Shown piece after piece: positions 1-41,392 of a DNA stretch of 41,392 nt (the stretch's first letter is position 1; each line of letters starts with the position of its first letter). The translations under genes were made by a program, and so were the position numbers. The notes beneath the pieces were generated by a model. The model had not been told where the DNA came from and did not search any database. It saw only the letters and a list, made by a program, of their open reading frames with translations. Source of the DNA: an uncultured Candidatus Altimarinota bacterium (lineage in GTDB: Bacteria > Patescibacteriota > Gracilibacteria > CAIRYL01); NCBI GenBank assembly GCA_947311245.1, contig CAMZKJ010000034.1, forward strand, positions 1-41,392, in the 5' to 3' direction.

Positions 1-16
1 ACTTTTTAATTCTTAA

Positions 17-56
17 AAAAAGAGAGAATAAAATTTAAATTTTATTCTCTCTTTTT
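17..56. terminator. 20-bp perfect inverted repeat, probable terminator
   Basis: The two 20-base arms (17-36 and 37-56) are exact reverse complements with no spacer, and each ends in a run of five A or T. A transcript from either side would form an A/G-rich stem followed by U residues. It lies just past the stop of the membrane-protein gene that ends at 91 on the minus strand, so it can end that transcript and any gene entering from the left. Confidence 0.6.
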
Positions 57-90
57 GAGTGATTTTATTGAAAATAGCACCCTATAAATG

Positions 91-492
91 TTAATTAAGA
101 CGAGAAAGAACACGTTCTAATACAAATAATAAAAATGGAGATGAAGATATTCCGATTAGAAGTAAAATAATTGAAAATATTTGAAGACCATAAGAATCTT
201 CATTTGCAAATGATATAGCTAAAAAAATTATTCCAATTGGAACAAAAATAAATCCTGCAAAAAATATTGCCAATAAACCACAAATCAAAGATATAATTGC
301 AAGTGTAGCCCTATCAGAAGATAAATTATTATTTTGTATATACTTATCTAAATCTGATATTTTAATAGTAATAACTTTTTCTTCTACAGAAGGCGAAGGA
401 GTATTGTTAAAATTATTTGGTATTTCAGTTTGTTTATCTAAACCATTATTAATATCTTTCCCCCCCTCTTCTTCATATTTAAACAAACTCAT
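91..492 (-). CDS. small membrane protein with two hydrophobic segments (DUF4190-like)
   Basis: I do not recognise a specific family. From the ATG at 492 the product is 133 residues: a short acidic and Asn/Pro-rich cytosolic part, then two hydrophobic stretches near the C-terminus (starting around RATLAIISLICGLL and YGLQIFSIILLL) joined by a short polar turn. This resembles small DUF4190-type membrane proteins, but only in layout. The frame stays open upstream to a TTG at 555, which would add 21 residues; the ATG is preferred because that extension has no supporting signal. A run of seven G (460-466 in plus coordinates) sits about ten codons after the ATG, so slippage there would destroy the frame. 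Function unknown. Confidence 0.6.
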   Translation of the reverse strand: MSLFKYEEEGGKDINNGLDKQTEIPNNFNNTPSPSVEEKVITIKISDLDKYIQNNNLSSDRATLAIISLICGLLAIFFAGFIFVPIGIIFLAISFANEDSYGLQIFSIILLLIGISSSPFLLFVLERVLSRLN

Positions 493-677
493 ATACAATG
501 TAATAAAATAACAAGTACCGCAAAATGGGACAACCCAATAAAGGTTACCTATCAAACAATATTTTGTAAATATCAGAAAAAAAAGTTTATTTTCAAACTT
601 ATAAAAAATATCTATAAAAAATAAAATATCTCACGTACAATAAAAATATAAAAAATTTTTAAATAATAAAAAACCCC

Positions 678-1787
678 ATGAAAAAAATATTATTATCAGC
701 CTTCGCAACATCAGCTTTTTTTATTTCTTCTGCATTCGCAGTACCAGAAATAATCAGCCAACAAACAGAAGAGCCAATAAAAATTGAAAAAAATATTTCT
801 GATGATGCATATATTGCCGGAGAAGAAATTACAGTAAATACCAAAATTGAAGGAGATGCTATTATTGCAGGAATGAATATTACACTTGAAAAAGATGTAA
901 CAGAAGATGCACTCCTTGCAGGGCATACTATTATTGTAAATGGAAATATAAACGATGATATTCGTGTTGCAGGACATAATGTTACAATCAATGGAAATGT
1001 TGGTGATGATATAATTTCTGCCGGGAAAAATATTATTATTCGTAATTCAAAAATTGGAGGGGCTGTTATTGCGACTGCAAAAAATGTAAAATTAATAAAT
1101 GTTACAGCGAATGAAGGAATTACAATTACAGCAGAAACAATATTTTTTGATAGTACAGTTTCTGGACTTGTTTCATTAACAGCAACCAACATTACATTTG
1201 GGAAAAATGCACACATAACAGGAAGTCTTACATATTCTGGAAATATAAAAGGTATCTATTCAGATACAACACTTAAAAATATTGTAAATGGAAATATTAC
1301 GAAAAAAGAATCTGAACTTTCTCAATACCCAATACTAGAAGATAAAAGATTTTTTATTGCAGGATATTTATTGAGTATTATTTTATTTTCATTTTTACTT
1401 AATATTTTTCTACCAACATATTTTTCAAAGTCTGTTTCTCATATTTTATCGGCGCCGTTCTCACGATTCATTTTTGGACTTATTTGGTTTATAGGAGCAC
1501 CTCTTCTTGCATTCCTATTATTACTGAGCGTTATAGGGCTACCATTTGGTATCACTCTTATTTCAGTATGGGGATTATCTTTCTTACTTCTTCCATATTT
1601 TTGTACAAGTAGCTTAGCTTCATTATTTTTACGCATCTTTAAATGGGAAGGATTTTTTGCAACACTTGTTGTAACAATTTTAGCAGCAATCATTTCCATA
1701 ACTCCCCTATTATTACTTTTAGCACCATTTATTTTAGGAGGAATATTAAAAGAAAAATCTGAAATTTTAAAATCATATAAAAAATAA
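678..1787 (+). CDS. secreted bactofilin-like (polymer-forming) membrane protein
   Basis: The 369-residue product starts with a clear signal peptide (MKKILLSAFATSAFFISSAFA). Residues about 45-190 are short repeating strands of the type VNGNINDD / VAGHNVTING / NVGDDIISAGKN, the pattern of a right-handed beta-helix as in bactofilin-like 'polymer-forming cytoskeletal' proteins. Residues from about 225 on hold four or so hydrophobic segments, ending in a short charged tail. Fusion of an exported beta-helix to a C-terminal membrane region is known in the DUF8173-type proteins of bacteria and archaea. The likely role is in the cell envelope; this is inference. rnhA follows 17 bases later, so the two may share a transcript. 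Confidence 0.7.
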   Translation: MKKILLSAFATSAFFISSAFAVPEIISQQTEEPIKIEKNISDDAYIAGEEITVNTKIEGDAIIAGMNITLEKDVTEDALLAGHTIIVNGNINDDIRVAGHNVTINGNVGDDIISAGKNIIIRNSKIGGAVIATAKNVKLINVTANEGITITAETIFFDSTVSGLVSLTATNITFGKNAHITGSLTYSGNIKGIYSDTTLKNIVNGNITKKESELSQYPILEDKRFFIAGYLLSIILFSFLLNIFLPTYFSKSVSHILSAPFSRFIFGLIWFIGAPLLAFLLLLSVIGLPFGITLISVWGLSFLLLPYFCTSSLASLFLRIFKWEGFFATLVVTILAAIISITPLLLLLAPFILGGILKEKSEILKSYKK

Positions 1788-1804
1788 TATATACATAAAA
1801 AAAC

Positions 1805-2242
1805 ATGAAAGACATGAAATTACGAATTTATACAGATGGTGCCTGCAAAGGGAACCCAGGAAGAGGAGGATGGGGTGCTTATCTCGTTTTTGGAGAACAT
1901 ACCAAAGAAATTTATGGAGGAAATTCACTTACTACAAATAATCAAATGGAATTGCAAGCAGTAAGCGAAGCATTAAATATTTTAAGCAAACCTACAGAAC
2001 TTACTATTGTTACCGATTCACAATATGTCAAAAATGGGATTGAAAAATGGATGACAAACTGGAAAAAAAATGGCTGGAAAACAGCCTCAAAAAAACCAGT
2101 AAAAAATAAAGAATACTGGTTAAATTTAGACGAAGCACTACAGCGACATACTGTTTCGTGGGAATGGGTAAAGGGACACGCAGGGCATCCTGGAAACGAA
2201 AAAGCCGATGATTTAGCAAATAAAGGAGTGCCTAAATACTAA
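1805..2242 (+). CDS. rnhA: ribonuclease HI
   Basis: RNase HI cuts the RNA strand of RNA/DNA hybrids during replication and repair. The 145-residue length is typical. The catalytic acidic residues can be placed at D11 ([16 protein letters not shown]), E49 (NNQMEL), D71 (TDSQYV) and D135 (NEKADDLA), with the usual histidine in GHAGHPG near 125. Translation may start at the ATG at 1805 or at the fourth codon, also ATG, which would match the usual N-terminus. The gene sits 17 bases after the bactofilin-like gene and is followed by a strong terminator. Confidence 0.95.
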
Positions 2243-2273
2243 CACTATAAAATTAGCACCACAAAAGAAGTAC

Positions 2274-2301
2274 AAAAAAACAGGATTTCTCCTGTTTTTT
2301 T
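2274..2301. terminator. bidirectional rho-independent terminator between rnhA and ferredoxin gene
   Basis: The 5-bp stem CAGGA/TCCTG (2281-2285 with 2290-2294, loop TTTC) is flanked by seven A on the left and seven T on the right, so it works in both directions. It closes rnhA on the plus strand and the ferredoxin/DAHP synthase transcript on the minus strand. Confidence 0.85.
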
Positions 2302-2362
2302 ATATATTTTTTACCTCTTTTAATCTACTTGTATCTATTTTTTTATATTCTTCTATAAAAAA

Positions 2363-2671
2363 TTACATAAGCATTTCTAACTCTACAATATGTTCCTCTG
2401 TATCATCTAAAGATTCTTGCTTTGGACCTGCAACACAAGAAAGTAAAACATCACTATCTGTTTCAATATACTTTTCTCCATCAAGTGTTTGATCTACATG
2501 TTCAGCACCTTTAATAATTTTTGCACTACAACTCATACATGCTCCTGCATGACAAGAAAAAGGTAAATCAACATCATTTTCTGCACATTCGTCCAAAAAA
2601 TTCATTTCACCTTCAATTAAATCGTTAAATAATTCTTCTCCATCACTATCTTTAACTATTAGTCTAATCAT
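2363..2671 (-). CDS. plant-type [2Fe-2S] ferredoxin
   Basis: This is a 102-residue electron carrier. The cluster ligands are visible as C40, C45 and C48 in the CHAGACMSC segment and C79 in LLSCVAGP, the CX4CX2C...C pattern of plant/adrenodoxin-type [2Fe-2S] proteins. The protein is strongly acidic, as expected for docking to redox partners. It lies 107 bases downstream of the DAHP synthase gene on the same strand. A TATAAT-like box lies within about 15 bases of the start codon, so it could also have its own nearly leaderless promoter. The partner is unknown; the PorG-like protein in this window belongs to a ferredoxin-dependent family, though normally one using 4Fe-4S ferredoxin. Confidence 0.9.
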   Translation of the reverse strand: MIRLIVKDSDGEELFNDLIEGEMNFLDECAENDVDLPFSCHAGACMSCSAKIIKGAEHVDQTLDGEKYIETDSDVLLSCVAGPKQESLDDTEEHIVELEMLM

Positions 2672-2714
2672 AAATTTTTATTATATTACTTATATTACTG
2701 ACATCACTGACATT

Positions 2715-2759
2715 TTACAGCAATACGATATAAATACAAAATATATTTAAATGCTGTAA
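2715..2759. other. inverted repeat in the gap between DAHP synthase and ferredoxin genes
   Basis: The 8-base arms TTACAGCA (2715-2722) and TGCTGTAA (2752-2759) are exact reverse complements around an AT-rich 29-base centre. Next to it is a 9-base tandem duplication, ACTGACATC followed by ACTGACATT. There is no T run after the stem on the minus strand, so it is a weak terminator at best. It could mark an RNA-processing or protein-binding site between the two genes. Confidence 0.35.
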
Positions 2760-2778
2760 TAATTGCTTTTCATTTTTA

Positions 2779-3831
2779 CTATTTAGTATCCAATTTTTTT
2801 GCAAAATTCTCAATCATTGTAATAGTTTTTTCTATTCCTATACATCCATCTGTAATAGAAACTCCTTTTTTTACATCATTAAGACTTGTACATACATTAA
2901 CATTTTGATTTCCATCTTCTATAAAACTTTCTACCATAAATCCTTTTATAGCAGTATATAAATTTGGTTCTTGGTTCATGCTTTCTAATACAGAATCTAA
3001 AATTTCAGGTTGTCGCAGTGGATCTTTTTTACCAGTGAGTGAATTAATAGAATTATCATGTGATAAATCTACAATAATAGCAGGATTTTCCACCTTTTTA
3101 GCAGCAAGTATTGTTGTCGCAGTAATCAAAGATTCAATATCATAATTACTTTTTCCATTTCCACCTCTTAAAATTAAATGAGCATATGGATTCCCATCTG
3201 TTTTAATTTGATTTCCTGCAATTGCAAAGTTATGCGGATATTGAGCCGCAATAACAGAATTAACACCTTTTTGAATATTTCCATCTGTTGAATTTTTCAT
3301 TCCTACAGGAATATCAAGCATCGAAGCAAAGATACGATGTTCTTGGTCTTCAGTACTTCGTGCACCAATTGCTACCCACGAATATAAATCAGTAAAGTAT
3401 CCTCGCTTATGTGTATATAAAATTTCATCAGCAATAGCATACCCCATTTCCATCACCTTCAGCATCATATCTCTGCAATATTCAAAGCCTTTTGCGATAT
3501 CTGCATCTTCAAATGGATTTGATTGATTCACAGGACCAACCCAACCAACTGTAGTTCGTGGTTTTTGAATATATACACGCATTACAAATTTAATAAGATG
3601 AGAATATTTCTCTTTTATTGGAAGTAATGCCTTTGCATATTCAATAACTGATTCAGAGGGCCATGCACTGCATGGACCTATAATCATGATTTTTCGAGAA
3701 TCTTTTCCTTCCAAGATATTTTGAATATCTTGAATATCATTTTGAACCTGCTCTCTTAATTGTTCAGTCAAAGGAAATTTTGAATGAAGTTCTTCAACCG
3801 TTGGAAGTTTCTTAATAATTTGATAAGACAT
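2779..3831 (-). CDS. aroG: 3-deoxy-7-phosphoheptulonate (DAHP) synthase, class I
   Basis: The enzyme condenses phosphoenolpyruvate and erythrose 4-phosphate, the first step of the shikimate pathway to aromatic amino acids and folate precursors. The 350-residue length matches the AroF/G/H family. Recognisable segments are IGPCSAW (51-57, with the metal-binding Cys54), KPRTTVGW (90-97), AIGARST (154-160), GMKNSTDG (177-184) and LILRGGN. The segment after KPRTTVGW reads VGP where E. coli AroG has KGL, so the PEP-contacting lysine known in E. coli is absent; some AroG-type subgroups share WxGP, so this need not mean inactivity. The gene is preceded by a leader ORF and terminator that look like a Phe/Tyr attenuator. 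The only other gene of aromatic metabolism here is the PabB/TrpE-type gene at 31564. Confidence 0.93.
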   Translation of the reverse strand: MSYQIIKKLPTVEELHSKFPLTEQLREQVQNDIQDIQNILEGKDSRKIMIIGPCSAWPSESVIEYAKALLPIKEKYSHLIKFVMRVYIQKPRTTVGWVGPVNQSNPFEDADIAKGFEYCRDMMLKVMEMGYAIADEILYTHKRGYFTDLYSWVAIGARSTEDQEHRIFASMLDIPVGMKNSTDGNIQKGVNSVIAAQYPHNFAIAGNQIKTDGNPYAHLILRGGNGKSNYDIESLITATTILAAKKVENPAIIVDLSHDNSINSLTGKKDPLRQPEILDSVLESMNQEPNLYTAIKGFMVESFIEDGNQNVNVCTSLNDVKKGVSITDGCIGIEKTITMIENFAKKLDTK

Positions 3832-3855
3832 AATATATGATAAAAAAGTATATAA

Positions 3856-3903
3856 TAAAAAAAACTCCTCTATCCTATGCTACATAGGAATAATAGAGAA
3901 GTT
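3856..3903 (-). terminator. rho-independent terminator of the DAHP synthase leader (arms 3:4)
   Basis: Reading on the minus strand, AACTTCTCTAT (3893-3903) pairs with ATAGAGGAGTT (3863-3873) with one G-U pair, and CCTATG pairs with CATAGG around a 3-base loop. A 4-base bulge separates the two helices. Eight U (3857-3864) follow at once. The U run ends 25 bases before the aroG start codon, so firing of this terminator would silence aroG. It can also serve as the end of the rpsF-rpsR-rpmE transcript. Confidence 0.85.
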
Positions 3904-3938
3904 TTATATTGTATTTATAAAAATGAGTGTAATACAAA

Positions 3939-3973
3939 CCTCTCTCTATCTATCAAAATAATAGAAAGAGAAG
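3939..3973 (-). promoter_or_regulatory. leader hairpin 1:2 of the aroG attenuator, with alternative 2:3 pairing
   Basis: Arm 1 (3961-3973 on the minus strand, CTTCTCTTTCTAT) pairs with arm 2 (3939-3953, ATAGATAGAGAGAGG) with one T-T mismatch. Arm 1 is made of the Phe, Ser and Tyr codons of the leader ORF, and arm 2 contains its stop codon. Arm 2 can instead pair with the left arm of the terminator: AAACTTCTCTAT (3893-3904) matches ATAGAGAG plus GTTT from arm 2, skipping two bases. The two folds exclude each other, as in trp/phe-type attenuators. Seen in sequence; the mechanism is inferred. Confidence 0.75.
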
Positions 3974-4008
3974 AAGAAAGTACCAAATAATAAATTTCGT
4001 GTAATCAT
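3946..4008 (-). CDS. putative Phe/Tyr-rich leader peptide of the DAHP synthase gene
   Basis: A 20-codon ORF with an ATG start at 4008 and TAG stop at 3946-3948. Residues 11-18 read FFFSFYYF, five Phe and two Tyr codons in eight. The ORF lies 17 bases after the rpmE stop and 114 bases before the aroG start. Known analogues are the pheA and pheST leader peptides, where ribosome stalling at Phe codons prevents the terminator from forming. Here the stall codons form arm 1 of the upstream hairpin and the stop lies in arm 2, the expected geometry. No Shine-Dalgarno site is visible, which is usual in this window. The region is T/C-rich, so some Phe and Ser codons are expected by chance. Transcription probably enters from the rpmE side, because the only TATAAT nearby overlaps the ATG itself. 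Confidence 0.7.
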   Translation of the reverse strand: MITRNLLFGTFFFSFYYFDR

Positions 4009-4025
4009 TATATAAATACGTTAAA

Positions 4026-4238
4026 TTATTTTTTTGCTGCAGCTTCTCGAGCTCGGAACCGATCCATTCGACCAGCTGTATCAATAGTTCGAGTTTTTCC
4101 AGTATAAAATGGATGACATTCAGAACATAAATCAATATTTACTTCATCTGCCATTGTAGAGTTAATTACATGTTTTGCTCCACAACCACAAATAAATGTA
4201 GTTTTTGTATATTCAGGGTGTATTCCTTGTTTTGCCAT
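4026..4238 (-). CDS. rpmE: 50S ribosomal protein L31
   Basis: The 70-residue protein begins MAKQGIHPEY, typical of bL31. It keeps the zinc-binding cysteines (C17, C19, C38, C41, in CGC and CSEC), so it is the zinc-containing 'C+' form. It is the last gene of the rpsF-rpsR-rpmE cluster, 68 bases after rpsR. The aroG leader ORF begins 17 bases past its stop. Confidence 0.95.
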   Translation of the reverse strand: MAKQGIHPEYTKTTFICGCGAKHVINSTMADEVNIDLCSECHPFYTGKTRTIDTAGRMDRFRAREAAAKK

Positions 4239-4306
4239 AGTGTATAAAGTTTAAAGAATGTTCTTCTCTAGTAGAAGAAGCTGTATAGATAAGTAATAAT
4301 TACGTA

Positions 4307-4540
4307 TTATTTGATAAACGGAAGAAGTCCCATAAATCGTGCTCGTTTTATTGCAACTGCCATGTGTTTTTGGTTTTGAAGTTGCGTACCAGTATATTTC
4401 CGAGGTTTAATTTTTCCGTAGAATGAAACTCCAACTCTTTTCAGAAGTGGAAAATTTTTATAATCAATTACTTCAATTTTTCGAGAAATAAATTGATCTT
4501 TCTTTTTTCGATCAACCATTGTTGAATTTGGTTTTGCCAT
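4307..4540 (-). CDS. rpsR: 30S ribosomal protein S18
   Basis: The 77-residue product carries the bS18 core: IDYKNFPLLKRV, then RKYTGTQLQNQKHMAVAIKRARFMGLLPF. S18 binds next to S6 on the platform of the small subunit. It is 28 bases downstream of rpsF. The ssb gene often found between rpsF and rpsR in bacteria is absent here. Confidence 0.96.
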   Translation of the reverse strand: MAKPNSTMVDRKKKDQFISRKIEVIDYKNFPLLKRVGVSFYGKIKPRKYTGTQLQNQKHMAVAIKRARFMGLLPFIK

Positions 4541-4568
4541 ATTATAAGATTTAAATTATTATTTTGAA

Positions 4569-5006
4569 TTATTTTTTGATATTAAGACTTTCTTTTCGAT
4601 TAGAAATTTTCTTAACTTTTCGTTTTCCTGCAACTTTTTCATCAATAAAGTCTTGATATTCTGCAGTAACTTCTTCATATGTCAGTACTTGTTTTTCTTT
4701 TGCAGGTACTTTAATTGTTAAATGTCTAAGAATATTAGCATCAAGACGAAGTTCTTCATCAAAATCTCTCATTTCTTGAGGTGGAAAGTTATATTGAAGT
4801 ACAACATAATAACCAGTTTCCCGTTTTTTAATAGGATATTCTAGTTTTCGTTTTCCCCAATGATCTTCAAAAGTAATAGCGTTTTCTTGCTCCGCAAGTT
4901 TTGAAATTTTTTCTTTAAGAAGTTTAACTTCTTTTATTATAGCTGTTTCAGCAAGCTCTGGAGCAAACAAAAACATTGATTCGTAGTGCACAAGTGATTT
5001 ACTCAT
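4569..5006 (-). CDS. rpsF: 30S ribosomal protein S6
   Basis: The 145-residue protein matches bS6: an N-terminal YESMFLFAPEL strand, then a WGKRKLEYPIKKRETGYYVVLQY segment and ANILRHLTIKV. The Lys/Arg-rich C-terminal extension (about 110-145) is longer than in E. coli without its glutamate tail. First gene of rpsF-rpsR-rpmE. The roughly 130-base leader holds a hairpin and a possible TATAAT promoter. Confidence 0.95.
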   Translation of the reverse strand: MSKSLVHYESMFLFAPELAETAIIKEVKLLKEKISKLAEQENAITFEDHWGKRKLEYPIKKRETGYYVVLQYNFPPQEMRDFDEELRLDANILRHLTIKVPAKEKQVLTYEEVTAEYQDFIDEKVAGKRKVKKISNRKESLNIKK

Positions 5007-5046
5007 AGTTTTATGGATGAAAGAATAATTATAAATCCTTCACGCG

Positions 5047-5073
5047 AAAGGATAAACAAAATTTGTTTCCTTT
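5047..5073 (-). promoter_or_regulatory. hairpin in the rpsF leader
   Basis: AAAGGA (5047-5052) pairs with TCCTTT (5068-5073) and, inside, AACAA pairs with TTGTT, leaving a one-base bulge and a tiny loop. It lies about 40 bases before the rpsF start. On the minus strand a TATAAT hexamer (5103-5108) lies upstream and could be the operon promoter, though its -35 region is poor. S6:S18 complexes repress their own mRNA in several bacteria through a CCG-containing leader motif; I do not see that motif, so autoregulation is only a possibility. Confidence 0.35.
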
Positions 5074-5140
5074 GGCGAAAAAATGCTAGAATAACATATC
5101 ATATTATACCTATTTTTTGCAAACGAAAAAATACAAAAAA

Positions 5141-5167
5141 AAACCAGAATAGTATTTATTCTGGTTT
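5141..5167. terminator. terminator at the end of rplY
   Basis: The 11-bp perfect stem AAACCAGAATA/TATTCTGGTTT has a 5-base loop (5152-5156). It is flanked by A runs on the left and a T run on the right, so it can work on both strands. It lies 22 bases past the rplY stop. Confidence 0.85.
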
Positions 5168-5188
5168 TTATATACTATCACAAACTTA

Positions 5189-5785
5189 TTATGCATCGTC
5201 CTCAGTATCTGCATTAGCATTTATTCCTCCTTTTGGAGTATTTGCCTGAGCAAGAACCGTATCAGGTGAAGTTAATACCTTAATCCCTTCTTCTGATGAA
5301 ATTTCTAAATCGGCAACCGTAACTTTATCAAAAAAGTTTTTTAATACCCCAAGGTCAATAACTATATCTTTTTTCAATAATGTAGGAAGACAAGATACTT
5401 CAATCGCAGTATATGGTTTACTAATAACAGATTGAAGATTTTTTTCTGCAGGAGACAATCCTTCATATCGAATTCGAATTGTTGTTGTAACTGGAGCATT
5501 ATCATCTAATGCAAGAAAATCTACATGATCAAATTCATCAGTCAATGGATTGTATTGAACATCATGAACAAGAGTAGTAAGTTTTTTTCCATTTAACTCT
5601 AAAGTCATAACTGTTGATTTTCCTGTAATTCGAAATGCTTTTCGAAATGTTTGATAATCAAATTGAATTGCAGTAGGTTCAAGATCAAATCCATAAACAA
5701 CAGCAGGAATCAATCCTTCTGCTCGAATATCTTTTACTCGTTCTTCTGTATTTCTAACCTGTACTTGTAGTATTGTTTCGTTCAT
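5189..5785 (-). CDS. rplY: 50S ribosomal protein L25 (Ctc/TL5 type)
   Basis: The 198-residue protein has the L25 5S-rRNA-binding domain at the N-terminus (residues about 5-95, with GLIPAVVYG and LVHDVQYNPLTDEFDHVDFLAL) followed by the beta-rich TL5/CTC C-terminal domain (about 100-185). The tail is acidic. It begins 28 bases after tRNA-Leu on the same strand with no clear promoter between, so both probably come from the tRNA promoter. Confidence 0.95.
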   Translation of the reverse strand: MNETILQVQVRNTEERVKDIRAEGLIPAVVYGFDLEPTAIQFDYQTFRKAFRITGKSTVMTLELNGKKLTTLVHDVQYNPLTDEFDHVDFLALDDNAPVTTTIRIRYEGLSPAEKNLQSVISKPYTAIEVSCLPTLLKKDIVIDLGVLKNFFDKVTVADLEISSEEGIKVLTSPDTVLAQANTPKGGINANADTEDDA

Positions 5786-5813
5786 AAAGAGAAAATATAT
5801 ATATAAAATTTTC

Positions 5814-5900
5814 TGGTGCCGAGAGTGGGAATCGAACCCACACTTCCCGAAGGAAACGAGATTTTGAGTCTCGCGCGTCTACCAATTTCGCCATCTCGGC
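5814..5900 (-). tRNA. tRNA-Leu (anticodon CAA)
   Basis: The 7-bp acceptor stem GCCGAGA/TCTCGGC is perfect, the discriminator is A and CCA is encoded (5814-5816). The anticodon arm is CGAGA-CTCAAAA-TCTCG, giving CAA, which reads UUG. The long variable arm (TTTCCTTCGGGAAGT) identifies a class II leucine tRNA, and the T-loop TTCGATT is normal. Confidence 0.97.
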
Positions 5901-5913
5901 GTATAGCTGAACG

Positions 5914-5942
5914 AGTATAGATTAAAATAAAACGAAGGTCAA
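5914..5942 (-). promoter_or_regulatory. promoter of tRNA-Leu and rplY
   Basis: On the minus strand TTGACC (5937-5942) and TATACT (5914-5919) are separated by exactly 17 bases. The -10 box ends 14 bases before the tRNA 5' end. This is the best sigma-70-like promoter in the first 10 kb. Confidence 0.75.
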
Positions 5943-5991
5943 AGACTTTTTCGTATAATTTAATCTATCTCACTCAATTATAACATTTTTT

Positions 5992-7038
5992 TTATTTTTC
6001 CGATTTTTTTTCACCGGACATTACCATATTAATTCCTGTTGACTCAATCACTTTATTTTGAATTTCTTCAAACATTTCTGTATTTTCTTTTAAAAAGAGT
6101 TTTGCTTTTTCAATCCCTTGCCCCAACCGAATATCACCATATGAATAAAAGGCTCCAGCTTTTTTTACAATTCCTTCTTTTACTGCAACATTTACTAAAT
6201 CTCCTGCTTTGGAAATTCCTTCATTATACATAATATCAAATTCAGCTTGTTTAAATGGTGCAGCTACTTTATTTTTTACAACTTTTACCTTAACTCCATT
6301 TCCTGTACATATTTTGTCATCTCCTGTTCCTGTTTCAATTTTTTTTGCTCGTCGAATTTCTATTCGAACCGATGAATAAAATTTAAGTGCATTTCCTCCT
6401 GTTGTTACTTCTGGATTTCCAAACATAACCCCAATTTTCATCCGAAGCTGATTTATAAAAAGGATTGTTGTATTTGTTTTTGAAACAACAGATGTTAATT
6501 TTCGAAGAGCTTGAGACATAAGCCTTGCCTGAAGCCCCATATGAGAATCTCCCATCATTCCTTCAATTTCTGCTTTTGGTGTTAATGCTGCAACAGAATC
6601 TACAATAATTAAATCTACAGCTCCTGAACGAGTTAAAATTTCTACAATTTCAAGGCCTTGTTCTCCTGAATCTGGTTGTGAAATTGTAACATTTCCTAAA
6701 TCTAAACCAATTTTTTTTGCATATTCTGGATCTAATGCATGTTCTGCATCAATAAACGCAACTGTTCCTCCTTGTTTTTGACATTCTGTTGCAATATGCA
6801 ATGCTAAAGTAGTTTTCCCCGAACTTTCTGGACCATATACTTCAATAATTCTTCCTTTTGGAATTCCACCTCCTAATGCAATATCAAGACCAATAGAACC
6901 CGTTGGTATTGTTTCAACATTCATTCCTTTCGCATCTGAAAGATTCATAATTGAACCCTCTCCATAGGATTTTTGAATTTGTGATATAGCAGCATCTAAT
7001 GCTAAGTTTTTGTTATTTTCTTCTGATTTTTTAGCCAT
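5992..7038 (-). CDS. recA: recombinase A
   Basis: RecA forms filaments on single-stranded DNA and drives strand exchange and repair. The 348-residue length is normal. The Walker A motif is GPESSGKT (69-76), followed by the [10 protein letters not shown] Walker B strand, the L1/L2 region [21 protein letters not shown] and [31 protein letters not shown]. The conserved C-terminal core has GDIRLGQG where many RecA proteins have GERIGQG. The tail is short and charged. It has its own likely promoter, overlapped by an inverted repeat. Confidence 0.98.
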
Positions 7039-7068
7039 GTTGTGTAGTGTGAAATAATAAAGTGATAA

Positions 7069-7104
7069 GCTTTTTCTCTATAAATTTTTTATCATAGAAA
7101 GCTT
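7069..7104. promoter_or_regulatory. inverted repeat overlapping the recA promoter
   Basis: On the minus strand AAGCTTTCTAT and ATAGAGAAAAAGCTT form an imperfect dyad around an AT-rich centre. It covers the -10 box TATGAT (7091-7096) of a promoter whose -35 is TTGAAA (7115-7120, spacing 18); a perfect TTGACA also lies at 7123-7128. Position suggests an operator for recA. It could also be a weak terminator of the 1759-residue gene upstream, but there is no T run after it. No LexA box of the E. coli or Bacillus type is visible. Confidence 0.4.
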
Positions 7105-7150
7105 AATACTTATATTTCAAAGTGTCAAAAGAGATATTCAATAAAATTTA

Positions 7151-10100
7151 TTATATAAGAGAGCCCCTTTTATTTTTGTAATTTTCTACAAATTGATACG
7201 GAACAACACTCGCATCAGCTCCCCATTTCCCAGACTCTTCAACTCCAGAAACACCTTTTCCAAAATAAATATCTTGAGCCGCGTTTACAACCGATAACAC
7301 ATTTTTTTTTGCATCTGGATGATCGAGAAAAAAATGGTTAAAAATTTTATTTACAATAATAGCATATTGTTGATCTATATTTCCCGATGTTTTCAACTCT
7401 GGAACAAATTCTCCCTTAAAAATATAATTTTTCACATAAGTATCCTTTCGTAAATCCTCCCATCTTTTCTTAAAACCATCTGCATCATGATCATAACTCC
7501 CTGCAAATAAAAATGTATCAGCCAAGTCTTTAAACTTTTTAGTATACACATTTGAATAAATTGCTCTTCCCATCTTCAAATAATCCTCAGTCTTCAAACT
7601 TCCACTATAACCATCTCCCGCACGAGGCTTATCTTTTAAAAAATCATCAGTTGCCTTAAATTTAGACTTTGAAGAATCGAGACGAGAATTTATAAGCGCA
7701 TCTGTGGCAGAAAAAAAACCAGCTTGCCGAGCAATATCTTTTTGCAAAATTTGAAAATCAAAATTATTATTATCTCCATTATAATCTTGATTTGACAGCC
7801 CTAATATATGCTGAACTTGACCATAAATAGCCTGATTAAACAATGTCGATTTTGTTTCCAAATTTCCAGTAGATGCTTGTGCCAGCATTTGACCCGCTGT
7901 ATCTGCTCTTCCAACCGATGCCAATAAACCAGCATTATCATGATCAAATTTACCAGCACCTTTCTGCCCTAAATTTATAAACGTCCTCGCTACAGTAGAA
8001 GGAAGAGTCATTATATTTGCATGCACCCACCCACCCCATATTTCTGGTGGACCATCCCATGCATTGCGATAACTCCCATCTTTATTTTTCATAACTGCTT
8101 CCATTGCATTATGAGCATCACTTTTTGAGTAACCAGCCAAACCGTTAAACGGAGGAAATACATTTCCATAATATCCATAAAAACGCGGAAAGGCAGAAAC
8201 CTCTAAAAGCCCTGTATAAACACCTGCAATTAAATAATACAAATAATTTGCAGGATCAGTTGTTCCATCTCCTATCATAAGTTTTATAAATCCTTCATAA
8301 ACATTTGGATTCACAAATTCTCCATGCTCATGTTTGTATAACCATTCCAACATTTGCTGAGGATTACCTCCACGAACTGCGGCTACAGAAACAGCATCAT
8401 TTGTCTTAGAATCAATTGCATTCTTATTATCAGAATAAAAATTATAAAATAAATCATTTTCACCATATACATCTAAAAATGCTTTTTGAAACTTATTATT
8501 TAACGCTGTCTCCTCTCCTTCTTTATATAAAAAATCATTTTCATAAAAACGAATATGCGATCCATACGAATTTAGTTTTCTGGCATATACTCTATTTCCA
8601 TCATCATCTTGCCTTCCCCAATCCATCAAACCTCGCGAAGACATTTCTGCTATATACGCTTTAAACGAATCTTCATTCCCTATATTAAAAAATTCATTTA
8701 TTAGATCTCCATCATCTAATAATTTATACGCTCCCTGAAATTCTTCAATCTCTGCATTTTTTGCTACATCTTGCTGTTTTCCAAAATCGGTTGCAAGACC
8801 AGGAGCTATTCCACTTGCCATAGCTGCACCAACTGCACCAACCCTCTCTTTATTCGTTCTTGCATGCCGTCGCAAAAAATAATTCCACCATTGCTTTGCT
8901 ATATCAATAACATTGTCCCCACTCAAGAAACGAGTATTTTTCCATGCCCTCGAAAATACATTTCCTGGTGCAACATCAAATCGAGATAATTCCGATGCAT
9001 ATTTTTCTGCCTGCCCCCGCAAATCTTTTGTAAATTCTATAACCATATCCGCTCTATTTTCTGTAGATGTCTTCCTTGGATCATTAAAATATCGAATTAC
9101 CTCCTGCATTGATTTTTCTAAATCTTTTACTGCCTCTCCTAAGTTAGCCCCAGCAGGACCAGAAATATAAGACTTCGCATCCTTTAATTGCTCTATATAT
9201 CCTAATAAAGTATCATCCATTTCTTTTCGATATTCCCCTTTTTCATTTCCATAAATCAATACATTTAACGCTTCTTGCTTTTCCTGTTTTTTTGCTGATG
9301 TATAAAAATCTGGATTATTTCTTTTTAACTCTTCTAATTCTTTTTCCTTCTTTTGCTTTTCAGATTCTTCTTTAAAATATTCTTCTGCAGTTCTTTCATC
9401 AGCATTTCGACCATCTGTTGATAAATTTTTTACAACCTCACCCCTTTCTTGTTCTTTATATAAAGAGAGATTAAATATTTTTTGCAACTTAGATTCATCA
9501 ACATGAGAAAAAACAGTCTCAAGAAGAGAGTCTTTTTCAATAAAATTATTTTTTGCATTATCATCGAATTGCAACAATGAACACACTTCAGCCAATAATT
9601 CTTCTATATTATTTTCTAATATTTCATCGCCATATACTTTATTTACTCTCTCTAAAAAAATAGAATATTCTTTCCCAAAACTTTCTTTCAAAAGATGTGT
9701 AAATCTCAAAATCATCAGCCCATTTTTTGCAATCATGCTATGTCCTACTTCATGAAAAATATCACCTAAATTTTCTTGAAAAGACCTACTCTCATCAGAA
9801 TATTTTAATTTATGTAAATCCTTACTGTGATCAAAATTCTGCAATTCCTCAAAAATATGTTTCTCTAATACTATTTGATTTTTCTTCGGATAATACGCTG
9901 TTTTATCTCCATCAATAATACAAAACTCTCCAAATTTATTCTTTACTTTCATTAAATCTTGTAATACTGAAATAGACTCAGCTGTTACTCCATTTTTTTC
10001 AGCTATAAATTGAAATAATATTTTTTCTGGAAGTAACGATTCTTCAGATGTAAAAATATCTGGAGATATTCCAGTTAAAAATACATACAAATTTTTTCCT

Positions 10101-12430
10101 CCTGTTTTATCGCGCATATCTTTTTCAAATTCACTCGTAATACTTTCTATTAAATCGTTAACACTTTCTTCACTATATTGCACAGAAAGTTTTTTAATTT
10201 CAGCATTCACAAATTCCAACCGTTTCTCTTTTTCTTGTGCATTTTTTACATCTATAAAATCATGTAATTTCAAAGAAATAAATTTCTCTGTTTCCGACTT
10301 TCCAGAATGAAGCGAATAATTTTCTACATCTTTTTTCACAGATTTATAATTGTTTTCCAATTCTTTTAAAATTTTTTGTATTTCAATAAAATAAAGATTC
10401 TTTACATCTCCATCATATTTATTAATTATTTCATGCAAAACAATTCCAACATTACGAATAGCTTTTATCTTACGATCTACTAATTTTGCAGTATTTTCAA
10501 AAAATGTATATGTTTCTTTCAATTTTCCAGTAATTCCATCTTCTGTAAATTTTCCAGTCTCTTTCGCATATGCCACTACATCTTCTCCAACTCTGTATAC
10601 AGAATTCACAACATCTCTTATACCGCTTTCTATACGATTTTTTGTAAAAAATCTAAGAACATTATCCGACACTTTTCCAGTTTTTGAAAACTCTCTTCCA
10701 TATCGCAACAATACATCTTTCGGAATAATAATATCGCCAACACCTGAAACAAGGTTATTCAAAATATATTTATTATGCTCTCCTCCAATCCAATCTCCTA
10801 AAAAAGTATTTGCAGCTATAAAATATTCAGGACGGTATTCTAAATTTTCTTCTCCACAAATAGCTACAATTCCCTTATCTGTTAGAATATTTTTACTTTT
10901 TACAAAATCGAATAATTTTCCAACACATTTTGGATCTTCTTTTTTCAATTCTTTATACTCAGACGATTCCAATATAGTAGTCATAATACTCGTATCTTCC
11001 GAATATTGAAGTCTTTGCCCAACTACTAAATCTTCAAATATTTTTCTTTTTGATTCTATACCTTCTACAATAGAAATATCTTCTTCTGTAAGAATATTTA
11101 AATTTTTTATTGCCTCTCTTTGAGATGCTGTTCTTCCTCCTTGCGTTAAAAAATGTAATACCGGTAAATATGAATTTTGCACTTTTGACAAAGAAAGTGC
11201 TTCTAAATATTCATAAAATATACCAAATTCTTCCTCTATTCTTTTTTTCTTTATATCTCTCTCTTTCGGAGAATACCCAATCATAAGACTCAACGAAAAC
11301 TGCAATACTTTTTGTTGTTTTTCTGCATATTTTTTTGCTATATCAATTTCTCTTTTTTTAATAGCTTCTATAGATGGTTTTATTTCTTCATTAATATATG
11401 AAAAATATGCAATACTTCGTTGCTCAAAGTCGGTTTTTGCATGCTCATTCATACGCTCTTCTGCTCCATTCGCAACCTCTGCACCCAAAAAATTTCGAAC
11501 CTTCGCCAGCATTTCCGCTTCTTTTTTTTGTAAACCAATATTTCGTGCGCGCAAATCATCTGAATCTTCATCAAGCGGTTTCAAAACTAACTCTTGAATT
11601 GATTCTTTATTTTTTTTCATTTCTTTTAACAATTTTTTCACATAATCAAACTCTTCAATCTCTTTATCTCTAATAATTTCTGCCTGTATATCTTCTCTTT
11701 TTTTTCCTGATATTCGCTCTTCAACAATATATAAATCTACAAATTTATCAAAAATAATACTCTTATTTTTATCGGAAATATCATCATTTGCTAAAATATC
11801 TGTTAAATCTTCATGTAAAGATTTATATAAATCTTCTGAATTTTCAATTTTTGCAAAAAGTTTTAAAAATAATGCTAAATCAACATCTTCATCTAAACGA
11901 CTTATAATATTTTCAAGACCAACTTCTGCAATAACATCTACCTCATTTGGTAAAAATAAACCACCAGAATGAATACTTGAACGAAGAGAATCAACTTTTT
12001 TATCATTTTTTTTAGCAATTTCTTGCGTAGAATTTTCTAAAACATCTTTCGCAAAATCTTTTATTTTATCTTTTTCTATACTATTTATAATATTCAGAGA
12101 TACTACTTCCAATACTTTTGCTTTTCGCAATAGCTCTATTTTCTTTTGAATACTTTTTTCTAATATTTGCTTTTTCTTAAAAGAAGGTTCCGAAAATAAT
12201 TTTTCTATTTCTTTTTGTAATAATTTTTCATCACCGACAAATGCCTTTGCCTCTATTTTTGCTAGTTTTTCCTCCCCCTCTGCTTCCTTTTTTTTCTTTT
12301 CTTCCTGCTTATTATATTGCTCGAACATTCTTTTCGCAAAAAAAATATTTCTATGTGCTGTAAAAATATGACAAAAATCATCAGTATATAGCATTTTGCC
12401 TGAATAATGTAATACTTGTCTATTTATCAT
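7151..12430 (-). CDS. 1759-residue orphan protein with HEVGH metallopeptidase motif
   Basis: I do not recognise a family for the whole protein. The N-terminal half (to about residue 880) is Lys/Glu/Ile-rich and predicted mostly helical or coiled-coil. At 893-897 stands HEVGH, the HExxH zinc signature, in the helix-like context GDIFHEVGHSMIAKNG. About 50 residues on, the acidic segment EELLAE (943-948) could give the third zinc ligand, as in gluzincin peptidases. The C-terminal third is rich in Asn, Gly and aromatic residues, with motifs unlike the N-terminal half. No signal peptide or sure membrane segment is seen. The start at 12430 lies 76 bases after the surface-protein stop; M35 is an alternative start. 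A common transcript from the promoter near 13920 is likely. A role in secretion, attachment or host interaction is only a guess. Confidence 0.75.
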   Translation of the reverse strand: MINRQVLHYSGKMLYTDDFCHIFTAHRNIFFAKRMFEQYNKQEEKKKKEAEGEEKLAKIEAKAFVGDEKLLQKEIEKLFSEPSFKKKQILEKSIQKKIELLRKAKVLEVVSLNIINSIEKDKIKDFAKDVLENSTQEIAKKNDKKVDSLRSSIHSGGLFLPNEVDVIAEVGLENIISRLDEDVDLALFLKLFAKIENSEDLYKSLHEDLTDILANDDISDKNKSIIFDKFVDLYIVEERISGKKREDIQAEIIRDKEIEEFDYVKKLLKEMKKNKESIQELVLKPLDEDSDDLRARNIGLQKKEAEMLAKVRNFLGAEVANGAEERMNEHAKTDFEQRSIAYFSYINEEIKPSIEAIKKREIDIAKKYAEKQQKVLQFSLSLMIGYSPKERDIKKKRIEEEFGIFYEYLEALSLSKVQNSYLPVLHFLTQGGRTASQREAIKNLNILTEEDISIVEGIESKRKIFEDLVVGQRLQYSEDTSIMTTILESSEYKELKKEDPKCVGKLFDFVKSKNILTDKGIVAICGEENLEYRPEYFIAANTFLGDWIGGEHNKYILNNLVSGVGDIIIPKDVLLRYGREFSKTGKVSDNVLRFFTKNRIESGIRDVVNSVYRVGEDVVAYAKETGKFTEDGITGKLKETYTFFENTAKLVDRKIKAIRNVGIVLHEIINKYDGDVKNLYFIEIQKILKELENNYKSVKKDVENYSLHSGKSETEKFISLKLHDFIDVKNAQEKEKRLEFVNAEIKKLSVQYSEESVNDLIESITSEFEKDMRDKTGGKNLYVFLTGISPDIFTSEESLLPEKILFQFIAEKNGVTAESISVLQDLMKVKNKFGEFCIIDGDKTAYYPKKNQIVLEKHIFEELQNFDHSKDLHKLKYSDESRSFQENLGDIFHEVGHSMIAKNGLMILRFTHLLKESFGKEYSIFLERVNKVYGDEILENNIEELLAEVCSLLQFDDNAKNNFIEKDSLLETVFSHVDESKLQKIFNLSLYKEQERGEVVKNLSTDGRNADERTAEEYFKEESEKQKKEKELEELKRNNPDFYTSAKKQEKQEALNVLIYGNEKGEYRKEMDDTLLGYIEQLKDAKSYISGPAGANLGEAVKDLEKSMQEVIRYFNDPRKTSTENRADMVIEFTKDLRGQAEKYASELSRFDVAPGNVFSRAWKNTRFLSGDNVIDIAKQWWNYFLRRHARTNKERVGAVGAAMASGIAPGLATDFGKQQDVAKNAEIEEFQGAYKLLDDGDLINEFFNIGNEDSFKAYIAEMSSRGLMDWGRQDDDGNRVYARKLNSYGSHIRFYENDFLYKEGEETALNNKFQKAFLDVYGENDLFYNFYSDNKNAIDSKTNDAVSVAAVRGGNPQQMLEWLYKHEHGEFVNPNVYEGFIKLMIGDGTTDPANYLYYLIAGVYTGLLEVSAFPRFYGYYGNVFPPFNGLAGYSKSDAHNAMEAVMKNKDGSYRNAWDGPPEIWGGWVHANIMTLPSTVARTFINLGQKGAGKFDHDNAGLLASVGRADTAGQMLAQASTGNLETKSTLFNQAIYGQVQHILGLSNQDYNGDNNNFDFQILQKDIARQAGFFSATDALINSRLDSSKSKFKATDDFLKDKPRAGDGYSGSLKTEDYLKMGRAIYSNVYTKKFKDLADTFLFAGSYDHDADGFKKRWEDLRKDTYVKNYIFKGEFVPELKTSGNIDQQYAIIVNKIFNHFFLDHPDAKKNVLSVVNAAQDIYFGKGVSGVEESGKWGADASVVPYQFVENYKNKRGSLI

Positions 12431-12506
12431 TTTACTTTTTTTTATTTTTTTTATTTACTTTTTTTGCTCTATTTTTTTCTTGTCCTGCTTTTCTTGCTTT
12501 TCTTGC

Positions 12507-13838
12507 TTACACTTCTTTTCTTGCAAATATCACATACATACCAGAAAGAAAAATCATTACACCTCCTAACAATAATAATACTATCTGAATATTTATCCCC
12601 GATTGAATATTTCTATTTCCAGTAATTACCGTATTTTTTTGTACAGAATTTTGCGTTACATCTGCATAATATGCTTTATTTTTTTCAATATCTTCGCCTA
12701 TTTTTTCAGCATTAGGGAAAATTTGTTCAAAAAATGGATGAGATGAACTCCCCGCATTTCCTGTAATTACAGATGTTTCATTGGAAAAATCTGAAACTGT
12801 TCCATTTGCAGAATATGCCTGAACGGCAAAAAATATTTTTCTATCTTTTTTAAAAAAGTTTTTATCAAATGTATATGTATTCGTTTTCCCCATATCTCGT
12901 CTATGCATATATGTTCCAGAGGTTGTTGAATAATATAAATAATATCCTTTTACTTTTGGATCCTGATTCAACTCCCATATCATTTGAATTTCTCCATTCT
13001 CAAATGTTCGTGTTCGAAAACCTGTCGGCTGTGATAAAAATGTAACTGTATCTTCATTATTTTCCACTGAATTCACTGAATTCGAAGTATGTACTGAAGT
13101 ATTATCTACTGCAATATCCACATTTTGATTTCTATTTTGTAGAGTATTATTACTCCCCATATTATTACCACTATTTATAGCAATATTTACTGATTTTTCC
13201 TCCTGCGTATTTTTTGATGTCACCATTACAGCAGATGATTTTAAATTTTTAAAAACTAAATTTTTTGGCTGTGTTTCTACGATATTTGCAGGAATATTTC
13301 CATGAATCGTTACAACTGCTGTTTTACCGATAGAGTCCTTTTTAAAGTCTAAAAATTGCAGAGTTGTTAAATTAGGATTTTTTTTTATTTCAACATCAAA
13401 ATCTGCAACAATAATTTCAGAATCTGTAAGAGAAGATCCTGTTGTGGCTCTTCCAATTCGCACTTCACCTTTTGAATTTATAACCTTAAACTCTCCAGGA
13501 GCCGCAAGGTCAAATGCACTTTCCTCATCATTTAAACCCGAAAGAGAAAGAACTGATGAATTAAATTTTAGCCAACTTTGAACAGAAAAGACTGGTGCAT
13601 TTTCTGGATTTTTAATAACAATTCTCAGTGAAATTTTTTCCCCTACTTCAAATTTTTTTTCTAATCGAGAGTTTTTAATATCTGTACATACATTATTTTC
13701 ACAATATTGAAATTCTAGTGTTGTAATATTTTCTGAATTTGCAAAAGTACTCGATATAAAACCAAAGCAGAATAGAAATACAAAAAAGAACGCCGTTGTT
13801 ATTTTTTTTACACTTTGAGTATTTGTCATAAAATTCAT
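12507..13838 (-). CDS. secreted, membrane-anchored surface protein with cohesin-like and FN3-like domains
   Basis: The 443-residue protein has an N-terminal signal peptide (hydrophobic core FFFVFLFCFGFISS, likely cleaved after FA near residue 33). Residues about 38-165 look like a cohesin or carbohydrate-binding-type beta-sandwich (VGEKISLRIVIKN, SLSGLN, GEVRIGRATTGS). A Ser/Asn-rich linker follows, then a fibronectin type III-like domain (about 265-350, PTGFRTRTFENGEIQMIWELN ... YYLYYSTTSGTY ... FFAVQAY). The C-terminus is one transmembrane helix (about 417-437) with the short tail ARKEV. This is a type-I anchored exported protein, probably exposed on the cell surface. It heads the operon with the 1759-residue gene. 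Downstream of its TAA stop the same frame stays open for 24 Lys/Arg-rich codons. Confidence 0.75.
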   Translation of the reverse strand: MNFMTNTQSVKKITTAFFFVFLFCFGFISSTFANSENITTLEFQYCENNVCTDIKNSRLEKKFEVGEKISLRIVIKNPENAPVFSVQSWLKFNSSVLSLSGLNDEESAFDLAAPGEFKVINSKGEVRIGRATTGSSLTDSEIIVADFDVEIKKNPNLTTLQFLDFKKDSIGKTAVVTIHGNIPANIVETQPKNLVFKNLKSSAVMVTSKNTQEEKSVNIAINSGNNMGSNNTLQNRNQNVDIAVDNTSVHTSNSVNSVENNEDTVTFLSQPTGFRTRTFENGEIQMIWELNQDPKVKGYYLYYSTTSGTYMHRRDMGKTNTYTFDKNFFKKDRKIFFAVQAYSANGTVSDFSNETSVITGNAGSSSHPFFEQIFPNAEKIGEDIEKNKAYYADVTQNSVQKNTVITGNRNIQSGINIQIVLLLLGGVMIFLSGMYVIFARKEV

Positions 13839-13919
13839 GATTTATATTTTTTTGTTTGTAGTCTCATTTTTTCGTATCTTGTCGTATCTTTTCTGAATAA
13901 TTTATGCATCATTCAGAGA

Positions 13920-13948
13920 ATTATATCATATTTTATAGACTTATCCAA
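13920..13948 (-). promoter_or_regulatory. promoter of the surface-protein / 1759-residue gene operon
   Basis: TTGGAT (13943-13948) and TATAAT (13920-13925) on the minus strand are 17 bases apart. Just downstream the transcript would begin with a hairpin, TCTGAAT/ATTCAGA (about 13891-13917), then an 11-base near-repeat containing AAGATACGA twice. Further hairpins lie at 13938-13953 (AGACTT/AAGTCT, overlapping the -35) and 13977-13998 (AATCAAGA/TCTTGATT). The rest of the gap up to rpsO holds no gene. Confidence 0.65.
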
Positions 13949-14130
13949 GTCTTTATTCATACTAATTCTATACAAAAATCAAGACATCAATCTTGATTAA
14001 TAACATGTATTTTGTAATAATTTTTTGAGAAGCAGATATATTAAAATATTTTCTTCTATATATAATACGGATTTTTGGTATTTTTATATAAATAAAGATA
14101 CGAAACCTCTCGACATTTAACCTCCACATT

Positions 14131-14385
14131 ATGGATAAAAAACAATTGATAAAAGATGCACAACTTCACGCAAAAGACACAGGGTCATATGAAGTACAAA
14201 TAACAATTTTAACTGCACGAATCCTTCATTTAGCAGAACATTTAAAAACAAATAAAAAAGATCTACATTCAAAACGAGGTCTTTTACAAATGGTTTCTAA
14301 ACGACGAAAATTGTTAAAAAATTATAAAGAAAAACAACCAGAAGCTGCTGCAAAATTAATGGATAAACTAGGAATTCGAAAATAA
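14131..14385 (+). CDS. rpsO: 30S ribosomal protein S15
   Basis: The 84-residue protein carries the uS15 pattern: DTGSYEVQITILTARILHLAEHLKTNKKDLHSKRGL, then LVS-type helix QMVSKRRKLLKNYK. S15 binds 16S rRNA early in 30S assembly. It stands alone, without the pnp gene that often follows it, and is closed by a hairpin terminator. Confidence 0.96.
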   Translation: MDKKQLIKDAQLHAKDTGSYEVQITILTARILHLAEHLKTNKKDLHSKRGLLQMVSKRRKLLKNYKEKQPEAAAKLMDKLGIRK

Positions 14386-14414
14386 TTGCAATAATTATTA
14401 CACAATTACACTCT

Positions 14415-14454
14415 ACAAAAAAATCTAAATATAGCAATATTTTAGGTTTTTTTG
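14415..14454 (+). terminator. terminator of rpsO
   Basis: An A-run then CTAAATAT pairs with ATATTTTAG and a T-run (14415-14430 with 14437-14454), with a small bulge and the loop AGCA. The run of seven T follows the stem. Confidence 0.7.
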
Positions 14455-14492
14455 TAAATATAAAAAAAATAATTGAAATTTAAAATGAAAAT

Positions 14493-14522
14493 TTGCATTA
14501 TTACCCAATAAACTCGTATACT
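14493..14522 (+). promoter_or_regulatory. promoter of the voltage-sensor operon
   Basis: TTGCAT (14493-14498) and TATACT (14517-14522) are 18 bases apart and lie 40 bases before the start codon at 14562, just after the rpsO terminator. Confidence 0.6.
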
Positions 14523-14561
14523 GAAATATAAAAAATATTATTCTTCACAATATTTAATACA

Positions 14562-15488
14562 ATGCTTAAAAATAATAAATTTTGGAAATTTTGCAATAAT
14601 ACATTACATTATAAAAATAGTAGACTCTCTCTCTTATTTGATGGATTTATTACTATACTCATTATTATTTCTATCTCTATAACGCCATTATTTTTATTTG
14701 ATCAATTCTCTTCTATAAAACCAACACTTAAGACTGTAGAATATATACTCACTCTCTTTTTTTTAATCGAATACCTCTTACGATTATGGTCTTCTGAAAA
14801 AAGACTTCTCTATATAATATCTGTATCAGGAATTATTGATTTACTAGCGGTCGGTCCATTACTCTTACAATATTATAATATTATACATCTTTCATTCATA
14901 GTTGTTATAGCTATTAGAGTAATAAGAATGATTAAATTATTTTTTATCTACAAAAATGAAAGAGATTTAACGATAAAACAAATTAAGAATATTCAACACC
15001 ATGGAGATTTTGAAAAAGGAGATAATGAAATAATGCTTGGAATTGTTCACAAGCATGCACTCATATTTTTTGTCTCATTATTTCCTATTTTTATATTTAC
15101 AATAGCATCTGTTTTTATACTTGCAATTTTTTCATTACAATTATTTTCAATTCTTACAGCCGGTGCCCTTCTACTCATCGCAATTTTAATTTTTGCAAAA
15201 AACTGGATAGATTTTCATTATGATGCAATATACATAACTGATAAACGAGTGGTAGTACAAGATGCTCACCTTCTTGGATCGGACCAACAAACAATTCCTC
15301 TCGTAGCAATTAAAGAAATTCACCCAAAAACATATGGAATCCTAAATTTGTTGCTCGATTCTGGAAGTATCGATATTGATTCTGGAGCAACAGAAAATGC
15401 TATTACATTTAACAATGTGTCGAGTATGAAAAAAATGAAAAAGATATTGCTAAAAGCCCACATAAATCAAATACAAACATCTTCTTAA
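14562..15488 (+). CDS. membrane protein: voltage-sensor-like domain plus PH-like (bPH2/DUF304) domain
   Basis: The 308-residue protein begins with four hydrophobic segments that match the S1-S4 pattern of voltage-gated channels: S1 at 27-46, S2 at 57-76 (VEYILTLFFLIEYLLRLW, with acidic E60 and E70), S3 at 83-104 (IIDLLAVGP, with D93) and S4 at 110-130 with basic residues every third position (R119, R122, K125). No pore loop or selectivity filter follows. After a polar linker (131-164) come two more membrane helices (about 165-189 and 193-212) and then a bacterial PH-like domain of YdbS/YdbT type (about 220-300: YDAIYITDKRVVVQDAHLLG ... IPLVAIKEIH). The next gene, 9 bases on, encodes a second PH-like membrane protein. 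Function unknown; membrane potential or envelope stress sensing is an inference. Confidence 0.75.
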   Translation: MLKNNKFWKFCNNTLHYKNSRLSLLFDGFITILIIISISITPLFLFDQFSSIKPTLKTVEYILTLFFLIEYLLRLWSSEKRLLYIISVSGIIDLLAVGPLLLQYYNIIHLSFIVVIAIRVIRMIKLFFIYKNERDLTIKQIKNIQHHGDFEKGDNEIMLGIVHKHALIFFVSLFPIFIFTIASVFILAIFSLQLFSILTAGALLLIAILIFAKNWIDFHYDAIYITDKRVVVQDAHLLGSDQQTIPLVAIKEIHPKTYGILNLLLDSGSIDIDSGATENAITFNNVSSMKKMKKILLKAHINQIQTSS

Positions 15489-15497
15489 TCTACTTAA

Positions 15498-16112
15498 ATG
15501 CTACTTCTACAAAAATACATATTTAAAGAACATCTCGATAGTGGAGAAAAGCTCTTTGAAGTATTCCACAGACATTCAATAGAAATTTGGAAACGGATTT
15601 TTTCATGGATTATAATTGGTGTTGTTCTCCCTATTTGGATAATAATATACGCACATGACCTAGAGTATAACTACTCTTGGTGGTGGGCAATTACATGGAT
15701 AACTCTTTCTCTTTCTTGGATTTTATATCACTTTATAGATTGGTATTTTGATGTAATGCTTATTACCAATTATTCCATTATTCATGTCCAATGGCATGGA
15801 ATATTTGACAAAGAATCCTCACGAATCGAATATGAAGACATGAAAGAAGTAAACATTTCAACAGAAGGAGTAATGCAAAGTATTTTTGATTATGGACAAA
15901 TAGAAATTGCTACAATGTCTGGTGGGAAAACAATATTTCATAATGTACCCAACCCACAAAATGCAGAACAAACACTTCGCAAATATAAAATGAATTTTAC
16001 AAAATTTCAACGACTTACAGACAGTAGCCAAGTGGAAACAATTTTAAGCGAAATGGTAAATCAACATGTATGGAAATATGGAAGCGAAAATGGATTTTTA
16101 CCACGACGATAG
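15498..16112 (+). CDS. PH-like (bPH2/DUF304, YdbS type) membrane protein
   Basis: The 204-residue product has a cytosolic N-terminus, two transmembrane helices (about 34-52 and 61-80, with the unusual WWW at 61-63) and a PH-like domain (about 82-163: YFDVMLITNYSIIHVQWHG ... IEYEDMKEVNIS ... FDYGQIEIAT). This is the layout of YdbS-like proteins. It follows the voltage-sensor gene by 9 bases, and the two PH-like domains may form a pair as in YdbS/YdbT. Its TAG stop shares its G with the GTG start of the next gene. Confidence 0.75.
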   Translation: MLLLQKYIFKEHLDSGEKLFEVFHRHSIEIWKRIFSWIIIGVVLPIWIIIYAHDLEYNYSWWWAITWITLSLSWILYHFIDWYFDVMLITNYSIIHVQWHGIFDKESSRIEYEDMKEVNISTEGVMQSIFDYGQIEIATMSGGKTIFHNVPNPQNAEQTLRKYKMNFTKFQRLTDSSQVETILSEMVNQHVWKYGSENGFLPRR

Positions 16113-16651
16113 TGAAAATAATATGTGTATCTGGAAAAATTGGCACAGGAAAAACAACTCTGTGCAAAAAATTAATTCACACTATTCATACTACAAAATT
16201 TCATAAAGACTATATTCAATATATAAATATAGACAATTTTGTACACAATATTCATAAAAAACTGAATACAAATAGTGAAAAATTACAAAAAATTTTATTT
16301 TATTCTGGAAATCATAATAATTTTACTACAAATCAAACATGGTTTTTATTAAATAAAAAATTTAAGAAATTAATAATTTCACATATTTCAAATATACTGA
16401 AACATACCAAAAATAATCCCTATATAAACCAAAAATTAATAATATTTGATATAGCAATCAAATATTATTTTACAACTGCAATCAATATTTTAAACAAAAA
16501 ACTCAATACAAATACAGAAAAAAAACTAAATATAAAATATATAGATTTAGATTTAGAACAAAACAGCCTATATAAAAAACTTTTTCTCCTAAAAAAACAA
16601 AGAAATTTTAGCTTTCAAAAAACTCTAAAAATTTTACAACAACAAGTTTGA
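16112..16651 (+). CDS. dephospho-CoA kinase-like P-loop kinase, divergent
   Basis: From the GTG at 16112 the product is 179 residues and starts VKIICVSGKIGTGKTT, placing the P-loop GKIGTGKT at residues 8-15, where CoaE has it. INIDNFVH recalls the DAD...AH motif of CoaE, and the C-terminal stretch KLFLLKKQRNFSFQKTLKIL recalls the R-rich lid and RI helix. The middle is Asn/Lys-rich and diverged, so CoaE is a moderate call; another nucleoside-kinase-like P-loop protein is possible. CoaE makes the last step of coenzyme A synthesis. The GTG is preferred over the ATG at 16070 because that would overlap the previous gene by 43 bases and precede the P-loop strand with an odd extension. It ends in TGA, the only TGA stop in the window. 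Confidence 0.55.
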   Translation: MKIICVSGKIGTGKTTLCKKLIHTIHTTKFHKDYIQYINIDNFVHNIHKKLNTNSEKLQKILFYSGNHNNFTTNQTWFLLNKKFKKLIISHISNILKHTKNNPYINQKLIIFDIAIKYYFTTAINILNKKLNTNTEKKLNIKYIDLDLEQNSLYKKLFLLKKQRNFSFQKTLKILQQQV

Positions 16652-16653
16652 AC

Positions 16654-17142
16654 ATGTTTCATGCAGAAATATTGGCACAAGAATTATTATTTCTCCACAA
16701 CCTTGAAAAACAAGGCTGGAAATTTAAATTTGACCGAGCAAAAAAAAGGTTTGGAATGTGTAATTATACAAATAAAACCATATCTCTTTCAAAATATCTT
16801 ACAGAAATAAATTCAGAAGAAAAAGTTACCGAAACACTTCTTCACGAAATTGCCCATGCTTTAGCCGGTCATAGTGCTGGACACGGACAAAAATGGAAAG
16901 ATCAAATGATATATTTAGGACAAAAACCTAGTCGATGCTATGGAAATGAAGTTATAAGCCCTAAACTTAAATATACTGGAAAATGTAAAAACTTTAAAAT
17001 ATGCAAAACAGAAATTCAACGCAACACCCTTCCAAAGGGTAGCGTTTTTGTACAAAAATATATTGCGTGCAAAAACTGCTGTAAAAAATTTAATAATAAT
17101 AAATTTTCTATGAAATATATTTTTGAATTTGTGAAAAATTAA
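16654..17142 (+). CDS. SprT-like zinc metalloprotease
   Basis: From the ATG at 16654 the protein has 162 residues. HEIAH (64-68) is the HExxH zinc motif and GHGQKW (76-81) gives the third histidine, as in SprT/Spartan proteins (HExxH...H). A C-terminal Cys-rich part (GKCKNFKICKT ... YIACKNCCKK) is a likely zinc ribbon, also common in SprT. Spartan relatives cut proteins crosslinked to DNA; the role in bacteria is not settled. A TTG at 16648 is an alternative start that would overlap the preceding stop. The gene lies last in the voltage-sensor operon and converges on ruvB. Confidence 0.8.
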   Translation: MFHAEILAQELLFLHNLEKQGWKFKFDRAKKRFGMCNYTNKTISLSKYLTEINSEEKVTETLLHEIAHALAGHSAGHGQKWKDQMIYLGQKPSRCYGNEVISPKLKYTGKCKNFKICKTEIQRNTLPKGSVFVQKYIACKNCCKKFNNNKFSMKYIFEFVKN

Positions 17143-17162
17143 AAATACAAGATTTTTTAATA

Positions 17163-18203
17163 TTACAGTAACACTAATTTCCCAGCCTCTGTTACAATTC
17201 TTCCTTGCGATGTTCGCAATAATAAACCTTTTTGTAATAAATATGGTTCAATAATTTCTTCAATAGTTTCTTTTTCTTCGGAATATGCTGCACAAAGCGT
17301 AGAAATCCCAACAGGATTATTATTAAATGTTTCAACAATTAACCGTAAATATTCTCTATCATGTTCATCTAGACCTAAATTATCGATCCCCAATGCAGCA
17401 AATCCTATTTTACATGTATCATCGTTTATAATTTCTTGATTTTCAGAATGTGCAAAATCTCTTAATTGTCGCACAATTCTATTTGAAATTCGAGGAGTAG
17501 ACCGAGACGCAAGTGATATTTTTTTACTTGCACTTGATGCTATATCTATTTTCAATATTTTTGCTGTTCGTTCTACAATTTCCTGCATTTCACTTTCTTC
17601 ATAAAATTGAAATTTTGCGATATTTCCAAATCTATCTCGCAAAGGCCCCGCAATACTTCCAAGTTTTGTAGTCGCCCCAATAAGTGTAAATGCAGGTAAA
17701 GACAGTCGCATAGATTTTGCTCCAGCCCCTTTTCCAACTATTAAATCTATTACGAAATCTTCCATTGCAGAATATAACATCTCTTCAAGAGGTTTTTTTA
17801 ATCTATGAATTTCATCTATAAATAAAATATCATTATCTTTTAAAGATGTGAGAAGTGCTGCTAAATCTCCACTTTTTTCAAGTGCTGGCCCCGAAGTAAT
17901 TCGTAAGTTCCCACCCATTTCATGCGCAATAATCCCTGACAATGTTGTTTTTCCTAAACCTGGAGGACCAGAAAGAAGCATATGAGAAAGTGGCTCTCCC
18001 CTCTTTTTTGCACCAGAAATAAACACTTTTAAATTATTAAGAAGTGTTTCTTGACCTATAAAATCTGAAAAACTTTCGGGACGAAGACCTATTTCAAATT
18101 TTTTCTCTGAAATTTGTTGTTTTTTTTCAGTAATTATATTTTTTGTATTTTTGGGATTTTTAGTTATATTTTGATTTGAGTCTAGAGATGATGTAATTGC
18201 CAT
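17163..18203 (-). CDS. ruvB: Holliday junction branch migration helicase RuvB
   Basis: RuvB is the AAA+ motor that drives branch migration with RuvA. The 346-residue protein has Walker A GPPGLGKT (79-86), Walker B with DEIHRL, sensor 1 (TLIGATTKLGSIAGPLRDRFG) and the C-terminal winged-helix with RTSQGRIVTEAG. A poorly conserved, Lys/Asn-rich N-terminal stretch of about 35 residues precedes the LRPESFSDFIGQ start of the family. The ATG at 18203 lies 33 bases after a structured RNA on the same strand. Confidence 0.97.
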   Translation of the reverse strand: MAITSSLDSNQNITKNPKNTKNIITEKKQQISEKKFEIGLRPESFSDFIGQETLLNNLKVFISGAKKRGEPLSHMLLSGPPGLGKTTLSGIIAHEMGGNLRITSGPALEKSGDLAALLTSLKDNDILFIDEIHRLKKPLEEMLYSAMEDFVIDLIVGKGAGAKSMRLSLPAFTLIGATTKLGSIAGPLRDRFGNIAKFQFYEESEMQEIVERTAKILKIDIASSASKKISLASRSTPRISNRIVRQLRDFAHSENQEIINDDTCKIGFAALGIDNLGLDEHDREYLRLIVETFNNNPVGISTLCAAYSEEKETIEEIIEPYLLQKGLLLRTSQGRIVTEAGKLVLL

Positions 18204-18235
18204 ATTACTATATATTTATACAAAAATTTTTTAGA

Positions 18236-18407
18236 TAAAATAAAATCCCCTCAATAGTCGAACGGTTGTAATTTAAAACAAACAGAGTAATCCAAAGATG
18301 GAACGAACGACTTAGCACCACGGTACTAAAGAAAGATCTGTTCCCTGTAAGTTGTAATAGAAAGTTTTAAATTGTTCCGTAAACTCGCACTACGACGGGA
18401 AATTACC
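18236..18407 (-). ncRNA. ssrS: 6S-like regulatory RNA (candidate)
   Basis: This 172-base stretch has no ORF but a clear fold. From the 5' end on the minus strand, TCCC pairs with GGGGA at the 3' end, UAGU and CGAG pair with their partners near the 3' end, CGG with CCG, and AATTTAAAAC with GTTTTAAATT (10 bp). An open centre follows (5' side about bases 45-62, 3' side GGATTACTCT), then an apical stem GGGAAC/GTTCC capped by the 8-bp hairpin TTAGTACC/GGTGCTAA. A long closing stem, a large central bubble and an apical arm in about 180 bases is the 6S RNA layout. A TATAAT box (18411-18416) sits just upstream and a U-rich stretch ends it. 6S RNA mimics an open promoter and binds sigma-70 RNA polymerase. 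A structured ruvB leader is the alternative. Confidence 0.55.
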
Positions 18408-18410
18408 TTT

Positions 18411-18440
18411 ATTATACATTTTATTACACTCTTTTGTATA
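18411..18440 (-). promoter_or_regulatory. promoter of the 6S-like RNA (and ruvB)
   Basis: TATAAT (18411-18416) on the minus strand is preceded by TATACA with 18 bases between. Transcription would start near 18404-18407, the 5' end of the structured RNA. Confidence 0.55.
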
Positions 18441-18458
18441 CTAATTTGATTATTCAAA

Positions 18459-18484
18459 TGAATATTTTTGTTTCAAAATATTCA
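18459..18484 (-). terminator. stem-loop after the 1097-residue gene
   Basis: TGAATATTTT (18459-18468) and AAAATATTCA (18475-18484) form a perfect 10-bp stem with a 6-base loop, 6 bases past the stop at 18491. A second small hairpin, ATTTGA/TCAAAT (18444-18459), adjoins it. The T tract is short. Confidence 0.5.
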
Positions 18485-18490
18485 TTAATA

Positions 18491-21400
18491 TTACCCAATA
18501 TTTGCATCAGTTTTTTTGGTATTCCGCTCTTCATCACTAACACTTGCAATTACTTCATTTGCCAAATCTCCTGTTTTATCGACACCAATACTTGTTGCAT
18601 CTGCCACAGAATCAATAACTTTTTTTAGTCCATGAATCGATTCTCTTGAAGTTCGTGCACGCATAACATCTGCCATTGTATACCCTTTTTTTAAAGTATT
18701 TGTTCCATATTCACTATATGTTGTATTCTCGACTTCATCAGGATAATAAAATTCATCAGCAATAGATCTATACCCTGTTGATGCATTTCCAAGCCCATCA
18801 CCTGCAGTTGGATTCAATTGCAATGATATATGTTTAAAATATAATTCTAAAAAATTATATACTTTTTGTGCTGCATCTTCTTTCGTATGCCCATCTCCAA
18901 CAGAACCTTCATCTGCGTAAATATTAGATAGTAAATGCTTAATTCCACTTGGTAAATTTAGAGAATAAAGATCTGCACCTATTTTTCTATTTTTATCTTC
19001 TTTTAAAGATTTACATTGATTATACCAGTCTAATGTTTCTTTTACATTTCCATTTGATAACGCAATTCCAGCTCTTTTAAATTCTTTTGAATCTACATCT
19101 TCACTCACGCCATCAATCTTCTTCATTTCTGATAATGGAATTCCAGATGGGCTTAATTCTACTTTTTCATTCTCCCCCATTAGTAATTCTTTTCCTTTTT
19201 CAAAGACATCAATATCAAACATATCATCTGCAACTGAATTTGCAACAGCAACACCACCACCAATCCATAACCCTCTTTTTAACAACCATAATAAACCAGA
19301 CGAATTTTTCCCTGAAGTATCTTTCATCATTACATAAGCAAGTGCTCCAACAAGCCCAACATATTTCAAATCTCCACTTGTTGCCCTATCCCAAATATAT
19401 GAAACACTTTCCGAGATTGCTCCAGTAGCATCATTCATATTTTTTACGACATCATCCATAGCTCCTTTCGCATCTTTAATGCCAAATTGTTCTTCTATCT
19501 TTTTCTCTTCTGTAAATTCAGATTTTAGAGTTTGTACAAAAACCATAAGATCAGCATTTTCTGCACTCCAATTTTTTGTAATAATCTGTGTATATAATTT
19601 CTTTTTATCATCTGTAATATCTAGATTTTCTATAGCCTGTTTAATATTCCCTTCAGATGATATTCGCAAACTGTTTAATAATAACTGAGATAAATAATTC
19701 TTCATTTCAGGAGAATCATTCACTGTTCTTTTTTTTGTTTCTGCATCCACTGTTATCCACAATGACATATCAAGAACTTGAGTATTTTTTTTAAATGAAT
19801 TTTGCAAATCTAACTCATTTGGTCGTATTTTTTGAGTATTTAATTTTTTATACTGCTTATATGCCAGATTGATATTAAACCCCCAGTTTTTTTGAAATGC
19901 CTGCCGACTATTCGCTTCTGTTAATACAAGTGGATTATTTGCATCAAATTTCGCTTTATTTCCTGCTAAATCATCATCATTCCAAAATTCTGCAGCCTCA
20001 ACTAATGTATCTTTAATTGCAGAAAATTCTGGATATTTTTCTAAATAAGAAAGAAATTTTACTCGAGATTCTGCATCATTAGATGAATACATAACCTTTG
20101 CGACCTCTTCATAAAACTCTGCAATATTTTTATTATTATGCGTCATTTGTAACAATGCCGAATGCAAAGATTTTGGTGAAATATCTCCACGATATGCACT
20201 AGAAATAAGCACGGCATTTACATCTGGATTTGATGATACCGAAACTCCTGCAAACATCTTTTCTCCCACCCATTTGTGATAATTTTTTAAATCAACAATA
20301 GTACGAGACATATTTTTTACCTTTGTTCCCACAATCTTTCCCTCTTTCCAAATATTTTCAAATATATCGTCATATACCGATGAATCCGGATACAATGGTG
20401 AAACACTATCTTGAACCTCTGAATATACTTCTTTTTCTTTTTCCAAGTACTCTATATCTTGCTCTAATAATGCAATTTTATTTGAATCAATAGGAATTTT
20501 TAAAGTCAAATCTTGAATCTGTTTTTTTTTCAATACAATATTCTCAATAATTGTTTGCATTTTAGACTCTAAATTATCAGTATTATTATTTATTTGAATA
20601 TCTGTTAATAAAGCCTTTTTCGTCTCTAAGTCTTTCGATTCTAACATTTTTTCTAATACACTTCTATATGTACGCATAGCTTCTTTTTCGTTATCATTTA
20701 AAGCTCTACCATTAGTATTTACAGAATTTTTTTGTATATTTTCATCATTCAATAAAATATTTATTTTTTTTAATTCAGAGACTAACTCTTCTGAATTTTC
20801 GATTACAAAAGGTTTAATCTGTATATTTTGATTATTTTTAATATGTAATTGTGAAGTAGGAGAAATTTTTATATTTGTTTTCAAAAATCTAAAAAAGTTT
20901 GGAATTTCACTTTTTAAATTTGTACTACTTTCTAATTTTTTTGCCTCTGTAATTATTGACTGTGAATTCTGTAAAAATTCTATATGCATGTTATTTGCCT
21001 CTTCTTTTAATTTTTTATTTTCTACAGAATATTTCCTATTAAATGCAGTAATCTCAGATGATACATTTTTTTCTGCATTCGACCCTTTTTTATATTCTAA
21101 AAATGTTGCATTTTTAATGCGCCCCCCCCCTTCTGCATCTTTATTATGCAGTGCGTTAAAAACACCTCTATTCTCTCCATTATTTCCAAGCCACGTATCT
21201 TGAATATTCTCTAAACTTGTTCCTGTTTTTTCCCCGTGTGCAATATCTTCCGATAAGACATTTACAAATAATCTATACTCAAGATCTGTTCTAACATTTC
21301 CAAGTCTCTCTAATGTCTCATACAACTCTTTTACACTTTCTGCATGATATTTTTTTTCAATAACATGTGCATTTTTATGAACAGCCTCACTCTGCTGAAC

Positions 21401-21784
21401 ATTTTCAGTTTCAACTTCAGTTTTAGTTTCACTGGGAAATTCTGGAAATTCTTCATCTGGTAAATTTTCTACCTCATACTGCAAGACTCCTAAATTTGAA
21501 TGTTGACGACAAGTTAATATTTTTTTATCGGTATCTCTTTTCATTCCAATTCGTACTGCATCTAAATCACATCCTATATTTTCACTATCAATATACGACT
21601 CTTTTCCACTATCTGAATTGCGTATAAATTGCCCATTATCAATAACATCTTCCTTATTACTATTCTCTTGCAACGCAAAAATAACCCTTTTTTCACCAAA
21701 AAGTGTAGTGTTGTTACATCCTTGCCCACAATGTAAATATGTATGTTTTATATTTTTTGTGTAAAATATCATATTATTATACAC
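18491..21784 (-). CDS. 1097-residue orphan protein with two central-C-terminal membrane segments
   Basis: No family recognised. Residues from about 40 to 500 are polar and largely helical or coiled-coil, rich in Glu, Lys and Asn. Two hydrophobic stretches lie at about 803-820 (KYVGLVGALAYVMM) and 829-848 (GLLWLLKRGLWIGGGVAVAN), after which about 245 mostly polar residues remain. The start is uncertain: 21784 is a GTG, a TATAAT overlaps the first codons, and an ATG follows four codons later. The first 38 residues, which hold CGQGC, may not be translated. A run of nine G at 21122-21130 encodes three glycines near residue 219 and is prone to slippage. It lies 96 bases after glmS. Its composition and size resemble the 1759-residue protein and the protein at the right edge. 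Confidence 0.7.
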   Translation of the reverse strand: MYNNMIFYTKNIKHTYLHCGQGCNNTTLFGEKRVIFALQENSNKEDVIDNGQFIRNSDSGKESYIDSENIGCDLDAVRIGMKRDTDKKILTCRQHSNLGVLQYEVENLPDEEFPEFPSETKTEVETENVQQSEAVHKNAHVIEKKYHAESVKELYETLERLGNVRTDLEYRLFVNVLSEDIAHGEKTGTSLENIQDTWLGNNGENRGVFNALHNKDAEGGGRIKNATFLEYKKGSNAEKNVSSEITAFNRKYSVENKKLKEEANNMHIEFLQNSQSIITEAKKLESSTNLKSEIPNFFRFLKTNIKISPTSQLHIKNNQNIQIKPFVIENSEELVSELKKINILLNDENIQKNSVNTNGRALNDNEKEAMRTYRSVLEKMLESKDLETKKALLTDIQINNNTDNLESKMQTIIENIVLKKKQIQDLTLKIPIDSNKIALLEQDIEYLEKEKEVYSEVQDSVSPLYPDSSVYDDIFENIWKEGKIVGTKVKNMSRTIVDLKNYHKWVGEKMFAGVSVSSNPDVNAVLISSAYRGDISPKSLHSALLQMTHNNKNIAEFYEEVAKVMYSSNDAESRVKFLSYLEKYPEFSAIKDTLVEAAEFWNDDDLAGNKAKFDANNPLVLTEANSRQAFQKNWGFNINLAYKQYKKLNTQKIRPNELDLQNSFKKNTQVLDMSLWITVDAETKKRTVNDSPEMKNYLSQLLLNSLRISSEGNIKQAIENLDITDDKKKLYTQIITKNWSAENADLMVFVQTLKSEFTEEKKIEEQFGIKDAKGAMDDVVKNMNDATGAISESVSYIWDRATSGDLKYVGLVGALAYVMMKDTSGKNSSGLLWLLKRGLWIGGGVAVANSVADDMFDIDVFEKGKELLMGENEKVELSPSGIPLSEMKKIDGVSEDVDSKEFKRAGIALSNGNVKETLDWYNQCKSLKEDKNRKIGADLYSLNLPSGIKHLLSNIYADEGSVGDGHTKEDAAQKVYNFLELYFKHISLQLNPTAGDGLGNASTGYRSIADEFYYPDEVENTTYSEYGTNTLKKGYTMADVMRARTSRESIHGLKKVIDSVADATSIGVDKTGDLANEVIASVSDEERNTKKTDANIG
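21122..21130 (-). repeat. run of nine G within the 1097-residue gene
   Basis: The minus strand reads GAA, then nine G, then CGC, coding E-G-G-G-R. In DNA this AT-rich such a tract is rare. A one-base change in its length would truncate the protein at about a fifth of its length. Confidence 0.9.
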
Positions 21785-21790
21785 AAAAAT

Positions 21791-21824
21791 AATATATATA
21801 TCTAGTTAATTAGATATATATATT
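21791..21824. terminator. AT-rich inverted repeat after glmS
   Basis: The 14-base arms AATATATATATCTA and TAGATATATATATT are exact reverse complements around GTTAAT. The repeat lies between the glmS stop and the next gene start on the minus strand, followed by TTTTTGTG. It is weak for lack of GC pairs. Confidence 0.45.
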
Positions 21825-21880
21825 ACAAATAAAGCTTGATTTTTTATTTTTTTAGTATGCTTACGAAATTATATTAATAA

Positions 21881-23632
21881 TTATTTTACAGTAACACTTT
21901 TTGCTAAATTTCGTGGCATATCTGGGTCTAATCCACGAAGTGTTGCAAGATAATATGACAAAATTTGAATAGGCAAAACAGATGCAATAGAAATAGCAGT
22001 CCCCGCAGATGGAATTTTTAGCCATTGATCAAATAAAACATTATTGACATGTGCAACTCCAATAATTGTTGCACCTCTCGATTTTAATTCCATAGCATTT
22101 GAAATTGTTTCGCTATCACAACCAAGAACAATGCACGGAGTTCCTTTCTCAATTAAAGCAATTGGACCATGTTTCATCTCCCCTGCTGCAAACCCTTGTG
22201 CATGAATATATGAAACCTCCATAATTTTTATTGCTGACTCCAACGCCATTGGAAACAGTGAATTTCTCCCAATAATAAAAATATTACTGCAATCATTCAA
22301 TGTTTCTGCTACCGATTTTATATACTCTTCATATCGAGGATTTAATAAATCATTTACATTTGAGGCTAAATCCTGAAGCAGTAACCGCCCTTCATTTAAT
22401 CTATTATCATCTGCATATGCTAATAATAACAAAAGAGCCATTTGTGAAGTTGTTGCTTTTGTAGAAGCAACGGCTTTTTCTTTCCCCGCACGAATTGGCA
22501 AATGATTATCCGAAATTCTTGCAATAGAAGAACTTTCTACATTCGTAATAGATAATATTTTTGCTCCTCGTTTTTTTCCAAGATCTAAAATTTCAAGAAT
22601 ATCTGCGGTTTCTCCACTTTGCGATACTGCAAATAATACCGTTTCTTTATTTATAAATCGCTCAAATGCTGGCATTTCAGATGCTGGAACCACATTTATT
22701 TTTCGCCCAGCAATTTGTGAAAAATAATATTCTGCTGCAATACTTGCCTTATGTGCTGTTCCACATGCAACCATATAAACACCATTCCCAGATTGAAGAG
22801 CAGAAATAAATTCTGCAATTTCTTCATCTGTATGATTTACTGCCGATGTCAATGATTGTTTTTGATCGAAAATTTCTTTAATCATAAAATGATTATACTT
22901 TCCTTTATCGGCAACTTCTTCTTTCCATGATACTTCTATATTTCTTTTTTCAATTTTTTCTCCAGAACATAAATTATAAAAATTTACATCTGAATTTTTT
23001 ATAATTGCCATTTCTTCATCATCAATATAATTTACAATATTCGTATATTCTAAAAATGCTGGAATATCAGATGCAATAAATGTTGTATTTACGTATTCGT
23101 CTTTTCCTCGTCCAATAATTAAAGGAGAACCTCGCCGTGCAACAAAAATTTCATCTAATCCTTCTATCATTACAACAATAGAAAATCGTCCAGTAATTGC
23201 CTTTGCAACATTTTGAATTGCCGATTTTGTATCATGCGATAAATCGAGTTGCTCTTGAATTAAATGTGCAATGACTTCCGAATCTGTTTCCGACAAAAAA
23301 GTTTCTCCTTTTTCCAACAATCTATTTTTTTCAGAAAGATAGTTTTCAAAAATTCCATTATGAACCAGTGTCACTTTTTTATACCTATGTGGATGCGAAT
23401 TTTCTTGTGTAACGCCTCCATGCGTTGCCCATCTTGAATGTCCTATTGCTTTTGTATCAGGGATAAAAGTTGCATTTGAAGCTGAAATTTTTCCTACTTC
23501 TTTAATCATTTCGCTCGATGTTGCCACTCCCCATGAATCATAGCCCCTATATTCCAATTTTTTTAATCCATCAACAACTCTTTCTCCGGCATCATTTATA
23601 TCTAAACTTGAAATTGCAAAAACTCCACACAT
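21881..23632 (-). CDS. glmS: glutamine--fructose-6-phosphate aminotransferase (isomerizing)
   Basis: GlmS makes glucosamine 6-phosphate from fructose 6-phosphate and glutamine, the entry to peptidoglycan sugar synthesis. The 583-residue protein is complete. Cys2 (MCGVFAI) is the nucleophile of the glutaminase domain, supported by GHSRWATHG, HNGIFENY and SETDSEVIAHL. The isomerase half carries two SIS domains (ACGTAHKAS ... VSQSGETADI and IIGRNSLFPMALESAIKIMEVSY), GEMKHGPIAL, and the usual C-terminal PRNLAKSVTV. It is the last gene of an rfbD-ctpA-glmS run with gaps of 18 and 22 bases. Confidence 0.97.
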   Translation of the reverse strand: MCGVFAISSLDINDAGERVVDGLKKLEYRGYDSWGVATSSEMIKEVGKISASNATFIPDTKAIGHSRWATHGGVTQENSHPHRYKKVTLVHNGIFENYLSEKNRLLEKGETFLSETDSEVIAHLIQEQLDLSHDTKSAIQNVAKAITGRFSIVVMIEGLDEIFVARRGSPLIIGRGKDEYVNTTFIASDIPAFLEYTNIVNYIDDEEMAIIKNSDVNFYNLCSGEKIEKRNIEVSWKEEVADKGKYNHFMIKEIFDQKQSLTSAVNHTDEEIAEFISALQSGNGVYMVACGTAHKASIAAEYYFSQIAGRKINVVPASEMPAFERFINKETVLFAVSQSGETADILEILDLGKKRGAKILSITNVESSSIARISDNHLPIRAGKEKAVASTKATTSQMALLLLLAYADDNRLNEGRLLLQDLASNVNDLLNPRYEEYIKSVAETLNDCSNIFIIGRNSLFPMALESAIKIMEVSYIHAQGFAAGEMKHGPIALIEKGTPCIVLGCDSETISNAMELKSRGATIIGVAHVNNVLFDQWLKIPSAGTAISIASVLPIQILSYYLATLRGLDPDMPRNLAKSVTVK

Positions 23633-23654
23633 TGTATATTTGGGTAAAATATTT

Positions 23655-24974
23655 TTATTGTTCTAAAATTTCTATCGCTTTTTCCAATTGAGGATCATAC
23701 TCTTTTGCGAACTCTTCATCTGTCATTTCAGATCTATCCCATTCAACTCTTTCATCTGGAATAATAGGATTTTCGTGCGTTACATTTTTTTCATTTGGAG
23801 TAAGCCATTTTGCAATAGTAATTTTTACAAATTCTTCACTCGCGCGCCCTAAAGGAAATATTTGTTGAACGACTCCTTTCCCAAATGTTTTTTCTCCAAG
23901 AACTATTGCTCGTTTATGTTCTTGCAATGCCCCAGTAAAAATTTCAGAAGAACTAGCAGTTCCACCATTTACAAGAATAATAATTGGTGTTGTCGTATCT
24001 TTTTTTACCCCAGAAAAAACTGATAATTTTTGAGATTTTAAAATACTTTCAATACCTTTATTCGTTTCTATTTTTAGAACAACAACATCTGTTTCTAAAA
24101 AATATGATGCTAAATTTACAGCTCCATCTAAATATCCCCCACCATTATATCGTAAATCTAATATAATTCCTGATATTTTTTTATCAGATTTATATGTGAG
24201 GAATTTTTTATATGCAGTTGCAAATTCATCATTTAAGGTATCTCCAAATTGTGAAATATCAAAATATGCAATATCTAAATTTTTTCCAACCATTTCAAAG
24301 GTAACATTTTCAACATGAATATTTTCCCGAGTAATTACTATATCTTTTACTTCGCCATTTCTTACAATTTTCAAAGTAACATCAGTTCCTTTTTCTCCAC
24401 GAATTCTTAAAATTGTTTCCCAAATTGTTTCATCTTTTACACTTTTTTCATCAACTTCAAGAATTACATCACCTGGTAATAATCCGGATTGAGCAGCAGG
24501 TCGTTTTTTTAAAACTTCCGTAATATATAAATGCTTTTTTCTTTTTTCCAAAACTGCACCAATTCCTTCGAAATCTCCTTTCATCTCATCTTTAAATTCG
24601 TCACTTTGTTCTTCATTAAAATAATCTGTATATGGATCTTCAACAGAATACAATAAACCACGAATTAACCATTCTTCAATTTTTTCATCTGTAATATCTT
24701 CAGGTTGATAATAATTTCTTTTCAGCAAAGAATACACTTTTTTAAATTTTTTATCTGATATCTTTTGCAAAATAGAATTTTCAGAAGTATTAGAAGTATT
24801 ATTTATATTTGCCGGAACCAATGTTGGCATAACTTCTTTATCTGCTATTTGTAGTTCTTCTGAATGAGAATTTTCATAAGTCTCTCTCATACCATCCTCA
24901 ATATCAAAAGGTATAAAATACCCAATAAATCCTCCTCCTAAGACTCCAACCAATACCCCCAATATAAACTTCAT
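23655..24974 (-). CDS. S41 family C-terminal processing peptidase (CtpA-like)
   Basis: The 439-residue protein has an N-terminal membrane anchor or signal (MKFILGVLVGVLGGGFIGYF), a linker, a PDZ domain (about 140-215, GIGAVLE ... GLLPGDVILEVDEKSV) and the S41 protease core. The catalytic pair is S341 in GGTASSSEI and K366 in TFGKG, with the same 25-residue spacing as S452/K477 of E. coli Prc. Such proteases trim or degrade proteins at the outer face of the membrane. It lies between rfbD and glmS, so it fits an envelope operon. Confidence 0.92.
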   Translation of the reverse strand: MKFILGVLVGVLGGGFIGYFIPFDIEDGMRETYENSHSEELQIADKEVMPTLVPANINNTSNTSENSILQKISDKKFKKVYSLLKRNYYQPEDITDEKIEEWLIRGLLYSVEDPYTDYFNEEQSDEFKDEMKGDFEGIGAVLEKRKKHLYITEVLKKRPAAQSGLLPGDVILEVDEKSVKDETIWETILRIRGEKGTDVTLKIVRNGEVKDIVITRENIHVENVTFEMVGKNLDIAYFDISQFGDTLNDEFATAYKKFLTYKSDKKISGIILDLRYNGGGYLDGAVNLASYFLETDVVVLKIETNKGIESILKSQKLSVFSGVKKDTTTPIIILVNGGTASSSEIFTGALQEHKRAIVLGEKTFGKGVVQQIFPLGRASEEFVKITIAKWLTPNEKNVTHENPIIPDERVEWDRSEMTDEEFAKEYDPQLEKAIEILEQ

Positions 24975-24992
24975 GTTTTTATTATAAATTTT

Positions 24993-26039
24993 TTAACTAT
25001 TTTTTAAACTATTTTTTTCAGCTTTTTTTCCTTTTGCTTTTAATTCTGCTTCTTTTAGCTCTTCCTCTTCTCGTTCTTTTCGTAATTGCTCTTGTTGTGC
25101 ATTATATTTATCCGCCGCTTTTTGCTTTTTAAGAGCAACTTTTCGTTTTTTTTCAATTTTTTCTTTTTCTTTTGCTAAAAACACATGTAATCCATCTTTC
25201 CAATCTGGTAATTTTTCTATTACATTATTATTCAATGCTGTAGATAGTGGTCTTTTTGCGATGGTTTCAAATGTTTTAACTGGAATAATTTTTGTTTCAA
25301 ATCCTAAATAATTTTTAATTTCTTCTACAAAGTCAATTCTCGAAACCCCTCCTTTATACTCCTCTCCTCTTTCATTCACTACATGTAAAATTTTATTTTT
25401 TGGTAATTCATCTGAAATAGAAAGCTTAATAACACTTTCTGCAACATCTTGTGTAAACGAAGGACTTCCCCATTCATTTTTTACAATTTTTAATTCTGGA
25501 ACATTTTTCATTAAATGCACCATTTTATTCACAAAATTTTGACCATAAGGACCTGCAAGCCAAGCGGTTCGCAAAACAAATCCTTTGTCATATTTTAGTA
25601 CTTCTTTTTCTCCAAACAATTTATGCATTCCATATTTATTTACCGCAGGAAATTTTTCGGTATCATCATTTTCATTAAACGATTGATTTGTATCTCCAGA
25701 AAAAACATAATCTGTAGAAAAGTGAAACAGTGGAACATTTTCTGTTTTACACGCTTCCACTATATATTTTGGAGCAACCGCATTAATTGCCATAGATAAT
25801 TCTTCTCCTCTTCCCTCTTCGCATTTATCAACAATTGTATATGCCGATGTATTTATAACTGCATCAATATTTTTTTCAGTCAAAACTGTTACAATTTTTT
25901 CCACTATTTCTTCTTCTTTCGTTAAATCAACATTAAATCGAGAAAAAGGAACTATTTCAATATCATCTCGTTCAAGCGAAATATTAAAAATTTCTGCACC
26001 TAACATTCCTTGTGCTCCTAAGAGTAATATTTTTTTCAT
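24993..26039 (-). CDS. rfbD: dTDP-4-dehydrorhamnose reductase-like NAD(P)-dependent enzyme with basic tail
   Basis: The Rossmann start is GAQGMLGAEIFN (8-19), with TSAYTIVDKCEE, STDYVF (108-113) and the catalytic Y136xxxK140 (KYGMHK) of extended short-chain dehydrogenases. WLAGPYGQNFV and the RPLSTALNN segment match RfbD, which makes dTDP-L-rhamnose for surface glycans. Beyond the normal end (about residue 285) is a 60-residue Lys/Glu-rich helical tail, not typical of the family. The first steps of rhamnose synthesis (rfbA-C) are not in the window. It heads the operon with ctpA and glmS. Confidence 0.85.
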   Translation of the reverse strand: MKKILLLGAQGMLGAEIFNISLERDDIEIVPFSRFNVDLTKEEEIVEKIVTVLTEKNIDAVINTSAYTIVDKCEEGRGEELSMAINAVAPKYIVEACKTENVPLFHFSTDYVFSGDTNQSFNENDDTEKFPAVNKYGMHKLFGEKEVLKYDKGFVLRTAWLAGPYGQNFVNKMVHLMKNVPELKIVKNEWGSPSFTQDVAESVIKLSISDELPKNKILHVVNERGEEYKGGVSRIDFVEEIKNYLGFETKIIPVKTFETIAKRPLSTALNNNVIEKLPDWKDGLHVFLAKEKEKIEKKRKVALKKQKAADKYNAQQEQLRKEREEEELKEAELKAKGKKAEKNSLKNS

Positions 26040-26077
26040 AATTATTTTTTATAAATTTTTTTATAACTTACTACAGT

Positions 26078-26105
26078 ATTATAAGTATAACAAAAAGTTT
26101 ATAAA
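26078..26105 (-). promoter_or_regulatory. promoter of the rfbD-ctpA-glmS operon
   Basis: TTTATA (26100-26105) and TATAAT (26078-26083) on the minus strand are 16 bases apart, 39 bases before the rfbD start. Confidence 0.5.
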
Positions 26106-26120
26106 ATTTGATATTCAAAA

Positions 26121-26150
26121 TTTACAAACTTTTTTTTCATGTGATACGAT
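26121..26150 (+). promoter_or_regulatory. promoter of the fumarase gene
   Basis: TTTACA (26121-26126) and TACGAT (26145-26150) are 18 bases apart and lie 51 bases before the start codon. It diverges from the rfbD promoter. Confidence 0.5.
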
Positions 26151-26200
26151 ACTTATCGCATATTTCAGCCTATATATAGATTTCTTAATAACTGCACATA

Positions 26201-27676
26201 ATGTTTATTTTTCCACAAATTTTAGATCTCATAAAAAATGTTTCTACAACTCTTCCAAAAGATGTTCAAGACGCATTACACAATGCACGAAAAATAGAAA
26301 AAAAAGACAATATTGCCGCAAATATTTCACTTGATATTATCAATAAGAATATTGATATTTCCGCATTTGAAAAAGTTCCAATGTGCCAAGACACAGGATT
26401 TCCAACTTTTTTTGTTGCATATAATCCAAAGCTTCATGCAAATAGAATTAACGAAGAATACATTATTGAACAAATTAAAAAAGCGGTAAAAATGGCAACA
26501 AAAAATGGATTACTTCGACCAAATGCAGTAGATTCATTAACCGGAAAAAATTCTGGAACAAATTTAGGAGACGATTATCCGAAAATTATATTCGAGAAAA
26601 ATTTTGACTTACAATTAAATGAAATACAATTAAAATTAATTTTAAAAGGAGGAGGAAGCGAAAATGTTTCTGACCAATTTGCCCTGCCCGCAAAAACAGA
26701 TTTTGGACGAGCTGGTCGAGATATTGAAGGTGTGAAAAAAGCAGTATTACAAATTGTAAAAAACGCAGAAGGAAAAGGGTGTGCTCCAGGAATTTTAGGA
26801 ATTCATATTGGTGGAGACCGAGGAACTGGATACGACAAAGCAAAAAAAAACTTATTTACTCCTTTGTTTGAAAAAAATACAAATGAAATTTTAGAAACAT
26901 TAGAAAATGAAATTTTAACAGAAGCAAATAAACTCAATATTGGACCCATGGGATTTGGCGGAAAATCTACAATTTTATCTTGCAGTGTTTCTGCTTCACA
27001 CAGACTCCCCGCTAGTTTCTTTGTAACCGTTGTATATAATTGCTGGGCGTTGCGACGAGCAGAAATTATAATAAATTTAGAATCTGGAAAAGTGCAAAAA
27101 TCAGAGAAATATAACAATCCAGAAAATAAAAACATAACAAATGAAATGAAAGATTTAGATTTTTCTCAAGCAAAAAAACTGAATTTTCCAATTACAAGTG
27201 AAGATGTTAAAAAATTAGAAATGGGAGATATCATCTTACTTTCTGGAAAAATTTATACAGGAAGAGACACTCTTCATCACGCAGTTGTAGAAGAAGCATT
27301 AGAGTTACCCATAGATATTTCTGGTTCGGCAATTTATCATTGTGGGCCAATTATGAAACAAAATAAAAATGGAGAATGGTATGCACATTCAGCAGGACCA
27401 ACTACATCAATTCGAGAAGACCCCTATCAAACAGATTTTATTGAAAAAACAGGAGTAAAAGCCGTGATTGGAAAAGGAAATATGGGAGACAAAACTCTTG
27501 CTGGATTACGAAAAAACAATGCGGTATATCTCCATGCCATTGGTGGAGCTGCAACAATTTATGCAAAAAGCATTACAAAAGTACATGATGTACATTTTTT
27601 AGAAGAATTTGGAATGCCCGAAGCATTATGGGAAATAGAAATTCAAGATTTTCCTGTTCGAGTAACTATGATTTAA
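26201..27676 (+). CDS. class I (iron-sulfur) fumarate hydratase
   Basis: The enzyme interconverts fumarate and malate using a [4Fe-4S] cluster. The 491-residue protein holds both the alpha part (residues about 5-285) and the beta part (about 330-485) in one chain, as in FumA-type proteins. Candidate cluster cysteines are C62 (MCQDTGFP), C194 (GCAPGILGIHIGGDRG) and C261 (SCSVSASHRLPA). The beta part has KIYTGRDTLHHAV, YHCGPI, SAGPTTSIRED and GKGNMG. Tartrate dehydratase is the close alternative. It stands alone with its own promoter; no other TCA-cycle gene is in the window. Confidence 0.92.
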   Translation: MFIFPQILDLIKNVSTTLPKDVQDALHNARKIEKKDNIAANISLDIINKNIDISAFEKVPMCQDTGFPTFFVAYNPKLHANRINEEYIIEQIKKAVKMATKNGLLRPNAVDSLTGKNSGTNLGDDYPKIIFEKNFDLQLNEIQLKLILKGGGSENVSDQFALPAKTDFGRAGRDIEGVKKAVLQIVKNAEGKGCAPGILGIHIGGDRGTGYDKAKKNLFTPLFEKNTNEILETLENEILTEANKLNIGPMGFGGKSTILSCSVSASHRLPASFFVTVVYNCWALRRAEIIINLESGKVQKSEKYNNPENKNITNEMKDLDFSQAKKLNFPITSEDVKKLEMGDIILLSGKIYTGRDTLHHAVVEEALELPIDISGSAIYHCGPIMKQNKNGEWYAHSAGPTTSIREDPYQTDFIEKTGVKAVIGKGNMGDKTLAGLRKNNAVYLHAIGGAATIYAKSITKVHDVHFLEEFGMPEALWEIEIQDFPVRVTMI

Positions 27677-27703
27677 ATATTTATTTTTTAATTTATTGTT
27701 TTT

Positions 27704-28666
27704 TTATTTGATGTTTGGAGCTCTATAAATTCCTTCTAATTTTTTCAGTAATTTTTGTTGTTGTCGCAATAATTGAAAAAAACTAAAGAACGATGAAATA
27801 TCTAATGCATCTATTGTTTTATCTAAATCTTCTGCAATATACAATAATTTCTCTTCAGGACTAGATTGCTTAAAATCATCTAAATTCTCTATAATCATAC
27901 TGCTTACTCCTTTTGGAAGGTCTTTAACCGATTTATTTAAGCTGTATAATTTATTCAAAATTTGGTCTTCATTTAAATTTTCTAAAACTTCTTGCTGTTC
28001 TGTATTTACACGAAAATCCACTGAATTTGTTTTTTTTGTTTCTTCTACAACAATATTTTTATTAACTGTCGCAACCTCAACCTCTGCTTCTTTATTTTGT
28101 TTCCTGACTTCAGCTGTATTTTTAACTTTCTCAGTAATTTCCATAATTTTTACTAAAGTCTTTGCTCCCACATCTCCATCAGCTTTCAATCCATATGTTT
28201 CTTGAAATGTTCGTACCGCTCTTGCTGTAATATTTCCATAAATACCATCTAAATCTGCTCCAGCTTCAGAACCGAATTCATAAAAATGCTTTTCTGGATT
28301 TGAATTAGGAATAACTAAATCAGATAATACTTTTTGTAACGCCAATGTATGCAATCGTGTATATGTATGAACAGTGCTCCACCCTCTATTTTTAAATTGA
28401 AAATCATTTTGCATATCAGACAAAATTTTCACAGATTCATCAAAAGTAATACCTTTTTGCGTTTCTGTATCTCCAGCAACTGCAGATTTTAATGCTGTAT
28501 ATTTGTCAGTACTATCAGAACGCACATCTGCAATTTCTAGTTGAATTTTTTCATTAAATGCATTTTCTATTTCTGCATTAGAACCATTATTTGCAGGTGC
28601 AAATGCTGGACTATTCAAATATACAAGTCTACACTCGAAGTGTGAAGTGTGAAGTGTGAATACCAT
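27704..28666 (-). CDS. peptidoglycan-binding domain protein
   Basis: The 320-residue protein contains one clear PG_binding_1 domain (about 140-195: DGIYGNITARAVRTFQETYGLKADGDVGAKTLVKI). Helical and coiled-coil regions flank it. No good signal peptide is seen, though a moderately hydrophobic N-terminus exists. An in-frame stop two codons upstream fixes the ATG at 28666 as the first possible start. Codons 3-9 are encoded by a 7-base tandem repeat. A good promoter lies 33 bases upstream. Confidence 0.75.
   Translation of the reverse strand: MVFTLHTSHFECRLVYLNSPAFAPANNGSNAEIENAFNEKIQLEIADVRSDSTDKYTALKSAVAGDTETQKGITFDESVKILSDMQNDFQFKNRGWSTVHTYTRLHTLALQKVLSDLVIPNSNPEKHFYEFGSEAGADLDGIYGNITARAVRTFQETYGLKADGDVGAKTLVKIMEITEKVKNTAEVRKQNKEAEVEVATVNKNIVVEETKKTNSVDFRVNTEQQEVLENLNEDQILNKLYSLNKSVKDLPKGVSSMIIENLDDFKQSSPEEKLLYIAEDLDKTIDALDISSFFSFFQLLRQQQKLLKKLEGIYRAPNIK
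28637..28660. repeat. 7-base tandem repeat, about 3.4 copies
   Basis: The unit GAAGTGT repeats three full times plus GAA on the plus strand, covering codons about 3-10 of the peptidoglycan-binding gene. Because 7 is not a multiple of 3, gain or loss of a unit would shift the frame. Confidence 0.9.
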
Positions 28667-28698
28667 ACATTAGGTTAAAATAAAAGAATTTTCTAATT

Positions 28699-28727
28699 AT
28701 TATAATTTAAAAAAATATATTTTGCAA
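28699..28727 (-). promoter_or_regulatory. promoter of the peptidoglycan-binding gene
   Basis: TTGCAA (28722-28727) and TATAAT (28699-28704) on the minus strand are exactly 17 bases apart, 33 bases before the start codon. Confidence 0.65.
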
Positions 28728-28750
28728 AGCTTTTATTTTCAATATTTATA

Positions 28751-29470
28751 TTATTTTGTCTTACTACTCGAATAAATAGAAGTTCCAATATAAAATACAA
28801 GAATAAAAAATATTATAGATTTTACTATCATAGAAGAATCTATAAACAGCTGAAACAGTAATAATAATAATTCATTTAATTTATGTGCCATTTCTCCCAT
28901 AAAAATAAAAAATGGAGAAATAAAATAATCACTCATTCCTTTGTCCCAAAAGAGAAAATATGAAAGTAAAGTAAATACCGTTAGCATAGAAACCGTGTAC
29001 AAAAATAATTTATTTGCAAAAATAATAGTATCTTCATTCATTTCTCCATTTTGCCCTTCAACCATAGACATGAGAATTAAAAATAAAACACTCCAGGAAA
29101 ATACAATTGCAGTTAAAACATTTTGACCCGTAAAATAAAAAACAACCCACTCTGCGACAATAGCGATAATTGCTTTTGGCAAAAAGTGAAAATAATGGAT
29201 TTGTGCTGTAAATTTTACAAATTTCAAAAACCATCGATAATAAAAAGGTAGTTGCTCAATTTTTCTATTTTCTAAAAATAAGGCTCCAAAGTTTACTGGA
29301 AGCAATACAGCATCTAGAACTTTTTGAAAAACGGTTCGTTGTTCATTTTGTTTTTGTTTTTTTCGTAACCAAAAAATAAGAAGCATTAATATAATCATTA
29401 ACACTCCAATAATAATGAAACTATTCACATTTCCAGAACTTACACTTTTTTCAATAATTTCTTTTGTCAT
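28751..29470 (-). CDS. multi-spanning membrane protein of unknown function
   Basis: No family recognised. The 239-residue protein has about five hydrophobic segments: residues 18-36 (FIIIGVLMIILMLLIFWL), two around 98-135, one near 155-172 and one at the C-terminus (SIIFFILVFYIGTSIY). A basic stretch after the first helix suggests a cytosolic loop. It starts 36 bases after the VF530-like gene on the same strand, so it probably belongs to the porG transcript. Confidence 0.6.
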   Translation of the reverse strand: MTKEIIEKSVSSGNVNSFIIIGVLMIILMLLIFWLRKKQKQNEQRTVFQKVLDAVLLPVNFGALFLENRKIEQLPFYYRWFLKFVKFTAQIHYFHFLPKAIIAIVAEWVVFYFTGQNVLTAIVFSWSVLFLILMSMVEGQNGEMNEDTIIFANKLFLYTVSMLTVFTLLSYFLFWDKGMSDYFISPFFIFMGEMAHKLNELLLLLFQLFIDSSMIVKSIIFFILVFYIGTSIYSSSKTK

Positions 29471-29506
29471 ACATTTGTCATAAATATTTATTACATATAA
29501 ATAAAC

Positions 29507-29737
29507 CTATTCCGTAAAATTTTTCACCCATAATTTTTCAACTTTTTCTCTCGCCCATGGTGTTTTTCTTAAAAATTTTAATGCCGATGTAATTGTAGGA
29601 TCAAACATAAAGCATCGAACTTTTACATGTTCCGCCAAGTATTCAAATCCAAGAGTATCTTCAAAATCTTCTAAAATCATTTTAAGAGTAATATTTTGAA
29701 GTGGATTATTTGTATTACTATTTTCTGTTAAATTCAT
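29507..29737 (-). CDS. VF530/DUF2132 family small protein
   Basis: The 76-residue protein matches the DUF2132 pattern: NPLQNITLKMILEDF, then AEHVKVRCFMFDPTITSALKFLRKTPWAREKVEKLW. VF530 from Vibrio fischeri has a known DNA-binding-like helical fold, but the cellular function is unknown. It lies 9 bases after the PorG-like gene, an unusual pairing. Confidence 0.85.
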   Translation of the reverse strand: MNLTENSNTNNPLQNITLKMILEDFEDTLGFEYLAEHVKVRCFMFDPTITSALKFLRKTPWAREKVEKLWVKNFTE

Positions 29738-29746
29738 AATATTTTA

Positions 29747-30331
29747 TTATTTACTTACTTTTATAACATTTTCATACCCTTTTCGTAAGGCTGAAATATT
29801 TCCATCTACAATTTTTTGAGGAAATGTTTTTGCCAAAAATTCTGTTAAATGTATTGCAAATGTGTCTATATCAGTCAATCCTGATACTTTAATTAAAGCA
29901 CCAAGCATTGGGACATTTGGAATATTTCTCCCAATTATTTTTTTTGAAATATCCGTTGCATCGAGATGCCACACATTTCCAGAAAATTTTTCTGAAAATT
30001 TAGTTTTTTCTTGTGCTGTATTTATCAATAAATCTTCCGTAATACCGCGTGTAATATCAGAATAATCTAACTCTGTTGGATTTATTAGAGTTGTATCGAG
30101 CAATAATGCAATTTCTGGTTTTTCTACATGATGCGTTACTATAATTTTTTCCGATGAAAATCTATTATATGCTGTAACTGGAGCTCCTCGTTTTTCCGAA
30201 CCAAAATCTGGAAACGATTGAGAATGATATTCTGTATATTTTCCAATAATTTCACATAATGCATTTGCCGCAGTAATTGCCCCAAGCCCAGCTCGTGAGT
30301 GCCATCTAATACTAAGATCTTTTTTTTTCAT
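29747..30331 (-). CDS. 2-oxoacid:ferredoxin oxidoreductase gamma subunit-like protein (PorG type)
   Basis: The 194-residue protein matches the gamma domain of pyruvate/2-oxoacid:ferredoxin oxidoreductase: RWHSRAGLGAITAANALCEI at the N-terminus, then YHSQSFPDFGSEKRGAPVTAYNRFS and the NVPMLGALIKVSG segment. In normal complexes it works with alpha, beta and delta subunits to turn pyruvate and CoA into acetyl-CoA with ferredoxin reduction. None of those are adjacent here. It heads a minus-strand operon behind a very good promoter. Confidence 0.85.
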   Translation of the reverse strand: MKKKDLSIRWHSRAGLGAITAANALCEIIGKYTEYHSQSFPDFGSEKRGAPVTAYNRFSSEKIIVTHHVEKPEIALLLDTTLINPTELDYSDITRGITEDLLINTAQEKTKFSEKFSGNVWHLDATDISKKIIGRNIPNVPMLGALIKVSGLTDIDTFAIHLTEFLAKTFPQKIVDGNISALRKGYENVIKVSK

Positions 30332-30361
30332 AAATTATAGCGTTATAAAAACTGATAATTA

Positions 30362-30390
30362 ATTATAAATAATTATTAATACTGTATCAA
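30362..30390 (-). promoter_or_regulatory. promoter of the porG operon
   Basis: TTGATA (30385-30390) and TATAAT (30362-30367) on the minus strand are 17 bases apart, 30 bases before the start codon. Confidence 0.7.
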
Positions 30391-30467
30391 AATATATACC
30401 AAAACGAAAACGGATATGATACAATCTAAATATTTATTATAGAATATAAAATATTTATTTTACGAAG

Positions 30468-31541
30468 TTGAAGTTCATGAATTTTTTAAAAAATCTTATT
30501 GCAAATTTTTACTATTTTATTCTTGATACAATAGATATTGCGAAACAATATTCTACATTTTTAATAATTGGATTTGTTCTTCTTTCTGGAAGTTTTATTA
30601 TTTTTCGAGAATTTTTTTACTTTGGAACTCTTACCATTAATATAAACGAAGAAAATACAAAAATAATTATAGATGGAGACAGTACAAATTTAGAAGATGA
30701 AAGTTTTACAACATGTGAAAACAATAAATGTGAAATAAAACTATCCCCTAATACACACAAAATTTTTATTCAAAAAGATGGTTTTACAACCGATTTTATA
30801 CAAGTAGATATACATTTACAAAAAAATACTGAAAAATTTATTCAGTTAAAACCCAATATTACAACAATTAAAAACACAACATTTCACGAATTTTCTGGAG
30901 TACATTTCCCATTACAAAAATCTAAAATCTCCAAACAAGTGTCAGGTTTTTCTATTACAAAGAATAAAAATTCTGGTGATACAAATTATCTTTTTTATAA
31001 ACAAACTCCATTATTTCCTCTATTAGACGAAAATCCTATTTTTGTTTCAACTGATGAAATTGGAAGAAATACATTTATTGTTTCAAAAGATAAAGTTATT
31101 GCATTTGATATGCAAAACAAAACTACACATTTAAGTATACAGCACGATATTACTGCATTTTCTCCTCAATCTGATGGAACATATTTAATCAACGACAATA
31201 CTCATTTTTTAAGTGTGGCAGAATTTGATAGAGGTCATACACCAGAAAACCAAGCAATTCCAATTGAGGATACTGGAAATAACATAATCAACTCAGATAA
31301 ATTACAATATCTCTGTCTTACTCCAAACGAAAAACTCGTTTTTATTGGAAAAAATCCCAAGAGTAGTCAATATAATGAAATATCTGTTTATGTAGCTCAT
31401 AATTTCAGCCTTCGACAATATGAAGAAAAAACTGTTCTTACTAATATTTCAACATATGATGTTTCGCATATTCAATGTATTACCGATCATAAAATAAATA
31501 TTTTTTTAAAAGATAAAACTGCATATACTGTTACTTTTTAA
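30468..31541 (+). CDS. membrane-anchored protein with PEGA-like domain
   Basis: The 357-residue protein has one membrane helix (about 29-52, STFLIIGFVLLSGSFIIFREFF), then a PEGA-like beta domain (about 53-125: GTLTININEENTKIIIDGDS ... CEIKLSPNTHKIFIQKDGFTTDF). PEGA domains occur at bacterial surfaces. The remaining 230 residues have repeating short strands (FVSTDEIGRNTFIVSKDKVIAFDM ... ), perhaps a beta-propeller. It ends 22 bases before the PabB/TrpE-type gene and probably shares its transcript. Confidence 0.65.
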   Translation: MKFMNFLKNLIANFYYFILDTIDIAKQYSTFLIIGFVLLSGSFIIFREFFYFGTLTININEENTKIIIDGDSTNLEDESFTTCENNKCEIKLSPNTHKIFIQKDGFTTDFIQVDIHLQKNTEKFIQLKPNITTIKNTTFHEFSGVHFPLQKSKISKQVSGFSITKNKNSGDTNYLFYKQTPLFPLLDENPIFVSTDEIGRNTFIVSKDKVIAFDMQNKTTHLSIQHDITAFSPQSDGTYLINDNTHFLSVAEFDRGHTPENQAIPIEDTGNNIINSDKLQYLCLTPNEKLVFIGKNPKSSQYNEISVYVAHNFSLRQYEEKTVLTNISTYDVSHIQCITDHKINIFLKDKTAYTVTF

Positions 31542-31563
31542 AATATTTTACTTATAAAAATAC

Positions 31564-33000
31564 ATGCAAAAACAATTTTATTTCAGATCTGCAACAAACA
31601 CAGAAAATAAAAATATGTATATTTCTCCTCTTGATGTATATGAATTTTTAAATACACAAAATTTATGCAAAGAATTACTATATTCAGGAACAGAAAGAGG
31701 AAAGTATTCATTTTTACCACTGGATAATCATAGAGAATTACGAGAAGAAAACTCTGAAATAAATAATTTTTCCAATATAAAAAATGTAGAAAAATATTTT
31801 ATAAAAAAACAAAAAGAATATAATTTACATTCTTTTACTCTGAACATTCCATATTGTGGAGGTCTTATTTCTGCATTTAGCTATGATTACGCATTAGAAA
31901 ATAACACGCAAAACAATACTGCATATTTTGCATTTTCAGATGTATTTCTTGTATTTGATCATGAAAAAAAAGAAATTTTAATATGTGGCTGGTTCGATAA
32001 TGAAATTTTTTGGAAACAATATTCTCAAAGAATTATAGAGCAAATACAAAAACTAGAAAAAAAAATAATACAATTAGAAAAACAAGAGAGTTACAATAAT
32101 ACACGTATAGAAAATATAAAATTTAAAAATATTATTTCAAAAAAACAATATTTCCAAGCGTTTCATACTATTCAAAAAGAAATTGTACGAGGAAATAGTT
32201 TTCAAATAAATTTATCGCAAGGATTTACTGCCGAAAAACCACAAGAAGTCTCTGCCTTTGAAATTTTTAAAAAAGCCACTGTTAAAAATCCCGCACCTAT
32301 GATGTGTTTTATAGAATGGGAACAAAACAAAGGCAACAAAAAAAATAAAAAATCTATTATTTCATGCAGTCCAGAACGATTATTTTCACTCAATAAACAG
32401 CGAAAAATGTTTACACAGCCTATTGCAGGAACCCGAAAATTAACACACAACACAATACAAGATGAAAAACTAGAACACGAATTAAAAAATTCTGCAAAAG
32501 AAACAGCTGAACACTCTATGATTGTAGATTTATTACGAAATGATTTTGGAAAAATTGCAGAATTTGGAAGTGTGAAAATAACAGAATTTGCACGCATAGA
32601 AAAATATGCAACAGTTATGCATTTGGTAACAGATATAGAAGCAACATTACCCAAAAGTAAATCTGCATTTGATGTATTTTCAGCAACTTTTCCCGGTGGA
32701 ACAATTACAGGGACTCCAAAAAAAGAAACTATAAAAATTTTAGAACAAGAAGAAATTCGAAAAAGAGGATATTATTGCGGTTCAGTAGGATATTTTTCCT
32801 TAGATGGACAAGCTGATTTTAATATTTTAATTCGAACACTCGAACAAACAGAAAATGAATTGTATGGGCGTGCAGGTGGCGGAATTGTATACGGAGCAAA
32901 TGCAGAAAATGAATACCTAGAAAGTTTGCACAAATGGGCAGGAATTACAAAAATCTTTTCTCAAAATAATTGTACGACACATACGACAACACAGTCGTAA
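31564..33000 (+). CDS. pabB: chorismate-binding enzyme: aminodeoxychorismate / anthranilate synthase component I
   Basis: The 478-residue protein carries the chorismate-utilising core: QYFQAFHTIQKEIVRGNSFQINLSQ, SPERLFSL, QPIAGTRK, IVDLLRNDFGKIAEFGSVK, HLVTDIEA, FPGGTITGTPK and GGGIVYGA. FPGGTITG favours PabB, but PIAGT (Ala, where E. coli PabB has the catalytic Lys of PIKGT) is the TrpE-like state, so anthranilate synthase is possible. No glutaminase subunit lies nearby. The last 13 residues lie antisense to the end of the acyltransferase gene. With the DAHP synthase gene it implies some aromatic or folate metabolism. Confidence 0.82.
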   Translation: MQKQFYFRSATNTENKNMYISPLDVYEFLNTQNLCKELLYSGTERGKYSFLPLDNHRELREENSEINNFSNIKNVEKYFIKKQKEYNLHSFTLNIPYCGGLISAFSYDYALENNTQNNTAYFAFSDVFLVFDHEKKEILICGWFDNEIFWKQYSQRIIEQIQKLEKKIIQLEKQESYNNTRIENIKFKNIISKKQYFQAFHTIQKEIVRGNSFQINLSQGFTAEKPQEVSAFEIFKKATVKNPAPMMCFIEWEQNKGNKKNKKSIISCSPERLFSLNKQRKMFTQPIAGTRKLTHNTIQDEKLEHELKNSAKETAEHSMIVDLLRNDFGKIAEFGSVKITEFARIEKYATVMHLVTDIEATLPKSKSAFDVFSATFPGGTITGTPKKETIKILEQEEIRKRGYYCGSVGYFSLDGQADFNILIRTLEQTENELYGRAGGGIVYGANAENEYLESLHKWAGITKIFSQNNCTTHTTTQS

Positions 33001-34045
33001 TAAGACTGATTAATAAAAACTGTAATCCAACTGAAATTCCGACACTACTCAAGAGTTCCGATTTTTTATAAACCAGCGAAATAACCGCAAAATGGAATAT
33101 ATATATTCCATATGAAATGGCTCCAAACCACGATAACAACGTTGTTATACTATTATTTTTTATAAAACTTTCATCATTCGTTTCAACAAAACCATATAAT
33201 AATCCTGCGAATCCAAGTGCTGTTGCCGTGTGTAAAAATACTTGTAACAACAAAATATCTCTAAAGTTCGATTGATATACAAAAAATAAATAACTCGAAA
33301 TAAGTACTACAATACTCGAAATACATACAATTGCTATATTTTTGAAATTTCTCGTTATTTGAATAACTTGAGTCTTATTTTTTGTATACACATATGCCAA
33401 AATAATTCCTATAAAAAATTGATCTAACCTTCCCCATAATTGCTCTGAATATATTATTTTTAAATGAGAATCTATTTCTGGATTTTCCTGAAAATAATAA
33501 AACAAAAAAGCTCTATACAAAAAACTCAGAAAAACCAACACTGAAAAAAGAGTAAAAAACTTTTTCATATTTTTTTTTGCATATATAATCCAAACCATTG
33601 GCAATACAATATAAAATGCCATTTCTATAGAGATACTCCATGTTACAGGGTTAATAGTTGAATAAAACTGTGGAAAAAACCCATTGAAAAAAAAGATATG
33701 AGAAAATAAATCAGTAATATTAAAAAGTGTTATTTCTGAAAAATCTGTTTGAATTCCCCAAAAAATAAAAGTGGTAGCGAGAGCAAGCGGGGCAATTCTT
33801 TTTACTCTTTTCAAAAAAAAATGAGAAAAACTTTTTGAATTCCATAACGAAAGAGTTATCAAAAATCCAGATAAAACAAAAAATAAATCGACCCCAACAT
33901 GCCCAATACTCAAGACAGAAAACATATTTGAAAGACCAAGAAGTTCGGTTGAATAAAATGTATAAAAATGAAACAGCAATACAAGTATTGCTGCTATTCC
34001 ACGGAAGACATCGAGGTTTTTAATAGTTTTCATTTTCTGCATCAA
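32945..34045 (-). CDS. acyltransferase family 3 (OafA/NodX type) membrane protein
   Basis: The 366-residue protein begins with the family signature LDVFRGIAAILVLLFHFY and GHVGVDLFFVLSGFLIT, and has about ten membrane helices. The late segment WSISIEMAFYIVLP holds the conserved Glu. The C-terminus SYNYFEKRFL is the usual end. Such enzymes O-acylate glycans or other surface molecules. It begins 28 bases after the ABC-F gene on the same strand and overlaps the end of pabB by 56 bases tail to tail. Confidence 0.88.
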   Translation of the reverse strand: MMQKMKTIKNLDVFRGIAAILVLLFHFYTFYSTELLGLSNMFSVLSIGHVGVDLFFVLSGFLITLSLWNSKSFSHFFLKRVKRIAPLALATTFIFWGIQTDFSEITLFNITDLFSHIFFFNGFFPQFYSTINPVTWSISIEMAFYIVLPMVWIIYAKKNMKKFFTLFSVLVFLSFLYRAFLFYYFQENPEIDSHLKIIYSEQLWGRLDQFFIGIILAYVYTKNKTQVIQITRNFKNIAIVCISSIVVLISSYLFFVYQSNFRDILLLQVFLHTATALGFAGLLYGFVETNDESFIKNNSITTLLSWFGAISYGIYIFHFAVISLVYKKSELLSSVGISVGLQFLLISLITTVLSYVSYNYFEKRFL

Positions 34046-34073
34046 GAGCCCAGTTTAAAGGATTATATACAAT

Positions 34074-35552
34074 CTATTTTCCTAAATCTAAATACTGGTC
34101 AATTCGTACTTGAGCAACAAAATCATCTACATGTGAAATTAAAATCATTGCTCCTTTAAATGAATCTAAAGCTTTTGCAATAACAGGAATATGTCTAAAA
34201 TTTATATGATTTGTTGGTTCATCTAAAATTAAAAGCCCTGGTTTCATTAACACCAATCGGCAAAATGCAACAAGCCCTTTTTGTCCCTCTGATAATGCTC
34301 CAACTTTAGAATTAATAATATCTCCGTTAATTAAAAAACCAGAAGCTATTTTTCGCATAAACTCTTCAATATTTTTTCCTTCAAATGTTGCTTCATCAAT
34401 TGCATCTATAAGTGTCTCTCGAACAGTTGCGTTAAAATCTAAATTTGAAAAATCTTGAGTATAATACCCTATTTTCACATCTGGATTTAAAAATATTCCG
34501 TCTTGAGTTCCCTTTGAAAGTGTTCGTAAAAGTGTCGTTTTTCCTATCCCATTTGGACCAGAAAGTAATAGATGATCATTTTTTCGAAGTTCTACTGCAA
34601 CTTTTTTATCAAATAATTCATGATTTTTCATTATTTGTAATTTTGTAATTTCCATAAACAATCCAGATGTTCCTTCTTGCAATGGAATTTCAAAGTCTTT
34701 TATTGTTTTATCTTCTTTTCTTACTTCTACCATATTCTCTTCTGCATCACTTGCAACCTCTCGCATGCGTTTTGCTACAGCTCTTAATTTTCCACCTTTA
34801 TGTGCAAACACATTTGCTTTTTCTTTTTTTGCCTGAATTTCTTTTAATAATCGCGCATTTTTCATTTCTTCTCGTTTTCGTTGTGCTTCAATTTCATCTA
34901 CCACAGAGTGATAATCTCCCATATATTTTTGTACAGTTTTTGAATGAACATCTAAATACAAAACTCCATCTGTAAATAAATTTAAAAATTCTGAATCATG
35001 AGAAATTACAAGAACTGTTTTTTCATACATCATTAAAAATCCAATAAGATGCCCAATTCCTTCTGCATCTAAATTATTTGTTGGCTCATCTAACAATAAA
35101 ATATCAGGATCTTGAATTAATGCCGATGCCAAAAGGAGTCTTGCCTGTTGTCCTCCAGAAAAATCTTTAATAATTTTTTCATATGGTGTAGAAAAATTTA
35201 CTGCTTCCAGTGCTTTTTCTATTCGTCTATCGATATCATAAATTGGTTCATCTGATGAAAACTGTGCTTCAAAAAATTCTCGAACAGTCAAATCGTTATA
35301 TTTTGGATCCATAGTTTGCCGTTGTACCGCAATACTAGAATCTTGATCAACATTTACTTTTCCATCTTGTCTTTTTAATTCACCTGTAATCAATTTAAAA
35401 ATAGTACTTTTCCCTGCACCATTTTGCCCCATAAGTGTAAATTTTTGCCCTTGAGAAATAGAAAAAGAAGCTTCTTGTAAAATAATTTTTTCACTATCTT
35501 TATATTCAAAATCTACTTTATCGAAACTAATTACTGTTTTTTGTTTTGCCAT
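34074..35552 (-). CDS. ABC-F family ATPase
   Basis: The 492-residue protein has two ATPase domains in one chain and no membrane segments. The first has Walker A GQNGAGKST (42-50), the signature FSGGQQARLLLASAL and LLLDEPTNNLD. A charged linker follows (about 215-265, many Lys/Glu). The second has GPNGIGKTT, LSEGQKGLVAFC and LILDEPTNHINF. ABC-F proteins bind the ribosome and act in translation or antibiotic resistance. Subgroup not determined. It is the first gene of a two-gene run with the acyltransferase. Confidence 0.9.
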   Translation of the reverse strand: MAKQKTVISFDKVDFEYKDSEKIILQEASFSISQGQKFTLMGQNGAGKSTIFKLITGELKRQDGKVNVDQDSSIAVQRQTMDPKYNDLTVREFFEAQFSSDEPIYDIDRRIEKALEAVNFSTPYEKIIKDFSGGQQARLLLASALIQDPDILLLDEPTNNLDAEGIGHLIGFLMMYEKTVLVISHDSEFLNLFTDGVLYLDVHSKTVQKYMGDYHSVVDEIEAQRKREEMKNARLLKEIQAKKEKANVFAHKGGKLRAVAKRMREVASDAEENMVEVRKEDKTIKDFEIPLQEGTSGLFMEITKLQIMKNHELFDKKVAVELRKNDHLLLSGPNGIGKTTLLRTLSKGTQDGIFLNPDVKIGYYTQDFSNLDFNATVRETLIDAIDEATFEGKNIEEFMRKIASGFLINGDIINSKVGALSEGQKGLVAFCRLVLMKPGLLILDEPTNHINFRHIPVIAKALDSFKGAMILISHVDDFVAQVRIDQYLDLGK

Positions 35553-35572
35553 GTTTTTCTAAAAAAATATAC

Positions 35573-35601
35573 AATATATTATATATAAAAATATTACACA
35601 A
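35573..35601 (-). promoter_or_regulatory. possible promoter of the ABC-F gene
   Basis: TTGTGT (35596-35601) and TATATT (35573-35578) on the minus strand are 17 bases apart, 20 bases before the start codon. The region is so AT-rich that other choices exist. Confidence 0.4.
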
Positions 35602-35632
35602 AATCTAGAAAAAAACATAGAAATAATGCTAG

Positions 35633-35666
35633 TATAATTATATTATATTAAATTATATTATATTAA
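35633..35666 (+). promoter_or_regulatory. sufB -10 box followed by a perfect 15-base tandem duplication
   Basis: TATAAT (35633-35638) preceded by TGCTAG is a likely -10; the -35 region is only A-rich. Directly after, the 15-mer ATTATATTATATTAA occurs twice in tandem (35637-35651, 35652-35666), placing a duplication in the sufB leader. Confidence 0.45.
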
Positions 35667-35692
35667 ATACTATTACTTTCTCATAAAAAAAC

Positions 35693-37093
35693 ATGACAAC
35701 AGTAAATTTTACATCATTGCGAAACGAAGATTTAGAATCTCATAATTCACAAGATTATGTAAAAAATTTTGTAAAAGGATTAGATGAACAATTAATTAGA
35801 AAAATATCAGCTGATAAAAAAGAACCACAATGGTTACTTGATCACAGACTTTCATCGTTAAAACTTTTTTTAGAAATGCCTAATCCAACATGGGGACCAG
35901 ATATTTCACAACTGAATTTAGATGGAATTCGATATTATGCCACCGCAGATACAAAAAAAAATGCAAAAACATGGGATGACGTTGATCCAGAAATTAAATC
36001 GACTTTTGAAAAATTAAAAATACCAGAATCGGAAAAAGCATTTCTTGCAGGAGTTGGAACACAATACGAAAGTGAAGTTGTGTATCATTCGTTAAAAGAA
36101 AAATGGCAAAAAAAAGGAATTATTTTTTTAGATTTAGATATCGCAATTCATGAACATGAAGAAATCGTAAAAAAATACTTTATGAAATGTGTTCCAAATA
36201 CCGACCATAAATATGCAGCACTTCATGGAGCCGTTTTTTCGGGAGGAACATTTTTATATGTCCCAAAAGGAGTTATTTTAGATGAGCCACTTCAAGCATA
36301 TTTCAGAATGAATTCGGAAAGTATGGGACAATTTGAACATACTTTAATTATTATAGAAGAAGGTGCTGAAGCTGATTATATTGAGGGGTGCAGTGCTCCA
36401 AAATATGGCGAAGATTCTTTGCATGCTGGGTGTGTAGAAGTTTATTTAGGAAAAAATTCTAAGTTCAGATATTCATCTGTTGAAAATTGGTCTACAAATA
36501 CATATAACTTAAACACGAAACGAGCAATTGTAGGAGAAAGTGCACGAATGCAGTGGGTTGGTGGAAATTTAGGGTCTGCCGTTACAATGCTCTACCCTGC
36601 ATCGGTTTTAGTAGGAAAAAATGCACAATCTGACTATCTAGGAATTGCCGTAGCATCAAAAAATCAAAATCAAGATACAGGCGCAAAAGTTACTATTTTA
36701 GCGGATAATTGCCGAGCCAATATTATTGCAAAAAGCATTTCAAAAGATTCAGGAATATCTACATATCGTGGAATTGTAGATATTAAAGCAAATGCAAAAA
36801 ATGCAATTGTAAATATTGAATGTGACGCATTGCTCTTTGGAAAAGCAGTGAGTGATACTATTCCAAAAATATCAGTTGGAAACGAAAGTGCAAATATTAC
36901 ACATGAAGCCAGTGCCGGAAAAATATCCGAAGAAGTATTATTTTTTCTGGAAACACGAGGAATTTCAGAAGAAAAAGCGAAAGGAATGATTGTAAATGGA
37001 TTTTTAGATGAAGTCGTAAAAACACTACCAATGGAATATTCAGTAGAATTAAACCATTTAATTGAATTAGAAATGGAAGGAAGTATTGGATAA
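35693..37093 (+). CDS. sufB: Fe-S cluster assembly scaffold SufB
   Basis: SufB works with SufC and SufD to build iron-sulfur clusters. The 466-residue protein is full length: the N-terminal KKEPQWLLDHRLSSLKLFLEMPNPTWGPD, then KYFMKCVPNTDHKYAALHGAVFSGGTFLYVPKGV, the beta-helix core, and the C-terminal NIECDALLFGKAVSDTIPKI with C377, followed by HEASAGKISEE. sufC, sufD and sufS are not adjacent, which is unusual for this gene. Fe-S clients in the window are the ferredoxin and fumarase. Confidence 0.95.
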   Translation: MTTVNFTSLRNEDLESHNSQDYVKNFVKGLDEQLIRKISADKKEPQWLLDHRLSSLKLFLEMPNPTWGPDISQLNLDGIRYYATADTKKNAKTWDDVDPEIKSTFEKLKIPESEKAFLAGVGTQYESEVVYHSLKEKWQKKGIIFLDLDIAIHEHEEIVKKYFMKCVPNTDHKYAALHGAVFSGGTFLYVPKGVILDEPLQAYFRMNSESMGQFEHTLIIIEEGAEADYIEGCSAPKYGEDSLHAGCVEVYLGKNSKFRYSSVENWSTNTYNLNTKRAIVGESARMQWVGGNLGSAVTMLYPASVLVGKNAQSDYLGIAVASKNQNQDTGAKVTILADNCRANIIAKSISKDSGISTYRGIVDIKANAKNAIVNIECDALLFGKAVSDTIPKISVGNESANITHEASAGKISEEVLFFLETRGISEEKAKGMIVNGFLDEVVKTLPMEYSVELNHLIELEMEGSIG

Positions 37094-37127
37094 TATATAA
37101 AATTTAAACATTTAAAATATAAAGTAT

Positions 37128-37604
37128 ATGAGAATTGCAGTGCGAGCCTTAATTTTTAATGAAAAAGAAGAGATACTAGTTGTTCAACACAGAAAAAGTG
37201 ATTTTTGGGCTTTACCCGGTGGAAAGATAGAAGATTCTTTAAAAGAAGATTTAAAAGCCTGTATTAAGCGAGAAATTAGAGAAGAACTTGGTCTAGAAAT
37301 TTCGGTACAAAATTTATTATTTTTACAAGAATTTAAATGGGGAAATACAGAGAAAGAAGTAAAAGAAAATGATGTAACGACAGAATTTTTCTTTTCTGCA
37401 AAAATTATTAATTTTGAGAAAAATATGAAAGTATCAGAAATACAATTTTCTGGAGAATTTGCAGAAAAAGAATTGAATAAAATTGCATGGAAAAAATTAG
37501 ATAAAAATCTAAATATAAAGCCCAATTTCCTCAAAAATCATACTTTTAAAAGCATAAAAGATATGAATACAGAGAAAAAGATTCAGTATTTTAGCTTTAT
37601 ATAA
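37128..37604 (+). CDS. Nudix hydrolase
   Basis: The 158-residue protein carries a Nudix box at about 31-57: GGKIEDSLKEDLKACIKREI followed by REELGLEI. The REIREELGL part is canonical. The distance from GG to RE is two residues longer than the GX5EX7RE consensus. Nudix enzymes hydrolyse nucleoside diphosphates linked to another group; the substrate cannot be told. Start is 34 bases after sufB, so they may share a transcript. Confidence 0.8.
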   Translation: MRIAVRALIFNEKEEILVVQHRKSDFWALPGGKIEDSLKEDLKACIKREIREELGLEISVQNLLFLQEFKWGNTEKEVKENDVTTEFFFSAKIINFEKNMKVSEIQFSGEFAEKELNKIAWKKLDKNLNIKPNFLKNHTFKSIKDMNTEKKIQYFSFI

Positions 37605-37636
37605 AGACTTATTAAGAAAAAATTATATACAAAAAT

Positions 37637-37724
37637 AGACTTCTCGGTTCCTGCAATAGAACCGCAAAGTCTGTAGATTTCTGAATGCTTTAGGTCTTAC
37701 ATCGTTCGTATATTAATGCAGAAC
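37637..37724. ncRNA. structured intergenic RNA with possible pseudoknot
   Basis: AGACTT/AAGTCT (37637-37642 with 37667-37672) and CGGTTC/GAACCG (37645-37650 with 37659-37664) form a two-step hairpin with a small CT/CA internal loop. Its loop CTGCAATA (37651-37658) is complementary to TATT and TGCAG downstream (37711-37714, 37717-37721), a nine-pair pseudoknot with two bases skipped. It is more GC-rich than the gap around it and has no ORF. I drew it on the plus strand, but the strand is unsure. I do not recognise an RNA family. Confidence 0.45.
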
Positions 37725-37820
37725 CCCAAAAACAAAAAGAAATGTATAAAAACTGTAAAGAAAATAAGTATCTATTACAAGAGGAAAATTAATAATAATA
37801 TAGATAAAATTCTGTAAAAC

Positions 37821-37857
37821 AAAAGAGCCAAGAAAATATAATTTTCTTAGCTCTTTT
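37821..37857. terminator. bidirectional terminator between the Nudix region and the lipoprotein gene
   Basis: AAAAGAGC and AAGAAAA on the left (37821-37836) pair with TTTTCTT and GCTCTTTT on the right (37842-37857), interrupted by a single C-A mismatch. Flanking A and T runs allow termination on both strands. Confidence 0.8.
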
Positions 37858-37879
37858 TACATTCATTTATAAATGAAAA

Positions 37880-39718
37880 TTATTTTTGTTTTACTATTTC
37901 TTTTAAAAGTAATTCTTTTAATGTTTCATTTGGAATATCATTTTCTGCAGCATATGCGTCTACTTCTGCCTTAATAGCAAGAAATTCTGCTTCCGCATCT
38001 CCTGTTGGATTTTCGTTCATAAGTTCTGCCATTCGTGCAAGTTTTCCAGATATTTCTGAATAATCAGCTCCTCCTTGTGCATCTGCATCAATAACGACTC
38101 CATCAGTATCTATTTTTACTTCAGTATCACCATTTTTTACTTCAACATTACCATTATTTATCATTACTGATGAATCATCAGTTGTAACTTCTACTTTCTC
38201 AGTAGCTTTAGTATCTTTAGCCGTTTCAGTAGTATTGTATAATGCATTCATTTCTTTTTCGATATCACTTGGAATAGTTTCAAAAGATTTAACATTTTCT
38301 GGAGTTTCAAGAGTAACAGTTTCTGGTTTTTTAGATTTCACATCAAACACAATATTTGTAACCGTATTTTCACCGTAAATAGCTGATATTTTTGCATGTG
38401 CATTATATACACCTCCTTTTACATCGCTAATAACAAGTTTTCCCTTTTCAAATTCTGGACTTGTAAGTTCCCCTGCCCATGTATCTCCAGTTTTTTTAAA
38501 TGTACCTTTTAATACTTCTTTCAACGCACTTTCTCCTAACTCTGAATCATATAGTGGAACAGAAAGAGTAAATTCATGTTTTGTATCTGTACATGTTCCA
38601 GAAAGTACTTCTGTTCGTTCTCCGTTGTATTCAGTTGGAATATCAACAATTAATGAAAATTTCCCCTCTGAAGTTTTTGTAAATACAACTTCTCCAGCAT
38701 CATCTCCTTCCGTTTTTGCGATAGAAATTGTTATTCCTTTTTCAGTATTTTCAACTAATACATTTGTTCCATCTTCTTCTATAACTTTAGAAATTGTAAA
38801 ATATTCTGGATGTTCTGGAGTATATCCAATAATAACAGATTGAACAGATAATTTTTCAAGAGCCGAAGTAATTACATTTGTAACTTCTTTGTCTGCTTCT
38901 GTTCCAGTATTTGCAAGCAGCTTAATTACAATATTTGCAAATTTTTCATATGTTTCTTTTTTAGGAGTTACTTCAAAGAAATAATATCCGTCTTTTTCTT
39001 CAACAAATTTCCCAAATGTTATATGATTTTTTGGATTATTTCCAATATCTTGAATTAATGCAATTGCGTCTAAGATTGGAGAGATTCCACCAGTAAGAAA
39101 TTTTTGAGTATCAAAACCTTTTAATCCCATATTATTTTCTACCATTGTATTCAATTCTACAAAAGAATTTCCATACCATTGCCCAGAAAATTTTTCAATA
39201 ATTGCTTTTACTTCAGGCGTTAATCCTGGAAAGTTAGCATCAAATTTTGCAATTTGAGCAAAAACTGAAGTATCTACAATTCGTATTTCACCAGATGTAT
39301 CAAGCTTAAATAACCCACCAAGTGCATCTACTTTTACAGAAACAGCTTCTGACAATAAAGGATTTTTTACATCTGAATAATCAGCTTTTGCATCTATATT
39401 CATTTCAAATGTTCCAGTTCCTCCTCCAATCGGAGTTCCTTCCATATTAAAATCTCCTGCAATAGAAACATCAGATTCAGATTTCATTAACAATTCTTTG
39501 TCAAAATCAGTAAGACCTATTTTTTCTAATCCACTTTTCCCACTTTCTTTTGCAAAATCAAAAAATAGTTTTTCTGGATTTTGTGCAGATTCCGTTTTTG
39601 CTACATCAACAGGAATAGCAGGTTTTTCAGCCATAAAAGGAATTGAACACCCTGATAAAAGCACTACAGAAGACAATGCACCAACCGCTGTAGTTTTTTT
39701 TATAAACGTAATACTCAT
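37880..39718 (-). CDS. secreted lipoprotein of unknown function
   Basis: The 612-residue protein has a lipoprotein signal peptide with lipobox LLSGC, lipidated Cys at 24. Most of the rest alternates Val/Ile/Thr with Asp/Lys/Glu, a beta-rich pattern; an early repeat-like feature is GDFNMEGTPIGGGTG. Residues about 505-550 form a run of short degenerate repeats (VMINNGNVEVKNGD, TEVKIDTDGVVI). The C-terminus is helical (LARMAELMNENP ... ). No family recognised; export to the outer face of the membrane is the safe statement. A TATAAT (39748-39753) lies 29 bases upstream of the start codon. Confidence 0.7.
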   Translation of the reverse strand: MSITFIKKTTAVGALSSVVLLSGCSIPFMAEKPAIPVDVAKTESAQNPEKLFFDFAKESGKSGLEKIGLTDFDKELLMKSESDVSIAGDFNMEGTPIGGGTGTFEMNIDAKADYSDVKNPLLSEAVSVKVDALGGLFKLDTSGEIRIVDTSVFAQIAKFDANFPGLTPEVKAIIEKFSGQWYGNSFVELNTMVENNMGLKGFDTQKFLTGGISPILDAIALIQDIGNNPKNHITFGKFVEEKDGYYFFEVTPKKETYEKFANIVIKLLANTGTEADKEVTNVITSALEKLSVQSVIIGYTPEHPEYFTISKVIEEDGTNVLVENTEKGITISIAKTEGDDAGEVVFTKTSEGKFSLIVDIPTEYNGERTEVLSGTCTDTKHEFTLSVPLYDSELGESALKEVLKGTFKKTGDTWAGELTSPEFEKGKLVISDVKGGVYNAHAKISAIYGENTVTNIVFDVKSKKPETVTLETPENVKSFETIPSDIEKEMNALYNTTETAKDTKATEKVEVTTDDSSVMINNGNVEVKNGDTEVKIDTDGVVIDADAQGGADYSEISGKLARMAELMNENPTGDAEAEFLAIKAEVDAYAAENDIPNETLKELLLKEIVKQK

Positions 39719-39857
39719 AATAAATAAGAAATAAAATAATAATATGTATTATATTACATCTAGAGTACTAAAAAACATTATTATTTCAAAGATTTTTTAC
39801 ATCACAAAGCCTAGATATTATCTATACAATATATTTAAATATATACAAACTATTTTT

Positions 39858-39887
39858 TTGTACAAAATAAAATTCTTCGAGTATAAT
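39858..39887 (+). promoter_or_regulatory. promoter of the right-edge gene
   Basis: TTGTAC (39858-39863) and TATAAT (39882-39887) are 18 bases apart, 27 bases before the ATG at 39915. Confidence 0.65.
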
Positions 39888-39914
39888 GTTTTGATACAAA
39901 AATAAAAAAATTAT

Positions 39915-41392
39915 ATGACAGGTTTCAACCCAACACAAACCATTGAGCATTCCATAAATCTATTTGAAGTTGGAGATACTGTTACATTTATTGAAAACAA
40001 TGAAGTAATAGAAGGAGAAGTAATTGGTAATGCTGAAAATTTAGTTACAGTTGTATACATTGCACCAAATGGAGAGTATTCAATTAATAAATTTCCACCA
40101 GAACAAATTACAAAAAAAGAAGAAAACTCTGAAATACCAACAGAAGAACCTGAAATAAATAAAGAAATTAAAAAAAACAATACGCAATATATTCAGGGTA
40201 TTAAAAACACACTCATAACTCTTGTAGATAATACAATTCCTACAGACCTAGAACCATCTATACAAAAAAATATTTTACATTATAAAAATTCTATACGAGA
40301 AAATATTCAGAAAATATTCGAAAAAGAAAATATAGACATAAATCTTAATGATAGCAATGACAGTAATGATAGTAATAATATTCATGAATTATCAGATGAG
40401 GAGATCGAACACCTTTCACAAAATTTAGATTTTATGAATGAGCTTATTTATGCCTCATTCATAGATTATTTACTGGCAACATCGTTTAAAACAACAGAGA
40501 ATACATATGTTAAAGAAGTACAAACACGACTTACGCACTTTGATACGCAAGCAAAAGCATTAAGAAACAAAAAAATTCAACAAATAAATAATGAACTTTT
40601 CGAACACAGAACAGACGAAGAAAAAAAATACCCACGACCAGAAGTAATGATGAAAATGCGCCCCATTACAGAAGAACAAGCCAAAGAAAAAAATATACCC
40701 CCTGAAAAAAAAGAACTCTTTAACAAAATTTTACAAAAAGAAACTGCAGAACGACAAAAATTTATAAATAATTTCTTACAATTACTACGAGAAAAAAGAA
40801 GTAATCTTGTAGATTTATTAACACGTAAAAAAGAAGAAAATTTGTATAATACCGATATTCCAACAACTTCTCTTAAATCTAGAGAATCTATACTTACATT
40901 ACATGATTCGATGCTTTCTGAATTCACAGGACCAGAAGCTACAGAAGAAGCAAGAAATGCAACAGAAAAATCTGTGTTTCAACAATTAGTAAGTGGAGAT
41001 TTTTCAACAACAGAAAAGAAGACACATAATACAAATATCGAAAATACTGAAATTACAACAGTGCAACTTCTTGAAAAAAAAATGATACATATCATGAGTG
41101 ATATATCTGGTAACACAGGAATTATTCAACAATATGGAACGAAAGAGGGTTTTATATCTCTTTTATTTTTACGAATTACAAGAATTCTTGAAGCAAAAAA
41201 TCTCGCAGAACAATTTTCTCAAGAATATAATATCGATAAAAAGACCATACACAATGCTATAAAAAATGCCGTTACTACCTCGCATAAAATATTTACAAAA
41301 AATTTCATAAAATTAACAGAACCGCTGTACCATAAAAAAAGGGAAAATGATATATCTGTTCCCCATCTTACAAATCTACAATCTATAAACTC
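39915..41392 (+). CDS. large orphan protein, 3' end beyond the window (partial)
   Basis: An open frame starts at the ATG at 39915 and has no stop to the last base, so at least 492 codons are coding. The N-terminus (VGDTVTFIENNEVIEGEVIG ... VTVVYIAPNGEYSINKF, residues about 19-65) looks like a small SH3-like or Tudor-like barrel. A Glu/Lys-rich, helical body follows. Residues 145-155 are NDSNDSNDSNN, encoded by three 9-base repeats. No family recognised. Composition resembles the 1097- and 1759-residue proteins in this window. The promoter upstream is good. Confidence 0.8.
   Translation, partial: MTGFNPTQTIEHSINLFEVGDTVTFIENNEVIEGEVIGNAENLVTVVYIAPNGEYSINKFPPEQITKKEENSEIPTEEPEINKEIKKNNTQYIQGIKNTLITLVDNTIPTDLEPSIQKNILHYKNSIRENIQKIFEKENIDINLNDSNDSNDSNNIHELSDEEIEHLSQNLDFMNELIYASFIDYLLATSFKTTENTYVKEVQTRLTHFDTQAKALRNKKIQQINNELFEHRTDEEKKYPRPEVMMKMRPITEEQAKEKNIPPEKKELFNKILQKETAERQKFINNFLQLLREKRSNLVDLLTRKKEENLYNTDIPTTSLKSRESILTLHDSMLSEFTGPEATEEARNATEKSVFQQLVSGDFSTTEKKTHNTNIENTEITTVQLLEKKMIHIMSDISGNTGIIQQYGTKEGFISLLFLRITRILEAKNLAEQFSQEYNIDKKTIHNAIKNAVTTSHKIFTKNFIKLTEPLYHKKRENDISVPHLTNLQSIN
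40347..40373 (+). repeat. three-copy 9-base coding repeat (Asn-Asp-Ser)
   Basis: AATGATAGC, AATGACAGT and AATGATAGT stand in tandem and encode NDS three times. The unit is a multiple of three, so copy changes keep the frame. Confidence 0.9.

Follow-up and report, generated by a model that had tools for sequence, protein, structure and literature searches.

A putative Phe/Tyr leader-peptide attenuator upstream of DAHP synthase in a Gracilibacteria genome, and similar leaders across the class

The gene for DAHP synthase in an uncultured Gracilibacteria-class bacterium is preceded by a short leader that, judged on its sequence, is very probably a classical ribosome-mediated transcription attenuator. 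Its translated part is rich in Phe and Tyr codons, its RNA can fold into the alternative hairpins of such a device, and corresponding leaders, with arms that change together, precede DAHP synthase genes in 15 families of the class. The leader was found in a window of 41,392 nucleotides (the whole stretch of DNA analysed), which belongs to a MAG of 885 kb that is 87% complete (G000). The identity of the downstream gene, proposed from the sequence by a first-pass annotation, holds: the product matches TIGR00034 (E 3e-87; 292 bits, cut-off 173) and NF009395 (352, cut-off 343). Since G000 also encodes chorismate synthase (aroC) and a TyrA-PheA fusion, this DAHP synthase can feed Phe/Tyr synthesis, and the gene behind the leader thus serves the making of the amino acids presumably sensed.

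Leader, RNA arms and predicted folds

The features of the locus are as follows, all on the minus strand.

4026..4238, minus: rpmE (ribosomal protein L31), read from the sequence; 17 nt separate it from the leader ATG
3946..4008, minus: leader ORF MITRNLLFGTFFFSFYYFDR, ATG at 4008, 20 codons, TAG at 3948-3946
3955..3978, minus: putative stall codons FFFSFYYF, leader codons 11-18 by the codon table
3959..3976, minus: arm 1, covering the Phe/Tyr stall codons; partner arm 2; 1:2 fold -14.9 kcal/mol
3939..3955, minus: arm 2, containing the UAG; partner arm 1 or arm 3; the 2:3 pairing reaches about 3931
3883..3905, minus: arm 3; partner arm 2 (antiterminator) or arm 4 (terminator)
3861..3879, minus: arm 4; with arm 3 it forms the stem of the intrinsic terminator, -19.5 kcal/mol
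3857..3864, minus: U8 tract of the terminator, 25 nt before the DAHP synthase ATG at 3831
2779..3831, minus: DAHP synthase, type Ia (aroF/G/H family), the gene presumed to be regulated

Read from 4008 to 3946, the leader codons are ATG ATT ACA CGA AAT TTA TTA TTT GGT ACT TTC TTC TTC TCT TTC TAT TAT TTT GAT AGA TAG, so that eight of the 20 residues are Phe or Tyr. TTC accounts for four of the six leader Phe codons, whereas among the Phe codons of the window's ORFs 48 of 650 are TTC (p = 0.0004). A class-wide preference for TTC at stall codons was considered and rejected (133 seen, 122 expected).

Every structural element that the first-pass annotation had described was recovered, namely the 20-codon ORF, stall codons within arm 1 and the stop codon within arm 2, the pairing of arm 2 with arm 3, and a terminator with eight U shortly before the gene. 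The leader as a whole folds with z = -7.0, none of 200 dinucleotide shuffles being equally stable. For the 2:3 duplex, the energy is -16.2 kcal/mol where shuffled sequences average -7.9 (p = 0.004), and the 1:2 duplex, a protector or pause hairpin that includes the stall codons, is likewise significant in the window (p = 0.007). State folds, in which only the RNA left free at each ribosome position was folded, give 1:2 plus 3:4 for the untranslated leader. With the ribosome stalled at codons 11-17 and RNA polymerase just past arm 3, the minimum free energy structure is 2:3 (-13.1 kcal/mol for a stall at codons 11-13, -11.3 kcal/mol for a stall at Tyr16/17), and with the ribosome at the stop codon, arm 2 is covered and 3:4 is formed (-20.0 kcal/mol). 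Full-length equilibrium folds prefer 3:4 in every ribosome state; antitermination must therefore be kinetic, depending on co-transcriptional timing, as in known attenuators.

On this anatomy, a ribosome would translate MITRNLLFGTFFFSFYYFDR during transcription of the short leader by RNA polymerase. When charged tRNA-Phe (and tRNA-Tyr) is ample, the ribosome would proceed to the UAG and cover arm 2, leaving 3:4 to pair and transcription to end at the U8 tract, short of the gene. Under a shortage of charged tRNA-Phe/Tyr, it would stall on FFFSFYYF and cover arm 1; arm 2, left free, would pair with arm 3 ahead of the synthesis of arm 4, which would keep the terminator from forming and let DAHP synthase be transcribed. 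If the leader were not translated, 1:2 and 3:4 would form and transcription would stop. That transcription terminates, that the ribosome stalls and which tRNA is sensed are inferred here from the sequence. Charged tRNA-Phe is most likely sensed, since among 61 leaders of the class F occurs in all 61, Y in 60 and W in 37; tRNA-Tyr is probably sensed as well. The earlier proposal that aromatic synthesis is tied to tRNA charging is supported by sequence, its Tyr part as a probable reading.

Conservation across DAHP synthase loci of the class

The window-type DAHP synthase occurs in 78 of 353 genomes of the class, the one from a congener (G001) being 88% identical to that of the window, and 74 class loci have enough upstream sequence to form the type-Ia sample. 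An upstream ATG ORF with at least six F/Y/W within 10 codons was sought at each locus and in 100 shuffles per locus with dinucleotides kept. Such an ORF is present at 29 of the 74 loci (30 if L043 is included), compared with 0.67 expected from the shuffles and 0 on the reverse strand. Examples are MMYNTFFFWFFPYFYTK (G001), MIQKKFFFWFFVYFSLNKRRFY (G004), MKKNFFSYFFFRWTT (G043), MKIFAFDFFYFWFRASEQN (G087), MRNQFFFANYFYFLATAG (G064) and MNLMRQYSFFFFFRA (G084); in G002 and G003, the DAHP synthase gene ends at a contig edge and the leader is out of view. The 2:3 pairing is significant at p ≤ 0.05 in 27 of 28 testable type-Ia loci (Fisher 1e-34). It is also specific, with a mean of -16.9 kcal/mol for a locus's own arm 3 against -8.2 kcal/mol for the arm 3 of other families (0 of 20,000 permutations); loci from close relatives count here as non-independent, the families as independent. 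For the 1:2 pairing, support is weaker: it is significant in each of the three congeners, yet overall in only 10 of the 28 type-Ia loci. Within the genus, pairing in the outer 3:4 stem is mostly kept, with one change from A-U to G-C and one from A-U to G-U; congeners were paired each in its own register, and a three-sequence alignment, off by one base in arm 2, was left out of the covariation. The conservation of ORF and alternative pairings in relatives, named at the outset as the refutation test, is thus strongly positive. The leader is absent from about half of the class DAHP synthase loci, including those in longer operons, for example behind aroE (L013). In other classes of the phylum, the window-type enzyme is rare, and the two clear matches examined both lack a leader.

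A second enzyme family, the type-Ib DAHP synthase (TIGR01361), is found in 97 of the 353 genomes, where it replaces or accompanies type Ia. Here 35 of 74 loci have an ORF that satisfies the type-Ia criterion, where 0.32 would be expected and the reverse strand gives 2; the match at L230 has no attenuator layout and was dropped, leaving 34, while about eight more loci with 5 of 10 aromatic codons show the layout and would bring the count to about 42 of 74. The 2:3 pairing is significant (p < 0.05) and own-arm specific in 31 of 33 type-Ib loci with a strict terminator; nine type-Ib leaders have no terminator by the strict test, though some show one by eye. When both enzymes are pooled, 58 of 61 testable loci have significant 2:3 complementarity, and the loci with the device span the 15 families mentioned above. 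Because type-Ia and type-Ib enzymes both carry it, the device follows the aromatic entry step rather than the gene. In five type-Ib loci of family f5 (L180, L181, L244, L245 and L246), the leaders are long and their aromatic run extends to the stop codon, and the hairpins are G+C-rich with weak U tracts; these loci may work by a variant mechanism.

Four leaders (L062, L067, L071 and L072) come from genomes in which UGA is read as Gly; each carries an in-frame UGA between two Phe runs and ends at UAA. As predicted from these sequences, their attenuators depend on the reassigned code, and short Phe-rich leader ORFs of this kind in turn support the UGA=Gly reading.

Transcription supply and rival explanations

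Just upstream of the ATG, 44 of 61 leaders have a TTGACA/TATAAT-like (sigma70-like) promoter with a score of 9 or more out of 12, compared with 8.9 expected. The most frequent distance from its -10 element to the leader ATG is about 15-18 nt, which would place the mRNA start only a few bases 5' of the ATG. The window's genus is without this promoter, and no convincing promoter was seen before the leader in the window. Given that rpmE lies directly upstream there, as it also does in the congeners L003 and L004, transcription probably enters from the ribosomal-protein operon; rpmE and the leader are likely co-transcribed, and supply from the rpsF-rpsR-rpmE operon is assumed for the window. Outside the genus, the gene upstream of the leader varies. 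The feed from a ribosomal-protein operon, part of the original proposal, would thus be particular to the window's genus, whereas most relatives have a sigma70-like promoter of their own near the leader.

The same arrangement could be read more simply. The hairpin would suit the end of the rpsF-rpsR-rpmE operon, and it might be the plain terminator of that operon, with DAHP synthase separately promoted and the Phe-rich ORF a product of chance in an AT-rich genome; the window is indeed 29% G+C and TTT-rich, and only 25 nt separate the U8 tract from the gene. Chance, however, accounts poorly for 29 ORFs where shuffles that keep dinucleotides give 0.67 and the reverse strand none, the device is kept where the upstream gene differs and also in G+C-rich relatives, and the match of arm 2 to arm 3 is locus-specific. 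Statistically, a plain terminator with a chance ORF is very unlikely, and we assign it a correspondingly slight probability. Alternatively, the ribosome on the leader might switch translation initiation or mRNA stability instead of transcription termination, as the f5 type-Ib loci L180, L244 and L246, which combine a leader and a hairpin with a poor U tract, would suggest. We regard this as hardly probable, since the window and most relatives have a canonical hairpin plus U tract 20-60 nt before the gene, and the start is not overlapped.

T-box and other riboswitch elements precede aromatic genes in other phyla, and an RNA of this sort could sense uncharged tRNA or Phe directly, the ORF being incidental. 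However, what is conserved is the reading frame with its aromatic codons, while the rest of the RNA is not, and an Rfam scan of the window returned tRNA only, with no T-box and no regulatory family, which makes a direct sensor extremely improbable. Membership of the leader in Rfam RF01859 (Phe_leader) was rejected as well (15.1 bits against a cut-off of 55, E = 4.7). Ribosome-mediated attenuation of transcription is the reading that we adopt below.

Known attenuators and other aromatic loci

The device shares its logic and arm arrangement with E. coli trpL, which has Trp codons and controls the trp operon, whereas the window leader has Phe/Tyr codons and stands before DAHP synthase. It resembles enterobacterial pheL/pheA and pheM/pheST in the Phe-codon leader, the stop in arm 2, the 1:2/2:3/3:4 arms and the U tract, but those leaders control pheA and pheST. 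The closest counterpart is found in Corynebacterium glutamicum, where, according to PMC11802643 (citing Neshat et al. 2014; predicted earlier in PMC4046766), the aroR leader with Phe-Tyr-Phe attenuates the DAHP synthase gene aroF. Ribosome stalling is reported there under Phe limitation, and a shortage of Phe, but not one of Tyr, is said to have an effect (PMC11802643). As far as these accounts go, the likeness to aroR, a Phe/Tyr leader peptide before a DAHP synthase gene, is one of logic, with no common ancestry shown; the present device differs in phylum, in its longer Phe/Tyr runs, in standing before genes of two DAHP synthase families and in its occurrence in UGA=Gly genomes. The first-pass annotation had thought a DAHP synthase attenuator in such a genome to be new. 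On the accounts cited, the combination of gene and device is anticipated by aroR/aroF (PMC11802643, PMC4046766), and what is new is the lineage, the breadth, the use on two DAHP synthase families and the function under code 25. A full-text literature search, with subscription papers and preprints outside its scope, found no amino-acid attenuator described in CPR/Patescibacteria.

Taken more broadly, it seems somewhat probable that leader-peptide attenuation is the standard, and possibly ancestral, control of aromatic entry across this CPR class, acting on two DAHP synthase subfamilies and at least one tyrA-pheA fusion, with nearly leaderless mRNAs and UGA=Gly within the leader. In the window's genus, it would have been added behind the last gene of a ribosomal-protein operon, and the supply of Phe/Tyr would then gate a transcription that is linked to growth. 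The distribution over the class suggests a tRNA-charging sensor for the committed aromatic step that reduced genomes have retained, and the known range of leader-peptide attenuation would grow by one more major lineage. In a class usually called dependent on other cells, the leaders would also mark the members that make and regulate their own Phe/Tyr.

A general Phe/Tyr regulon was mostly rejected, as among about 50 loci of prephenate dehydratase (PDT, often a tyrA-pheA fusion) only one clear device is present. This is L086 in G006, a genome of the window's own family, with MKTIRSFIQAFFFYFFWASAEKVPVM and a terminator before a TyrA-PheA (prephenate dehydrogenase-dehydratase) fusion; a short ORF before the PDT gene of G043 (L087) is doubtful. 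A like leader also stands before the type-Ib DAHP synthase of G006 (L179), and this genome may have a two-gene Phe/Tyr regulon.

Several other frames were recorded in G000. On contig C31 (L182), one frame joins chorismate mutase type II and an anthranilate synthase I-type domain (PF01817 + PF04715), and a second chorismate-binding enzyme, at 31564-33000 of the window, has no leader. Also in the window, a minus-strand protein with a weak cohesin-domain match (12507-13838; PF00963, E 2e-5) adjoins a 1759-residue ORF on the same strand with no function assigned (7151-12430).

At trpE loci, no Phe/Tyr leader was seen at the threshold of the ORF test. Trp leaders with terminators precede trpE at L160 (MNTYIVKNWWQLSTFRRRKS, G097), L166 (MIRTNTTWWNWNQKSRF, G296) and L198 (MTFSTLSWWQALNHSARR, G219), and at L160 and L166 the frame just upstream resembles, by eye, a TrpR-type repressor. 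From these sequences, trp attenuators appear to exist in CPR too.
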